DNA of 64,000 nucleotides from Desulfobacteraceae bacterium (lineage in GTDB: Bacteria; Desulfobacterota; Desulfobacteria; Desulfobacterales; RPRI01). Made by a program: the position numbers and the translations under genes. Under the pieces are notes generated by a model. It searched no databases and was not told where the DNA came from. It worked only from the letters and a program-made list of their open reading frames with translations. Position 1 is the first letter of the stretch; each line of letters begins with the position of its first letter. The stretch is taken from NCBI GenBank assembly GCA_003818505.1, contig RPRI01000024.1:37407-101406 (forward strand). Direction: 5' to 3'. This document shows positions 1 to 64,000 of this stretch, piece by piece.

Positions 1-287
1 AAATACAACCGCGTCTGATGAGGTCGGTGCATAACCGCACACCGGAGAACCAACCAAAAATCAAGCCTTATCATAATTTAATATCAATAAGTTATATTCA
101 TCATTCGACATGTTCGGGATGACAATCAGGACTTTTCATGAAACCGGATTTTTGACTTTTTACCGTGTCGTCATTATTATATAAAAAAATCTTGTTCAAG
201 AAGCGGTTTTTTTATAAAATCAGTCATAATGGCATCGTAATAAATCGAAAATCCGTTCGCATATGACTTTTTACGAATCAATTAATA

Positions 288-641
288 ATGATGGCTTTGC
301 AAAAAATTGCATATTATACAATTATGGGTGATAATATAAGTCCTGAAATTGAAGAAAGCGCCCTTTCTGATGTCAGGGATGAGATCAGGGAACCTTCCAT
401 GTACAGGGTGCTTATTCACAATGATGATTACACAACCATGGATTTTGTCGTCGAGATACTGATGACCGTATTTCAAAAATCCATGGAGGAATCGATCCTT
501 ATTATGTTAAATGTTCACAGGCAGGGGAGAGGAATGTGCGGTATGTACACTCTAGAGGTGGCGGAGACGAAAATGAATTCCGTGCACGCACTTGCCCGTG
601 AAAAAGGTTTTCCATTGAGATGTTCCGTTGAGAAGGAGTAG
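288..641 (+). CDS. clpS: ATP-dependent Clp protease adaptor ClpS (internal ATG at 324 is an alternative start)
   Basis: ORF with ClpS-like core YRVLIHNDDYTTMDFVVEIL...VHRQGRGMCGMYTLEVAETK; directly upstream of clpA. Confidence 0.95.
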   Translation: MMALQKIAYYTIMGDNISPEIEESALSDVRDEIREPSMYRVLIHNDDYTTMDFVVEILMTVFQKSMEESILIMLNVHRQGRGMCGMYTLEVAETKMNSVHALAREKGFPLRCSVEKE

Positions 642-646
642 GTCAA

Positions 647-2968
647 ATGATTAGTAAGGAACTGAGTGCAACACTCGGCCTTGCCGTGAAGGAGGCAAAA
701 AGAAGGCGCCATGAATATGTCGGGACCGAGCATCTCCTTTTTGCTATTCTGCACGACACCGCAGGCGTTGAGATAATCGAAAACTGCGGCGGAGATGTTA
801 AGAACCTTTTTAATTCTCTCGAAAACTTCTTCAAGATGAGAGTCGAGACAGCTCCGGACGGCGTCAAGTATGTTATACAGCAGACAACCGGCTTCCAGAG
901 GGTAATACAGAGAGCTTTTAACCATGCCCGTTCCGCGGAAAAGCAGGAGGTAGAAGTCGGGGATATACTTGCATCCATATTCGAAGAAAAGGATTCCTAC
1001 GCGGAGTATTTCCTCACCCTTGAAGGAGTTACCCGTCTCGATGTTCTGAATTACATATCCCATGATATTCAGAAAACCGGTCAGCAGGAAGAACAGGGCG
1101 GTTTAGCCAAAACTGAAAAGACAGACAAGAAGAAGAAATCCGAATTCCTGGAATCATTTACAACGGATCTTGTTAAAATGGCTGCGGAGGGGAAACTAGA
1201 TCCTCTCATCGGCCGTGATCTGGAGATAGAAAGAACTCTCCAGGTGCTTTGCAGAAGAAGAAAAAACAACCCCGTATTTGTCGGCGATCCGGGGGTAGGG
1301 AAAACCGCCCTTGCCGAGGGACTCGCTCAGAAAATATTCAAAGGGGATGTTCCTGACGCTCTCAAAGATGTCCGTATTTATTCTCTTGACCTTGGGTCTC
1401 TCCTTGCCGGCACGAAATTCAGGGGCGATTTTGAGCAGAGGATGAAAGGTGTTATTTCGGAGCTTCAGGGGAAAAAAGACTCCATCCTCTTCATCGATGA
1501 AATACATACAATAGTCGGGGCCGGCGCGACCAGCAGCGGCTCAATGGATGCATCAAATATTTTAAAGCCCGCTCTTGCAACAGGAGAGCTGCGCTGCATA
1601 GGGTCAACGACCTACGAGGAATATAAAAACTATTTTACAAAAGACAGGGCATTGTCACGACGCTTCGAAAAGATAGAAGTTCCGGAGCCGACGATCCCGG
1701 AAACCATCCGTATATTGAAAGGTCTCAAATTAAATTATGAGGAGCATCACGGCATTGAATATGCCGATACGGCCTTAAAGGCGGCGGCCGAACTTTCGGC
1801 AAAGCATATAAACGACAGATATCTTCCTGATAAGGCTATCGATGTTATAGACGAAGCCGGTGCCTTTGTTAAATTTTCAGGCTCAACGCACAGGAAAAAG
1901 ATTCATCCTGCCGACATCGAAAAGATAGTGGCGAAAATGGCAAGGATACCCGAAAACAGCGTGTCGGCTTCAGACAGGTCGAAGCTTGAGAATCTCGGGG
2001 AGAGGCTTAAAGGGGTTGTCTTCGGCCAGGACGAAGCTATAAAATCGCTCGTGACATCGATCAAGCGTTCAAGGGCGGGGCTCGGGATTCCGTGCCGTCC
2101 TATCGGGTCGTTTCTATTTACGGGACCTACCGGCGTCGGGAAGACGGAGGTGGCAAAACAGATCGCAGCAATCATGGGGATAGAGTTCATGAGGTTTGAC
2201 ATGAGCGAATATATGGAAAAGCATGCCGTTGCCCGCCTTATAGGTGCGCCCCCAGGCTATATAGGTTTTGACCAGGCCGGTCTTCTGACGGACGGCGTGC
2301 GTAAACACCCTCACTGCGTCCTGCTCTTTGACGAAATAGAAAAAGCCCATCAGGACCTTTTCAATATTCTTCTCCAGGTTCTTGACCATGCTACTCTTAC
2401 AGACAACAACGGGAAGAAGGCCGATTTCAGGAATGTGATAATAATCATGACATCTAATGCCGGGGCGCGTGAAATGAGCGCCCAGACAATAGGTTTCGGA
2501 GAGGTCAGGTATGACCCGGAAAGCAAGGGGAAAAAAGCGGTGGAGAACATTTTCAGCCCCGAATTCAGAAACCGGCTTGATGATATGATCAATTTTAAAC
2601 CTCTTACCCCGGTAATAATGGAACTAGTGGTCGATAAGTTCATGGCCGAGCTTAAAGAGCAGCTTGCGGCAAAAAAAGTTTCCCTCTCATACTCCGGAGA
2701 ATTAAGAACCTGGCTTGCAAATAAAGGATATGATCCGAGATACGGAGCAAGGCCTCTTTCGAGGGTTCTTCAGACTGAAATCAAGGATATTCTTTCGGAT
2801 GAGATCCTGTTCGGCAGGCTTCAGAAAGGCGGCAGCGTCAGTCTCGATCTTTTCGATGGCAAGCCTTCTTTCGCTTTTTTCCATGCATCTTATCTGCCTG
2901 CCGGCAAGCATGCAAAAGCAGCCTGCGGTCCGATTTTGGAGGAGAAGCCGGAAACTGTCGGCGCTTAA
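647..2968 (+). CDS. clpA: ATP-dependent Clp protease ATP-binding subunit ClpA
   Basis: Two AAA+ modules ([28 protein letters not shown]), N-terminal Clp_N repeats, follows clpS. Confidence 0.96.
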
Positions 2969-3042
2969 CCGGAAACAAGAGATAACAGGCAAGATATCCA
3001 CGTCAGGCGGAAAACCTGCAGCTTGAACCGAAACGCGAGCGC

Positions 3043-3135
3043 ATTCCCCGACCGCTCTGCGGCGGGGTTAGCGAGCAAATTAAAAACAGATGATATTCCT
3101 TACGGTGAAGATTCCCCGACCGCTCTGCGGCGGGG
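3043..3135. repeat. Two identical 25-bp copies of ATTCCCCGACCGCTCTGCGGCGGGG (3043-3067 and 3111-3135), each self-complementary
   Basis: Read directly; CCCCG...CGGGG stems. Confidence 0.85.
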
Positions 3136-3225
3136 AGCTTCAAACTTGTGACTGAAGCATAATGTAAAACTTAACGCTTTTGTTACCGGAAACAGGAAAC
3201 CACAAATAAGAAACCAGAAACTATA

Positions 3226-3954
3226 TTGTCAATGCCGGTATATCGTCTCACCGAAGAAATAATTTTCCCTCCTCCCCAACTTGCGGACAAAACCGGCCTT
3301 CTTGCGATCGGAGGAGATCTTTGTGAAGAGAGGCTACTTCTTGCCTACAGTCTCGGAATATTTCCCTGGTATTCGGAAGATGAACCGATCCTCTGGTGGT
3401 CTCCGGACCCCCGTCTTGTTCTTTATCCCGGTAAGATCAGGATTTCAAAGAGCCTTGAAAAAATCATAAAAAAACAGGTATTTGATATAACTTTTGATTC
3501 GGCTTTCGAACAGGTGATTAATCTGTGCAGCAGTGCCGGAGGAAGGGAAGATAAAGGAACCTGGATTCTTCCTGAGATGATAGATGCCTATTGCGCGCTT
3601 CATGAAACTGGTTTTGCCCATTCGGTTGAAGCGTGGAGAGACGGAACTCTTGCGGGCGGTCTTTATGGTGTTTCTCTTGGAAGATGCTTTTTCGGAGAGT
3701 CGATGTTTGCCCTTGAGAGCAATGCCTCAAAGGTCGCCTTTGCCCGCCTTGTAAAATATCTTAAAGAAAACTCTTTTGATCTTGTCGACTGCCAGGTTTC
3801 AACCGGGCATCTGAAGCGCTTCGGAGCGGAAGAGATTCCAAGGAGCCTTTTTTTAAAGCTGTTGAAAAAATCCCTTGAATCACCCACGATGAAAGGGAAG
3901 TGGAGTTATTCCAGTAAAAGGGTTGCCGTTACCGGTTTTTATGCTGATGAATAA
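3226..3954 (+). CDS. aat: Leucyl/phenylalanyl-tRNA--protein transferase
   Basis: FPPPQLADKTGLLAIGGDL, LGIFPWYSEDEPILWWSPDPR, GGLYGVSLGRCFFGESMF motifs; N-end-rule neighbourhood with clpS/clpA. Confidence 0.95.
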   Translation: MSMPVYRLTEEIIFPPPQLADKTGLLAIGGDLCEERLLLAYSLGIFPWYSEDEPILWWSPDPRLVLYPGKIRISKSLEKIIKKQVFDITFDSAFEQVINLCSSAGGREDKGTWILPEMIDAYCALHETGFAHSVEAWRDGTLAGGLYGVSLGRCFFGESMFALESNASKVAFARLVKYLKENSFDLVDCQVSTGHLKRFGAEEIPRSLFLKLLKKSLESPTMKGKWSYSSKRVAVTGFYADE

Positions 3955-5287
3955 TGCCATACTGCTTAATTTTATTGTACAACGTAGCTATTGAAATGCC
4001 CAGTTCCCGTGCAGCCATATGTTTTCCCTTTACTGAATTTTCGTAACGGTTCAGAGCCTTGCTGATGAGTTCACGTTCAGAAGTCTTTACAAGGTCGGAC
4101 AATTCAGATGCTTTTCCATGCCGGTCCTTGATTATGGGAAGATGTTCAGCCTCTATCTGACCATTATCACAACTATTGGCGGCAAATTCTATGATGTTGA
4201 ACAATTCCCTGACATTACCCGGGAATTTGTACTTTGACAAAATTTCTATTGCTGCTGGAGCAATAGTCAGCGTCCGGTGAAATATCCGGCTGAACTTCTT
4301 TAGATAGTGATTGATAAGGCAGGGGATGTCCTCGGGGTGGCTGCGCAATGGCGGTATTTCGAAGTGTACCACATTAAGCCGGTAAAAAAGGTCGCTGCGG
4401 AATTTCATGCCGGCAATAAGCTGATTGATATCCTTATTCGTAGCCGATATGATTCTTACATCGACTTTGATCGGTTTTGTTCCCCCTACTTTTATAAACT
4501 CATGACTTTCAAGTACCCGCAGGATTTTTGATTGCATATCCAGTTCCATATCGCCTATTTCGTCGAGAAAGAGCGTGCCGTTATTTGCAATCTCGAAAAG
4601 CCCTATTTTGCCTCCCTTTTGGGCTCCCGTAAATGCGCCCTCTTCATACCCGAACAGTTCGCTTAAAAACAGCTGGGACGAAAAAGCGGCGCAATTTACA
4701 GCAACAAATGACCCTTCCTTTCTTGTGCTGGCATTATGTATGGCGTGTGAGAACAATTCTTTTCCCGTTCCGCTTTCACCGGTAATCATGACAGATGCAT
4801 CGCTGAAACTTATGCGCTCTATCTGTTTTTTTATTTTTTCAATGGGGATGCTTATGCCGATAACGTCATCAAGAGAATGTGATGCCTTGTGAAATTCTTT
4901 AATTTTTGAGGAATAGCTCGTGATCCTGTTGCTTAAACTGACAATTTCTGTAATGTCGTGCAGCACAGATATCCCGCCGATGATTACGGAATTGATAATG
5001 ATAGGATGAACATCTGCGATATATTCGATATTATCCACTTTTCGCCTGATACCCCGCAATGGGCGGCCTGTTTTAAGGGCATCAGGCAATCTTGCGCCTT
5101 TTCGGACGTCGCCTACGTATTTCCCCAAAATATCTTTTTGCTTTACACCGGTAAGACGGGAGTATTCATGGTTGACAAAAAGGACGATGCCGTTACGGTC
5201 GCTGATCAGAATCGCATCTTTGACGGAATTGAAAATAAGATTAAACAAGGGATCTTTGCTTATCTCAATGAGATTGGATTCCATCAA
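3929..5287 (-). CDS. Sigma-54-dependent PAS-domain transcriptional activator (AAA+ and Fis-type HTH)
   Basis: N-terminal PAS; GESGTGKELFSHAIH, ELFGYEEGAFTGAQ (GAFTGA), Fis-like C-terminus KHMAARELGISIATLYNKIKQYGI. Confidence 0.92.
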   Translation of the reverse strand: MMESNLIEISKDPLFNLIFNSVKDAILISDRNGIVLFVNHEYSRLTGVKQKDILGKYVGDVRKGARLPDALKTGRPLRGIRRKVDNIEYIADVHPIIINSVIIGGISVLHDITEIVSLSNRITSYSSKIKEFHKASHSLDDVIGISIPIEKIKKQIERISFSDASVMITGESGTGKELFSHAIHNASTRKEGSFVAVNCAAFSSQLFLSELFGYEEGAFTGAQKGGKIGLFEIANNGTLFLDEIGDMELDMQSKILRVLESHEFIKVGGTKPIKVDVRIISATNKDINQLIAGMKFRSDLFYRLNVVHFEIPPLRSHPEDIPCLINHYLKKFSRIFHRTLTIAPAAIEILSKYKFPGNVRELFNIIEFAANSCDNGQIEAEHLPIIKDRHGKASELSDLVKTSERELISKALNRYENSVKGKHMAARELGISIATLYNKIKQYGIIHQHKNR

Positions 5288-5536
5288 TTTATCTGATGTT
5301 ATGGCAACAACGTTTTCGCTCAGGACAGGAACCTCCTGGAAACGGCTTCTTCTTATAATAAACCAGTGTAATTTACATAATTATAGAAAGTTTATAGAAA
5401 TTTCTACGCATACTGTCAATTAATTTATTTTCCGTGACATCTTCATGGATTTTCCATTTCAGAAGGGAGGCGCGATCCCGCTTCCATTCTCATTCCTGTA
5501 AACACTGATGTTTGCTTTAATAACTCTTGTTATAAG

Positions 5537-5552
5537 TGGCACACATGTTGCT
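5537..5552 (+). promoter_or_regulatory. Candidate sigma-54 promoter TGGCAC-acatg-TTGCT upstream of the CoA-transferase gene
   Basis: Exact match to TGGCAC-N5-TTGCW, between the divergent sigma-54 activator and its presumed target operon. Confidence 0.75.
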
Positions 5553-5675
5553 TAAAATTATTTGTTTATCAGATTAAGATAATCAAAATTATGCTGCTTC
5601 TCAAGCAGCGGTCGTCGCCCTCCGGGCGGTTTGTCAAACCAGTAACTTTCGAGACTGTTAAGATAATAAGGATGC

Positions 5676-6890
5676 ATGTCGATGAAAAGTAACGATAGCG
5701 CAAAAGGCGCCTTGATGAATCTTCGCGTACTCGACCTTACCCGTGTTCTTGCCGGTCCTTACTGTTCGTTGATTCTTGGGGACCTTGGCGCTGATATCAT
5801 CAAGATAGAAACCCCGGGCTTGGGCGATGACAGCCGTTCGTACCCTCCTTTTATCGGCGCTGAAAGCGCCTACTTCATGAATCTTAACAGAAACAAGCGC
5901 AGCATTACTCTTGATCTCAAAACGCCGGAAGGCAAGGGCGTGTTTCTGGACCTTGTAAAATGCTCCGATGTTGTCATAGAAAATTTCAGGCCTGGAACAA
6001 TGGGGAAAATGGGTCTGGGTTATGAGGATCTGTCAAAGGAAAATCCCTTGATCGTTTATTCCTCCATCTCGGGTTTCGGGCAGTACGGGCCGTATCGCGA
6101 TCTGCCCGGATACGACATTATCGGTCAGGCCATGGGAGGCATTATGAGTGTTACAGGATGGCCAGACAGTCCGCCGACGCGAACAGGAACGGCCATAGCC
6201 GATATTCTTGCCGGACTCAGCTCCTGCATAGGCATACTGAGCGCCCTCATGGCCCGCAAAAATATCTCCCGCGGACAGCATGTGGACGTCTCTCTTGTGG
6301 ATTCCGTTGTATCGGCAATGGAGACTATTATACAGATATATCTTGTTGAACAGAGAGAGCCGCAGAGGGTCGGGAACCGGTACGAGTTCATATATCCCTA
6401 TGATTCATTTCAAGCGAAAAACGGCTGGGTAGTCATAGGCATAGGCAACGATAAACTTTGGAAGGAATTCTGCAGCGCCGTCGGTATGGAGTATCTGCTT
6501 GAAAATGAAGATTATAAAACGAATATCAGCCGTGTCAGGAATTACGCACGCGTAAAGCAAATTGTCGAAGAGTGGACCCTTAACCAAAGTGTAAAGGATA
6601 TTGTCGACTTCCTGTTGAAACATAAGATCCCATGCGCGCCCATTTACGGAGTGAAAGATATCGTGGAAGACGAACATATTGCAAAGGCGAGGGGGATGAT
6701 TGTTGATGTCGATCATCCGAAGGCAGGATCGATGAAAGTAATCGGTTTACCGATAAAGCTTTCCCATACGCCTGCCAAAATCCAGACTCCTGCTCCTCTT
6801 CTGGGCCAGCATACCGACGAAATTTTGCGGGAGGTATTGTTATACCCGGAAGAAAGAATACAGCGCCTGCGGCGGAATAATATCTTTTAA
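5676..6890 (+). CDS. CaiB/BaiF family (class III) CoA-transferase
   Basis: RVLDLTRVLAGPYCSLILGDLGADIIKIETPGLGDDSR; NRNKRSITLDLKTPEGK. Confidence 0.93.
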   Translation: MSMKSNDSAKGALMNLRVLDLTRVLAGPYCSLILGDLGADIIKIETPGLGDDSRSYPPFIGAESAYFMNLNRNKRSITLDLKTPEGKGVFLDLVKCSDVVIENFRPGTMGKMGLGYEDLSKENPLIVYSSISGFGQYGPYRDLPGYDIIGQAMGGIMSVTGWPDSPPTRTGTAIADILAGLSSCIGILSALMARKNISRGQHVDVSLVDSVVSAMETIIQIYLVEQREPQRVGNRYEFIYPYDSFQAKNGWVVIGIGNDKLWKEFCSAVGMEYLLENEDYKTNISRVRNYARVKQIVEEWTLNQSVKDIVDFLLKHKIPCAPIYGVKDIVEDEHIAKARGMIVDVDHPKAGSMKVIGLPIKLSHTPAKIQTPAPLLGQHTDEILREVLLYPEERIQRLRRNNIF

Positions 6891-7036
6891 TATGTAGATA
6901 AGTTTACTCCTGTATTTATTTCAGGAAGCAAAAGATAAAATAATCATGGTGTTTGTGTCCGGACCGGATTTTTACGACCATTGCATGACAAACTGTTCCG
7001 AATTTATTTAAAAAACGAGAAAGGAGGATTTGTACC

Positions 7037-8020
7037 ATGAGGTTAAATCGTAATTTTGCAGTGATTACCATGCTGGCGTTCGCACTGATCAGCGCACCTG
7101 CTGTCGGGCAAACGGCAGAAACCAGGATATCCATCGGGGGAAACGGCGTCGGGGGTGTTTATTATCTTTATTCGGGCGCTCTGGCCAACATTATAAGCTC
7201 AAAAGTTCCAAATGTTCAGCCGACAGTTGAAGTATGTCCCGGGTCATCGGTAGAACATATATTAAGAATGCAGATAAACGATCTTCAAATCGGTCCGGCT
7301 ATGAACGACGTGGTGTATCAATCCACAAAGGGGATCAGCCGTTTTAATAAGGTGCAGGATAAAATAAGAACACTTTTTATGATGTACCCGGCAGAACTCC
7401 AGGGTGTTGCCCTGGAAAAAGATGCTCTGACAACTCCGAAATCTCTGGTAGGTAAAAGAGTTTCTATCGGAAATCCGGGAACCGGAACAAGTGTAATGAC
7501 CGCAGCTGTTCTTGAAGCTCTTGGCATAAGCTTAAAGAGCATGAAACTGCAGAATCTGAACTGGAATGAGGGCGCAGAAGCGATAAGAAATGACTCGCTT
7601 GATGTCCAGTTTGGAGCAATTGCAGCGCCTGCGCCCTTTATCATGGATTTGTCGGCAACACATAAAGTTGCCCTGATAAACTTCAGCGATGAAGAATTGG
7701 CGAAGATAAATGCAAAATACGATTATTACGCTCCTTTGACCATCAAGGCGGGAACATATCCGAATATCAAGATTGATGTAAAAACACCCGGTATTTGGAA
7801 TTCCATGCTGGCTACTGCTGATTTGTCTGACGAACTGGCTTATCAAATCACAAAAGCGGTTTATGAAAATATTCCTGCACTACAGAAAGTGTATAAAGGC
7901 GCCGGTTGGGCTACTCCGGAAAACACAATGAAATTTGCTATAGCTCCCCTGCACCCTGGGGCGGTTAAATACTATAAGGAAAAAAAGGTGGCCATTCCTG
8001 AAAAATTAATGCCGAAATGA
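7037..8020 (+). CDS. TAXI-family TRAP transporter solute-binding protein
   Basis: Signal peptide; ISIGGNGVGGVYYLYSGALANIIS; GNPGTGTSVMTAAVLEALGI; upstream of a TRAP permease. Confidence 0.9.
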   Translation: MRLNRNFAVITMLAFALISAPAVGQTAETRISIGGNGVGGVYYLYSGALANIISSKVPNVQPTVEVCPGSSVEHILRMQINDLQIGPAMNDVVYQSTKGISRFNKVQDKIRTLFMMYPAELQGVALEKDALTTPKSLVGKRVSIGNPGTGTSVMTAAVLEALGISLKSMKLQNLNWNEGAEAIRNDSLDVQFGAIAAPAPFIMDLSATHKVALINFSDEELAKINAKYDYYAPLTIKAGTYPNIKIDVKTPGIWNSMLATADLSDELAYQITKAVYENIPALQKVYKGAGWATPENTMKFAIAPLHPGAVKYYKEKKVAIPEKLMPK

Positions 8021-8035
8021 ACTGCTGAAGAAGAA

Positions 8036-8073
8036 CAGGGACCGGATGAATCCTTCATAATGGCCGGTCCCTG
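8036..8073 (+). promoter_or_regulatory. Perfect 10-bp stem hairpin between SBP and permease genes (CAGGGACCGG / CCGGTCCCTG)
   Basis: Inverted repeat read directly; no U tract follows. Confidence 0.6.
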
Positions 8074-8238
8074 CATCATTATCGGTTCCGGATGTTTTAA
8101 CAATGAATGAAAGCTCTTCGGGCTGTTTCGACAGGCAGTGATCGCCTGATAAAAAGCTCCGGCAGGCCGCATGGTATGAATTGACAGGATGACATCATAA
8201 GTCATGTTTCCGGAAGACCCAGGAAGGAATCTTTTATT

Positions 8239-10113
8239 ATGGATAATCTCAAATATGAAGCCCTTGTTGCTAAACTCGTCATGGCGATCAGTATAGCTCT
8301 GGTGCTGTTTCACACATTTACCGCTGGAATTGCCATGCCTACCGCATTTCTGCAACGCGGCGTACATCTTACCTTTGTCCTGGTGCTTTCTTTTTTAATG
8401 ATACCTTTTCGAAAGCGCCCTGACAAAAAAATATCGCTTATTGACTGGTTTCTTGCCTTCCTGTCGCTCGCTTCAGGTCTGTACATAACGGTTTTTTATG
8501 AAGATATTCTCTACCGCATGGGGATGCTGACCCCGGTGGATATCATTGTAGGCTGGATTATCATATTTCTGGTACTGGAGCAGGCAAGGCGGGCTGCGGG
8601 AAATGTTCTGGTCATCATTGCCGCTCTTGCTGTTATTTATCCTCTTGTAGGCGGCTATATTCCCGGGATATTGGGTAACCGGGGCTACGGGTTCGGCCGC
8701 GTAGCGTCCCAGATGGCAATGTCTCTGGAAGGGATATTCGGCGCCCCGTTGGGAGTGTCGGCGGAGTTTATCGTATTATTCATTTTTCTGTCATCGCTTT
8801 TAGGTCAGTGCGGCATGGGAGAATATTTGCTCAAGCTTGCGCTTTCGGTTACAGGCAGATTTGTCGGAGGTCCGGCTAAAACGGCTGTTGTGGCAAGCAG
8901 CCTTTTCGGGACAATATCGGGAAGTGCGGTGGCAAATGTTGTCGGAACCGGGACCTTTACGATTCCCATGATGATTAAGCAGGGTTTCCCGAAGCATTTT
9001 GCCGGCGCGGTGGAAGCCACAGCCTCCACCGGGGGGCAGCTCATGCCGCCTATCATGGGGGCTGCCGCCTTTATAATGGCTCAGATACTGGGCGTTTCGT
9101 ATGTCACCGTCCTTGGCGCTGCAGTTATTCCGGCACTCCTCTATTATTGGTCCATCTTCATGGGAGTACATTTTCATGCATTGAAATTCAAAATGAGTCC
9201 CCTGTCTTCTGAAAATATACCGCCCTTTTTTAAAACTCTTAAAGAAGGCCTTCATTTTCTCATACCGTTAATGCTTTTGCTCATTCTGATGGTTGTCGTT
9301 CGTTACACTATAAACAAGGCTATTTTTTACACTATCCTGGCAACCTATGTTGTGACATTTTTCAATCCGGCGACCCGCATTACATGGCATAAGTTCAAAG
9401 GCGCCTGTCTGGATGCGGCAAAAAACGTCATTACCGTGGCAGGCGCGTGTGCGGCGGCAGGATTAGTGGTCGGAAGCATCACGATGACCGGGATCGGATT
9501 CAAGTTATTTTCAATCATCATGGGCCTTTCCGGTGGCAATCTGATTATTGCCCTTATTTTTATCATGGTGGCTTCGACGATTATGGGAATGGGCGTTCCT
9601 ACTACGGCCTCATACATTATTGTCGCGGTGACGGCGGCCCCGGCTCTGACAGATATGGGAGTTGCCCCGCTGGCTGCTCATTTGTTTGTCTTTTATTATG
9701 CAATCCTTTCCGCAATAACTCCTCCTGTGGCTTTGGCGGCGTTTGCGGCAGGCGGAATAGCCAGCGAGAACCCCACGAAGATCGGCTGGACTGCCGTAGG
9801 ACTTACCGTAAGCGCTTATTTAGTTCCCTTCGCATTTGTATACAATCCTGCTTTGCTGGGATCGGCGCCGGTTCTTGCAATAATTAAAGCGATAATCACT
9901 GCCGTCATCGGAGTAACTGCCATCGCGGCTGCGTGGACGGATTACCTGCTGACTCGGCTCGGAATTATACAGCGTTTGCTGTTTGCCTGCGGCGGTGCTC
10001 TTATCATCATTCCTGGAATGATAACCGATTTGATAGGGCTTGGCTGTTTGCTCACCGCACTTATAGCGAATATACTAGCAAGGAAACGACTCCGTAAAGA
10101 AACCGTAAGCTGA
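8239..10113 (+). CDS. TRAP transporter fused permease (4TM/12TM)
   Basis: Highly hydrophobic; GTISGSAVANVVGTGTFTIPMMIKQGF and MGVPTTASYIIVAV typical of TRAP fused permeases. Confidence 0.92.
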   Translation: MDNLKYEALVAKLVMAISIALVLFHTFTAGIAMPTAFLQRGVHLTFVLVLSFLMIPFRKRPDKKISLIDWFLAFLSLASGLYITVFYEDILYRMGMLTPVDIIVGWIIIFLVLEQARRAAGNVLVIIAALAVIYPLVGGYIPGILGNRGYGFGRVASQMAMSLEGIFGAPLGVSAEFIVLFIFLSSLLGQCGMGEYLLKLALSVTGRFVGGPAKTAVVASSLFGTISGSAVANVVGTGTFTIPMMIKQGFPKHFAGAVEATASTGGQLMPPIMGAAAFIMAQILGVSYVTVLGAAVIPALLYYWSIFMGVHFHALKFKMSPLSSENIPPFFKTLKEGLHFLIPLMLLLILMVVVRYTINKAIFYTILATYVVTFFNPATRITWHKFKGACLDAAKNVITVAGACAAAGLVVGSITMTGIGFKLFSIIMGLSGGNLIIALIFIMVASTIMGMGVPTTASYIIVAVTAAPALTDMGVAPLAAHLFVFYYAILSAITPPVALAAFAAGGIASENPTKIGWTAVGLTVSAYLVPFAFVYNPALLGSAPVLAIIKAIITAVIGVTAIAAAWTDYLLTRLGIIQRLLFACGGALIIIPGMITDLIGLGCLLTALIANILARKRLRKETVS

Positions 10114-10273
10114 AAAATATTCTGACAGCGGAGATTTGCTTCGTCCCGGCATAAGGCAATAGAAGAGAACAGTAATATGCATCCCTTATCATAAGGCAGC
10201 AGGGAAGAGCCGTTGTAGTTTACATCAGAAGACTTTATTGTCATATTAAGCATAAGACCGGAGGAATTTAATC

Positions 10274-11167
10274 ATGAAACCGAAGATCGGTTTTATCGGG
10301 TTGGGGGTCATGGGCAGGGGTATGGCCCTGAACGTACGGAAGAAGGGCTTTCCCCTGTGCGTCTTCGATATCGACAAAAAGGCTGTGCAAAACCTTGTTG
10401 AAGCCGGAGCGACAGCCGCTCCGGATTTACAGGGTGTGGCCGGATATGCCGATTGGATCATCCTTTCTCTTCCGGATACGGAGGTTGTCAGTACGGTACT
10501 CTGGGGAAAAGCTGGTTTCGGGTCTCTTCTTTCCGGCGACCAGATTGTGATCGATTGCGGAACAACCCATCCTCTGACTACAATGGATTTTCAAAAGCGC
10601 CTCAATGAGTCGGGAATTGGCTTTGTGGATGCGCCCGTATCCGGGATGGAGCAAAGAGCTTTGGATGGAACGTTGATGACAATGGCGGGCGGTTCCCGCG
10701 ATATCTTCGACAAGGTCAAACCTGTGCTGGAAAGTTTCAGCAAGAATGTGGAATATATGGGAGGCCCCGGTTGCGGACAGCTGGCAAAGGTCATAAACAA
10801 TGTCTTTTTTAATATCTCATGCGCGGCTGTAAGCGAACTGTTGCCGCTGGCCGTGAAAATGGGTCTTGATGCAGCGAAAATCGTTGAGGTTGCCGGAAGC
10901 GGGACGGGCCAGAGTTTCGCTCTCAATTTCTTCGGACCGCTGATTTTAAAGAGAGACTTTGGACATGGTTATCCGATGAAGAAGGCTTACAAGGATATGT
11001 CATCCATCATTGAGATCATGAATGCCCATAAAATACCGATACCCGTAACCCAGGCCGCCCTCATGACATACCAGATGGCGCTGAATCAGGGGCTTGGAGA
11101 TGAAAGCAAGGCGGCCATGGTGAAAGTATGGGAAAGACTGCTCAATGTTGAGGTAAGAGAATCATGA
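10274..11167 (+). CDS. NAD(P)-dependent oxidoreductase, 3-hydroxyisobutyrate dehydrogenase / beta-hydroxyacid dehydrogenase family
   Basis: IGFIGLGVMGRGMALNVRKKG; FVDAPVSGMEQRALDGTLMTMAGG. Confidence 0.92.
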   Translation: MKPKIGFIGLGVMGRGMALNVRKKGFPLCVFDIDKKAVQNLVEAGATAAPDLQGVAGYADWIILSLPDTEVVSTVLWGKAGFGSLLSGDQIVIDCGTTHPLTTMDFQKRLNESGIGFVDAPVSGMEQRALDGTLMTMAGGSRDIFDKVKPVLESFSKNVEYMGGPGCGQLAKVINNVFFNISCAAVSELLPLAVKMGLDAAKIVEVAGSGTGQSFALNFFGPLILKRDFGHGYPMKKAYKDMSSIIEIMNAHKIPIPVTQAALMTYQMALNQGLGDESKAAMVKVWERLLNVEVRES

Positions 11168-11228
11168 TAACAATCACAACCGGGATAGCAAGCGGCACAG
11201 GATTCTATTTTCTCCCGCAAGAAGAAAG

Positions 11229-12047
11229 GTGAAGCTGATGAGAAAGATAATAATTACCATTGCGCCCACGGGGAATGTTCCTACAAAAAAACTGAATCGG
11301 CATGTTCCGATTTCACCGCAGGAAATTGCCGAGGACATTTTTCAATGCTATAAGGCAGGCGCTGCAATTGCCCATATCCATACAAGAGATGAAAACGGAA
11401 GTCCTACGATCAATCCTGTTATTACTCAGGATATTATGACCAGGGTAAAAGAAAGGTGCGATATTATTATTCAGCTCTCAACCGGCGCCCGCGGGGGGTC
11501 AGGCCTGGAAAGGGGCGCTTGCATAGACTTGAAACCCGACATGGCCAGTTTAGCGACAGGATCATCCAATTTTTCCGCTTCGGTAAACAGCAACTCGCCG
11601 GAATTAATTGAATCACTCGGCAAAAGGATGATCGAAAACGGAGTAAAGCCGGAAATTGAAGCCTTTGATGTCGCAATGATTACAAATATCGGATACTATC
11701 TGAAAAAAAAGGCGGTAAAACCACCGCTGCATTTCAATCTGGTGATGAATGTGCCAGGGTCCATCAGCGGAACGCCCAAAAACCTGCTTCATATGGCGGA
11801 ACTGCTTCCCCAGGGCTCAACATTTACGGTAACGGGAATCGGAAGAGCCCATGTGGATATGATAACCATGGGAGTATTGCTTGGCGGGAATATCAGGGTA
11901 GGGCTGGAAGATCTCTTGGTTTATTCCGAAGAAACGGGAGAGCTTGCGACTAACGTCATGCTTGTGGAAAGGGCGGTAAGAATTGTTCATGCCCTGGGCC
12001 ATGAAGTTGCTACCGTGCAGGAAGCGCGGAGCATGTTAGGATTATAG
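11229..12047 (+). CDS. 3-keto-5-aminohexanoate cleavage family protein (BKACE)
   Basis: IITIAPTGNVPTKKLNRHVPISPQEIAEDI; AHIHTRDENGSPT; GNIRVGLEDLLVYSEETGELATN. Confidence 0.9.
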   Translation: MKLMRKIIITIAPTGNVPTKKLNRHVPISPQEIAEDIFQCYKAGAAIAHIHTRDENGSPTINPVITQDIMTRVKERCDIIIQLSTGARGGSGLERGACIDLKPDMASLATGSSNFSASVNSNSPELIESLGKRMIENGVKPEIEAFDVAMITNIGYYLKKKAVKPPLHFNLVMNVPGSISGTPKNLLHMAELLPQGSTFTVTGIGRAHVDMITMGVLLGGNIRVGLEDLLVYSEETGELATNVMLVERAVRIVHALGHEVATVQEARSMLGL

Positions 12048-12211
12048 TAATACCCCGGATTACTGTAGTTGAGATTGACATGAAAGTGCGCGTTTCAATC
12101 CCCCTATCATAAAGAGGTCGTTTTCCGCCTGGACGCATTTAATAATTCTGGCCGCCTAAACACATGATCAACAGGAGTGGGAATCGCAACTTACATGTGG
12201 TCCTGGTTGCC

Positions 12212-12307
12212 GGTGCAGGAGAAATTCCAAGAAGCCTTTTTCTGAAACAATTGAAAAAATTCCTCTCCTTCCCGACGCTTAAGGGAAAATGGGGGCGCAA
12301 AACTTGA
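12212..12307 (+). pseudogene. 3'-terminal fragment resembling aat
   Basis: Translates as GAGEIPRSLFLKQLKKFLSFPTLKGKWGRKT*, aligned with Aat C-terminus GAEEIPRSLFLKLLKKSLESPTMKGKWSYSSK at about 3820-3912. Confidence 0.8.
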
Positions 12308-12350
12308 CAAGCGGGGTTTATTCCGTTTCGGTATTTCCTATGCAATACTT

Positions 12351-12755
12351 TCAAAGCCAGAAAACGGCAGCGCTGGATTCAGTCTCCTTGAATTCCGGAT
12401 CTCCTGTGACGATTGTAGCCGAAAATTCCTCCGCCGTTGCCACGACGAAGGCATCCGCGTAGGAGATAGGATGGAGCGCCTTCACATGGGCAGCGGCAAG
12501 GACACGTTTTGTCGTGACATCAACCAGATCGACAGGCAAACGTGAAATATCTTCTGTGATCTCTGCGGCTTTCTCTTTCCCTCTCTTGCGGGCGATAATG
12601 TAATAAATTTCGCCGAGACTGATTACCGACATGAAGGCAGCAACATGACCGCTTGATGCTTCCTTGAGGATAGTCCGGACTTTCGCACCAGCCGGCTCTG
12701 CCTGGAAATAGGCAAGCAGGGCATAGCTATCGAGAATGTATTTTGGCTTTTTCAC
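12351..12755 (-). CDS. PIN-domain toxin (VapC-like)
   Basis: YILDSYALLAYFQAEPAG; SYADAFVVATAEEFSATIVTGDPEF. Confidence 0.9.
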   Translation of the reverse strand: MKKPKYILDSYALLAYFQAEPAGAKVRTILKEASSGHVAAFMSVISLGEIYYIIARKRGKEKAAEITEDISRLPVDLVDVTTKRVLAAAHVKALHPISYADAFVVATAEEFSATIVTGDPEFKETESSAAVFWL

Positions 12756-12996
12756 GTTTTTTGTCCTCTGCCCGGGCCGCCAGCAAAGAGTCTGTCAGAG
12801 ATTCGCCATCAGCCAGTTTTCCATAGAGCTTGTCCACAGGGTCGTCTAATTGAGGCGTGAACACGATTTTTCCATCTGCTTCAGTTACCACCATCTTCAT
12901 GCCTGGTTTCAATCCGATCTGCCTCCGGAATAATGAAGGGATAACCACCCAGCCCTTGGAAGAAACGGTGACTATTGTTGAATTTAAAGAACCCAT
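12727..12996 (-). CDS. AbrB/SpoVT-family antitoxin (VapB-like)
   Basis: VTVSSKGWVVIPSLFRRQIGLKPGMKMVV; overlaps the PIN toxin gene. Confidence 0.88.
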   Translation of the reverse strand: MGSLNSTIVTVSSKGWVVIPSLFRRQIGLKPGMKMVVTEADGKIVFTPQLDDPVDKLYGKLADGESLTDSLLAARAEDKKREKAKIHSR

Positions 12997-13059
12997 AAGA
13001 CCTCCAAACGTTATACGTTAATCTAAAAAAAGTATAACACTTTCGACGGATGCGTCAAT

Positions 13060-13120
13060 ATTAATTATTGGAGTCGCTCAAAACTATTTGACAAAATTAG
13101 CAAAACATGGTTTTTTATCA
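13060..13120. repeat. Imperfect direct repeat, copy 1 (about 61 bp; partner 13421-13480)
   Basis: ATTAATTATTGGAGTCGCTCAAAA-TATTT-ACA...TTAGCAA-ACATGG shared. Confidence 0.85.
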
Positions 13121-13181
13121 CATCTTTTCTTTTTCTTACTCTTCGGAAAGCAACAAAACAGGAAACCAAAACATATGGTGA

Positions 13182-13388
13182 ATGAACATGAGAAAAGAGT
13201 ATGATTTTTCAAAAGGTGAAAGAGGCAAGTTTTATCGTTCGGATATGAAGCTGAACATTCCCATTTATCTTGATGGAGAAGTTTCAGCCTTTGTAGAGAA
13301 AATTGCTTCTAAGAAGGGGATTGACCGATCCTCAGTAGTGAACGAACTTCTCAGGGGCGATATAAAACTCACCGAGGTAATGGAATAA
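13182..13388 (+). CDS. Small RHH/CopG-like or BrnA-like antitoxin-type protein
   Basis: MRKEYDFSKGERGKFY N-terminus and VEKIASKKGIDRSSVVNELLRGD. Confidence 0.6.
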   Translation: MNMRKEYDFSKGERGKFYRSDMKLNIPIYLDGEVSAFVEKIASKKGIDRSSVVNELLRGDIKLTEVME

Positions 13389-13420
13389 ATTGTCTTCAGC
13401 AAACCAAGGCATGCGGCAAC

Positions 13421-13480
13421 ATTAATTATTGGAGTCGCTCAAAAGTATTTCACAGCATTAGCAAGACATGGTTTTTATCA
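13421..13480. repeat. Imperfect direct repeat, copy 2 (partner 13060-13120)
   Basis: Same sequence with a few substitutions and one indel. Confidence 0.85.
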
Positions 13481-13565
13481 GGCACAAAGCGCCTTTATTG
13501 ACATTGGATCGAAGGCTATTGACTGCTGCTAAAATAATTAACGTTGCAACCATGGAGGTTTAAAA

Positions 13566-13784
13566 ATGCAAGTCTATACATATTCAGAAGCCCGGCAAAA
13601 ACTATCTATAGTTCTTGATCAGGCTGAAAATACAGGCAAAGTTCTAATTCAAAGGAAAGACGGGCGAACTTTTGCATTGATTCCGGAAAAGATTGCTTCT
13701 TCACCTTTAGATGTTCCATCAATTAAAGCGAATATCACGACTCAGGAAATAGTTGATATTGTTCGGGAAGGAAGAGAACGATAG
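13566..13784 (+). CDS. Phd/YefM-type antitoxin, apparently orphan
   Basis: MQVYTYSEARQKLSIVLDQAENTGKVLIQRKDGRTFALIP; no toxin ORF immediately downstream. Confidence 0.8.
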   Translation: MQVYTYSEARQKLSIVLDQAENTGKVLIQRKDGRTFALIPEKIASSPLDVPSIKANITTQEIVDIVREGRER

Positions 13785-13916
13785 AACCATCTCTTGAATA
13801 CGGACAGACGTAATATCCACTCGCTTTTCCGATCACCTGAACCCTTGAACCCACGACTCCTCGAACCCTATGTTCACCTTATTTATCTAACCCACTAAAA
13901 TTCATTGACAAACCAT

Positions 13917-14150
13917 GGGCAATGTGGTCTTTTAAGTCCGCATTTCAGCAGTCCCATCAAAATTCTCATGCATTCTTTTGACGCATTACATATACGCATT
14001 AGTTTGTTACCCGGGAATTATTATCAATGATCTTCTTTACGCATGTCCTTAACCGAAGACCGAATGGCGTTTGCCGCCCCTTCATTATCTCTACAGCAAT
14101 GGCGGATTATACGGACTGAAAACTGAGGTATTCTTACATTTGTTATGCAC
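13917..14150. repeat. Long imperfect direct repeat (about 220-234 bp), copy 1
   Basis: Shares GGGCAATG..CAGCAGTCCCATCAAAATTCTCATGC..TATACGCATTAGTTTG..ACGGACTGAAAACTGAGGTATTCTTACATTTGTTATGC with 14813-15033. Confidence 0.9.
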
Positions 14151-14201
14151 TGGCAGGATTAAACATTTTATGATATATAAAATGCAAATGGAGAAATCGT
14201 T

Positions 14202-14414
14202 ATGAGCTTAGCAGAGAAAATAATGGAATATGTACAAGCATTGCCGGAATCTAAGCAGGTGGAAGTCCTTGGCTTTGTGGAATATCTTCGCTCAAAGGCG
14301 GAAAAGCAGGAGATAAAAGATTGGACAGACCTTTCCCTGTCTTCTGCGATGCGAGGGATAGAGGAGGAGCAAACCCCGTATACGCTCAATGACATTAAGG
14401 AATCGTTTTTATGA
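14202..14414 (+). CDS. DUF2281-like antitoxin
   Basis: SLAEKIMEYVQALPESKQVEVLGFVEYLRSK; overlaps MazF/PemK-type toxin. Confidence 0.75.
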   Translation: MSLAEKIMEYVQALPESKQVEVLGFVEYLRSKAEKQEIKDWTDLSLSSAMRGIEEEQTPYTLNDIKESFL

Positions 14415-14773
14415 TAGCCGAAGGTCAGGTTATCCTTTTTAGATTTCCTCAAACAGATAAAACAGAAGCAAAGCTTCGTCCTGCCCTTGTTCTTAATCAA
14501 CTACCCGGTCCGTATAATGACTGGCTAATCTGTATGATATCTTCACAACTTCATCATGCAATATCTGATTTTGATGAAGTTCTGACTTCAAGAGCTTCAG
14601 ACTTCGAAGAATCCGGTCTTAAATCGGTAAGCGTTATCAGAATAAGCAGGCTTGCAGTGGTTGACAGCTATATTCTGTTGGGGAAATTGGGCCAAATTGA
14701 TAAACAACGCCTTACCCGCATTAAACGAAAAATAGCAAGCTGGATAGAAGGCACAAAACTAACAGTCCGGTAG
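14411..14773 (+). CDS. PemK/MazF-family toxin
   Basis: EGQVILFRFPQTDKTEAKLRPALVLNQLPGPYNDWLICMISSQ; starts within the antitoxin stop (ATGA-type overlap). Confidence 0.85.
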   Translation: MIAEGQVILFRFPQTDKTEAKLRPALVLNQLPGPYNDWLICMISSQLHHAISDFDEVLTSRASDFEESGLKSVSVIRISRLAVVDSYILLGKLGQIDKQRLTRIKRKIASWIEGTKLTVR

Positions 14774-14812
14774 CCCCGGAAACCGGATTCCGCGGAGCCG
14801 AGGAACAAAAAA

Positions 14813-15033
14813 GGGCAATGACGTTAATTCAGCAGTCCCATCAAAATTCTCATGCGTTCTTTGTGACGGATTACCTATACGCATTAGTTTGCCACCCGGG
14901 AATTATTATCAATGATCTTATATGCCCATTTTCTTAACCGGGGACCGGCTGGCGTTTGCAGCCCCTTTATTATCGCCAAAACAACTGCGGGATATACGGA
15001 CTGAAAACTGAGGTATTCTTACATTTGTTATGC
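14813..15033. repeat. Long imperfect direct repeat, copy 2
   Basis: See copy 1 at 13917-14150. Confidence 0.9.
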
Positions 15034-15046
15034 GCCATCTTTTTTG

Positions 15047-15079
15047 TTGACAATGAATATATTGTCATATAAGTTGACA
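15047..15079 (+). promoter_or_regulatory. Candidate operator/promoter: TGACAAT-gaatat-ATTGTCA palindrome (15048-15067) plus a further TTGACAAT
   Basis: Palindrome read directly, upstream of the ATPase gene start at 15108. Confidence 0.5.
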
Positions 15080-15107
15080 ATAAAATATTTGCTAAAAGGA
15101 GCTATCG

Positions 15108-16268
15108 ATGAGAATTCAAACTGGGAATCCTGTAAGTGGGAGCGATTTCTATAAACGAGTACATTTGATTGACAACGCCTGGGACTTAATCGATTCTGGA
15201 GCCCACATTCTGATTGCGGCGCCAAGACGTGTGGGGAAAACTTCTTTAATGTACTATCTCAGGGATAACCCCAAGAAAAATATCAGTTTTCTTTATCTTG
15301 ATACCGAATCGATAAACAATGAAAACGAGTTTTTCAGGCGAATTGTAAATAAGGTTTTAAAAACCGATTTCATTAAGGGATCACAAAAAGTACGAACATT
15401 TTTAGAAACAAATATACCGACCATCAAAAAAGTTGGACCTGAGGGTGTGGAATTTGGCGTCAGCGACGGGCATGATTATTTTGACATGCTGACTCGTATT
15501 TTGAAATCGACTGCTTGTGAAGATAAAAAACTTGTCATCATGCTGGATGAATTTCCAGAAACGCTGGAAAATATTATTGATGATGAAGGAGAAAATGCCG
15601 GCAGACATTTTATGCAAAGCAATCGTGAACTACGCCATGACAGTGAATTGTGTAACAATGTGCAGTTTATTTATACCGGCTCAATCGGGCTGGAAAATGT
15701 TGTCAGCAAGCTGAATGCAATGCAGTCCATAAATGACCTGGCACGACTTAAAATCCCGACACTTCAAAAGCAAGAAGCCAAAGATTTAATCAGATTCCTT
15801 CTGGAAAGTCTCCAATTTGACCTGTCCGAAAAATTGATTAACTATATTCTCCAAAAAATCGAATGGTTAATTCCATTTTACATTCAACTGGTTCTTCAGG
15901 AATTGAAAGTTCTCGCCCGCAATGAAAAATTAGACAAAATAACTAAAACCGCCATTGACCGGGCATTTGGTTTGATGCTTGAACAAAGGAACCATTTTGA
16001 AAATTGGCATACTCGACTCCGCAAGGTGTTAAAAGGTCATGATTATAATTTTGTCAAAGAATTGCTCAATATAGCATCAGAAAAGGATATAATTAATTCC
16101 AATGATATTTTTAACCTCGCAGTAAAATACGGATTGGAAACCAGCTATAAAGATCTAGTTGGTTCATTAGTTTATGATGGTTACATCAACAATGAAGATG
16201 ATAGTCATATATATCGTTATAACTCACCAATTTTAAGAATGTGGTGGAGGAAGAATGTCGCGAACTGA
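15108..16268 (+). CDS. P-loop ATPase, ATPase_2/archaeal-ATPase-like (STAND/AAA superfamily)
   Basis: Walker A AAPRRVGKTSLMYYL, Walker B KLVIMLDEFPE, C-terminal YRYNSPILRMWWRK typical of this family. Confidence 0.8.
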   Translation: MRIQTGNPVSGSDFYKRVHLIDNAWDLIDSGAHILIAAPRRVGKTSLMYYLRDNPKKNISFLYLDTESINNENEFFRRIVNKVLKTDFIKGSQKVRTFLETNIPTIKKVGPEGVEFGVSDGHDYFDMLTRILKSTACEDKKLVIMLDEFPETLENIIDDEGENAGRHFMQSNRELRHDSELCNNVQFIYTGSIGLENVVSKLNAMQSINDLARLKIPTLQKQEAKDLIRFLLESLQFDLSEKLINYILQKIEWLIPFYIQLVLQELKVLARNEKLDKITKTAIDRAFGLMLEQRNHFENWHTRLRKVLKGHDYNFVKELLNIASEKDIINSNDIFNLAVKYGLETSYKDLVGSLVYDGYINNEDDSHIYRYNSPILRMWWRKNVAN

Positions 16269-18768
16269 TTTTCCTAAAATTTACAATCCTGCCACTCAGA
16301 CAGCCAGTGAACTCATCGAAAATTTTGTGGTGCGAACCGAGTTATTCCACGAAATCTTTGAAGATATCAAAAACTCAGAGATGAAGAATCCGGAACAGCA
16401 TTATATCATTCAGGGAATCAGAGGACAGGGCAAGACCACACTGTTGTTGCGCATCGCTTACGAGATAGAACATGATGAGGAGTTGCGCAAGCGGTTCATT
16501 CCCATAGTGTTTAATGAAGAACAATACAATATCAGCCGCTTATTCAAGCTCTGGGAAACCATTGCCGGATATCTGGAAGAAATGGGTGAGATCAAAGGGC
16601 TTTATAATGAGATGCAAAAATTCATAGATAATGCCGATTTTGAAGAACGTTGTTTTCAAATTCTTGAGAAAGCTTTGATAAAACACCACAAGAAAATGAT
16701 CCTTTTTATCGATAATATCGATGAGCTGTTAACTAAATTTTCCAAACGAGAACATCAGCGACTGCGGGAAGTGTTTCAGGAATCTGCTGAGATGCGGATC
16801 ATAGGCGCTTCCTCAGTAAGCCTGGAGTTCCATTATGATTATGGAAAACCTTTTTACCAGTTTTTCCGAATGCCCCAGCTCCGGGGATTGAATACCGATG
16901 AATCAAAAACTTTGTTATTGAAATTGGGCGAATATTATAAAACTGAGCGTGTTAAAGAAATCGTGGCAAATCAACCGGGTCGAATTGAAGCCCTGCGCCG
17001 CATGACAGGTGGTGTCATCCGCACGATTATCCTGCTGTACGAAATTTTTGTGGACGATACCAATGGCAACGCGTTTCAGGATCTCGAAAAGATACTTGAC
17101 AGCGTTACACCTCTTTATAAGCATCGTATGGATAAGCTTTCCCCGCAGCAACAGGAAATTATCGATTTCATTGCCTTGAGTTGGGATGCGGTCAGCACTA
17201 AAGAGATCGCACAGAAAACCAAGCTGGAAAGTAAAGCTGTGTCTTCACAATTAAAGCAGTTGGAAAAATATCACATCGTTGAAAAGGAAAGAACCAATAC
17301 CAAGAATTACATGTACCGAATCCATGAGCGTTTCTTTAACATCTGGTATCTCATGCGTCTGGGCAGAAAATGGGATGTCAGAAAGGTTCGTTTTTTAATC
17401 GAATTTTTACAAATCTGGTGCGATGAAACAGAGCTGGAAAAGCGAGCCGGAAGACATCTCGAAGCCATAAAACAAAGCAAGCTGAATGATCAACATGCGC
17501 TGTTAATGACCGAGGCTTTGGCTCGCACACCATTAAAACGAGAGATGCAGCACGAATTAATTTCCAAAACCAGAACCTATCTGGATAACGAACATTCAGA
17601 ATTAGTAGCCTTTCTTTGCAAATCGGATAATGAATTAATCAAAGACTCTAAACAAGCGTATGAATCAGGTGATTTTGAGACTGCCATACGGAATATTGAA
17701 CAAATAAAAATTAAAACACCTGATGACTATAATGCATTAGGTGTTCTATCCATAAAATTTAAAAATGATTTTCAGAAGGCGGAACAGTATTATTTGCAGG
17801 CCGTGGGAAAAGACCATGCCGACGCCATGTTTAATCTGGCGCTGTTGTATCAATTCGAATTCAAGGATATTCAGAAGGCGGATCAATATTATTTGCAGGC
17901 CGTGGGAAAAGACCACGCCGACGCCATGTTTAGTCTGGCGCTGTTGTATCAATTCGAATTCAAGGATTATCAGAAGGCAGAACAGTATTATTTGCAGGCC
18001 GTGGGAAAAGACCACGCCGACGCCATGTTTAGTCTGGCGCTGTTGTATCAATTCGAATTCAAGGATTATCAGAAGGCGGAACAGTATTATTTGCAGGCCG
18101 TGGGGAAAGACCACGCCGACGCCATGTTTAGTCTGGCGCTGTTGTATCAATTCGAATTCAAGGATTTTCAGAAGGCAGAACAGTATTATTTGCAGGCCGT
18201 GGGGAAAGACCACGCCGGTGCCATGTTTAATCTGGCGCAGTTTTATCAATTTGAATTTAGGAATTTCGAGAAGGCGGAACAGTATTATTTGCAGGCCGTG
18301 GGAAAAGACCACGCCGACGCCATGAATAGTTTAGCCTGGTCATATTTTGAGAAAAAGATCAATAAACAGAAGGCTCTTGAGTATGCGGGACTTTCTTTTA
18401 AAAAAGAGAAGAATATTTATAACTCCCATACTTATTCTATGGTTTTATTATGGGATAATCAGATTGAAAAAGCGTATAAAAGCTCCCTTGAGTTTTTAAG
18501 CAATCAAGAATCATTTGAAAAATTTCCGGAAGATATAAGCCTGTTTCTGTTGCTGCTAATAGCCAAAAAACAATACCAATTGGCATTAAAGCTCTTCAAT
18601 GAAAATTCACATAATTTAAAAGATCGTTTTAAACCTGTATATTATGCGCTGATGTATTTTATGCAGGATGAATACCCCAATGAATATCGCAGGATGGGCG
18701 GTGAATTAAAACAGACGGTAGAAGAAATCATCGGGAGAATTCATCAATTGGAGAAGGATTATGAATAG
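16255..18768 (+). CDS. P-loop ATPase with winged-helix region and C-terminal Sel1/TPR-like repeats
   Basis: Walker A GIRGQGKTTLLLRIAYEI, Walker B KMILFIDNIDELL, HTH VSTKEIAQKTKLESKAVSSQLKQLEKYHIVEKE, tandem AEQYYLQAVGKDHADAMFSLALLYQFEFKD; 14-nt overlap with upstream gene. Confidence 0.8.
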   Translation: MSRTDFPKIYNPATQTASELIENFVVRTELFHEIFEDIKNSEMKNPEQHYIIQGIRGQGKTTLLLRIAYEIEHDEELRKRFIPIVFNEEQYNISRLFKLWETIAGYLEEMGEIKGLYNEMQKFIDNADFEERCFQILEKALIKHHKKMILFIDNIDELLTKFSKREHQRLREVFQESAEMRIIGASSVSLEFHYDYGKPFYQFFRMPQLRGLNTDESKTLLLKLGEYYKTERVKEIVANQPGRIEALRRMTGGVIRTIILLYEIFVDDTNGNAFQDLEKILDSVTPLYKHRMDKLSPQQQEIIDFIALSWDAVSTKEIAQKTKLESKAVSSQLKQLEKYHIVEKERTNTKNYMYRIHERFFNIWYLMRLGRKWDVRKVRFLIEFLQIWCDETELEKRAGRHLEAIKQSKLNDQHALLMTEALARTPLKREMQHELISKTRTYLDNEHSELVAFLCKSDNELIKDSKQAYESGDFETAIRNIEQIKIKTPDDYNALGVLSIKFKNDFQKAEQYYLQAVGKDHADAMFNLALLYQFEFKDIQKADQYYLQAVGKDHADAMFSLALLYQFEFKDYQKAEQYYLQAVGKDHADAMFSLALLYQFEFKDYQKAEQYYLQAVGKDHADAMFSLALLYQFEFKDFQKAEQYYLQAVGKDHAGAMFNLAQFYQFEFRNFEKAEQYYLQAVGKDHADAMNSLAWSYFEKKINKQKALEYAGLSFKKEKNIYNSHTYSMVLLWDNQIEKAYKSSLEFLSNQESFEKFPEDISLFLLLLIAKKQYQLALKLFNENSHNLKDRFKPVYYALMYFMQDEYPNEYRRMGGELKQTVEEIIGRIHQLEKDYE
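17767..18360 (+). repeat. Six tandem 99-nt (33-aa) coding repeats, central copies nearly identical
   Basis: Unit starts at 17767, 17866, 17965, 18064, 18163, 18262. Confidence 0.95.
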
Positions 18769-18820
18769 ATAATGGGATGAGTAAAAAATGGTTTAAAGAA
18801 GCTTCGGGGTAGTATTAGGG

Positions 18821-19020
18821 GGTAGTATTAGGGATGTCTATAAATAAGTAAATATCTTTAATTTTGGGTGTATTTATGAGACATTTTAAACTAATAAACC
18901 AGATAAATGTCCGGCGGTGTGTGCAAAATATAGAAAAAACAACACTATCAGACCTTGTCAAGAATCGGCTGAGAATCCGAAGTACCATCGAGTTTCCGGG
19001 GTGGGAAAAACTGAACAATC
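18821..19020 (+). pseudogene. Truncated duplicate of the higB upstream region and N-terminus
   Basis: 200-bp imperfect direct repeat of 19051-19250; reads MQNIEKTTLSDLVKNRLRIRSTIEFPGWEKLNNPGF*. Confidence 0.88.
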
Positions 19021-19050
19021 CCGGTTTTTAAACCCCTCGAATTCGACGGG

Positions 19051-19250
19051 GGTAGTATTAGGGATGTCCATAAATAAGTAAATATCTTTAATTTTGGGTG
19101 TGTTTATTGGTCATCTTAAACTATTAACCTGATTAATGTCCGGCGGTGTGTGCAAAATATAAAAGAAGCAACACTATCGGACCTTGCCAAGAATCGGCTG
19201 AGAATCCGAAGTACCATCGAATTTCCGGGGTGGGAAAAACTGAACAATTC
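19051..19250. repeat. Second copy of the 200-bp direct repeat, continuous with the intact higB
   Basis: See 18821-19020. Confidence 0.88.
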
Positions 19251-19476
19251 CGAGATTAAGTCATGGTATAGGATAGTTAAACATAGCGATTTTAATTCAT
19301 TTGCTGAACTGCGCCAGGCCTTTCTGGGGGCTGATAAGGTAGATAATTTGACGGTTTTTAATATTGGCGGCAACAAGGCCCGTTTAATTGCCGCGATACA
19401 TTACAACACACGAAGGATTTATATCCGGCATGTTCTTACTCACAAGGAATATGACCGGGAAAATCGGAGGAAATAA
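19150..19476 (+). CDS. higB: HigB-family mRNA interferase toxin (GTG start)
   Basis: SWYRIVKHSDFNSFAELRQAFLGADKVDNLTVFNIGGNKARLIAAIHYNTRRIYIRHVLTHKEYDR. Confidence 0.88.
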   Translation: MQNIKEATLSDLAKNRLRIRSTIEFPGWEKLNNSEIKSWYRIVKHSDFNSFAELRQAFLGADKVDNLTVFNIGGNKARLIAAIHYNTRRIYIRHVLTHKEYDRENRRK

Positions 19477-19877
19477 TGAATACTCAGCTTAAAGAAATTG
19501 CCAAAGTTTGGCCGAACATACAGGGTGTATTCTCAGTGCCGCATAATGAAAAAAATTATAACAACCTGGTCAATCTTCTCGACAGTCTTATTGATGAAGT
19601 GGGTAACAATGAACACCATCCTTTATCTTAATTGATGGAGACAATCGGAAGCCTGATCGAAACCTATGAATCCCAAAATTATCCCGATATGGAGGGGGGT
19701 CCGATAAATGCGCTAAAGACCTTGATGGAAGAACATGGCCTTAAGCAATCAGACCTTCCCGAGATCGGGAGCCAAGGAGTCGTGTCAGAAATTATATCCG
19801 GCAAACGCCAGCTCAATGTTCGCCAACTTAAGCTTCTCAGCGAGCGTTTTAAAGTTTCACCTGCAGTGTTTGTATGA
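19476..19877 (+). pseudogene. higA: HigA-type HTH antitoxin interrupted by an in-frame TAA (19629-19631); reading resumes in the same frame
   Basis: MNTQLKEIAKVWPNIQGVFSVPHNEKNYNNLVNLLDSLIDEVGNNEHHPLS* then LMETIGSLIETYESQNYPDMEGGPINALKTLMEEHGLKQSDLPEIG... Confidence 0.8.
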
Positions 19878-19953
19878 TTGAACTATTTTAAAATTAACCT
19901 GTAGGTTCAACTGCCGGTGTTCAGCTTGGCTGGTTCCGGCCTGGTAAAGCAGA

Positions 19954-20211
19954 TCAGGGTCGGTTTAAAATATCGTGGGTTCCGACCTTGCGAAGAACAG
20001 CCGTATCTCCAGCCTTCGTGTAAGTAATTCTATAGGTTTTGGACACTCTGATTTCATAAATATCATCATGACCGGACATTTTTTTATGTCCTAATGACGG
20101 ATGAGATAGGTCGTTCTCAAGGAGAATCAATGCCTTTTTGACCTGATTCTTAATTTCGGGATCAAGCTTTTTATAAAGCTTCAAAAAGGTTCTGGTGGCC
20201 TCAAGATGCAT
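19954..20211 (-). CDS. RelE/ParE-superfamily toxin
   Basis: FLKLYKKLDPEIKNQVKKALILLENDLSHPSLGHKKMSGHDDIYEIRVSKTYRITYT. Confidence 0.85.
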   Translation of the reverse strand: MHLEATRTFLKLYKKLDPEIKNQVKKALILLENDLSHPSLGHKKMSGHDDIYEIRVSKTYRITYTKAGDTAVLRKVGTHDILNRP

Positions 20212-20519
20212 TATTTGTCCATTTCCGTAAATAGATCATCCAGACTTTTCGTTTTTGTTACACGTCCTTTTTTTATATCCTTTTCAGCATCTTCTTCATC
20301 GGCTTGCCATTCTTTGGTAAAAAAATAGGCCTGTTCTTTGGGAACTAAAACTTTAGGCTCGAGAATAATCCTGTTGTTATCAATGGATATATCAAGATAG
20401 TCATCCATTTTAAGCCCCAAAACGGTTATAATCTCTTTGGGTATGGCAACCTGATTACTTTTTCCTAATTTTCTAAGCATGAAGCACCTCCTGTTAAATC
20501 CATATATACATATATTCAT
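20211..20519 (-). CDS. AbrB/SpoVT-domain antitoxin (probable start at the internal MLRKLGKSNQ)
   Basis: LRKLGKSNQVAIPKEIITVLGLKMDDYLDISID; TAATG overlap with the toxin gene. Confidence 0.85.
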   Translation of the reverse strand: MNICIYGFNRRCFMLRKLGKSNQVAIPKEIITVLGLKMDDYLDISIDNNRIILEPKVLVPKEQAYFFTKEWQADEEDAEKDIKKGRVTKTKSLDDLFTEMDK

Positions 20520-20670
20520 ATTTTATGAAAATGTCAAAATGAATTAAAGTTTCCAATTCGTAAAGAATTTCTGATAATAGGGTCATATGACTTGACAAAA
20601 AGAATGGTTCTGGATTAGTCAGTAACAAATAATCTGCTGATATGACTGTTTAATAACAAAGGAGACCGGG

Positions 20671-21003
20671 ATGGAAAAAGACTGTATTTTCTGCAAGATT
20701 GTAAATGGAGAGATTCCGACCACATTCCTTTATAAGAATGACGACCTCATCGTTTTCAGAGACATCAATCCCCACGCGCCGGTGCATATTCTGATTGTTC
20801 CTGCAAGGCATATCAGAAGCGTAAACGACCTGACCGCAGAAGATGCAAAAATCGTATCGGATATGATAATGGCTGGAAAGATGATGGCAGAAAAAGAGGG
20901 TATTTCACAATCCGGCTATAAACTCCTTTTCAATGTTGAAAAAGGAGGCGGCCAGGTCATATTCCATCTTCACATGCACCTTGTTGGCGGGTGGAAGAAA
21001 TAG
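20671..21003 (+). CDS. HIT-family (HinT-like) nucleotide-binding protein
   Basis: DCIFCKIVNGEIPTTFLYKNDDLIVFRDINPHAPVHILIVPARHI...HLHMHLVGGW. Confidence 0.95.
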   Translation: MEKDCIFCKIVNGEIPTTFLYKNDDLIVFRDINPHAPVHILIVPARHIRSVNDLTAEDAKIVSDMIMAGKMMAEKEGISQSGYKLLFNVEKGGGQVIFHLHMHLVGGWKK

Positions 21004-21089
21004 TAAAAGAAAGTTAATGGACCAGAATAGAATACCCCGGAGCACGGTATCATATGATGAACCATGGATTGCATGGAGCCATACCGTTA

Positions 21090-21434
21090 TTATTTTTTAT
21101 CCCGAAGGATATTTAAAGTTGTAGAAATATCGAAATCCTCATTAAAACAGATCGCCACTCCTTCATGCCCGGATCTCAGGACATGCCCAGAGGCGGTTAT
21201 AACCATAGTGCCATCCGGATCTGCAGGAGTCTTCAGTTCTTCAAAATGAAGGGCTATCTCCATTTTAATCTGAGAACCTTCTGGGAGTGTTTTTCCACAC
21301 TTGAAAAATATGCCTCCCGCCGACAAACTATTAGTTTCAATGTCAAGTATTTCTACTTCTCCCTTTTGAGTTGAAATTTCAATCCTGGATGGAATCTTCA
21401 GCTCAAATCTTTCATATTTTCTTTTGTCCGCCAT
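21090..21434 (-). CDS. PilZ-domain protein
   Basis: KRKYERFELKIPSRIEI; ETNSLSAGGIFFKCGKTLPEGSQIKMEI. Confidence 0.8.
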   Translation of the reverse strand: MADKRKYERFELKIPSRIEISTQKGEVEILDIETNSLSAGGIFFKCGKTLPEGSQIKMEIALHFEELKTPADPDGTMVITASGHVLRSGHEGVAICFNEDFDISTTLNILRDKK

Positions 21435-21487
21435 AGTCTGCAGTTCACAGATTTAATTTTGTGCCGATTATTCTTAATGCTCAGCGC

Positions 21488-21844
21488 TCATCTCGCTTTT
21501 TTATTGATAATTATTTCCTTGTTGATTTCATCGACGTCACCATAATTATATTCCACAATTTTTTTCAAGTGGAAAAAACTATCCTCGTTCATGGAGTAGA
21601 AGGCAATGGCCATGTCAGAAAGGGTAATTCTCGATATTCCGCCTTCTATACTTATCTTTACCATTGGATCAAGGGTAAGTGTAACTCTGCATTGGTCACC
21701 TGCCTGGAACCGACTGTTTGTGTTGCAGAGCATTCCGTTTAAACTTATATTCAAGGTGTTGACCTTAATTGCTTTTTCCCCTACGGAAATTGTTGCTTCA
21801 AAACCAACGGGAACCCTTGTACGTTTCCTTTTTCCCTTTTCCAT
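21488..21844 (-). CDS. PilZ-domain protein
   Basis: KRTRVPVGFEATISVG; NTLNISLNGMLCNTNSRFQAGDQCRVTLTLDP. Confidence 0.75.
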   Translation of the reverse strand: MEKGKRKRTRVPVGFEATISVGEKAIKVNTLNISLNGMLCNTNSRFQAGDQCRVTLTLDPMVKISIEGGISRITLSDMAIAFYSMNEDSFFHLKKIVEYNYGDVDEINKEIIINKKAR

Positions 21845-22292
21845 CGGTTATTCCCTTTCGCTAAGCATGTAAATTCCTCACACCAATTTTCTCCGGGGAG
21901 CTGACAAACCAGCAGGAATGAAATCATGCGGAGCTTAATTAGTTTCCACCCGGCAATGCCCCTTTTGAGCGATCTAAAGTGTCAATCCGCGGGATTTCTT
22001 GTGCGACATACTATGCGTATGTCTTAAGCGCAATCCCTTGTTTTCCTTGAGCTTGCCCAAAATTGCCTATTTCCGAATTGAAAACTTAACTGTGTCCGAG
22101 CTTGGTTTCCGGATGGACACTAATTAACAGATCAGACTTTCGAAAAACAAAAACTGAGATTATTACCTTTAATCTTAAGTGAGAAGATTTTAATAAGCAA
22201 GAGATTATTCCCTGCGTTTTTTCCCCATCAAGGGGGTACTGAAAAGAGCCCCGTTTATCGGGGTTGAGACTTTGTTTCCGGATGGAGACAAA

Positions 22293-23387
22293 TTAAACAA
22301 TCAGGTCTATTTGTTGAATAGTGCCGGCAATTCCGTTTTCTTTAATGAAAATTCCGGTTTTTTGAATCTGTCCAAGTGATTCATTTACCTGATTTTTGAT
22401 GGTAAAGTCAGTTTCGATATTTCCGAGATAAATAGCGCCAATTCCAACCTGACCTAAAGCAAACAGGTTATCGTTTCCATTTTCATCTTTTGTCCAGATG
22501 CGTAATTTGTTGAAAATAGAGTCGCTCTCATCAATCCATTTATTATTATCGTCATCAAACTGTGCTAATTCGTTAAAACCATTACCGGTTTGGGGTCCGA
22601 AAAGCTCGGTTCCGTTATTAATTATTCCATCTCTATTTGTATCGGCGGCGAGAAATCCATTTCCGGAAGATACAAAAGAAATCTGATCTTCTGTTCCATT
22701 GGAATCTAAGTCAAAACTGAACTTGCTTTCCGTTAATTCTGCGGCCATACCTGAGTAATTAATTACGAGTGGATCGACAAAAAGACCATCTCCGGCCCTG
22801 ATTGAGATATGATTCTCGGTAATAAATTGCCGGCTCATGTTTAATTGTGTTTCAAAGTTAATATTTTCCCCATCAGCTGTTTTAATAATACCTGCGGCAG
22901 TAAAAGATATTTTCTCCGTCTCCTGATAGGATTCATGATTTTCACAGACAAGACCCCATCCCTGACGTTCCGGTTGTCCGACCTGCGCGGAAAATGTTTG
23001 TTCATTTGAGGAAGGTAAATCAACATTTTCCTTTTTAGCAGCAGTTCTCTCGGGTATTCTTATTTTGATGTGTTTACCGGTCAATGCTTCTAATATCTTT
23101 TCAATAAGACGTATTTTTTGTTTTTCTTTTTCGGGTATGTCAAAAAGAGCAACTTCTTCAGGACTTTCAACTTCCTGTGCCGACGTATCTTTTGAGCAGC
23201 ACATTGCCTTTTGGGAAAGATGTATAAGGTTTTTTAATATATTTGCAGGTTCTGTATTGGAATTGCTTTTATTTTTTTCATCGACCCAAACGCGTAAAGA
23301 TTCATTTTTGGTATAGACTTCGCTTGACTTTCGCTGGCTGGTCATTGCAATTGCAAAAGTATCGATTTTCATAGATGGCGTCTCCAT
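22293..23387 (-). CDS. Hypothetical protein with EF-hand/dockerin-like Ca-binding motifs
   Basis: FDLDSNGTEDQISF, AADTNRDGIINNGTELFG, FDDDNNKWIDESD; no N-terminal signal peptide. Confidence 0.65.
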   Translation of the reverse strand: METPSMKIDTFAIAMTSQRKSSEVYTKNESLRVWVDEKNKSNSNTEPANILKNLIHLSQKAMCCSKDTSAQEVESPEEVALFDIPEKEKQKIRLIEKILEALTGKHIKIRIPERTAAKKENVDLPSSNEQTFSAQVGQPERQGWGLVCENHESYQETEKISFTAAGIIKTADGENINFETQLNMSRQFITENHISIRAGDGLFVDPLVINYSGMAAELTESKFSFDLDSNGTEDQISFVSSGNGFLAADTNRDGIINNGTELFGPQTGNGFNELAQFDDDNNKWIDESDSIFNKLRIWTKDENGNDNLFALGQVGIGAIYLGNIETDFTIKNQVNESLGQIQKTGIFIKENGIAGTIQQIDLIV

Positions 23388-23633
23388 CGTTGCAGGTAAC
23401 TCTGAACATCATTAAAAAAGGAAAATCGGAATATTTTTATTTACTATTGATCGGCTCGTGAAAGTCAAAAAAAAAGGGAATCCGGACTTTTTACGATACC
23501 ACCACTATTACATTATCGGTAGGATTTGAAATTATCTTAATATTTTTATTAAAAACAACTTTATTGAACCGAAACAGCATCCATGCTTCGTTGATCTGGC
23601 CTCGGGTGTGAGCGAGGCATTGGAACGAGAATA

Positions 23634-23682
23634 GGAATCAGGCGCCATCAGTCAGGAATTGGGAATTAGCTGCCAGGTCATG
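23634..23682. repeat. Possible short heptamer array (ggaatca ggcgcca tcagtca ggaattg ggaatta gctgcca ggtcatg)
   Basis: 7-nt spacing of GGAAT/CA elements; runs into the HIT fragment. Confidence 0.5.
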
Positions 23683-23725
23683 CTTCCATCTTCACATGCA
23701 TCTTATCGGCGGGTGGAAGAAGTAG
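23672..23725 (+). pseudogene. 3'-terminal fragment of a HIT-family gene
   Basis: gccaggtcatgcttccatcttcacatgcatcttatcggcgggtggaagaagtag versus gccaggtcatattccatcttcacatgcaccttgttggcgggtggaagaaatag at the HIT gene end; contains a 1-nt insertion. Confidence 0.85.
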
Positions 23726-23730
23726 GGCGC

Positions 23731-24579
23731 TTACGGCTTCAGCCATGTAGCCATTTTAAGCCTGCTTACATATTCTCCCAGGATTTCATTTATACCGGGA
23801 TTGCAGGGGTTTTCCTCTATTATGCGCTCAAAAGCGCTTCCGATAACTATCCCGTCCGCATGGGGCGCTATTCTTTTAACATCTTCAGGGGTACTGATTC
23901 CAAAGCCGACGCATACTGGAAGATCTGTGACTGAGCGTAAAATCTTTGCATGAACGGCAATATCCTCCGTATTCAATCCGTCGCTTCCGGTTACCCCTGT
24001 TTTTGAAACAAGATATATGAATCCTGATGCGGTTGATGCTATTTTTTTCATCCTTTCGGGAGGTGTTGTGGGAGCCACAAGGCGTATGAGCGCAAGTTCG
24101 TTTCCGGGCCACCTGGAGGTCATTTCATCCGATTCTTCAGGCGGGAGATCCACCACGAGAGTTCCGTCAGCATCCGCTGACAGGGCGTCATTATAGAATG
24201 CTTCCGCTCCGTAGGAATAGATCGGATTGTAGTAGGTGAAAAGGATAACCGGAATATCTGAAAACGCCCTGATTTTTCTTGTCATTTCAAGAACCGTATT
24301 GATGTTAACACCATTTTTAAGAGCTCTTGCGGATGATCTCTGAATTACAGGCCCGTCTGCCGTAGGATCCGAAAACGGAATTCCCAGCTCCATGATGTCT
24401 ATTCCAGCTTTGCACATAGATTCGATTATTTTAAGCGAGGTTTTAATATCAGGGTCTCCTGCTGAAAGAAATCCGACAAGCGCTTTTTGTTTTTTCCGTT
24501 TTAAATCGGCGAAAGTTTTTTCAATTCTTTTTGTTTTCATTGTTAATTTGTTCTCCATTGGTAGAATATCGAATATCAA
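23731..24579 (-). CDS. trpA: Tryptophan synthase alpha subunit
   Basis: GFLSAGDPDIKTSLKIIESMCKAGIDIMELGIPFSDPTADGPVIQRSSARAL. Confidence 0.96.
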   Translation of the reverse strand: MIFDILPMENKLTMKTKRIEKTFADLKRKKQKALVGFLSAGDPDIKTSLKIIESMCKAGIDIMELGIPFSDPTADGPVIQRSSARALKNGVNINTVLEMTRKIRAFSDIPVILFTYYNPIYSYGAEAFYNDALSADADGTLVVDLPPEESDEMTSRWPGNELALIRLVAPTTPPERMKKIASTASGFIYLVSKTGVTGSDGLNTEDIAVHAKILRSVTDLPVCVGFGISTPEDVKRIAPHADGIVIGSAFERIIEENPCNPGINEILGEYVSRLKMATWLKP

Positions 24580-24696
24580 ACAGCGAACAGTGAATATCGT
24601 ACATCGAATATCGAAGTTCGTGGATCGTTATTCGTTGATCGTAAATCGTGGTTTCTGGTTGCTATTTACTGACTACTGGTCCCTGATCCCTGAACC
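24564..24696. repeat. Degenerate 7-nt-periodic array, 19 units (upstream of trpA)
   Basis: gaatatc gaatatc aaacagc gaacagt gaatatc gtacatc gaatatc gaagttc gtggatc gttattc gttgatc gtaaatc gtggttt ctggttg ctattta ctgacta ctggtcc ctgatcc ctgaacc. Confidence 0.9.
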
Positions 24697-24733
24697 CTTT
24701 TTTTACTTTGTGCCTCTGGGGCTTTGCCTCTTT

Positions 24734-25945
24734 TTAAAGATGCGGCGAAACAATCCCGAGATCCTTGTCTCCTCTTCCGGAAAGATTGACGATTATAATC
24801 TTATCCTTCTTCATCCGGGGCGCCTGTTCCATAGCGTATGCCACAGCATGGGAGCTTTCGAGAGCGGGTATTATGCCTTCCAGCCTGCAGAGCATTTTAA
24901 ATGCGTTGAGAGCGTTATCATCATCAATAGACACATATTCCGCCCTCTTCAAATCTTTCAGAAGAGAGTGTTCGGGGCCGACACCCGGATAGTCGAGTCC
25001 GGCTGATATCGAATGGGCTTCAAGTATCTGCCCTTCTTTGTCTTGGAGAACATATGATTTAGACCCGTGAAGCACACCTACAGAACCTGCTCCCAGTGTT
25101 GCGGCGTGTTTGCCGGAAGGAATGCCTTTTCCGGCGGCCTCGACCCCGGTCATTTCAACAGGGTCGTTCATGAAAGGATAAAAAAGTCCCATAGCGTTGC
25201 TTCCCCCGCCCACGCAGGCGATCAGCATATCGGGAAGACGTCCGGTAATTTCGACAATCTGTTTTCTTGCCTCTATTCCGATGATTTTCTGAAAATCGCG
25301 CACCATCAAAGGATACGGATGCGGTCCGGCTACCGAACCGATTATATAAAAGGTGTCTGTTACGGCTCCAACCCAGTAGCGCAGGGCTTCATTCATGGCA
25401 TCCTTCAACGTGCCTGTCCCTGATTCAACAGGTACGACCTTTGCTCCAAGAAGTTCCATGCGCAAAACATTAGGAGCCTGCCTTTTTATGTCTTCGGTCC
25501 CCATGAATATGCGGCATTCCATTCCGAAAAGAGCCGCCGCAGTGGCAGTCGCTACTCCGTGCTGTCCCGCGCCTGTCTCTGCTATTACCTTCTTTTTCCC
25601 CATCCATTTGGCAAGAAGAGCCTGGCCGAGGGTGTTGTTGATCTTATGAGCCCCTGTATGGGCGAGATCTTCCCGTTTTAAAAATATGGATGCGCCATTT
25701 AAATGTTCGCTCAACCTTTTTGCATGAAAAAGAGGGGTTGGGCGGCCGGCGTACTTTTCCAGAAGATGATCGAGTGCCTTATTAAATTTTTTGTCTGATG
25801 AAAATCTGCCGTAAGCTTCTTCAAGCTCAAGAAGGGCAGGCATGAGGGTTTCTCCTACATAGCGTCCTCCGTAAGGGCCGAAATGGCCGTTTAAATCCGG
25901 ATAGAGGCCGGTTTTTAATTTTTTTGTCATCAAAAAATCCTCCAT
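24734..25945 (-). CDS. trpB: Tryptophan synthase beta subunit
   Basis: [64 protein letters not shown]. Confidence 0.97.
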
Positions 25946-26595
25946 GGTCTTTTAGCGTGTGAAGATTCGGACACGTTCATGATAAACAGTTTCACTCTTT
26001 CAATATCCTTGATTCCAGGAGAGAACTCCACGCCGGAGCTGACATCAACAGCGTCCGGAAGACAAAGAGATACAGCGCGAAAGACATTTTCAGGGGTAAG
26101 ACCCCCTGCAAGAATGAGCGGATATTGATCGCTTATAATTTTTGCCTTTTCCCACTCCCATGATAATGCGTTTCCTCCCGGAAGAGTTCCTTTTCCACAT
26201 TCGGTCAAAAATGCCGATGCCTGATATTTTACCGCATCTTCAAAAGATGGTTTTCTTTCAAGAAAAAGCGCTTTTATGACAACAAAGCCTTCCTTAATCA
26301 GTTCTTCAGCAAGCTGCGGATGCTCATTCCCGTGAAGCTGAACCGCATTTATGCCGCATCTTTCGATTTTTTGCATTATCGATGTGAATGTTGCATCGAC
26401 AAAAACCCCGACTCTTTTAACTCTTTCCGGAAGGGCGAGACATATTTCACGGGCCCGTTCGTCTCTCACGAATCTCGGGCTTTTGGAATGAAAAACAATC
26501 CCTATGGCATCCGCGCCGAGCTCCGCGCATTTAACGGCAGCATCGATTTCCGTTAGGCCGCATATCTTAACTTGTGGGGTATTTTTTAAGCACAC
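25930..26595 (-). CDS. trpF: Phosphoribosylanthranilate isomerase
   Basis: [35 protein letters not shown]. Confidence 0.95.
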
Positions 26596-26707
26596 TGTTT
26601 TATGACCTTTATTTTTACCACTAAGGGTACGAAGAACACGAAGAAGGAAAAAATTGTGTACCTCGTGGTTTTATGAACCGAAACGAAAGCAAATTTTTAC
26701 GAGATCA

Positions 26708-27496
26708 TCAAGTTCCTTTAACTGTAAGAGATTTTATAAATTCCGCCGGATTGCCGGATCTTACAATGCTTTCTCCAATCAGAAAATTATAAATACCTGA
26801 AGAAAGGTTTTTCTCTATATCCGGTCGTCCCGTTATTCCGCTTGCCGCAACTGCGATCTGCCCGGGATTAAGAAGTCCGGAGATGCGCACGGCATTTTCT
26901 GTATCAGTTTCAAAGGAGCTCAGGTTCCGGTTGTTAATTCCTATAAGCCGGGCGCCCGCATCCGATGCCGTTTGAAGGTCTTTCCCGGAGTGTACTTCCA
27001 CAAGCACATCGATTCCAATTTCGCCGCAAAGAGCAAGATAGTTCTTAATCTGCTCTTTCGACAGAATCCTTGCAATAAGAAGAAGCGCATCCGCCCCCAT
27101 GGCCGATGTTTCATAAATCTGGTAAGATGAAATTATGAAATCTTTTCTCAACACGGGAAGAGTTGATGCATTCCTTGCCCTGATTAAATCATCCGGCTTT
27201 GCCATGAAAAAGGATTTATCAGTTAAAACGGATATGGCAGCGGCTCCTCCTTTTTCATATTCCGCGGCATATTCCGCCGGATCAAGATCAGGACGTAATG
27301 AGCCCTTTGAAGGAGAAGCCCGTTTGATTTCTGCTATTATGTTTATTCCGGATGGTCCGGGTTTTGATAATTTATTAATGAAAGGGCGTCTTTTGAACTT
27401 TGTTGCTTCATCACGCAAAAGGCTTTCGGAGAATAGTTTTTTTCTTTCCCCGATCTCGCTTTTTTTATTTTCGACTATTTTTGCTAAAAAATCCAT
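26708..27496 (-). CDS. trpC: Indole-3-glycerol-phosphate synthase
   Basis: IIAEIKRASPSKGSLRPDLDPAEYAAEYEKGGAAAISVLTD. Confidence 0.96.
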   Translation of the reverse strand: MDFLAKIVENKKSEIGERKKLFSESLLRDEATKFKRRPFINKLSKPGPSGINIIAEIKRASPSKGSLRPDLDPAEYAAEYEKGGAAAISVLTDKSFFMAKPDDLIRARNASTLPVLRKDFIISSYQIYETSAMGADALLLIARILSKEQIKNYLALCGEIGIDVLVEVHSGKDLQTASDAGARLIGINNRNLSSFETDTENAVRISGLLNPGQIAVAASGITGRPDIEKNLSSGIYNFLIGESIVRSGNPAEFIKSLTVKGT

Positions 27497-28512
27497 TACC
27501 CGTTTTCCTGCGTGAATTTTATAAGTGAATCAAGTTTTTTTAAGGCTGCCTGTGAGTCTATAGAAGCTTCAGCAAGAGTTACGCCTTCCTTCAGGTTCTG
27601 CGCTTTGCCGGCTGCCACAAGCGCTGCAGATGCGTTTATAAGTATTATGTTTCTCTTTGGGCTTTTTTCGCCGTTTAAAATACTTCTTGTGATTTCGGCA
27701 TTATCGGCCGGATTTCCTCCCGCAAGATCTCCTGCTTTGGCTGTTTCACCGAAAAACTGTTCCGGATTAATATCATAGGTGCGTATCATGCCGTCGTTTA
27801 ATTCAGAAATTCTCGTCGGAGCACAGACCGAGATTTCATCAAGCCCGTCATGCCCGTGAACTACAAAGGCTCTTTTTACGCTTAAAATGCGTAAAGCCTG
27901 GGCGAACATCTCGGTCAGTTCGGGAGCATAAACGCCAAGAAGCTGGCAGTTTGCCGACGCCGGATTTGTAAGGGGGCCGAGCATATTGAATATGCTTCTT
28001 ATGCCTATCTCCTTTCTTGCCTTTGCCGCATATTTCATGGCTCCGTGATAAAGCGGCGCAAAAAGGAATCCTATTCCGGTTTCACGGACGGCTTCCTCGA
28101 CGATCTCGGGAGCGGTGTCGAGCTTGACGCCGAGAGCTTCTAGAAGGTCGGCGCTTCCGCACTGGCTCGAAACGGAGCGGTTGCCGTGTTTTGCGACTGT
28201 GACACCGCAGCCGGCAACAACAAAGGCGGCAGTTGTTGAAATGTTGAAAGATTTGGCTCCGTCTCCGCCTGTGCCGCAGGTATCGACGACAATCTTTGCC
28301 GATGTCTGTATACGCCGCGCTTTTTTTCGCATTGCGGAAGCCGCTCCTGCCAGTTCCTCAAAAGTCTCTCCCTTCGTGGCAAGGGCTGCCATGAAAGCGC
28401 CTACCTGGGCGTCGGTGATTTCTCCTAAAAAAATGTCGGCTATCATCTGAGCCATTTCGATTTCCGAAAGGTCTTTTCTTGCTATCATCTTCTTTAAATT
28501 TTCTCTAAACAT
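27496..28512 (-). CDS. trpD: Anthranilate phosphoribosyltransferase
   Basis: VDTCGTGGDGAKSFNISTTAAFVVAGCGVTVAKHGNRSVSSQCGSADLLEALG. Confidence 0.97.
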   Translation of the reverse strand: MFRENLKKMIARKDLSEIEMAQMIADIFLGEITDAQVGAFMAALATKGETFEELAGAASAMRKKARRIQTSAKIVVDTCGTGGDGAKSFNISTTAAFVVAGCGVTVAKHGNRSVSSQCGSADLLEALGVKLDTAPEIVEEAVRETGIGFLFAPLYHGAMKYAAKARKEIGIRSIFNMLGPLTNPASANCQLLGVYAPELTEMFAQALRILSVKRAFVVHGHDGLDEISVCAPTRISELNDGMIRTYDINPEQFFGETAKAGDLAGGNPADNAEITRSILNGEKSPKRNIILINASAALVAAGKAQNLKEGVTLAEASIDSQAALKKLDSLIKFTQENG

Positions 28513-28531
28513 GGCTGTATCCTCTCTTTAA

Positions 28532-28636
28532 GAACATCGGACATCGAATATCGAAGTTCGTGGATCGTTATTCGTTGATCGTAAATCGCGGTTTCCAGCA
28601 ACTGATTACCGATCATCGATAACTGATCACTGGTTT
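28532..28636. repeat. Degenerate 7-nt-periodic array, 15 units (upstream of trpD)
   Basis: gaacatc ggacatc gaatatc gaagttc gtggatc gttattc gttgatc gtaaatc gcggttt ccagcaa ctgatta ccgatca tcgataa ctgatca ctggttt; shares a ~47-nt core with 24602-24648. Confidence 0.9.
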
Positions 28637-29230
28637 TTCCCTCTGGCCTTCCGCCTCACGCCTCTCTATTCCATTCAAAAAATTTCTAAGCAGCCGCTTT
28701 CCGACAGAGGTCATTATCGATTCGGGGTGAAACTGTACTCCTTCTGTCTGGTGGCTGTGGTGCCTTATTCCCATTATTTCACCCTCTTCTGATTCGGAGC
28801 TTATTTCAAGTGATGCGGGGAAATTATCCCGCGATACCGCAAGGGAGTGATAGCGCATGGCGTTAAATGGATTTGGGATTCCTTTATAGATTGTTTTTCC
28901 GTCGGAGGTTACCTGCGAGACCTTTCCGTGCATGAGTGTTTTAGCGGAAACGACCGATCCTCCGAAAACAGTTGCTATCGCCTGGTGGCCGAGGCAGACG
29001 CCAAGGACGGGTATCTTGCCGGAAAAATATTTTATGACGGGAATTGATATGCCTGCCGACTCAGGACGACCCGGGCCGGGAGAAATAACTATCCCTGATG
29101 GTTCCATAGCTATAATATCACTCAATGATGCCGCATTATTCCGGACGACCGTGACAGCTGCGCCAAGCTGTTTCAGATACTGGACGAGGTTGTACGTGAA
29201 TGAATCGAAATTATCTATCATCAAAATCAT
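28613..29230 (-). CDS. trpG: Anthranilate synthase component II (glutamine amidotransferase); ORF-track extension to 29323 reads repeat DNA
   Basis: MILMIDNFDSFTYNLVQYLKQLGAAVTVVRNN; VCLGHQAIATVFGG; SD GGAGG before the ATG at 29230. Confidence 0.95.
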   Translation of the reverse strand: MILMIDNFDSFTYNLVQYLKQLGAAVTVVRNNAASLSDIIAMEPSGIVISPGPGRPESAGISIPVIKYFSGKIPVLGVCLGHQAIATVFGGSVVSAKTLMHGKVSQVTSDGKTIYKGIPNPFNAMRYHSLAVSRDNFPASLEISSESEEGEIMGIRHHSHQTEGVQFHPESIMTSVGKRLLRNFLNGIERREAEGQREKPVISYR

Positions 29231-29253
29231 TTCTGATCCTCCGTTAAAGGTCG

Positions 29254-29470
29254 GTGCTGGATATGGGCTTATGCGTACTGCCGGAATCTTTATCCTTTTT
29301 CTGCAACGGCAGCAGATCCGCATCCATTAGATCCAGACAGCCCATAATGGATAAATGCTCACGAAGCCGTGTTTCGTCTCTGCCTGTCCAGATCTTTGTC
29401 GACCATCCGGGGGCGTTGATTATGTTTTTTCATAATTTTCCGGCAGTACGCATAAGCCCATATCCAGCAC
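29254..29470. repeat. 33-bp perfect inverted repeat (29254-29286 / 29438-29470) around a 151-bp centre in the trpE-trpG spacer
   Basis: GTGCTGGATATGGGCTTATGCGTACTGCCGGAA versus its exact reverse complement. Confidence 0.95.
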
Positions 29471-29486
29471 TGACAAATGTAAGTTA

Positions 29487-30968
29487 CTAAAGCTCTCTGT
29501 GCATGAGCTGAAGGGCTTTTTGTATTGCCATTGCCTTGTTTACAGTTTCGGCCAGCTCATGTTCCGGGACTGAATCCGCCACTATTCCTGCCCCGGCCCT
29601 CACCGTCAGCTTTCCGCTTTCGACGCAGGCTGTTCTTATTGTGATCGCCATATCCATGTTTCCGTTAAAGGAAATATACCCCACTGCCCCGCCGTACGGG
29701 CCTCTCGGCTCCTTTTCAAGTTCCGATATTATCTCCATGGCTCTCACTTTTGGTGCGCCGGAGAGGGTGCCTGCCGGAAAAGTCGCCGCAAGCAGATCCC
29801 ACGCGTCGAATTTCTCTTCAAGATCGCAGGTTATGCTTGAAACAAGATGCATTACATGTGAATAGCGTTCAACGATCATGAGATCGGTTACCTGGACGGT
29901 GCCTGTTTCAGCAACCCTTCCAAGATCGTTTCTTCCGAGATCAACTAGCATCAGGTGCTCCGCCCGTTCTTTTTCATCCGAGAGAAGCTCGTCGGCAAGA
30001 GCCCTGTCTTCCTGCTCGCTGTTTCCCCTTTTGCGCGTTCCTGCTATGGGGCGAAGGGTTGCTACCCTGTTTTCAAGCCTCACCATTGTTTCCGGAGAAG
30101 ATCCTACCAGAGCTGTTTCATTCATGTGCATGAAAAAAAGGTATGGAGAAGGATTTATGTATCTCTGCGCCCGGTAAAGGACCCACAGGTCAGGAGCATC
30201 ATCGCATATGAAGGGCTGGGATATGACTGCCTGGATAATATCCCCGGCCTTGATATATTCTTTTGTCCTGCGGACATGTTCCAGAAAAAGTTCAGGCTTC
30301 TGCTTCGCATAAAGGGAAAGTCCGCCGCCGGACGGGGTTGTATGGTTAAAGGAAACATTTTTTTTCATCTTTTCAAGCATTGCATCAATCCGGACCTTCG
30401 ATGTTCCATAAGATTTATCATGATCATTTTCATCATCAGTAAAGGATATGCTTATCGCAAGAAGAGTGTTGCGGATGTTGTCGAATATTATCACCTCATC
30501 AGGTATGATAAAATGCGCAAGCGGTTTATTTTCATCTATTATGCACGGGACAGGCTCGAAAAATGAAACCATCTCGTATGTGAGATAACCCACCATTCCG
30601 CCCCAGAAACGGGGAAGGCCGGGCAATGATGCAGGCCGGTAATCCTTCATGAGATCTTTTAAAACATCAAGCGGTTTTCCTTCATGGGGAATTTTTTCAA
30701 CAGTTCCGTTTTTTCTGACTTCGACGTGCTTTTGGAATACAAGGATATGTTTCCGGGCGGATGTGCCGAGAAAACTGTATCTCCCCCACCTTTCGCCGCC
30801 TTCAACACTTTCAAAAAGAAAAACCGGTCCTTTGCCGTCATAAAATTTGTGCAGTAATGAAACAGGAGTTTCGGTATCGGCCAGTATCTCTATGCAAAGA
30901 GGCACGACATTGCTTTTTTCAGCAAGCCTGCAAAATTCATTTTTATCCGGAAATTGATTCAGGAGCAT
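29487..30968 (-). CDS. trpE: Anthranilate synthase component I
   Basis: TPVSLLHKFYDGKGPVFLFESVEGGERWGRYSFLG; PFMHMNE..LVGSSPETMVRLENRVATLRPIAGTRKRG. Confidence 0.96.
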   Translation of the reverse strand: MLLNQFPDKNEFCRLAEKSNVVPLCIEILADTETPVSLLHKFYDGKGPVFLFESVEGGERWGRYSFLGTSARKHILVFQKHVEVRKNGTVEKIPHEGKPLDVLKDLMKDYRPASLPGLPRFWGGMVGYLTYEMVSFFEPVPCIIDENKPLAHFIIPDEVIIFDNIRNTLLAISISFTDDENDHDKSYGTSKVRIDAMLEKMKKNVSFNHTTPSGGGLSLYAKQKPELFLEHVRRTKEYIKAGDIIQAVISQPFICDDAPDLWVLYRAQRYINPSPYLFFMHMNETALVGSSPETMVRLENRVATLRPIAGTRKRGNSEQEDRALADELLSDEKERAEHLMLVDLGRNDLGRVAETGTVQVTDLMIVERYSHVMHLVSSITCDLEEKFDAWDLLAATFPAGTLSGAPKVRAMEIISELEKEPRGPYGGAVGYISFNGNMDMAITIRTACVESGKLTVRAGAGIVADSVPEHELAETVNKAMAIQKALQLMHREL

Positions 30969-30994
30969 GGAAATTTTTTCCTCTTCGTGATCTT

Positions 30995-31138
30995 AGAAGT
31001 CATTTCAAAACCCCGTCTGAGGTCTGATAGCCGTGTTGCAAGCCTCTTCAAAATTCTCACATACTACCGTGTATGCTGCGCTTTTTCATCGGCTTGCGCC
31101 TTGCTCTCAAACCTGATACAAGGTTTTGAAATGACTTC
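30995..31138. mobile_element. MITE-like palindromic element, copy 1
   Basis: AGAAGTCATTTCAAAACC...GGTTTTGAAATGACTTC terminal inverted repeats; near-identical copy at 63856-64000. Confidence 0.8.
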
Positions 31139-31173
31139 AAGTTAATAAAATGTCGCATTTTAATAAGTTGCCA

Positions 31174-31208
31174 TAAAAAAAGGGCCGCGGATTTTTCCAC
31201 GACCCTTT
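31174..31208 (-). terminator. trp attenuator terminator (3:4 stem) with U tract
   Basis: Minus strand AGGGTCGTGG-aaaaat-CCGCGGCCCT followed by TTTTTT. Confidence 0.85.
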
Positions 31209-31218
31209 TAAAAGCAAG

Positions 31219-31252
31219 AAAGGACCGCGGGCATTAAAAAAGATTTGCCCGC
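31219..31252 (-). promoter_or_regulatory. trp leader alternative RNA stems (1:2 GCGGGCA/TGCCCGC; 2:3 CCGCGGTCCTTT/AAAGGGTCGTGG with G-U pairs)
   Basis: Complementarity read directly on the minus strand. Confidence 0.7.
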
Positions 31253-31278
31253 TATCCTTTTATTTTTTTATCATTATA

Positions 31279-31380
31279 TTATCTTAATAAGGTTCTGCCG
31301 GCAAGTCCCTGGATATAGGCCCGCCAACACCAAACCCTGATTCCGTATTCTCCGATTGTATTGTCGAAAAGTTTATTCAT
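31279..31380 (-). CDS. trpL: trp operon leader peptide, 33 aa, contains W-C-W (in-frame upstream ATG at 31392 possible)
   Basis: MNKLFDNTIGEYGIRVWCWRAYIQGLAGRTLLR*; precedes attenuator and trpE. Confidence 0.8.
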   Translation of the reverse strand: MNKLFDNTIGEYGIRVWCWRAYIQGLAGRTLLR

Positions 31381-31412
31381 AAAATTTTCCATCCAAAAAA
31401 TATTTTAAAACA

Positions 31413-31441
31413 TATTTATACGGAGTTTGTCTTTTTGTCAA
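31413..31441 (-). promoter_or_regulatory. Candidate sigma-70 promoter of the trp operon
   Basis: TTGACA - 17 nt - TAAATA on the minus strand, upstream of the leader peptide. Confidence 0.6.
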
Positions 31442-31636
31442 TAATTTTTATGGCCGAAATTTTATGTCAAACAGTGGGATATTAGTTTAATAAACGATAC
31501 AGGATGGCATAAACAAAACTATATTCTCATAACAAATAAGGTTTACTGTCCGAATGTATTATGATATTAAAACAGAAAAAGTCGAATTTATCAGCACTTA
31601 TAATTCTCCCGTCAATAATGCAAAAGGAAGCATCCA

Positions 31637-32410
31637 ATGATAACTAAACCACCATTGAGATCCTTTTTTACTGTGCTGGAATTTGCCCTGATCTTCCTTC
31701 TTGTCCTTCCTGCTGTAAGTTTTGGTCAAAATAAGCGGTTAATCATGGTAACCGAACAATGGCCGCCATTCAGAATGAATGATGTAAACAGCCCATCCGG
31801 ATTCCGGGGAATAGATATAGATATAACCAATAAACTTTCTGAAACACTTGGAATCACAATTGAAATTCAACGTCATCCATGGGCCAGGGCGCTGGAACTG
31901 ATGCGGAACGGTCAGGCTGATATGGTAACAGGCACAGCTTTTACCCCCGAAAGGGAAACTTTTATGCATTATATCCCGGTTAGTTATTATTCTGTTCGTC
32001 CGGTTTTTTATACCCAAAAAGGAAAAGGGAAGCTGATTAAATCTTATGAGGACCTCTATGGCCCATCCGTCGGATATTCATTGAATTCCGCATACTTTGA
32101 GCCTTTCAATTCGGATTCCAAAATTAACAAGGTTGGTATTTCCACGGAAGTCCAGCTGTTGCAGATTCTGGCTCTTGGAAGGATCAATATAACTATCGGA
32201 ACCGACCCGAACATTTCCTACGATGTTGCCCGCCTTGGATACCGGGATGTTCTGGAACCAACGACTTATCAACCGCCGAACAAAACCGAGCTGTTTATTG
32301 CCCTGTCCCGGAAATCCGGGGCGATGGATTTAGCGCAGGAGATTGAACAGGCGCTTCGCCGATTAATGACCGATGGCTCCATCGACAAAATTATCAAGGA
32401 ATACAGGTAG
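31637..32410 (+). CDS. Extracellular solute-binding protein family 3 (SBP_bac_3)
   Basis: Signal peptide; TEQWPPFRMNDVNSPSGFRGIDIDITNKLSETLGITIEIQRHPWARALELMRNGQADMVTGTAFTPER. Confidence 0.85.
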   Translation: MITKPPLRSFFTVLEFALIFLLVLPAVSFGQNKRLIMVTEQWPPFRMNDVNSPSGFRGIDIDITNKLSETLGITIEIQRHPWARALELMRNGQADMVTGTAFTPERETFMHYIPVSYYSVRPVFYTQKGKGKLIKSYEDLYGPSVGYSLNSAYFEPFNSDSKINKVGISTEVQLLQILALGRINITIGTDPNISYDVARLGYRDVLEPTTYQPPNKTELFIALSRKSGAMDLAQEIEQALRRLMTDGSIDKIIKEYR

Positions 32411-32414
32411 TGCA

Positions 32415-35400
32415 ATGGAAACAAAATCCCGGAGCTTATTAAACGAGATCCAATTTTTCATAATTCTCATTTCTATGGTTATCGTTATCTTAATGGTGGG
32501 AGTCTCCCTTTATATTGTTTCCTATAAAATGCTCGTGGATCTCAGGGCCCGTTCTTTAGCCACTGCCAACGAGATGGAGGCATTTCTGGAACACCCGCTT
32601 TATGTGGTAGACGACGAACAGGCGGTGCGCATTGCCGAGACCTTCCTCTCCTCTGGAAAAATCTCCGGGATAATCCTTGAGTCGACGGCTAACGGCATAC
32701 TGCTCTCCAAAACTACCGGCAAAGACTCCCTGAAGATTCCGAAGATTTCCAGGAGCATCCGCCGGAAAGGATTGTCGCTGGGAAAAATCACTATTACGTT
32801 CAGCGATGAGGAGATCATCCGCACACAGGCACGTTTTGTGGTAATCTTCCTTGTAATAATTATTTCGGTGCTTCTGGCCAATTTTGTGGCCAACCGGTAT
32901 CTTATTACCCGAAAGGTAAGACGGCCATTTAGTAATATTGTCCAGGCGATCCGGAATATTGCTGAGGGGAATTACAAGACACTGATTGATCCGACTCCAT
33001 ACCGTGATGTCAACATCCTGGTTAACCTCTTCAACGATATGGCAGGCAAGATTAACCTGAAGAATCAGGAGCAGCAAAAAATCGAAAAGGCGCTTAGGGA
33101 AAGCGAGGAGCGATATCTTCAGATTGCCCGATGTGTTCCTGACGTAATTTGGATCATGGATTTAACGGGCCGGTTTTCTTATGTCAATTCAGCCGTAGAG
33201 CGCACTCACGGCTGGACTGTAGAGGAGTGGCTTAAACTCAACTACAGGGATGTTGTTACCCCGCAACAAGCTGTAAAAGATGCGGCAAGCATCGAAGAAG
33301 TTCTTATGAAATCGAAAGCGCCGCAGTATGACCATAATTTGATTCGCACTTATGATTCGGAAGAACTGCGTAAGGACGGTTCCTCTTTTTGGGCCGAGAT
33401 TTCCGCTGTTTTTCTCTGGTCGGACGATGGTAAACCAATCGGAATTATAGGAATTACGCGTGATGTTACCGCGCGTAAGCAAGCCGAAGAAAAGCTCAAA
33501 AGAAGTGAGGAGCGGATGCGCCTCTTTTTCGAGCGTCAGCTTGTCGGCATGGCGATAACTTCGCCGGAAAAGGGGTGGCTGCAGGTAAACGACAAGCTGA
33601 GCCGTATGCTTGGCTATTCACCTGAAGAATTGTTCCGTCTGACCTGGGCGGAGTTGACGCATCCGGAGGATCTTGCTGCTGATGTGGCTCAGTTCGACCG
33701 GCTTCTTCCCGGCGAGATTGAAGAGTATTCCCTAGAGAAGAGGTTCATCCGGAAGGATGGTGCCGTGATTTTCACCAACCTCTCTGTAGGTTGTGTGAGA
33801 CTTCCCGATGGCTCTTTGGATTACGTTTTAGCGCTGCTGGAAGATATCACCATACGTAAGCGGGCTGAAGAAGCGCTGATGGCTGAACGCCAGTATCTGA
33901 TTGACATCATCGATTTTCTGCCGGACGCCACCTTTGTCATTGATTCCGAGCGGAGGGTTGTTGCCTGGAACCGAGCTGCTGAGGAGATGACAGGCGTGAA
34001 AAGAGATGAGTTGCTCGGTAAGGGAGGGTACGCGTACGCAGTGCCTTTCTTTGGAGAACCCTGCCCCATCCTGATAGATCTCCTCGATCTTCCTGATGAA
34101 GAGAGGGAGAAGTTCTATAAATACATCAAGCGTTCGGGTCCGTCGATCTACGCCGAGTCTTTTATGCAGCGTCTGAATGGGGGCCGGGGCGCTCATCTTT
34201 GGGGTGTTGCGGCCCCGCTCTACGATCGATACGGTACCCGCACCGGAGCTATCGAGGTGATTCGCGATGTCACCGAACACAAACTGGCAGAGGAAGAAAG
34301 AATTCGGCTCCAGACTCAACTAATGCAGTCACAGAAGATGGAAGCCATAGGACAGCTGGCTGGTGGTGTGGCGCACGATTTTAATAACATGCTTAACATT
34401 ATACTCGGGTATTCCCAGATGGCACTGACAAAGATCGATAAATCCAGCCCGCTTCATGCAGACATTCAGGAAATCGCCTCTGCCGGAAAACACTCCGCGG
34501 ATCTGGTAAGGCAGCTTCTGGCATTTGCCCGGAAGCAGACGATTACCCCGAAATTGCTGGACTTAAATGATACCGTAGCCGGAATGCTAAATATGCTTCG
34601 GAAGCTGATCGGTGAAGATATCGATCTGCTCTGGATGCCAGCCCCAAATCTTTGGCTTATAAAGATGGATCCAGCTCAGGTTAACCAGATTGTTGCCAAC
34701 CTGACTATAAACGCGCGTGACTCGATCTCCGGAGTCGGTAAAATTACAATCGAAACGGGCAAGGCTATATTTGATATGGCGTATTGCGCCAAGCATGCTG
34801 GCGCCGAACCCGGACATTATATAATGCTTGCGGTCAGCGACAACGGCTGCGGCATGGACAAAGATACGCTGGGGAAAATTTTTGAGCCTTTTTTCACCAC
34901 AAAGGAGTTAGGAAAGGGGACAGGTTTGGGACTTGCCACTGTTTATGGTATTGTTAAGCAGAACAAAGGGTTTATCGATGTTTACAGCGAGCCCGGAAAG
35001 GGCACAGCATTCAAGATCTTCATTCCTATGCATGGAAAAGAGGGGATTATAATTGACGAACCAAGGCTGCAGACAGAACCTCTGACAGGCACAGAGACGG
35101 TGCTGCTGGTTGAAGATGATGAGGCACTCCTGAAAATGGCTAAGATTATGCTCGAAGAACTTGGTTATACAGTGCTTATGTCCTGTACACCGGGAGAGGC
35201 GATCCGATTGGCCGGGGAGCACGCAGGTGAGATTCATCTGATGTTGACAGACGTAATTATGCCGGAGATGAGCGGGCGGGATCTTCAAAAACGGATCTGC
35301 ACCATAAGGCCGGATATGAAATATCTGTTCATGTCCGGGCATACTGCAAACGTGATCGCCCAACGCGGAATCTTAGATAAAAGCGTCAACTTTCTCCAAA

Positions 35401-35459
35401 AGCCGTTTTCCATAAAAGAACTAGCCGCAAAGGTGAGCGAAGCACTGGGAAGAGGATAA
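32415..35459 (+). CDS. Multi-PAS hybrid sensor histidine kinase with C-terminal receiver domain
   Basis: Two TM segments and HAMP, three PAS domains, GGVAHDFNNMLNIILGYSQMAL H-box, C-terminal ETVLLVEDDEALLKMAKIML..DVIMPEMSG. Confidence 0.9.
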   Translation: METKSRSLLNEIQFFIILISMVIVILMVGVSLYIVSYKMLVDLRARSLATANEMEAFLEHPLYVVDDEQAVRIAETFLSSGKISGIILESTANGILLSKTTGKDSLKIPKISRSIRRKGLSLGKITITFSDEEIIRTQARFVVIFLVIIISVLLANFVANRYLITRKVRRPFSNIVQAIRNIAEGNYKTLIDPTPYRDVNILVNLFNDMAGKINLKNQEQQKIEKALRESEERYLQIARCVPDVIWIMDLTGRFSYVNSAVERTHGWTVEEWLKLNYRDVVTPQQAVKDAASIEEVLMKSKAPQYDHNLIRTYDSEELRKDGSSFWAEISAVFLWSDDGKPIGIIGITRDVTARKQAEEKLKRSEERMRLFFERQLVGMAITSPEKGWLQVNDKLSRMLGYSPEELFRLTWAELTHPEDLAADVAQFDRLLPGEIEEYSLEKRFIRKDGAVIFTNLSVGCVRLPDGSLDYVLALLEDITIRKRAEEALMAERQYLIDIIDFLPDATFVIDSERRVVAWNRAAEEMTGVKRDELLGKGGYAYAVPFFGEPCPILIDLLDLPDEEREKFYKYIKRSGPSIYAESFMQRLNGGRGAHLWGVAAPLYDRYGTRTGAIEVIRDVTEHKLAEEERIRLQTQLMQSQKMEAIGQLAGGVAHDFNNMLNIILGYSQMALTKIDKSSPLHADIQEIASAGKHSADLVRQLLAFARKQTITPKLLDLNDTVAGMLNMLRKLIGEDIDLLWMPAPNLWLIKMDPAQVNQIVANLTINARDSISGVGKITIETGKAIFDMAYCAKHAGAEPGHYIMLAVSDNGCGMDKDTLGKIFEPFFTTKELGKGTGLGLATVYGIVKQNKGFIDVYSEPGKGTAFKIFIPMHGKEGIIIDEPRLQTEPLTGTETVLLVEDDEALLKMAKIMLEELGYTVLMSCTPGEAIRLAGEHAGEIHLMLTDVIMPEMSGRDLQKRICTIRPDMKYLFMSGHTANVIAQRGILDKSVNFLQKPFSIKELAAKVSEALGRG

Positions 35460-35517
35460 GCTTTGGCATCAACTATCTATGGCCAACGCACAACTGATAT
35501 AAAAAGGAGATCCTCCG

Positions 35518-35943
35518 ATGGCAGATGAGATAATAAAAAAGTATGGTAAGAGGGTTGGATATACTGATGCGGAAATGGAAAAATTTTATGAAGGCGGGCA
35601 CAGGATAAGGCATTTGAAACGCCTTGCCGAATCAGCGCCTCTTTACACCATAGAAGCAGAGGTTGTGAAATCCCGCAATTGTAACTCCGGCCATGTGGAA
35701 GGCCAGAGACTTTTTCTCGATATTGACGGTAATTTGCTGACCAAACTGTGCCCGAAAAAAATGTGCGTATATCTTGTTGCCCAGCTTGTTATTCCCGTCG
35801 CACAGATAAACGAACGACTGAGCGAAGGCCATGACCCGAAAGACTTTCACTTCATGCGGTATGTGAGGTGTCCGGACGTCGGTGTGGAGTGTCTTGGATA
35901 CGGCGATGTTATGCTGAAGGTGAGTGTTGTTCCGCGCGTATAA
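35518..35943 (+). CDS. TIGR04076-family conserved protein
   Basis: VVKSRNCNSGHVEGQRLFLDIDGNLLTKLCPKKMCVYLVAQL; recalled family signature. Confidence 0.6.
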   Translation: MADEIIKKYGKRVGYTDAEMEKFYEGGHRIRHLKRLAESAPLYTIEAEVVKSRNCNSGHVEGQRLFLDIDGNLLTKLCPKKMCVYLVAQLVIPVAQINERLSEGHDPKDFHFMRYVRCPDVGVECLGYGDVMLKVSVVPRV

Positions 35944-36022
35944 TGAAGGCAAAGACCGGCCTCAAATTAACATGAATCAGGAGTTAAGCTGTTTGTGCGA
36001 TGGACTTGGAATGTAAGAGACA

Positions 36023-37384
36023 ATGACAGCGAATAATAGGAACAGAATATCCAATCTTAATATTCTCATAGTGGACGATGAGGCCAACATCCGCAGGACG
36101 CTCTCGGTCTGTTTGGAATCGCGTGGTCATCGGGTGACTGCCGTCAGCAACGCGAAAGATGCACGGGCTGAAGCGGATCGGCAGGTGTTTGACTTGTCGT
36201 TTGTGGATTTGCGGTTGGGAACAGAAAACGGCCTCGACTTGATCCCCTCTCTCCTTGGCGCATGCCCCTGGATCAAGATCGTGGTGATTACGGCCTACGC
36301 CTCGGTCGACACCGCCGTGGAAGCTATGCGGCGAGGGGCGACCGATTACATCCCTAAGCCCTTCACCCCCGGGCAGGTGGAACTCGTTACCGACAGAGTG
36401 TCAACGTTTCGTAGTATGGAGCAACACATTGCCACCTTGAAAGAGGATTTGGAGCGGCTACATCCCGAGGTGTCGTTCACTTCCCAACATCCTGGCATGC
36501 AGCGAGCCATAGAGCTTGCCCGGCAAGCGGCTCCATCAGAGGCGGTTGTTTTGCTCCGAGGGCCCAGCGGCACGGGCAAAACAGTGCTGGCCCGTGCCAT
36601 TCATGGTTGGAGCCGTCGGGCTGATAAGCCGCTTGGCATTATTTCCTGCCCAACCCTGAGCCCTGAACTGCTGGAAAGCGAGCTTTTTGGTCACGTGAAA
36701 GGAGCCTTCACCGGGGCGCTCCGCGACAATCCCGGCCGTGTTGCCGCTTGCGAAGGAGGAACTCTATTCCTGGACGAAATCGGCGATTTGCCTCTGTCGA
36801 TTCAACCCAAGCTCCTTCGTTTCATCCAGGATCGTGAATACGAGCGCGTGGGCGATCAGCGGACGAGAAAGGCCGATATCCGAATCATTACCGCCACGAA
36901 TACGGATCTGGATAAGGCTGTAAAGGAAGGGCGTTTCCGGGAAGACCTGTACTATCGGCTGAATGTCATCCAGATTGACTTGCCTTCACTGGCCGATTGC
37001 CCTGACGACGTGGAGAGCCTGGCAAAAGAGATGTTGGGCTTCTTCAGCGCGCAGAATCACAAGGTCTTCAGAGGCTTCAGCGACGAAGCCATGAACGCAT
37101 TGCGGGATTACTCCTGGCCGGGGAATATCCGGGAACTGCGTAATGTGGTCGAGCGGGCCGCCATCCTGTGTAAGTCTGAGCTCGTCGGGATTGAACATCT
37201 CCCGGCTTCAATTTCCCCGCACATTATTCCTGTCCAAATGGGAGATCATGTCTCTTTGGAAGCGATCGAGGAGAACCATATACGTCGCGTCATCACCTCC
37301 ACAAAATCTCTCCAGGAAGCGGCCGATATTCTCGGCATCGATCAAGCCACCCTCTGGCGCAAACGAAAACAATACGGCATCTGA
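36023..37384 (+). CDS. NtrC-family response regulator, AlgB-like
   Basis: Receiver ILIVDDEANIRRTLSVCLESRGH..FVDLRLGTENGLDLI; HVKGAFTGALRDNPGRVAACEGGTLFLDEIGDLPL; C-terminus ADILGIDQATLWRKRKQYGI. Confidence 0.9.
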   Translation: MTANNRNRISNLNILIVDDEANIRRTLSVCLESRGHRVTAVSNAKDARAEADRQVFDLSFVDLRLGTENGLDLIPSLLGACPWIKIVVITAYASVDTAVEAMRRGATDYIPKPFTPGQVELVTDRVSTFRSMEQHIATLKEDLERLHPEVSFTSQHPGMQRAIELARQAAPSEAVVLLRGPSGTGKTVLARAIHGWSRRADKPLGIISCPTLSPELLESELFGHVKGAFTGALRDNPGRVAACEGGTLFLDEIGDLPLSIQPKLLRFIQDREYERVGDQRTRKADIRIITATNTDLDKAVKEGRFREDLYYRLNVIQIDLPSLADCPDDVESLAKEMLGFFSAQNHKVFRGFSDEAMNALRDYSWPGNIRELRNVVERAAILCKSELVGIEHLPASISPHIIPVQMGDHVSLEAIEENHIRRVITSTKSLQEAADILGIDQATLWRKRKQYGI

Positions 37385-37514
37385 TCAAGCTTTTTTCTTC
37401 GTCTTCCCATGACCTTGTATTTTGCAAGGCCATTTTAGGGTTATCCTTGTCTATCACAAGGTGCTTGCCTTGCGAGATACCCATATCTCATTGATATAAC
37501 AGTTATCAGGCGTC

Positions 37515-37530
37515 TGGCACGCTGTGTGCT
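37515..37530 (+). promoter_or_regulatory. Candidate sigma-54 promoter TGGCAC-gctgt-GTGCT upstream of the histidine kinase gene
   Basis: GG-N10-GC spacing, one mismatch to TGGCAC-N5-TTGCW; ATG at 37556 follows an SD GTGGAGG. Confidence 0.55.
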
Positions 37531-37555
37531 TATTAATCGGGTGGAGGTAAAACTT

Positions 37556-39427
37556 ATGATCGGAATTAGACAGAAACTCATGTTGGCATTTGGCGGGCTG
37601 CTTGCGGTTGTCGCTGCTATTGGCATGCTAACCATGGCGCAGATCGATGACCTCGGCCAGGCCATCGATGTGATACTCAAAGAAAATTACCGTAGCGTGG
37701 TGGCTTGTCAGGAAATGAAGGAATCCCTGGAGAGAATTGACAGCGGCATCCTATTCACTCTCGCCGGCAACGGTGTGGAGGGGAATCGTCTGATTGAGGA
37801 ATACACATCCAAGTTTCGTGCCGCGCTGGATGTTGGACTCGGTAATATCACGCTTCCTGGTGAACGGGAGAGGGCGGAGCAGATAAGAACTCTGTTCGAT
37901 AATTACACCAAGGCAATGCCGTTTGTGACACAGATCACCCGCTCTTCTGAGGCGCGACAGGCCGACTATTTTTCCAGACTGCAGCCTCTATTCCGGGAGA
38001 TTAAGGATGTAGCCCAGAAAATCTTGCTCATGAACCAAGCGAACATGAATGAGGCGAACAACGCTGCCCGACGCCTCGCTGATGCCGCTCATCGCCGCGT
38101 GTTAATGGCGATTATGGTCTCAGCGTTCCTGGCGCTTCTGTTCAGCTATCTTGCACACAGATGGATTCTGCACCCCATCAATCGGCTGATTGAATCGACG
38201 AACGAAATCCGACGCGGAAACCTCGACCTCGTGTTGAAAGCGGGTTCCAGAGACGAGATAGGCCGTCTTTCGGAATCCTTTAACGAGATGACGGCTTCGC
38301 TGAGGCGGTTTCGCAAAGAGGACAGGATCAACCTGATGCGAACGCGTCGTGCGACGGAAGAGGTATTCAAAGCTCTTCCCGCAGCTGTTGCAGTGCTTGA
38401 TCTGGACGGGAAGGTCGAGGTCTCAACAGAAACAGCGGATCGGCATTTTGGCCTTAAACCGGGAGTCCTTGTGGGCGACCTTGGACATGAATGGCTGCCT
38501 CCTTTGATTCGAAAAGCTCTGGACGAGGATCGCATCATCGAGCGTGACCCTAAGAGCGGTTACGTCCAGCAGTTCGTCGATAACCGCGAATATTTCTTTC
38601 AGGCAATGGTTGTTCCAATACCTGTTGGCCCGGAACGCCGAGATCCGACCGGCGTGGCATTGATTCTGAAGGACGTTACGCAGGTTCATGAGCAGCAGGA
38701 ATTGAAGCGTGGCGTTGTATCCACGGTTTCACATCAGCTTAAAACACCGCTGACCTCGCTTCGCATGTCAATTCATCTCCTCCTGGAGGAGAGGGTTGGT
38801 ACTCTCAATGAAAAGCAGACCGAACTGCTCGTTGCCGCCCGGGACGATAGTGAGAGACTGGTAGGCATCCTTGATGATTTGCTCGATCTCAACCGGATAG
38901 AGTCGGGAAAGTCTCATGTATCCCCCGAACCTGTATCGCCGCAGGCGCTTGTCCGGGATGCCGTAGAGCCTTTTCTCGTGGAGGCCAGGGACAAGGGCGT
39001 GACGATGGCGAATGCCGTTCCGGACGATTTGCCCGAAGTTATGGCGGACGCCGAAAAAATTCGCCAAGTATTCGCAAATCTTATCTCGAATGCGCTCCGG
39101 TTTACATCACCGGGCGGTTCGGTGACGGTTCGGGCTTTCGTGGAAGCAAATAAGTTGGCCTTTCTTGTCGAAGATACCGGAAAAGGTATCCCATCGGAAT
39201 CAATAGATCATATATTTGAGCAATTCTACCGTGTGCCCGGGCAGGATGAGAAGTCCGGAGTTGGATTGGGTCTTGCGATTGTGAAAGAAATTGTCAGCGC
39301 CCATGGCGGAAACGTCGGCGTTGAAAGCGAAATCGGCAGGGGATCAATCTTTCACTTCACGCTGCCTCTCAGTGAAGCGACGAACGCGCAGCATACAACA
39401 AGACCCATGAAAGGAGCATCTTCATGA
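37556..39427 (+). CDS. KinB-like membrane sensor histidine kinase (HAMP, PAS, HisKA, HATPase)
   Basis: VVSTVSHQLKTPLTSLRMSIHLLLEE; ADAEKIRQVFANLISNALRFT; GVGLGLAIVKEIVSAHGG. Confidence 0.9.
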   Translation: MIGIRQKLMLAFGGLLAVVAAIGMLTMAQIDDLGQAIDVILKENYRSVVACQEMKESLERIDSGILFTLAGNGVEGNRLIEEYTSKFRAALDVGLGNITLPGERERAEQIRTLFDNYTKAMPFVTQITRSSEARQADYFSRLQPLFREIKDVAQKILLMNQANMNEANNAARRLADAAHRRVLMAIMVSAFLALLFSYLAHRWILHPINRLIESTNEIRRGNLDLVLKAGSRDEIGRLSESFNEMTASLRRFRKEDRINLMRTRRATEEVFKALPAAVAVLDLDGKVEVSTETADRHFGLKPGVLVGDLGHEWLPPLIRKALDEDRIIERDPKSGYVQQFVDNREYFFQAMVVPIPVGPERRDPTGVALILKDVTQVHEQQELKRGVVSTVSHQLKTPLTSLRMSIHLLLEERVGTLNEKQTELLVAARDDSERLVGILDDLLDLNRIESGKSHVSPEPVSPQALVRDAVEPFLVEARDKGVTMANAVPDDLPEVMADAEKIRQVFANLISNALRFTSPGGSVTVRAFVEANKLAFLVEDTGKGIPSESIDHIFEQFYRVPGQDEKSGVGLGLAIVKEIVSAHGGNVGVESEIGRGSIFHFTLPLSEATNAQHTTRPMKGASS

Positions 39428-39507
39428 TATCTGCAATTTATCTGATTTTCGGACTGGTTATTTTCGTCATGCTGGGCTGGCTTACCTTATTCTGCGATAA
39501 AATATAG
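39424..39507 (+). CDS. 28-codon membrane microprotein ORF between the kinase and kdpF
   Basis: MISAIYLIFGLVIFVMLGWLTLFCDKI*; overlaps the kinase stop (ATGA). Confidence 0.5.
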   Translation: MISAIYLIFGLVIFVMLGWLTLFCDKI

Positions 39508-39516
39508 GAGGTTATC

Positions 39517-39597
39517 ATGGTATACGTAGCCGGAGCAGTTCTGCTGCTATGTGTGGTGTATCTCCTTTACGCCATAATTGATCCCGAAAGATTTTAA
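39517..39597 (+). CDS. kdpF: KdpF small subunit
   Basis: MVYVAGAVLLLCVVYLLYAIIDPERF*; C-terminal PERF and position before kdpA. Confidence 0.8.
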   Translation: MVYVAGAVLLLCVVYLLYAIIDPERF

Positions 39598-39614
39598 CAT
39601 AGTTGAGGTAAATC

Positions 39615-41291
39615 ATGTCAATTTTATTTGTCACATTAATTCTCGGAAGCGCCATGCTGTTGTCATGGCCCCTTGCAACGGCCATGACATGGGCGATGAA
39701 TCCAGTTGAAAAAAACGGCGGGTTACGTCAGGGCATCGAATCGGTCTTCCGGAGGCTTGGAGGCCGGATGATCGCAAGGGAACAAAAATGGAAACAATAT
39801 GCCTTGTCCCTGCTTTTGTTCAATGCGATAATGTTTATCGTAGTATACTCCATTCTGTCCATGCAGCAGGTGTTGCCGTTAAACCCTGATGAGAAGAGCG
39901 CCATAGAACCGAGCCTTATTTTCAATATCGCGGCGTCATTCGTGACAAACACCAATATCCAGCATTATTCGGGCGAGGCGTCTATGAGCTACTTCTCGCA
40001 GCTTTTCGGCTTGATGTGGCTGCAATTTGTGTCGGCTGCCACCGGCATCGCTGCGCTTACGGCCCTTGCCAGGGGATTGGCGGGAAAAACCCGGCTGGGG
40101 AACTTTTATGGCGATCTTATGCGGGCCACCTTTCTCGTTCTGCTGCCCGCGGCAACAATTGCAGCCATTCTTCTCGCGCTCGGCGGCGTTGTTATGACGC
40201 TGCAAGGAGCAGCCGTGGCGACGACACTCGAAGGAGCGGTGCAGAATATTTCGAGAGGTCCGGTTGCTGCCTTTGTTGCGATCAAGCAGGTGGGAACCAA
40301 CGGCGGCGGTTTTTTCGGATCCAACTCGGCGCACCCGTTTGAAAATGCCACCTTCTTCACCAATATAATCGAATGTGTCTGCATCATATTGATGCCGATG
40401 GCCAGCGTCTGGATGTTTGGGCGGATTACCGGGCGGATGCGTCACTCGGCCGTGGTGTTTGCCGTGATGGCGGCTCTGTTGATTACGAAGGTGGTGTTTG
40501 CCAACTATTTCGAAAGCGCTCCCACGGCTGCTTTCGCCGGGCTGCCGATTGAATCCGCAGGCAACCTGGAAGGAAAGGAGCTTCGTTTCGGGGAGGCTGC
40601 CGGCGCTGCGTGGAGCGTGCTCACAACATGCTCGAGCAATGGTTCGGTAAACGCCATGCACGACAGCTTAAATCCAATGGCCGGGCTCATTTCCATGGTC
40701 GGAATGTGGTTCAACATCACATTCGGAGGAGTTGGTGTCGGATTCATCAATATGTTTCTGTACATTATCATTGGTGTATTTATCGGCGGCATGATGGTCG
40801 GCCGTACACCGGAATATCTGAGCCGCAGGGTTGAGACGCGTGAGATGAAATTTGCCCTGCTGGCGATTCTTGTCCATCCCTTGCTCATTCTTGCAGGAAC
40901 TGCGCTCTTTGCAGCGACACCTTGGGGCGCCTCGACGGTCAACAACCCCGGCTTCCATGGGTTTTCCGAAATCCTGTACGAATTCACCTCATCTGCGGCC
41001 AATAATGGATCGGGGTTTGAGGGACTCAGCGATAACACTGTGCCCTGGAATGTGGCTACGGGTATTGTTATGCTGCTGGCCCGCTTCATTCCGATAATTT
41101 TCCCTCTGGCTATTGCCGGATCTCTGGCAGCCAAGAAACCAGCACCCGAGACAGCCGGTACCTTACACACTGACACACTCCTGTTCGGATTGGTGCTCCT
41201 GGGGAGCGTTGTGCTCATCGGCGCCCTGTTATTTCTTCCGGTAGCCGTTCTCGGGCCGATATCCGAGCACCTGTCTGTGGCAGGGATGTAA
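39615..41291 (+). CDS. kdpA: Potassium-transporting ATPase subunit KdpA
   Basis: FVTNTNIQHYSGE, VGTNGGGFFGSNSAHPFENATFFTN, TTCSSNGSVNAMHDSLNPMAG. Confidence 0.97.
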   Translation: MSILFVTLILGSAMLLSWPLATAMTWAMNPVEKNGGLRQGIESVFRRLGGRMIAREQKWKQYALSLLLFNAIMFIVVYSILSMQQVLPLNPDEKSAIEPSLIFNIAASFVTNTNIQHYSGEASMSYFSQLFGLMWLQFVSAATGIAALTALARGLAGKTRLGNFYGDLMRATFLVLLPAATIAAILLALGGVVMTLQGAAVATTLEGAVQNISRGPVAAFVAIKQVGTNGGGFFGSNSAHPFENATFFTNIIECVCIILMPMASVWMFGRITGRMRHSAVVFAVMAALLITKVVFANYFESAPTAAFAGLPIESAGNLEGKELRFGEAAGAAWSVLTTCSSNGSVNAMHDSLNPMAGLISMVGMWFNITFGGVGVGFINMFLYIIIGVFIGGMMVGRTPEYLSRRVETREMKFALLAILVHPLLILAGTALFAATPWGASTVNNPGFHGFSEILYEFTSSAANNGSGFEGLSDNTVPWNVATGIVMLLARFIPIIFPLAIAGSLAAKKPAPETAGTLHTDTLLFGLVLLGSVVLIGALLFLPVAVLGPISEHLSVAGM

Positions 41292-41323
41292 CCACATGAG
41301 CAGCGATTAAAGAGGAATATTGT

Positions 41324-43402
41324 ATGAACAAGCATATTAATGAAAATATACAGGCAAAACTCGATCGTCGAAAAGCTCGTCGAGCTTCCCTGTTCGATAA
41401 AGATCTCATTAAAATAGCCGGGAAACGCGCCGCGGTCATGTTAAAGCCCTGGGTAATGGCGCGAAACCCGGTTATGTTTATAACCGAGATCGGCGCAGCC
41501 GTTACGACATTAGTGCTGGTCCTGGATATGATCAACAATAGCGGGACTTTTTTATATACCCTTGCTGTTACGATCATCCTGTGGCTGACAGTTCTTTTCG
41601 CCAATTTCGCTGAAGCCATGGCCGAGGCTCGTGGTAAGGCGCAGGCGGATACTCTTAAGCGGACACGAAGCAAGACAATGGCCCGCAGAGTGATCAACGG
41701 GGCGGAAAAACAGGCCGGCTCCGACGAGCTCCGCGAAGGCGATATCGTGCGGGTGGCGGCAGGTGAAATCATTCCTGGCGATGGCGAGGTGATTGAGGGC
41801 GCCGCATCAGTTGACGAGTCTGCAATTACCGGAGAGTCTGCCCCTGTCATCCGTGAGGCCGGCGGAGATCGCTCAGGGGTTACAGGAGGCACGAGAGTTC
41901 TCTCGGATCAGATTACGGTCCGCATCACTGTTGGCGCCGGTGAATCGTTTCTGGATCGCATGATAGCGCTGGTGGAGGGATCTGTCCGACAAAAAACACC
42001 CAATGAACTCGCATTGATAGTTACATTAGCAGGAATGACTCTTGCCTTCCTCATGGTAACCGGCACCTTATGGCCGATCGGCCGATATTATGCGGTGAAT
42101 CTGCCGATTCCGACCTTGATCGCCCTGCTGGTCTGCCTGATTCCAACAACCATAGGCGCTCTTCTGGCGGCAATCGGCCTTGCCGGAATGGACCGCGCCC
42201 TTTCGGCAAATGTACTGGCAAAAAGCGGCAAAGCCGTGGAACTGGCAGGCGACGTTGATACCTTGCTTCTGGACAAAACCGGTACTATCACCATGGGAAA
42301 CCGCCAGGCGACAGAGTATTACCCGCTTTCAGGGGTGACATGGGAGCGACTGGCAGAGGCTGCAATGTACGCGTCGTTTGGAGATCAAACTCCCGAAGGA
42401 AAGTCAATAGTAATGCTCGGAGAAGAGAGGCTTGGGTTCAAGTCGCCTCGTGAAACATCGGATGCCAAGGTCATACCTTTTACCGCGCAGTCACGAATGA
42501 GCGGCATCGATCTCCCCGACGGCCGATTTTACCGTAAAGGCGCTCCGGACTCGGTCAAAGCCTACATCTTGAAACAAAATGCCGACATACCCGCGACGCT
42601 GCAGGAAACCGTGGACGGTATCGCCCGCCAGGGGAGCACTCCTATTGTCGTAACCGATAGAAAGAACGTTCTCGGGGTTGTTGCGCTTTCGGATATTTTA
42701 AAACCGGGCATGCAGGACCGGTTTAAGCGTCTCAGAGCAATGGGTCTCCGTGTCGTTATGGTGACGGGTGACAATCCGCTCACCGCAGCCGCTATAGCTG
42801 AACAGGCTGGAGTTGACGATTTCATTGCCGAGGCAACGCCGGAAGACAAGCTTGAGTACATACGCAAGGAACAGCGTGGGGGGAGACTCATCGCCATGAT
42901 GGGGGATGGAACCAACGATGCGCCAGCGCTGGCCCAGGCTGATATCGGCGTTGCCATGAACTCAGGCACCCAGGCTGCTAAGGAAGCCGGAAATATGGTC
43001 GACCTTGACAGCGATCCGACCAAACTGATAGAGGTCATCGAAATCGGGAAGCAGTTGCTCATCACACGCGGCGCTTTGACCACCTTTTCAATTGCCAATG
43101 ATGTGGCCAAGTACTTTGCCATTATTCCGGCCATGTTCGTGCTGGCGATTCCACAACTGGCGGCTCTCAACATCATGAAACTTTCGACGCCACAGAGCGC
43201 AATTCTTTCAGCGCTCATTTTTAATGCGATCATCATACCGCTTCTTATTCCTATTGCCATCAAGGGGGTGAAATACCGGCCCATGGGAGCGGACGGCATA
43301 CTGCGGCGAAATCTTCTGGTTTACGGATTGGGGGGAGTGGTCACTCCTTTCATAGGCATCAAACTGATCGATATGGCTTTAAGTTTAACCGGCATTTTTT
43401 AG
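41324..43402 (+). CDS. kdpB: Potassium-transporting ATPase subunit KdpB
   Basis: [63 protein letters not shown]. Confidence 0.97.
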
Positions 43403-43410
43403 GAGGAACC

Positions 43411-43998
43411 ATGGATAATGAAATTGAAAAAATAGACTTTTTGCCTCAGATCGCAACATCGGCCCGGATTGTGCTGGCATCCATGGCGATCTGCTGTATT
43501 ATCTATTCACTGGTGATTCTCGGGGTCGGTCAATTCTTTGCGCCGTATTCGGCTAACGGATCGCTGATCCGGAATGAACAGGGTGTCATAGTCGGAAGTG
43601 AAACCATTGCACAGGAATTTTCCCGTCCTGAATACTTCTGGCCCAGACCCTCGGCCGTGGAATATAACGCTTCGGCAACAGGCGGGAGCAATTTATCTCC
43701 GACCAGCCCGAAGCTTCATTCCCGGGCAGAGAGCATCATCGCAAAGTTATGCGTTTCCAGTGACAGGAAGGTGCCCGCCGATCTTGTGACAGCGTCCGGC
43801 AGCGGCATGGACCCTCATGTTACTTTGCGTGCAGCCGAGTACCAGGCGCAGAGAGTTGCGTCTGCCCGGGGGTTGCAGGTTAGCGATGTGATGAAAATTC
43901 TTGCAGAGCATTCAAAACGAACAGGAGGTTTCCTTACGCCTGAACCGCTGGTAAATGTGCTGATCGTGAACATGGCGCTCGACAGGATAGGAGGCTGA
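43411..43998 (+). CDS. kdpC: Potassium-transporting ATPase subunit KdpC
   Basis: QEFSRPEYFWPRPSAVEYNASATGGSNLSPTSPKL. Confidence 0.95.
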   Translation: MDNEIEKIDFLPQIATSARIVLASMAICCIIYSLVILGVGQFFAPYSANGSLIRNEQGVIVGSETIAQEFSRPEYFWPRPSAVEYNASATGGSNLSPTSPKLHSRAESIIAKLCVSSDRKVPADLVTASGSGMDPHVTLRAAEYQAQRVASARGLQVSDVMKILAEHSKRTGGFLTPEPLVNVLIVNMALDRIGG

Positions 43999-43999
43999 T

Positions 44000-45685
44000 A
44001 TGACCGGCGGCACCCGCGCTGACAGTTTTCTGCGTCTGATCCGCAGGTCCCAGCGGGGCAGATTGAAGGTCTATCTGGGCTATGCGGCTGGTGTGGGCAA
44101 GACCTACCAGATGCTCATTGAGGCGCACCGTCTAAAGGAGGATGGGATCGACATTGCCGTTGGTCTTGTTGAAACTCACAGACGAGCGGAGACGGAGGCG
44201 CTTGTGGCCGGGCTTGCATTGATACCCTGCCGCAAAATCACCTATCGCGGAATCTTGATCGAGGAAATGGATCTCGATGCAATTCTGGCGCGTCGACCGA
44301 ACGTGGTACTCGTCGATGAACTGGCCCACACCAATGTTCCGGGAAGCAAGAACGCAAAGCGCTATCAGGATGTGGAAGAAATCCTCTCAGCAGGCATTCA
44401 TGTCATTTCAACATTGAACGTCCAGCACCTGGAAAGCTTGTATGAGACCGTCGAACGCGCTACCGCCGTCAGAGTCCGGGAACGGATACCCGACCACATT
44501 ATCGCTGAGGCGGATCAGCTGGTCAATGTGGATATCACACCCGAAGACTTGCGCCGTCGTCTGAAGGAAGGCAAGGTCTACATAACGGAGCGTATCGATA
44601 CAGCATTAGAACATTTCTTCAAACCCACCAATCTTGAACAACTGCGCGAATTGACCCTCCGTGAACTGGCCGCGCAAATTGACTCACATCGGCGCGATCC
44701 GCTTGCGGAGGACCTGCCATCAAGCCCGGACCAGGTCATGGTCTGCCTCAGTTCAAGAGGACCTAACAGTGAGGCGCTGCTTCGCTATGCTTCGCGCCTG
44801 GCCGGACGGCTGAATCGCAACTGGTACGCTGTCTATGTGCAAACATCTCAGGAGCATCCCACCCGCATGGATGCGGCGATCCAGGGAATGCTCTCCAACA
44901 CCCTGATGCTGGCCCAACAACTGGGCGCGACCGTTTTTACTTACAAAGGCGATGATATTGTGAAAACAATCCTGCAGTTTGCCAGGGAATATCGCGTGGG
45001 GCATGTTGTGATCGGCACCCCTGGAAGGAAGCTGCCTTTCTGGCGGCGTCTCAAGGGCGATGTCAGCATCTTGGAGCGATTGGTGATTGAGGGAACAGGT
45101 ATCACCGTAGTCGTGCTGGACACGAAGGCGATATCCGATGACCTGCCTGCAGATGAACCGTTACGTACGGACAGGAAATCTCATCACATTGCCGAAGAGG
45201 TGCTAAACCTGACTATACAGGATGACTTTGTTATATCCAATAGCTGTACTCTCATCTGGGATGCAACTATCGAAAAAGAGGAAGCGATGAGACTGTTGCT
45301 GGACGTGTGTTACCATGAAAGTGCAGAGAATAAAGAATCGGCATGGAAAGCGCTTCTTGAGAGGGAACATCAAGGAGGAACCTTCGTGGGTCAAGATGTG
45401 GCAATTCCTCACGCCAGGATCGTAAACCTGCGCCGCCCTCTTGTCGCCCTCGGCGTTGGCAAGGCAGGTATTCAGGATCGCGAGTCAGAGCGCAGCGTTC
45501 GAATTATGTTGCTGCTGCTTTCTCCCGCAGATCCTCCTGAAAGCCACGTAAGGGTGCTTGGTGTAATCAGCAAAATGGCACGCGATGATGGTTGGCGCAA
45601 GGAAATCCTCTCTGCAAGGAAATCTTCGGATATCATGGAGGTGATCCACGAGTGGGAAAATCGCCTCAATGCGGCCGACAAATGA
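44000..45685 (+). CDS. kdpD: KdpD N-terminal sensor + USP domain fused to a PTS EIIA(Ntr)-like domain; no kinase domain
   Basis: GRLKVYLGYAAGVGKTYQMLIEAH..VDELAHTNVPGSKNAKRYQDVEEIL; C-terminal FVGQDVAIPHARI; lacks H-box and HATPase motifs. Confidence 0.88.
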   Translation: MTGGTRADSFLRLIRRSQRGRLKVYLGYAAGVGKTYQMLIEAHRLKEDGIDIAVGLVETHRRAETEALVAGLALIPCRKITYRGILIEEMDLDAILARRPNVVLVDELAHTNVPGSKNAKRYQDVEEILSAGIHVISTLNVQHLESLYETVERATAVRVRERIPDHIIAEADQLVNVDITPEDLRRRLKEGKVYITERIDTALEHFFKPTNLEQLRELTLRELAAQIDSHRRDPLAEDLPSSPDQVMVCLSSRGPNSEALLRYASRLAGRLNRNWYAVYVQTSQEHPTRMDAAIQGMLSNTLMLAQQLGATVFTYKGDDIVKTILQFAREYRVGHVVIGTPGRKLPFWRRLKGDVSILERLVIEGTGITVVVLDTKAISDDLPADEPLRTDRKSHHIAEEVLNLTIQDDFVISNSCTLIWDATIEKEEAMRLLLDVCYHESAENKESAWKALLEREHQGGTFVGQDVAIPHARIVNLRRPLVALGVGKAGIQDRESERSVRIMLLLLSPADPPESHVRVLGVISKMARDDGWRKEILSARKSSDIMEVIHEWENRLNAADK

Positions 45686-46188
45686 TTCCGGATAAGCCGG
45701 TTATGATGCAAGATGAGCTTTTTCAGGCCATTCCGCGTTGCTTTGGGTCCGTTGAAATATTTTCCAGATAGAATAATTCTCAAGATCTTAATATTGGTAT
45801 ATAATACCATTGATTTCTATCTAAATATCTTGTTCCGGCAATCTTCAGTTTCCATTCCGAAAATGTCCGGTACAGACTCATCAATGAAAGATTCTGTTCT
45901 TCTTAATCCAATTACGTTATCCTGAATTGTGGAGATTGTATCATTACACAAGCCCAGCCCTCTGCGGCGGAGCGAAGCTATCTGAAACATGTATATTTAC
46001 CTTGCCGTGAAGCGCTGCTTTTCAGTAAAAAGAGATTCATTCGCACGAGCTTAAAAAATTGTCTGTTTCCGGGCCGGAGCCGAAACAGTGATCTCATTCT
46101 CCGCAACTTTTTGAGGGAATCTTCAAATTCAACTGTGTCTTGAATATATTTCATGATATACATTAACTATGGCGGTTGTCAGAATAAT

Positions 46189-46243
46189 GTTCCGATTTGG
46201 AGCTGTCAATTTATTCGCATACGCACACATATCTAATCGGAAC
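46189..46243. promoter_or_regulatory. Inverted repeat GTTCCGATT...AATCGGAAC upstream of the MFS gene
   Basis: 9-bp arms at 46189-46197 and 46235-46243. Confidence 0.4.
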
Positions 46244-46298
46244 TTATTTATTAAATGCACCCGGAAGGGGAGGACTTGAAAAAGAAGGGGGGTAATTC

Positions 46299-47597
46299 AT
46301 GGACACATCGCAACATCCGCACAGCGCACGGGATTTTCAGGTGTCAAGAGGTTATGCCAATTATGTTTTTCTGCTGCTCTTTCTTCTGTATATGTTTAAT
46401 TACGTGGATCGGATGGTTGTGGCGGCGATCTTCCCCTATCTGAAGGCCGACTGGGGGCTTACCGATACTGAATGCGGCTGGTTCGCCTCCATTGTCACGT
46501 TGATAATGACGGCGTTTGTTTTTCCCGTTTCGCTGCTGGTGGACCGGTGGAGCAGGAAAAAGGCGATCGGCATCATGGCTGTGCTCTGGAGCATCGCAGC
46601 GGCAGCCTGCGCCTTCACTAAAAGCTTTACCCAGCTCTTTACAATGCGCGCCGCAGTCGGGGTTGGCGAGGCGGCATACACTTCCGGGGGACATGCCATG
46701 ATTGCCGCTTATTTTCCCGAGGAGAAAAGGGCTACCATGAACGGCCTCTTTACCGCCGCCATTCCCATGGGCACAGCCTTTGGAGTAATTCTGGGCGGTG
46801 TAATCGCCGAAACGCTCGGCTGGCGCTATGCTTTCGGTCTTCTTGCAGTGCCTGGCCTTATCGTGGCCATTCTTTTTTTCTGGGTGAAGGACTACAAGAC
46901 CGTGCAGATGCTGAAAACTTCCCGCGATGGGGACCAGACAGTAAAGGTTAAGATGAAGTTTGGAGATATCGCCCGTGAATTCCTGAACACCCCGTCGGTA
47001 CTTTTCACTTATGCCGGATATGTGGGCAATACCTTTGTTACAACGGCCCTCATGAACTGGCTTCCTTCATACTACCACAGGATGGACGGCCTGCCCATGG
47101 ATAAGGCTGGGCTGAAGACGTCCGTGGTTTTTCTGCTTGCCATCTTCGGTGCACCCATTGGCGGCTATTTCACCGACAAATTCAGGCGAAAGCACCTTAA
47201 CGCCAGAATGAGCGTCCCGGCGCTAAGCTCGCTGCTTACAAGTCTTTTTCTCTTTACAGGCTTTACCTTTTTGCAGGGAAACGCACAGTATATTTTGCTG
47301 ATTCTCTTCGGTTTTACGGCGCCCATGTTTGCCGCAGGGGGTTCGGCGGTTACCCAGGATGTTGTTCACCCGGGTCTCAGGGCGATATCTTACAGTCTTG
47401 CACAGTTTTTCATGATGCTTCTGGGCTATTCGCTCAGCCCAATTTTCGTCGGTTATATATCGGACCGGTATGATCTGCTTACAGCTTTCAAAATCCTGCC
47501 GCTGTTTTCCCTGCTGGGAGCGGCTGCCTTTTTTATCGGGTCTTTCTTTTACGTGAAGGACCTCAACAAAGTGGAAAAGGTGAGATTGAAGGAGTGA
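46299..47597 (+). CDS. MFS transporter
   Basis: Multiple TM segments; LLVDRWSRKKAIGIMAVLWS; RAAVGVGEAAYTSGGHAMIAAYFPEEKRATMNGLF. Confidence 0.88.
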   Translation: MDTSQHPHSARDFQVSRGYANYVFLLLFLLYMFNYVDRMVVAAIFPYLKADWGLTDTECGWFASIVTLIMTAFVFPVSLLVDRWSRKKAIGIMAVLWSIAAAACAFTKSFTQLFTMRAAVGVGEAAYTSGGHAMIAAYFPEEKRATMNGLFTAAIPMGTAFGVILGGVIAETLGWRYAFGLLAVPGLIVAILFFWVKDYKTVQMLKTSRDGDQTVKVKMKFGDIAREFLNTPSVLFTYAGYVGNTFVTTALMNWLPSYYHRMDGLPMDKAGLKTSVVFLLAIFGAPIGGYFTDKFRRKHLNARMSVPALSSLLTSLFLFTGFTFLQGNAQYILLILFGFTAPMFAAGGSAVTQDVVHPGLRAISYSLAQFFMMLLGYSLSPIFVGYISDRYDLLTAFKILPLFSLLGAAAFFIGSFFYVKDLNKVEKVRLKE

Positions 47598-47663
47598 GAG
47601 TGAAGAAGAATAGGAAATGTCAGGTTTTAAGGAAATGGGAAATATAGCGGGTGAAATAATAGT

Positions 47664-48884
47664 ATGCCGAATAAAGTAAAACTGATTTCCACATTATCGG
47701 GGCATGAATATCAGTTTGAAAGAATTGAAGAGTTTTCGGATAACGGGGAATCCCTGGAGGTAAAGGTTCCGGGAATCGAGAGCGCGAAAATAAGAAAAGG
47801 CAGGTATTTATGGGAGCGTTATATCGATTTTCTGCCTTTTTCAAATATAGACGAATCGATATCCCTCGGAGAAGGAAATACATCCCTGATGAAAGCCGGC
47901 CGGAAACTTATCGATTTTACCGGCCTGGAAAATCTCTATCTCAAGAATGAAACGCAAAATCCTACGTTAAGTTTCAAGGACCGCGGTTCACTTGCCTGTA
48001 TCGCCATGTCTAAAGAGATGAGAGAATCGGTGACTGCCACTATTTCAACAGGCAACATGGGAAACTCGGTATCTGCATACGGCGCAAAGGCTGGTATAAA
48101 TGTTATTGTATTCGTGCCACATTTTTGCCCGAAAGAGAAAATCATGGCGATGGGGATTCATGGAGCAGTGGTGATGAAAATTAAAGCTCCCGATTATTCG
48201 GAAATGAAAAAGCATATCCTGGGTCTGGCAGAAAAGTTTAACCTGAGGATTGTTTCCGGGAACGGTCCTGTCCGTGCTGAAGGCTATAAAATGACATCTT
48301 TCGAAATGTTCGAACAGATGGATGGAGATGTTCCGGACTACATTGCCGTACCGACTTCGGCATGCGGTCACGTCAGGGGGCTGTTCAAGGGATATACAGA
48401 GTTGCGGCAGGCGGGATTTTCCGGCAGGGTCCCGAAAATGATCGTGGTGCAGGCAAAGAACAACAGCCCGATAGTAAGCGCGATAAAACAGGGCAAAAAG
48501 AATATCATTCCGTTTTCGAATTTTCATACGGTGGCGGAAGCCATCACATCAGGCAACCCCATGGGCGGTGACGAGATTATCGACAAGGCTTATAAATACG
48601 GCTGGCCTGCTGAAGATGTTGCGGAAGATGAGATTATCGAGGCGCAAAAGAGACTGGCCGGGTCCGGATATTTCGTGGAACCATCATCGGCAACTTGTCT
48701 TTATGCGGTAAAAAAGCTGAAAGAGTCCGGTAAAATAGACGCAAAGGCTTCTGTTGTGATCATCCTGACGGGCTCAGGGTTCAAAGATCCCGGGGTGTTG
48801 AAATATCATAAGGGTAACGTCAAAAAAATGAATTTAAACGGAGTCGAACGAGCTTTGCAAAAAGTCCTGACATTCGGGGTTTAG
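47664..48884 (+). CDS. thrC: Threonine synthase-like PLP-dependent enzyme
   Basis: LYLKNETQNPTLSFKDRGSLACIAMSKEM; ISTGNMGNSVSAYGAKAGINVIVFVP. Confidence 0.8.
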   Translation: MPNKVKLISTLSGHEYQFERIEEFSDNGESLEVKVPGIESAKIRKGRYLWERYIDFLPFSNIDESISLGEGNTSLMKAGRKLIDFTGLENLYLKNETQNPTLSFKDRGSLACIAMSKEMRESVTATISTGNMGNSVSAYGAKAGINVIVFVPHFCPKEKIMAMGIHGAVVMKIKAPDYSEMKKHILGLAEKFNLRIVSGNGPVRAEGYKMTSFEMFEQMDGDVPDYIAVPTSACGHVRGLFKGYTELRQAGFSGRVPKMIVVQAKNNSPIVSAIKQGKKNIIPFSNFHTVAEAITSGNPMGGDEIIDKAYKYGWPAEDVAEDEIIEAQKRLAGSGYFVEPSSATCLYAVKKLKESGKIDAKASVVIILTGSGFKDPGVLKYHKGNVKKMNLNGVERALQKVLTFGV

Positions 48885-49588
48885 GGGCGTGTGCCGGAGA
48901 GCACGGCGATGGTTCCGAACATGAAAAGTTTTATCCTTATATCAGAAAGACCGGCATCCCTCATTAAAATTGACAGCTGCTCAGGAGTTTTGAAACTTTC
49001 AGTGCTTGAGGTAAGATAGCGGTAGGCATTCCTGTTGCCGGCAAAAATGAGCCCGAGCATTGGGATTATAAATTTCAGATAAAGAAGAATAAAAGGACGC
49101 AGGAGGTTTTGCGGGGGCGGGGATGTTTCAAGGCATACTATCCTGCCTCCCGGTTTGACGGTGCGAACCTGCTCAATAAATGCACGGCTGATATCCGTGA
49201 CATTTCTTATGAGATAGCCTGATGTAACGGCGTCAAAAACGGAACCGGCAAAAGGGAGATTGAGGGCATCGGCGCAGCACCACGAGATTCTCTCTTCTCT
49301 TTCTTTTCCTGCAAGCATCATCTCTATCGTAAAATCGGCTCCGAATGCCCTGATTCCGTTGTATACAAGAAGCGCTTCCTGAAGAATATTACCTGTTCCC
49401 GTTCCTGCATCGAGAATAAGAGAGCCCTGTTTCAGGCATGCTTCCTTTACTACATATTTCCGCCATGATTTGTCCCTGCCGAAAGTGATAAGAGTGTTCA
49501 GAAGATCATACCGGCCTGAAATGCTCTTAAACATTTTCCTGATATTGCCGGATTTATTATTTTTTGCCGAATCTTTCATTGCCGTCAA
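48881..49588 (-). CDS. UbiE/MenG-like demethylmenaquinone methyltransferase
   Basis: [54 protein letters not shown]. Confidence 0.85.
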
Positions 49589-51171
49589 TCATGCTCGCGG
49601 GTGTTAAGGAATGTTATTTCAGGCCACTGTTTCATTTCGTATTCAAGGCTCCATTCGCTGCGTGCAAGATATGTCAGGTGGCCTTGCGCATCAATGGCAA
49701 GGTTGTTTTTGTTCTCTTTTTCAAATTGTTCGAGTTTCTTTTTGTCCATGCATTCGACCCAGCGCGCCCTTGCGTAATCAGCCGGTTCAGTCACGGCCTC
49801 TGCCCCGTATTCGTCTTTCAAACGCGCCATCGTGACATCAAACTGGAGAATTCCGACCGCTCCTAAAACATAGCCGTTTCCGGAAAGAGGTTTGAAAAAC
49901 TGAACGGCGCCTTCCTCTGAAAGTTGTGTCAGCCCTTTCTGAAGCTGCTTGTTTTTAATGGGATTGAGCAGGCGGACCCGGCGGAAATGCTCCGGGGCAA
50001 AACTGGGGATGCCTGTAAATTTAAGCGGTTCTTTCAGGGTGAATGTATCGCCGATTTTTATTGTGCCGTGGTTGTGAAGACCGATTATATCTCCCGGATA
50101 TGCCTCTTCAATATTTGACCTGTCCTGGGCCATGAATATTGTGGCGTTCGACAGGGTCATCTCTTTCCCGGAATGATTATGGATAACCTTCATCCCGCGG
50201 GTGAATTTGCCCGAGCATATTCTCAAAAAAGCAATTCTGTCCCTGTGCGCAGGGTCCATATTCGCCTGGATCTTGAATACAAAGCCCGAAAACTGCTCCT
50301 CATATGGTGAAACAGTGCGTTCCACGGAGGCTCTCGGTTGCGGAGGAGGAGCCATTTCAACAAATGCGTCGAGAAGTTCTTTGACTCCGAAGTTGTTTAC
50401 CGCGCTTCCGAAAAAAACCGGAGTCTGATTGGCCTTCAGATAATGCTGATAATCAAAGGGGGTTGCGGCGCCCTCGAGAAGATCGATGTCTTCTCTGAGT
50501 CTTTCGGCATCACTTCCCAGAAGTTCATCGAGTTTCGGATCAGAAAGATCGGTTATTGTGATCCCGTCCGTGTTTCTGGTTGTTTTGCTGGGAGTGAACA
50601 GGTGAAGCTCCTTCCTGTAAATATTGTAAACCCCTTTAAAGTTTTTTCCCATTCCGACAGGCCATGAGAGCGGGGCACATTCAACCTGAAGCCTCTCTTC
50701 AATGTCTGCAAGGAGGTCGAGAGGGGCGAGGCCGTCCCTGTCCATCTTGTTTATGAAGGTTATAATGGGAGTATTGCGCATCCTGCAGACTTCCATCAGT
50801 TTTTTCGTCTGCGGTTCAACTCCTTTGGCGCTGTCTATAACCATGAGAGCGCTGTCGACTGCGGTAAGCACCCTGTATGTATCTTCAGAAAAATCCTGGT
50901 GTCCGGGCGTGTCGAGCAAGTTTATTTCGAAACCACTGTAATTGAATTTCATTACTGAAGTCGTTACGGATATCCCGCGCTCCCTTTCTATGGCCATCCA
51001 GTCACTTGTTGCGTGACGCGCGGCTTTTCTGGCTTTCACCGCTCCGGCAAGCTGTATTGCTCCTCCAAAAAGAAGGAGCTTCTCGGTAAGGGTTGTTTTA
51101 CCCGCATCCGGATGGCTTATGATTCCGAAGGTTCGGCGTTTATCCACCTCATTTTTAAATTTCTTGTTCAT
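49585..51171 (-). CDS. prfC: Peptide chain release factor 3 (ORF track extends upstream to 51267)
   Basis: [63 protein letters not shown]. Confidence 0.97.
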
Positions 51172-51267
51172 AAAATATTTCAAAGCCTGACCCCGATAAA
51201 CGGGACTTTTTCGGTACCCCTTAAGGGGTAATAAAAAGCGGGAAATAATTCCCGACTTAGTAAGCAA

Positions 51268-51326
51268 AAAGGCATCCCGTCATCAATCACAATCTAAAAA
51301 TTGCAAACTGACGAGATGCCTTTTAG
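51268..51326 (-). terminator. Rho-independent terminator downstream of the cold-shock gene
   Basis: AAAAGGCATCTCGTCA ... TGACGGGATGCCTTTTT on the minus strand. Confidence 0.85.
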
Positions 51327-51341
51327 AATTTTTTTAAATGA

Positions 51342-51542
51342 TTATAGTTTTGTGACGTTTACAGCCGCAGGGCCTTTTTCTCCCTGTTCGATATCAAAGG
51401 TGACCTTGTCTCCTTCTGCGAGAGTCTTAAAACCGGTGCCGTTTATAGCGGAGTGATGAACAAATACGTCGCCACCGTTTTCCTGTTCAATAAATCCATA
51501 CCCCTTTTTGTTGCTGAACCACTTTACAATTCCGTTTGCCAA
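51342..51542 (-). CDS. Cold-shock protein (CspA family)
   Basis: [33 protein letters not shown]. Confidence 0.97.
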
Positions 51543-51766
51543 AATACTTCTCCTTGAGAAAATGTTGCTGACTTCCGGCGCGAGACAGGCGCCTTAAAAG
51601 GAACCGTTCCTTCAAGAGCTTTAGTACCGTACTGCGGCCGTTAAATTTCCTAGAATAATAATATGAGTTTTATTAAACGTCAAGGGAAAATTATAATTGA
51701 TTAATATCAATCTGTTGGATAATACTTTGTTATCGTTATAAAGGCTTATATTTGTGCTGTTTCGGT

Positions 51767-52861
51767 TCAATCCCCGAAGCAGATACCTATCTCTCTTGCT
51801 GTTCTTATTGTGTCTCCTTCGAGAGAAACGCGTTTGATACTTCCGATAACCTCTTCAAGTGGAATAGCCTTGATATCCGGGGGATCCAGGGCTACCATTG
51901 TCCCGAATTTTTTCTCTTCAACAAGCCTCAGCGCTGCGGCACCGAAGCGAAGAGAGAGAAGCCTGTCGAAGGTAGTAGGTGATCCTCCCCTCTGGAGGTG
52001 ACCCAGCACCAGAAACCGGGTGTCTTTGGCCGTCTTTTTTGCTATTTGCCTCGCCACGTATTCCCCGACACCTCCAAGGAGAACATCCTGACGTCCAGCT
52101 TCCCCTTTTCCCTTGTTGAGAGCCTTACCTCCTGCCGGAGCCGCGCCTTCGGCCACAACTACAATCGCATAACGCTGTCCGTGAAGTTCGCCTTCCATGA
52201 TATGATCACAGACCTTATCAATATCAAAAGGAATTTCGGGAATTAAAATCACATCGGCTGAGCCGGATATGCCGCTGTTAAGCGCTATCCAGCCAGCATT
52301 TCTCCCCATGACTTCGACCACCATCACCCTGTCATGTGATTTTGCTGTGGAATGCAGACGGTCGATTGCTTCAGTAGCAATGGTCACGGCCGTGTCGAAA
52401 CCGAAAGTGATGATCGTTGCCGCCAGATCGTTGTCTATGGTTTTGGGTACACCGATGACCGGGATACCTTTTTTAAAGAGATCATATGCAATCTTAAGGC
52501 TGCCGTCCCCACCCACCGCAATAAGACAGTCCAGCCGAAGCCGCCTGAAATTATCCACCACCCTGTCTGATACATCCCTCAGCTCTATTTCCCCTGCTGC
52601 ATTGGCAATCGGCATTTTAAAAGGATTCCCTTTGTTTGTGGTTCCCAGAATAGTTCCTCCCAAGCTTGAGATGTGCCATACCTTTTCGGGGGTCATGCGG
52701 ATTATTTCATTTGTATCAAGAAGCCCTTCATAGCTGTTCTTGATTCCGTAAACCTCCCAGTTTCGGTTGCTGGCTGACCGGACCACTGCTTCAAGGACGG
52801 CATTCAGGCCAGGCGCGTCGCCTCCGCCCATGTTTATGGCTATCTTGAAACTTTTTGACAT
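51767..52861 (-). CDS. 6-phosphofructokinase family enzyme
   Basis: INMGGGDAPGLNAVLEAVVRSA; VGGDGSLKIAYDLFKKGIPVIGVPKTIDNDLAAT. Confidence 0.9.
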   Translation of the reverse strand: MSKSFKIAINMGGGDAPGLNAVLEAVVRSASNRNWEVYGIKNSYEGLLDTNEIIRMTPEKVWHISSLGGTILGTTNKGNPFKMPIANAAGEIELRDVSDRVVDNFRRLRLDCLIAVGGDGSLKIAYDLFKKGIPVIGVPKTIDNDLAATIITFGFDTAVTIATEAIDRLHSTAKSHDRVMVVEVMGRNAGWIALNSGISGSADVILIPEIPFDIDKVCDHIMEGELHGQRYAIVVVAEGAAPAGGKALNKGKGEAGRQDVLLGGVGEYVARQIAKKTAKDTRFLVLGHLQRGGSPTTFDRLLSLRFGAAALRLVEEKKFGTMVALDPPDIKAIPLEEVIGSIKRVSLEGDTIRTAREIGICFGD

Positions 52862-53036
52862 GCGGATCTCCTTTATTGCTGTTACAACCGGTTACAAAAA
52901 TAAATTATTCCAGATTCTTCTCCCAAATGCCGGGAGAAAGGGATCAGAGATGATTTTTATTCTATTCATTATCAGTCAAAATTGTCAATATAATTTGTAT
53001 GTTAAGAGCAGGCAGCGGATCGGGAACAACTATAGA

Positions 53037-54365
53037 CTAAATATTATACCGGGAAAAAACCGCCTCAAAGAAACGGGACTTAACCTGCTTTGATGCCATT
53101 GCCAGTTTTACCGGCGGCAATTTCAGTACTGCCCTGAGGATGGCTGAAAAAACCCTGTGGCTTAAAAGCACCCTGTTGTCATAAATTATATCTTGCAGGT
53201 TTCCTCTCTCGATAGCCATGACAACAGTTCGATGAACAGTATTGTAAGGCGGAATAACCCTCCTGCTCCGTCTTGCCAGTCGAATTCCATCCGAATGGCA
53301 GACCCTTTTGCAGATTCCGCAACCAAGGCAGATCTCTTCATTTATAAGGGCTTTTTTTAACTTTAAATGACTGGTATCATCTGCCAGAACAAGAGAAATG
53401 GCTTCTACCGGACATGCGTCGGCGCATTTTCCACATCCGGTGCAGTTATCGTTCATTATCTCAGGAAGGAAACCTGTTGTGTGAACCGGATGCTCCATCC
53501 CGAATTTTTTTGCTACTATCATTGCTTCGCAGCAGCATGAGCAGCAGTTGCAAATAAAATTCACTCTTTTTCTGACATTTTCTCCGAACTGCACGAGATT
53601 GAACTCATAAGCCCTGTTAAGAACTTTCATACAATCAGTTACATCAACTTTTCTTGCAAAACCATGCTTTATCAAAGATGCTGCCGATGTGTTGAATGTC
53701 ATGCAAATGTCGAGAGGGGCTTCACAGGCTTTGCCGACCTGCTTCATCTTCTGCCGGCAGTAGCAGTCGCTTATCCCTATATGGGAAGCCATTTTTATGA
53801 CTTCGCTTGCTCTTTCGTAATCAAGCACCTCAAGCATCTGTAAATCGCGGATCGCTTCTTCGTTTATAAAAACGCGCCCGAGCTGTGTTTCACCTCTCAG
53901 AAAAAGGGCTTTTACGAAAGCCTCTTCCACGTTGATATACTGATACAGAAGCTCACTCAAGAGCTTCTGGTCTATATCGCCTCTTGTCCGCATCATTGAA
54001 AATTCTATGAAACCGGCCATGGGAGGAGGAAGGCAATACATTTGTTTGTCGTTTTCTGAAAAATCGAGAAGTATTGCACGGCCTGCAAGCTCATCCAGTA
54101 TTTTTTCCGAAGAGGCTGCGCTCATTTTCCAAATTTTAGATGCCGCTTCGGCGGTAAAAGGCTTTACGGGAAGAAGTGATACGAGCTCTGCTTCTTTTTC
54201 GGAAAATAGAATCTTAAGAATTTTATACAACAGCATGGAGGGAGGCGCACCCTGAGGAAATCGGTTGAGCCTTTCAATCAGCCGGTTATAACCTGTATGA
54301 AAAAGATGTGACATCGCCTCTTCAGTATTTTTTCCCGTTTTCTCCGAACATTGGGACAAAAACAA
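53037..54365 (-). CDS. 4Fe-4S dicluster-domain protein with N-terminal helical/wHTH-like region
   Basis: NDNCTGCGKCADACPVEAI and NEEICLGCGICKRVCHSDGI; CNCCSCCCEAM motif. Confidence 0.75.
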   Translation of the reverse strand: MFLSQCSEKTGKNTEEAMSHLFHTGYNRLIERLNRFPQGAPPSMLLYKILKILFSEKEAELVSLLPVKPFTAEAASKIWKMSAASSEKILDELAGRAILLDFSENDKQMYCLPPPMAGFIEFSMMRTRGDIDQKLLSELLYQYINVEEAFVKALFLRGETQLGRVFINEEAIRDLQMLEVLDYERASEVIKMASHIGISDCYCRQKMKQVGKACEAPLDICMTFNTSAASLIKHGFARKVDVTDCMKVLNRAYEFNLVQFGENVRKRVNFICNCCSCCCEAMIVAKKFGMEHPVHTTGFLPEIMNDNCTGCGKCADACPVEAISLVLADDTSHLKLKKALINEEICLGCGICKRVCHSDGIRLARRSRRVIPPYNTVHRTVVMAIERGNLQDIIYDNRVLLSHRVFSAILRAVLKLPPVKLAMASKQVKSRFFEAVFSRYNI

Positions 54366-55044
54366 CAGGAATGACCTCTTTTTGTTTCATCATGCCCTTT
54401 TCCTTTATGAGGAGAATAAGTTCCTGGTGATATCTTTCTCCTACAGGAATAACCATTCTGCCGCCTTCTTTGAGCTGGTCTTTTAAGGGCTGAGGAATAT
54501 GCGAAGGAGCACAGGTTACAATTATGGCATCATACGGGCCGTGTTCTTTCCATCCCTTGTAGCCGTCTCCTGTTTTAACTTTGACATTTTTATAGCCGAG
54601 GTCGGAAAGCGTTTTTTCTGCCCTTTTCCCAAGAACAGCTATAATTTCTATAGTATATACTCTTTGAAAGAGTTCCGCAAGAACCGCTGCCTGGTATCCT
54701 GAACCGGTGCCTATTTCCAGAACAATCTTTGTTCGGTCAGGTTCCAGAACTTCAGTCATAAGTGCCACGATATAAGGCTGGGATATGGTCTGTCCTTCCC
54801 CTATCGGAAGTGGATGATCCTCGTAAGCCGCATCGATGTAGTCTTTCGGAACAAACCTGTGTCGTTCGACTTTCCGCATTGCTTCAAGCACTTTCCTGTT
54901 CTTGACCCCCCTTGCTTCAATCTGGTTTGTGACCATCAGATTCCGCAGCTTTTTGAAATCCTGCGAAACGGATTCTACGGAGTATGATGAAAGGGTGTAT
55001 AAAAGAGATGATACAAGGATAATAATAAAACAAAATATTTTCAT
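54322..55044 (-). CDS. pcm: Protein-L-isoaspartate O-methyltransferase with N-terminal signal-like segment
   Basis: RHRFVPKDYIDAAYEDHPLPIGEGQTISQPYIVALMTEVLEPDRTKIVLEIGTGSGYQAAVLAEL. Confidence 0.93.
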   Translation of the reverse strand: MKIFCFIIILVSSLLYTLSSYSVESVSQDFKKLRNLMVTNQIEARGVKNRKVLEAMRKVERHRFVPKDYIDAAYEDHPLPIGEGQTISQPYIVALMTEVLEPDRTKIVLEIGTGSGYQAAVLAELFQRVYTIEIIAVLGKRAEKTLSDLGYKNVKVKTGDGYKGWKEHGPYDAIIVTCAPSHIPQPLKDQLKEGGRMVIPVGERYHQELILLIKEKGMMKQKEVIPVVFVPMFGENGKKY

Positions 55045-55063
55045 GGGTTAAAATTTCCCAGTT

Positions 55064-55114
55064 AGGAGCCGTTACGAAATAACCATTACATGTTTGACCA
55101 TTTCGTTACGGCTC
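55064..55114. repeat. 16-bp perfect inverted repeat GGAGCCGTTACGAAAT ... ATTTCGTTACGGCTCC
   Basis: Arms 55064-55079 and 55099-55114. Confidence 0.85.
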
Positions 55115-55198
55115 CTTACGCCGTTTTTGATATCCGGATGACCACTTTATTTTTTTACAGCGGCTTAAGGCAAAAAACAGTGATTTGCCCGCTTTTTA

Positions 55199-56044
55199 CT
55201 AAGCTGCCAGCAAATTAAAATACCATGAAATAAGAGAAGTGCCAAAAAAAATATAAAGAATTGCGCCGATGGAAAGAAACGGTCCGAAAGGAACAGCAAG
55301 TTTCATATCTTTTTGAGTTTTAAGCATTAGTGCAATTCCGACTAAAGTTCCCATTGCAGAAGCAACAAAGATTGTAAACAATATGCCTTTCCATCCTGTG
55401 AAGGCGCCTATCATGGCAAGAAGTTTTATGTCACCGCCGCCCATGCCTTCTTTTTTTGTTATAAGGCTGTATATCCATGCAACTGCAAAGAGGCTCCCGC
55501 CTCCGGTAAGAATCCCTGCAAGTGACGTCTTGTAGTTCATGGAAGGAAGAAAAAAGGAAGCCAGTAGAAAACCTGCAGGTATGCCCGGGAGTGATATTGT
55601 GTCCGGTATGATCCTGTGATCTATATCAATAAAGGTTATTACAACAAGCGCCGATATAAGGGCAAAGTTGACCAGTCCTTCTGCAGAAATACCGAACCTC
55701 ATAAAAACGGCAAGAGCAGTAAGTCCGCTTATTGTTTCAACGAGAGGATAGCGTAAGGAGATGTGTATGCCGCAGTTTCTGCATTTTCCCATAAGCAGGA
55801 TATAACTTATTACCGGAATATTGTCGTAAGTGCTGATAAGGGTACCGCATCCGGGACACATCGAGCGGGGGGTAACAATCGATTTTGAAAGAGGTATTCT
55901 GTAAATACATACATTCATGAAACTTCCGATACAAAGTCCGAATATGAATATTAAAATATTGATAGTCATTTTCCTCCGTTCTTTCAAATTATTAGAGAGC
56001 AACATATTTACAATGGATAAAAAAATCAAGATTGTTATTGTCAA
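55199..56044 (-). CDS. Prepilin peptidase (A24 type IV); internal start MTINILIFIFGLCIGSFMNV likely
   Basis: GSFMNVCIYRIPLSKSIVTPRSMCPGC; CRNCGIHISLRYPLVE; GMGGGDIKLLAMIGAFTGWKG. Confidence 0.92.
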   Translation of the reverse strand: MTITILIFLSIVNMLLSNNLKERRKMTINILIFIFGLCIGSFMNVCIYRIPLSKSIVTPRSMCPGCGTLISTYDNIPVISYILLMGKCRNCGIHISLRYPLVETISGLTALAVFMRFGISAEGLVNFALISALVVITFIDIDHRIIPDTISLPGIPAGFLLASFFLPSMNYKTSLAGILTGGGSLFAVAWIYSLITKKEGMGGGDIKLLAMIGAFTGWKGILFTIFVASAMGTLVGIALMLKTQKDMKLAVPFGPFLSIGAILYIFFGTSLISWYFNLLAA

Positions 56045-56181
56045 AATAAAATAATGTTATATCCTTATAGGCTAAATTGAGTAAATTTTGGCAAAAAAAT
56101 GGTTTATTTTGGCAAATAAACCGTCATTTATATAAATAAATGCCATTTTTACAGTGGCAATAACCATATACAGGAGCAAAA

Positions 56182-58599
56182 ATGGGTGAAACCGACAAGG
56201 ATGATCTGATCAGCATAATAGAAGAGGATGAAAAAGAAGCAAAAATTCCTGAAATAATGCCGCTTATGCCTGTAAGGGATGTTGTTATATTTACGGACAT
56301 GCTTCTTCCGCTTTTTGTAGGCCGTGAAAAGTCGGTCAGGGCGGTTGAGGAGGCGGTAAGAAAAGACGGTTTTCTGTTGCTCGTTACCCAGAAAGACCCG
56401 AATGTAGAGAATCCTGGCCAGGATGAAATATACAGGATTGGTACGGTAGGAAGGGTGTTGAGGATGCTCAAGCTTCCTGACGGCCGCGTTAAGGCTCTTG
56501 TTCAGGGTGTTGCGAAGGCAAAAATAGCAGGTTTTGTGAGGCAAAAATCGGTTTACCGTGTTAAGATCGAAACAATTTCCGAGGAGCCTGTTACCGAGGT
56601 TTCTCTTGAAAATGAAGCTCTTATGAGAATTGTCCGCGAACATTCCGAAAAAATACTTGCTTTCCGTGGAGAGCTTACAGGAGATGTCGGCTCTATTCTT
56701 GAAGGCATAAATGATCCGGGCAAGCTGGCAGACCTTGTTGCATCGAACTTAAGACTAAAAATCGAGGAATCCCAGCAGTTGCTCGAGCTTATTGATCCTG
56801 TGGACCGCCTTAAAAAAGTAAACGATCTTTTGTCAAGAGAAGTTCAGCTTTCAGCCATGCAGGCCAAAATACAGTCGGATGTTAAGGAGGAGATTTCAAA
56901 AAGCCAGCGGGATTACTATCTCCGTGAGCAGATGAGAGCAATACATAAGGAACTTGGCGATCACGATGAAAGAGCCCAGGAACTGGATGACTATAAAAAA
57001 AAGATAAGACGCGCGAAGATGTCAAAGGATGCCGAAAAAGAATCAGAGAAGCAGTTAAAACGTCTTGAAATGATGCATCCCGATTCCGCCGAAGCTTCCG
57101 TTGTGAGGACATACTTGGACTGGCTTGTTGAACTGCCATGGAGCAAGGCTACAAAAGATGTTATAAATATCAAGCAAGCAAAAAAGATTCTTGATACAGA
57201 TCATTACGGGCTTAATAACATCAAGGACCGGATACTCGAATACTTAAGCGTCCGAAAGCTGAATGCAAAAATGAAAGGCCCGATATTATGTTTTGTCGGC
57301 CCGCCCGGTGTAGGGAAAACCTCTCTCGGGAAAGCTATTGCAAGAGCAATGAAACGAAAATTTGTACGCATATCCCTGGGCGGAATACGTGACGAGGCTG
57401 AGATAAGGGGACACAGGCGCACTTATATAGGAGCGCTTCCCGGGCGCATTCTGGACGGTCTGAAACAGTGCGGTTCAAATAACCCTGTCTTCATGATGGA
57501 CGAAATTGACAAGGTCGGAGCAGATTTCCGCGGTGATCCTTCCGCAGCGCTTTTAGAGGCTCTAGATCCGGAACAGAACCTTGCCTTCAGCGATCATTAC
57601 CTTAACCTTCCTTTCGATCTTTCGAAGGTTATGTTCATCCTGACTGCAAATCTGACAGACACTATCCCATCGGCCCTTCTGGACAGGATGGAACTGATCA
57701 ATCTTTCCGGATATACAGAGGAAGAAAAGAAAACAATAGCAGAAACATTTCTCCTTCCCCGGCAGATGAAGGAAAACGGCATCAGCGCAAAAAAAATGTC
57801 GATCAGCCCTGAAGCGTTACGCCAGATTATTGCCGAATATACGTCCGAAGCCGGATTGAGAAACCTTGAGAGGGAGATAGGCACCATCTGCCGGAAGGTT
57901 GCAAGAAAGATAGCGGAAGGCGAAAAGGGACCTTTTCATATTTCAAAGGGGAATTTACAGAAATACCTGGGTGTTCAGAAATTTATTCCTGAAATGGATC
58001 AGGAGGAGAGCCAGGTGGGACTTTCTACCGGTCTTGCATGGACACAGGTCGGCGGCGAAGTCCTGTATGTTGAGGCTACACTGATCAGCGGGAAAGGCGA
58101 GCTTATAATAACCGGACAGCTGGGGGATGTAATGCAGGAATCGGCAAGGGCTGCGGTAAGTTATGCGAGGGCAAACCTCTCCCTTTTCGGTTTGAAAGAG
58201 AATTTCTTTGAAAATACCGATGTGCATATCCATGTTCCTGCAGGGGCAATCCCGAAAGATGGTCCTTCGGCAGGTATCGCAATGGCAAGCGCGCTTATAT
58301 CGGTTCTTATAAATAAGCCAGTCAATAAATATGTAGCTATGACCGGTGAAATTACTTTAAGGGGAAGGATTCTTCCTATCGGAGGGCTCAAGGAAAAAGC
58401 GCTGGGCGCATTGAGAGCCGGAATCAAAACAATAATAATACCTGACAAAAACAAGAAGGATCTCTCAGAGATACCTGCTAATGTAAAGCGGAAAATCAAA
58501 TTTATTCCTGTAAGCCAGATGAAAGAAGTTCTTCCGATTGCAATTGAAGGATTTGAAGGCATTAGGCGTGAGGCGAAAGGCGTGAGAGAAAAAGTTTGA
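56182..58599 (+). CDS. lon: ATP-dependent protease Lon
   Basis: GPPGVGKTSLGKAIARAMKRKFVRISLGGIRDEAEIRGHRRTYIGALPG; PAGAIPKDGPSAGIAMASALIS. Confidence 0.97.
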   Translation: MGETDKDDLISIIEEDEKEAKIPEIMPLMPVRDVVIFTDMLLPLFVGREKSVRAVEEAVRKDGFLLLVTQKDPNVENPGQDEIYRIGTVGRVLRMLKLPDGRVKALVQGVAKAKIAGFVRQKSVYRVKIETISEEPVTEVSLENEALMRIVREHSEKILAFRGELTGDVGSILEGINDPGKLADLVASNLRLKIEESQQLLELIDPVDRLKKVNDLLSREVQLSAMQAKIQSDVKEEISKSQRDYYLREQMRAIHKELGDHDERAQELDDYKKKIRRAKMSKDAEKESEKQLKRLEMMHPDSAEASVVRTYLDWLVELPWSKATKDVINIKQAKKILDTDHYGLNNIKDRILEYLSVRKLNAKMKGPILCFVGPPGVGKTSLGKAIARAMKRKFVRISLGGIRDEAEIRGHRRTYIGALPGRILDGLKQCGSNNPVFMMDEIDKVGADFRGDPSAALLEALDPEQNLAFSDHYLNLPFDLSKVMFILTANLTDTIPSALLDRMELINLSGYTEEEKKTIAETFLLPRQMKENGISAKKMSISPEALRQIIAEYTSEAGLRNLEREIGTICRKVARKIAEGEKGPFHISKGNLQKYLGVQKFIPEMDQEESQVGLSTGLAWTQVGGEVLYVEATLISGKGELIITGQLGDVMQESARAAVSYARANLSLFGLKENFFENTDVHIHVPAGAIPKDGPSAGIAMASALISVLINKPVNKYVAMTGEITLRGRILPIGGLKEKALGALRAGIKTIIIPDKNKKDLSEIPANVKRKIKFIPVSQMKEVLPIAIEGFEGIRREAKGVREKV

Positions 58600-58740
58600 G
58601 GAGAAAAGCTTGAAGGGAAAGAGATGAGACGAGAAAAGCCGTGAGGGCGTGAGAGCGATAAAAGCTTTTCGACTTACAGCTTGCCACTTATGACCAACGA
58701 CCGACCATAAACCAGAAACCAGAGAGAAAAAACCATTAAT
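58566..58740. repeat. Degenerate 7-nt-periodic array, about 25 units, starting inside the lon 3' coding end
   Basis: gcgtgag gcgaaag gcgtgag agaaaaa gtttgag gagaaaa gcttgaa gggaaag agatgag acgagaa ... gacttac agcttgc cacttat gaccaac gaccgac cataaac cagaaac cagagag. Confidence 0.85.
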
Positions 58741-58772
58741 TTGAAACACATTTTTCGTATGAGCGGTTTGTC

Positions 58773-59450
58773 ATGAAAATACTTGCTGTTGACACGTCTG
58801 CAAGAAGCTGCAGTGTTGCAATCGCCGTCAGAAAGACCGTTCTTGCCGATTTGATAAATGAATCCGGTGAAACGCATTCGAAGCACCTGATGTATATGAT
58901 TAAAAGGGCGTTTGAAATCTCCGGTCTCAAACCATCAGATATTGATGGGTTTGCCGTGACAAAAGGTCCCGGAAGTTTTACAGGCCTCAGGATAGGAATC
59001 AGTTCTGTAAAGGGGCTTGCCGCTGCAGCCGGAAAACCTGTTGCCGGCATATCAACTCTTGACGCGCTTGCCGCACAGGTTCCCGAAACTTCATACCTGG
59101 TCTGCGTGATGATGGATGCAAGAAAAGGAGAGGTCTACTCTTCAAGGTACAGGTTTGTCGGCGGTATTGTTAAAAGGGAATCTAAAGAGGAGAATTTTAT
59201 TCCCGAAAAAGCAATAGAGGGGATAAAGGAGCCATGCCTTTTTACAGGCGACGGCGCGCTGGCATACGGTAATATAATAAAAGACAGAATCGGCGATTAT
59301 GCAGTTTTTTTACCCGGAGCTTTTAATATTATAAAGGCTTCAACCGTTGCATTTATGGGCATGAAAAAGTTTCAAGATAATGATATTGAAGATGCTGGAA
59401 TGTTTGTGCCGTTTTATATCAGAAAGTCGGATGTGAAGGAAAAGACGTGA
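58773..59450 (+). CDS. tsaB: tRNA threonylcarbamoyladenosine biosynthesis protein TsaB
   Basis: ILAVDTSARSCSVAIA; HSKHLMYMIKRAFE; FAVTKGPGSFTGLRIGISSVKGLAAA. Confidence 0.95.
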   Translation: MKILAVDTSARSCSVAIAVRKTVLADLINESGETHSKHLMYMIKRAFEISGLKPSDIDGFAVTKGPGSFTGLRIGISSVKGLAAAAGKPVAGISTLDALAAQVPETSYLVCVMMDARKGEVYSSRYRFVGGIVKRESKEENFIPEKAIEGIKEPCLFTGDGALAYGNIIKDRIGDYAVFLPGAFNIIKASTVAFMGMKKFQDNDIEDAGMFVPFYIRKSDVKEKT

Positions 59451-59619
59451 GGCGAAAGCCGAATATCGGGCCCGTTACACGGGTATATCGGACAGAATAT
59501 CGAAGGGCGGAAAGCGATGTGCAAAGTACGATGTGAGGCTTTTAATTGCCTTGACACATAATGGATTTATTAATAAAAACTATAAGTTTTTAAATCGATT
59601 ATTTTATCTGGAGGACTAG

Positions 59620-62424
59620 ATGGACTACAAGAAAACGCTCAACCTTCCTGTTACTGAATTTGCCATGAAAGCAGATCTGGCGACCCGGGAACCCATGACG
59701 CTGAAAGCATGGGAAGATACAGGTCTTTATAATAAGGTTAGAACAGCTTCTGAAAAAAAGGAGCTTTTTATTCTTCATGATGGTCCTCCCTACGCAAATG
59801 GCAACATTCATATCGGAACCGCATTGAACAAGATATTGAAGGATATAATTGTCCGCAGCAGGCAGATGTCAGGCTTTAATTCAGTGTATGTGCCGGGCTG
59901 GGATTGCCACGGACTCCCGATAGAACATAATGTAGACAAGGAACTCGGCTCCGAAAACAGGAAATATTCCCAGGCTGAAATAAGAAAGCTGTGCAGGCGT
60001 TATGCTGAAAAATATATCGACATCCAGCGTGAAGAATTCAAAAGGCTGGGCGTCATGGGTGAATGGGATAATCCTTATCTGACAATGGCTTATGAATATG
60101 AAGCGATAATCGCAAGGGAATGCTTAAAATTTGCTTCGGAAGGCAGCCTTTTCAGAAGCAAGAAGCCGATCCACTGGTGCTGCAGCTGCAAGACAGCGCT
60201 TGCCGAAGCCGAGATAGAATATGAAGACGATACCTCCCCGTCGGTATTTGTCAAGTTTCCATTAACGGATGATATTTCAAAGGAATTTCCTCATCTGTCA
60301 GGCAGGAAAGTTTATGTCGTTATATGGACAACCACTCCATGGACTATCCCGGCCAACCTTGCAATAGCGCTCCATCCCGCTTTCAGATATGTTGCTGTGG
60401 ATACGGGAAAAGGAGATGTCTTCATCCTGGCGGCTGACCTTGCCGGAGCCTGCATGAAGACTTTCGGATTTCCTGAGTTTTCTGTTCTTTGCGAAATAAG
60501 CGCTGAAAAACTTGAGAAGAAACATTGCCGGCATCCTATTTATAACAGGGATTCGCTCATAATCCTCGGAAATCATGTCACCCTTGATGCCGGTACGGGA
60601 TGTGTTCATACGGCTCCCGGCCACGGACGTGAAGATTACGAAGTGGGACTTCAGTATGGCCTCGATACCTATTCGCCTGTCGATGATAATGGATGTTTTA
60701 CAAAGGATGTGGAATTTTTCGAAGGAAAATTTGTTTTCAAAGCGAACAGGGATATTGTTTCTAAACTTAAAGATTCGGGTTCTCTCGTGGCTGAAGATAA
60801 GATCTCGCATTCTTATCCGCATTGCTGGCGCTGCAAACAGCCTGTTATTTTCAGAGCGACCCCGCAGTGGTTCATTTCGATGGATAAAACAGGCCTTCGG
60901 AAAAAATCGCTTGAAGAGATAGACAGGGTCAAATGGGTGCCGCACTGGGGAAGAGAAAGAATATACGGCATGATTGAAAACAGACCTGACTGGTGCGTTT
61001 CAAGACAGCGCGCATGGGGCGTTCCAATAACGGTTTTTTACTGTGAAAAATGTGAAGCTCTTCACATTAATCAGAAAACGGCAGACCATGTATTTGAGCT
61101 TTTCAAGGAGCACGGAGCGGATATATGGTTTGAAAAAGAGGCAGCGGAACTTATTCCTGAAGGGAGTGCATGCAGCAGGTGTGGAAACACGACATTCAGA
61201 AAAGAGACCGACATCCTGGATGTTTGGTTCGACTCGGGCGTAAGTCATGCAGCAGTGCTGGAGGAGAGGCCGTATCTGAGGTGGCCTGCGGATCTTTATC
61301 TTGAAGGCAGCGACCAGCACAGGGGGTGGTTTCATAGTTCCCTGCTTACCGCTGTCGGAACAAGGGGAAAGGCTCCCTACAAGTCGGTTTTAACCCATGG
61401 ATTTGTAGTGGATGCCGATGGGAAGAAGATGTCAAAATCCCTTGGAAATGTCATAGCTCCCAAGAAGGTTATTGATAGGTACGGTGCGGAAATATTAAGA
61501 CTCTGGGTTTCAGCTTCCGATTACAGGGATGATATCCGCATTTCCGATAATATCCTGAAACAATTGAGCGACGCTTACAGGAGAATCAGAAATACCTGCA
61601 GATTCATGCTCGGTAATTTATATGACTTTGACCCTGAAAAAGATGCGGTTCCTTACCAGTCAATGCCGGAAATCGACAGATTTGCCCTTCACAAGCTTAC
61701 CGAATTGACGGAAAAAAGTCTCAGGGCTTACGATACGTTCGAGTTTCATATTGTATATCATGGCCTTTATAATTACTGCACAACGGACCTTTCGGCCTTC
61801 TATCTCGATATCCTGAAGGACAGGCTTTATACATCTTCTCCAGGATCTGTTCAGAGAAGGAGTGCCCAGACGGTCATGCATACGATACTTGGTTCCGTAG
61901 CAAGGATTATGGCACCCATACTCCCCTTTACATCCGAAGAGATCTGGAAATTTATGCCGATGACAAAGGAAAAGGAAGAAAGTGTTCATCTTGCCCTGCT
62001 CCCTGCCGTTGTTAAAGCATGGAAAGATGAAGAGCTTGCGGAGCGGTGGAAGAGGGTTATCGAAGTGCGCCAGGAGGTAACAAAGGCTCTGGAGGAAGCC
62101 AGGGTTAAAAAACTGATAGGCCATTCGCTTGATGCATCGGTTGCAATAGATGCCGGCAACGAGCTTTTTACTCTCCTTGAACGGTATTCGGCCGAATTGA
62201 AAACCATCTTCATCACTTCCTGTGTGTTTTTGTCGAAGAACGGAGGTCTCACAGGGGCGGTTGAGAGCAGGGATGTAAAAGGACTTTATATTGCAGTTGA
62301 GCCTGCGCCCGGGAAAAAATGTGAAAGATGCTGGACATATGATCTTTCGGTCGGGGCTATCCCGGAAGAGCCTGGAGTCTGCAAAAGATGCAGTGATGAA
62401 CTAGGAGAAATCAGGAAAGCGTGA
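59620..62424 (+). CDS. ileS: Isoleucyl-tRNA synthetase
   Basis: [60 protein letters not shown]-terminal [16 protein letters not shown] zinc site. Confidence 0.98.
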
Positions 62425-62502
62425 ATGGGAAAAAAAAGGGTTCAAGGATTCGAGGGTTCAAGGGGAAAGAAAAAGAAATTGGTTTTTGTTTTGTAGTTTC
62501 TG

Positions 62503-62579
62503 GTTAAACTATAGACCAGGGATCATAGACCATAGACTATAAACCAGTAACCATAGACCATAGACCTGAGACTAAAACA
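62503..62579. repeat. Degenerate 7-nt-periodic array, 11 units, ending at the lspA start codon
   Basis: gttaaac tatagac cagggat catagac catagac tataaac cagtaac catagac catagac ctgagac taaaaca | ATG. Confidence 0.9.
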
Positions 62580-63068
62580 ATGATGTTTGAGAATAAATAT
62601 ATAAAACTTTCCCTTATCGCCGGGCCGGTGTTTCTGCTCGACCAGGTAACGAAATACATTATATTGAAGACCATGCTCATTCATGATTCAATTCAGGTTA
62701 TGCCGGGATTTTTTTCTCTTACCCATATTCATAACCCGGGAGGAGCTTTCGGTTTTCTGGCAGGGCAGAGTCCTGATGTGAGAAGAATGATATTCCTTTT
62801 TGTTTCATTTGTTGCCTTATGTCTTATCTTCTATTTGTACAGCACAACACCGCGAAGCAATTCCTTGCTGGCAACCGGTTTTGCCATGATTTTCGGCGGA
62901 GCTGTCGGCAACCTCTTTGACAGGGTGCGTTTCGGAAAAGTAGTTGATTTTCTCGATTTCTATTTAGGAAACCTGCACTGGCCGGCTTTTAATGTTGCCG
63001 ACAGCGCGATTTCGATAGGGATGGGTATTTTTGTCTTCCATCTGATCTTCAAGAAAATGCCAGGGTGA
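62580..63068 (+). CDS. lspA: Lipoprotein signal peptidase
   Basis: LLDQVTKYIILK; HNPGGAFGFLAG; GGAVGNLFDRVRFGKVVDFLDF; WPAFNVADSAISIG. Confidence 0.96.
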   Translation: MMFENKYIKLSLIAGPVFLLDQVTKYIILKTMLIHDSIQVMPGFFSLTHIHNPGGAFGFLAGQSPDVRRMIFLFVSFVALCLIFYLYSTTPRSNSLLATGFAMIFGGAVGNLFDRVRFGKVVDFLDFYLGNLHWPAFNVADSAISIGMGIFVFHLIFKKMPG

Positions 63069-63083
63069 ACGGAAGGAGATAAA

Positions 63084-63857
63084 ATGTTTCCTGTTCTTTT
63101 AAAAATAGGGCCCATATCGATATATACTTACGGCTTTTTTATCGCGATAGGTTTTCTTACCGGCATTTATTTTGCGGTCAGAGAAGCCCGGAGACTTGGG
63201 GAAGAACCGGAAATGATAATGGATCTTTGCTTTTATCTTCTCGTTGCAGCCATAATCGGTTCCCGCCTCTTTTATGTCGCCACAAATCCCGGAATGTTTA
63301 TTGATGATCCTCTTGAGATATTAAAAATATGGAACGGCGGCCTTGTTTTTTACGGAGGTTTTATCGCCGCCCTTGTTACAGGAATTATTTATCTTATGAT
63401 AAAAAATATTCCTGTATGGAGAACCGCCGACATCATGGCTCCCTCAGTGTCACTTGCGCATTTTTTCGGAAGAATCGGCTGTTTTTTTGCAGGTTGCTGT
63501 TACGGGAAATATTGCGACCTTCCCTGGGCTGTTACATTCAACAATCCGGATTCGCTTGCGCCGCAGGGATTGCCCCTTCATCCGACCCAGTTGTATTCCG
63601 CCCTGAATAATCTGGCAATTTTTCTTTTTTTGTTCTTTCTCCGCAAACGCAAAAAATATAACGGCCAGCTGTTCTGGATCTACGTATTGCTGTACGGTAT
63701 CACGAGATCAATTATTGAAATCTTCCGGGCTGATTTCAGGGGTGAATTTTTCTACGGAATATTCTCGGTTTCACAGGTCGTCGGCGGGATCATGGCTGTT
63801 GTTTCCCTGACAATGCTTTTCATACTTCGCAAGCGTTCTTTGAGCAAAGGTAACTAG
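63084..63857 (+). CDS. lgt: Prolipoprotein diacylglyceryl transferase
   Basis: NGGLVFYGGFIAALVTGI; AHFFGRIGCFFAGCCYG; HPTQLYSALNNL. Confidence 0.95.
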   Translation: MFPVLLKIGPISIYTYGFFIAIGFLTGIYFAVREARRLGEEPEMIMDLCFYLLVAAIIGSRLFYVATNPGMFIDDPLEILKIWNGGLVFYGGFIAALVTGIIYLMIKNIPVWRTADIMAPSVSLAHFFGRIGCFFAGCCYGKYCDLPWAVTFNNPDSLAPQGLPLHPTQLYSALNNLAIFLFLFFLRKRKKYNGQLFWIYVLLYGITRSIIEIFRADFRGEFFYGIFSVSQVVGGIMAVVSLTMLFILRKRSLSKGN

Positions 63858-64000
63858 AAGTCATTTCAAAACCCCGTCTGAGGTCTGATAGCTGTGTTGC
63901 AAGCCTCTTCAAAATGCTCACATACTACCGTGTATGCTGCGCTTTTTCATCGGCTTGCGCCTTGCTCTCAAACCTGATCCGAGGTTTTGAAATGACTTCT
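63856..64000. mobile_element. MITE-like palindromic element, copy 2 (reaches window edge)
   Basis: AGAAGTCATTTCAAAACC...GGTTTTGAAATGACTTCT; near-identical to 30995-31138. Confidence 0.8.

Follow-up and report, generated by a model that had tools for sequence, protein, structure and literature searches.

A two-gene STAND ATPase dyad with its own operator array in a Desulfobacteraceae genome: a candidate mobile defence or stress-sensing module

The stretch of DNA analysed here (hereafter the window, 64,000 nucleotides from the genome of a Desulfobacteraceae bacterium) carries two overlapping genes, A and B, which encode two different ATPases of the STAND/ORC class and are preceded by a pair of palindromic sites. 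In window coordinates, the locus is composed of the following elements.

15047..15068, + strand: operator O1, TTGACAATGAATATATTGTCAT, of the form TTGACAA-N8-TTGTCAA with 1 mismatch
15074..15095, + strand: operator O2, TTGACAATAAAATATTTGCTAA, exactly 27 nt after O1, with 2 mismatches
15096..15101, + strand: ribosome-binding site of gene A, AAGGAG, read from the sequence
15108..16268, + strand: gene A, 386 aa, STAND/ORC-class ATPase with C-terminal winged helix
15219..15245, + strand: Walker A of gene A, APRRVGKTS; GK invariant in 75/75
15534..15560, + strand: Walker B of gene A, VIMLDEFPE; DE invariant in 76/76
16224..16247, + strand: SPILRMWW, conserved C-terminal motif of A, from homologue comparison
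16255..16268, + strand: A/B overlap of 14 nt, recurrent in homologues; the conserved WW codons of A precede the B start
16255..18768, + strand: gene B, 837 aa, STAND NTPase with winged helix and TPR/Sel1 array
16414..16440, + strand: Walker A of gene B, GIRGQGKTT; GK invariant in 76/76
16705..16725, + strand: Walker B of gene B, FIDNIDE; [D/E]N replaces DE in the family, with N in 70/76
17128..17322, + strand: winged helix of gene B, predicted operator reader, approximately residues 292-356, from Pfam/profile matches and charge
17326..17358, + strand: ERFFNIWYLMR, signature of B, from homologue comparison
17767..18324, + strand: TPR/Sel1 array of B; 33-aa unit (99 nt), 5.6 near-identical copies, 93% matches

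An earlier reading of the letters alone (the sequence-only reading) had called both open reading frames, at these positions and lengths, together with the short overlap of 14 nt between the gene B start and the end of the gene A stop codon, and all of these calls stand. The same holds for the P-loop of each protein, the LDEFPE motif of A, and the winged helix and TPR/Sel1 repeats of B. A promoter belonging to the pair had also been proposed; it proves more specific than claimed, consisting of two palindromic operators 27 nt apart just upstream of A. That reading did not mention the operator array or the unequal ATPase sites of A and B, both described below. The toxin-antitoxin surroundings that it reported are real (PIN/MazE, Phd, PemK, HigB/HTH, and ParE/MazE matches at 12.35-20.52 kb), and the pair is present as a single copy in its own genome.

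At the level of sequence, A is weakly matched by Pfam (AAA-ATPase_like, 26.5 bits against a cut-off of 26.1), and below E 1 a phmmer search of A against the PDB returned chance matches only. Its AlphaFold model (mean pLDDT 92.9) adopts a confident STAND/ORC-class fold, for which SSO1545 (2fna) and PABY2304 (2qen) are the best fold and profile matches, followed by ORC/Cdc6, with CED-4 also among the matches. These two proteins are archaeal members of the ATPase_2 family, from which A differs in standing at 16-17% identity and in missing the Pfam ATPase_2 cut-off in this genome. A consists of an ATPase domain and a winged helix only, and neither a CARD nor a trypsin-like peptidase domain was found on it. 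TAL effectors were also hit by the A profile, but in a repeat region where not one individual stretch passed, and these matches were set aside.

The ATPase part of B is likewise weakly matched by Pfam (NACHT, 27.0 bits against a cut-off of 26.7; nSTAND5, 29.4 against 34), and its TPR region is matched strongly. The AlphaFold model of residues 1-482 (mean pLDDT 91.9), again confidently of the STAND/ORC class, is closest to PABY2304 and Cdc6/Orc1 and next to the STAND-TPR protein 6mfv, Apaf-1, NLRC4, and CED-4. An ATPase core of STAND/ORC type followed by a winged helix is found in both models, alongside the weak NACHT/nSTAND5 sequence matches; the C-terminal superstructure repeats that form the predicted sensor of the class are found in B only, as TPR/Sel1 repeats. 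B opens directly with its ATPase domain, no N-terminal effector domain having been found, and the earlier statement that neither protein shows a nuclease, TIR, or protease effector agrees with the domain searches, which found no effector domain in A or B. Among B homologues, TPR families match approximately 59 of 83 C-termini; these C-termini consist of repeats, and GT4 and HEPN are absent from the 25 commonest families in them. DNA-level tandem repeats occur in 30 of 92 B genes with unit periods that differ, mostly 96-129 nt, pointing to repeated independent amplification. Positive selection between the repeat units of B was not supported in general, with pN/pS below 1 (purifying) in all but one array.

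The relationship between the two genes was assessed among B relatives fetched from 80 genome contigs, a sample that represents the set nearest to this B. With a profile of A, an A homologue or remnant was recognised immediately before B on 74 of these contigs, or 74 of the 75 for which upstream DNA was available, across many phyla, a few of the 74 being broken frames or contig-end fragments; of the six other loci, five have the B gene at a contig end and one (L101) is truly without A. Co-occurrence, the absence of which the sequence-only reading had named as a refutation, is nearly universal in this set; with the Walker A lysines also invariant over 76 pairs, the pair is no chance arrangement of reading frames. 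B starts within -60 to +30 nt of the A stop in 68 of the 76 pairs with a long A, and the overlap of 14 nt recurs in distant hosts. Across these 76 pairs the distance matrices of A and B are tightly correlated (Mantel r 0.91, a value reached by 0 of 2000 permutations). A survey of the three flanking genes on either side of every locus found no conserved third gene, only chance housekeeping matches recurring there. At two loci (L040 and L041), the pair is split by inserted toxin-antitoxin genes. Outside this nearest set, B-like proteins of greater distance also occur with no A, examples being those of Agrobacterium and Sphingobium plasmids; a search for an A gene spanning the origin of the Sphingobium plasmid came back empty.

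The two ATPases are not equivalent. The Walker A lysines are invariant in A and B alike over the 76 pairs; Walker B reads DE in all 76 A proteins, and D or E followed by N in 70 of the 76 B proteins. Judging from these motifs, we infer that A hydrolyses ATP and that B mainly binds it.

O1 and O2 constitute the sole two-site array at two or fewer mismatches in their own genome. The clade of the window (clade 1) comprises 24 loci from Desulfobacterota, Bacteroidota, Clostridium, Gammaproteobacteria, Campylobacterota, SAR324, and Neomarinimicrobiota, in which TTGACAA-N8-TTGTCAA numbers 55 sites in the 7.7 kb around A starts versus 40 in 440 kb elsewhere, and the palindrome at two or fewer mismatches 43 versus 5. 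Sites stand exactly 27 nt apart most often (27 cases), followed by distances of 54, 81, and 108 nt. Another large clade (clade 3, 21 loci) carries CAACA-N4-TGTTG at a spacing of 15 nt, with 51 sites in 6.7 kb near A versus 15 in 331 kb (a loop of 5 nt failed, and one of 4 nt fits); a further clade of 13 loci carries AATTCAA-NN-TTGAATT at 16 nt, with 12 sites near A versus 7 in 205 kb. When the pattern was left free and only two like palindromes at the clade spacing were demanded, 14 of 24 A promoters qualified in clade 1 versus 0 of 204 other gene starts, and 8 of 21 in clade 3 versus 0 of 175, the comparison being in each case with the remaining gene starts at these loci; since spacings and patterns were derived from the same data, p-values are descriptive and it is the contrast with other gene starts that carries weight. 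In nine whole genomes of clade 1, good arrays were found solely at A promoters, and one locus (L068) holds up to approximately 10 copies. The notion that the operators are mere -35 boxes was rejected, as the palindromes differ in other clades and their spacing is exact. In a few loci only (L053 and L073), the last operator overlaps readable -35/-10 boxes, an arrangement that suggests repression rather than activation.

As no regulator gene travels with the pair, A or B itself becomes the candidate reader of the array. The winged helix of B matches MarR/LexA/HVO_A0114-like DNA-binding domains, with weak Csa3/CARF matches from PADLOC on the same segment, and the mean net charge of helix 3 plus wing is +3.0 in B versus -1.1 in A. 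L040 and L041 have no array, and in both the helix and wing of B are changed and acidic (-2 and -5), the helix having lost the SK..SAQL pattern. Conversely, on two plasmids where B stands without A, the array is retained before B, within a promoter region shared divergently with a cyclase gene. The loss of the array together with the change of the helix, and the retention of the array by B in the absence of A, point, as independent cases, to the B winged helix as the predicted reader, through which B likely controls its own operon. The winged helix of A is disfavoured in this role: it is poorly conserved, its average charge is acidic, and L056 has a shortened version yet keeps its operators.

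Of 390 genomes from the order to which the window belongs, approximately 10% have B, as do three of 10 in the genus, the genome of the window included. In a maximum-likelihood tree of 76 B proteins, phyla are mixed on well supported branches, with 28 label changes where the minimum possible is 14, an excess that is no proof of transfer alone; the B of the window groups with a Desulfobacteraceae sequence and then with a Neomarinimicrobiota sequence. Taken together, the mixed tree, the patchiness, the plasmid copies, and the unrelated flanks fit a mobile cassette. The co-divergence of A and B, the missing third gene, and the mixing of phyla further indicate autonomy, so that the pair looks like an autonomous, horizontally moving dyad. 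Viral and phage collections yielded no relative of the pair, and synteny at the level of the genus was unusable, the flanking genes tried being poorly conserved within it.

The company kept by the pair differs between plasmids and chromosomes. On the Moraxella plasmid pNP7-2 the homologue adjoins Qat genes, and on pSKB0120-2 B shares 17 nt with an overlapping PD-Lambda-4_A/Avs4-like gene; a Segatella plasmid homologue has DUF262 (GmrSD-like), WYL, and IetA-like genes nearby. The B genes without A have CBASS/Pycsar-like and AbiE neighbours, lying on the Sphingobium plasmid between E1/E2, JAB, and TIR genes and Pycsar and AbiE genes, and adjoining cyclases and an E2/ThiF gene on the Agrobacterium plasmid. 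Chromosomal loci include one with a complete Azaca system (ZacABC; L115) and one with an HmaC-like gene (L086), and the 138 neighbour proteins at 20 chromosomal loci are mostly ordinary; in a small context test, specific defence matches were only slightly commoner than in same-contig controls. PADLOC returned very weak mad8 matches of A and B (20.0 and 18.6 bits); a strong mad8 match and the mad1-8 neighbours of MADS were not found, nor were recurrent neighbour genes. The sequence-only reading had proposed a conflict or defence candidate, and it had advised a neighbourhood survey and structural models. The models are confident for each protein, and the survey found A and B together, in chromosomal settings that are mixed rather than consistently housekeeping. 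Of the proposal itself, the paired STAND ATPases, C-terminal repeats of the kind found in immune STAND proteins, patchy spread with hints of horizontal transfer, and plasmid defence islands speak in favour, and the very weak PADLOC matches and mostly mixed chromosomal neighbourhoods against. Weighed against the mostly ordinary chromosomal flanks, the plasmid defence islands make defence the leading candidate function.

Among published proposals, the nSTAND2 two-gene STAND operon (PMC8195603, Fig. 6C; Kaur et al. 2021) comes nearest; it is likewise a mobile bacterial operon of two STAND NTPases, one partner having both a degenerate NTP site and a variable C-terminal module. The A-B pair differs in that Walker A is intact in both proteins and that its variable module consists of repeats, whereas that of nSTAND2 is GT4 or HEPN. 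Pfam nSTAND2 (PF20702) has no match in the window's own genome at E 0.001, and is absent from the six matches of A and the best 25 of B (E up to 1). By Pfam, the pair would not be filed as an nSTAND2 member, in a comparison that leaves the Npun2340/2341 family (named in PMC8195603) outside; its logic is similar. The Avs/AVAST proteins share with B a STAND ATPase with C-terminal TPR/Sel1 repeats, a proposed phage sensor, as in Avs5, which uses such repeats as sensors (PMC12931631). Unlike them, B is without an N-terminal nuclease, SIR2, or protease effector, and has a second ATPase partner and predicted self-operators. LypABC (CARD-NLR) also pairs two ATPase proteins, of which the second resembles ORC and bears TPR repeats, and is patchy in distribution, lypABC lying outside defence islands (PMC13236601); however, LypA has CARD and trypsin domains and is without Walker residues, and a third gene encodes a peptidase, none of which is seen in the A-B pair. 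As for self-control, RptR autorepresses a defence island via three repeated palindromes (PMC12255303), and WYL-type repressors of defence islands autorepress at the promoter (PMC9122601). In those systems the regulator is a separate gene, whereas in the A-B pair the STAND protein itself appears to contain the reader as one of its domains. Judged against the open-licence literature, the A-B pair is probably an uncharacterised defence or stress-sensing module.

Several readings without a sensory immune role compete with this one. In an addiction module resembling toxin-antitoxin systems, one ATPase would be harmful and its partner would restrain it, the operon being autoregulated by palindromic operators as in type II systems. 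The overlapping genes, self-operators, and missing third gene would suit such a module, as would the toxin-antitoxin modules around the pair in the window, the plasmid copies, and the toxin-antitoxin genes between A and B in the two relatives. Nonetheless, we consider it unlikely: type II partners are expected to be small genes of known fold, and at 386 and 837 aa A and B are far larger, with no toxin domain or known toxin fold in either. An addiction module, moreover, has no need for a conserved repeat sensor and ATPase switch, and B alone persists on two plasmids.

Regulators of the MalT type combine a STAND ATPase, a TPR sensor, and a DNA-binding domain, as B also does if its repeats are a sensor as predicted. 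The pair could by analogy be a transcription regulator of metabolite or stress with no immune role, a reading to which the A-less B genes, with their array in a divergent promoter with cyclase genes, lend some colour. B departs from MalT in having its winged helix between the ATPase and the repeats, its array at its own promoter only, and a second ATPase as partner. Because the array stands at the A promoter only in nine genomes, there is no regulon for such a regulator to serve, nor is there a linked pathway gene, and the reading seems improbable. Still further removed is a DNA-transaction module in segregation, replication, or transposition, in which an NTPase and a DNA binder would act on the upstream repeats much as on a centromere or origin. 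It draws on the fold similarity to ORC and TnsC/MuB and on the combination of an NTPase gene, a DNA-binding gene, and an iteron-like array (the many copies of L068); yet the pair occupies a single chromosomal locus in unrelated neighbourhoods with no conserved rep, transposase, or recombinase partner, and the TPR sensor would be left unexplained, which makes this reading very improbable. That these are ordinary housekeeping ATPases hardly deserves credence, for although chromosomal copies are often flanked by housekeeping genes, the pair is rare, patchy even within the genus, mostly single copy, and without a stable neighbourhood, and its tree crosses phyla.

We favour, with a probability of about 0.5, the reading in which the pair is an autonomous two-gene STAND dyad, horizontally mobile and able to regulate its own expression, whose task is to detect an invader or a related stress inside the cell. 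In this scheme, A and B would form a hetero-oligomer. In the resting cell, B would sit on the operator array via its winged helix, keeping the operon low. Binding of a ligand, most likely a product of a phage or other invader, to the TPR/Sel1 array would then allow an ATP switch driven by A to change B and release the operator, whereupon A and B would accumulate and the assembled complex would act. As no enzyme domain, conserved third gene, or second operator array was found, the output would probably come from the complex itself, whether by consuming ATP, by binding DNA, or by acting on a host protein, to the harm of the infected cell or of the invader. Counting against this reading are the mostly ordinary chromosomal flanks, the lack of relatives in viral and phage collections, the missing effector domain, and the largely purifying change between repeat units. 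A more far-reaching claim, which we advance only tentatively, is that the pair represents an undescribed and widespread class of immune receptor, in which the sensor, a STAND protein seated by its built-in winged helix on operators of exact, clade-specific period, would be its own repressor, the partner ATPase would drive the switch, a ligand on the repeats would release the operon, and the dyad would stop the invader or the cell with no enzyme effector.

The A-B module is not recognised by PADLOC-DB 2023, and its strict-period operator arrays offer a sequence handle by which members can be found and classified. If the preferred reading is true, a module spread across many bacterial phyla would unite in a single protein pair the sensing of a ligand, an ATP switch, and control of its own transcription, and how a STAND sensor acts without an effector would become directly testable.

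At least five toxin-antitoxin-like modules are clustered about the A–B ATPase pair, within window positions 12351-20519:

PIN/MazE-like
Phd/YefM-like antitoxin
DUF2281/PemK
HigB/HTH
ParE-like/MazE-like

The upstream region of higB and the 5′ part of the gene are spanned by a tandem duplication at 18818-19252 (unit 229 nt, 1.9 copies, 91% matches).

Among relatives of the pair, toxin-antitoxin genes split A from B at L041 (9405-10108) and L040 (1150-1482), where the intervening genes encode TumE with an HVO_A0114-type winged helix, or UPF0175, and both loci are devoid of the operator array. Two other relatives carry a dyad broken by insertion sequences:

L080 7684-8873, IS3-like element inside A, Chlorobiaceae
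L161 7256-8007, IS5 element inside A, Moraxella p4

The repeat region of the B gene at L043 (10609-13449) comprises seven units of 40 aa with a pN/pS of 2.35, a value that sets it apart from the other B arrays.

Approximately 10 operator copies with 27-nt spacing precede A in a SAR324 relative (L068, G102:C49:90150-90414). Elsewhere in the window's own genome, one perfect operator-type palindrome (L166, G000:C90:29508-29529) has no 27-nt partner array. Operators also accompany B genes that lack A, at L162 (8890-8974) and L163 (938-1043); there they occupy a promoter common to B and divergent cyclase genes, and these A-less B genes are located within CBASS/Pycsar-like islands. On a Moraxella plasmid (L164, 5009-15681), B is overlapped by a PD-Lambda-4_A/Avs4-like gene, which is followed in turn by a gene for a 1586-aa protein with a weak match to NPHP3_N.
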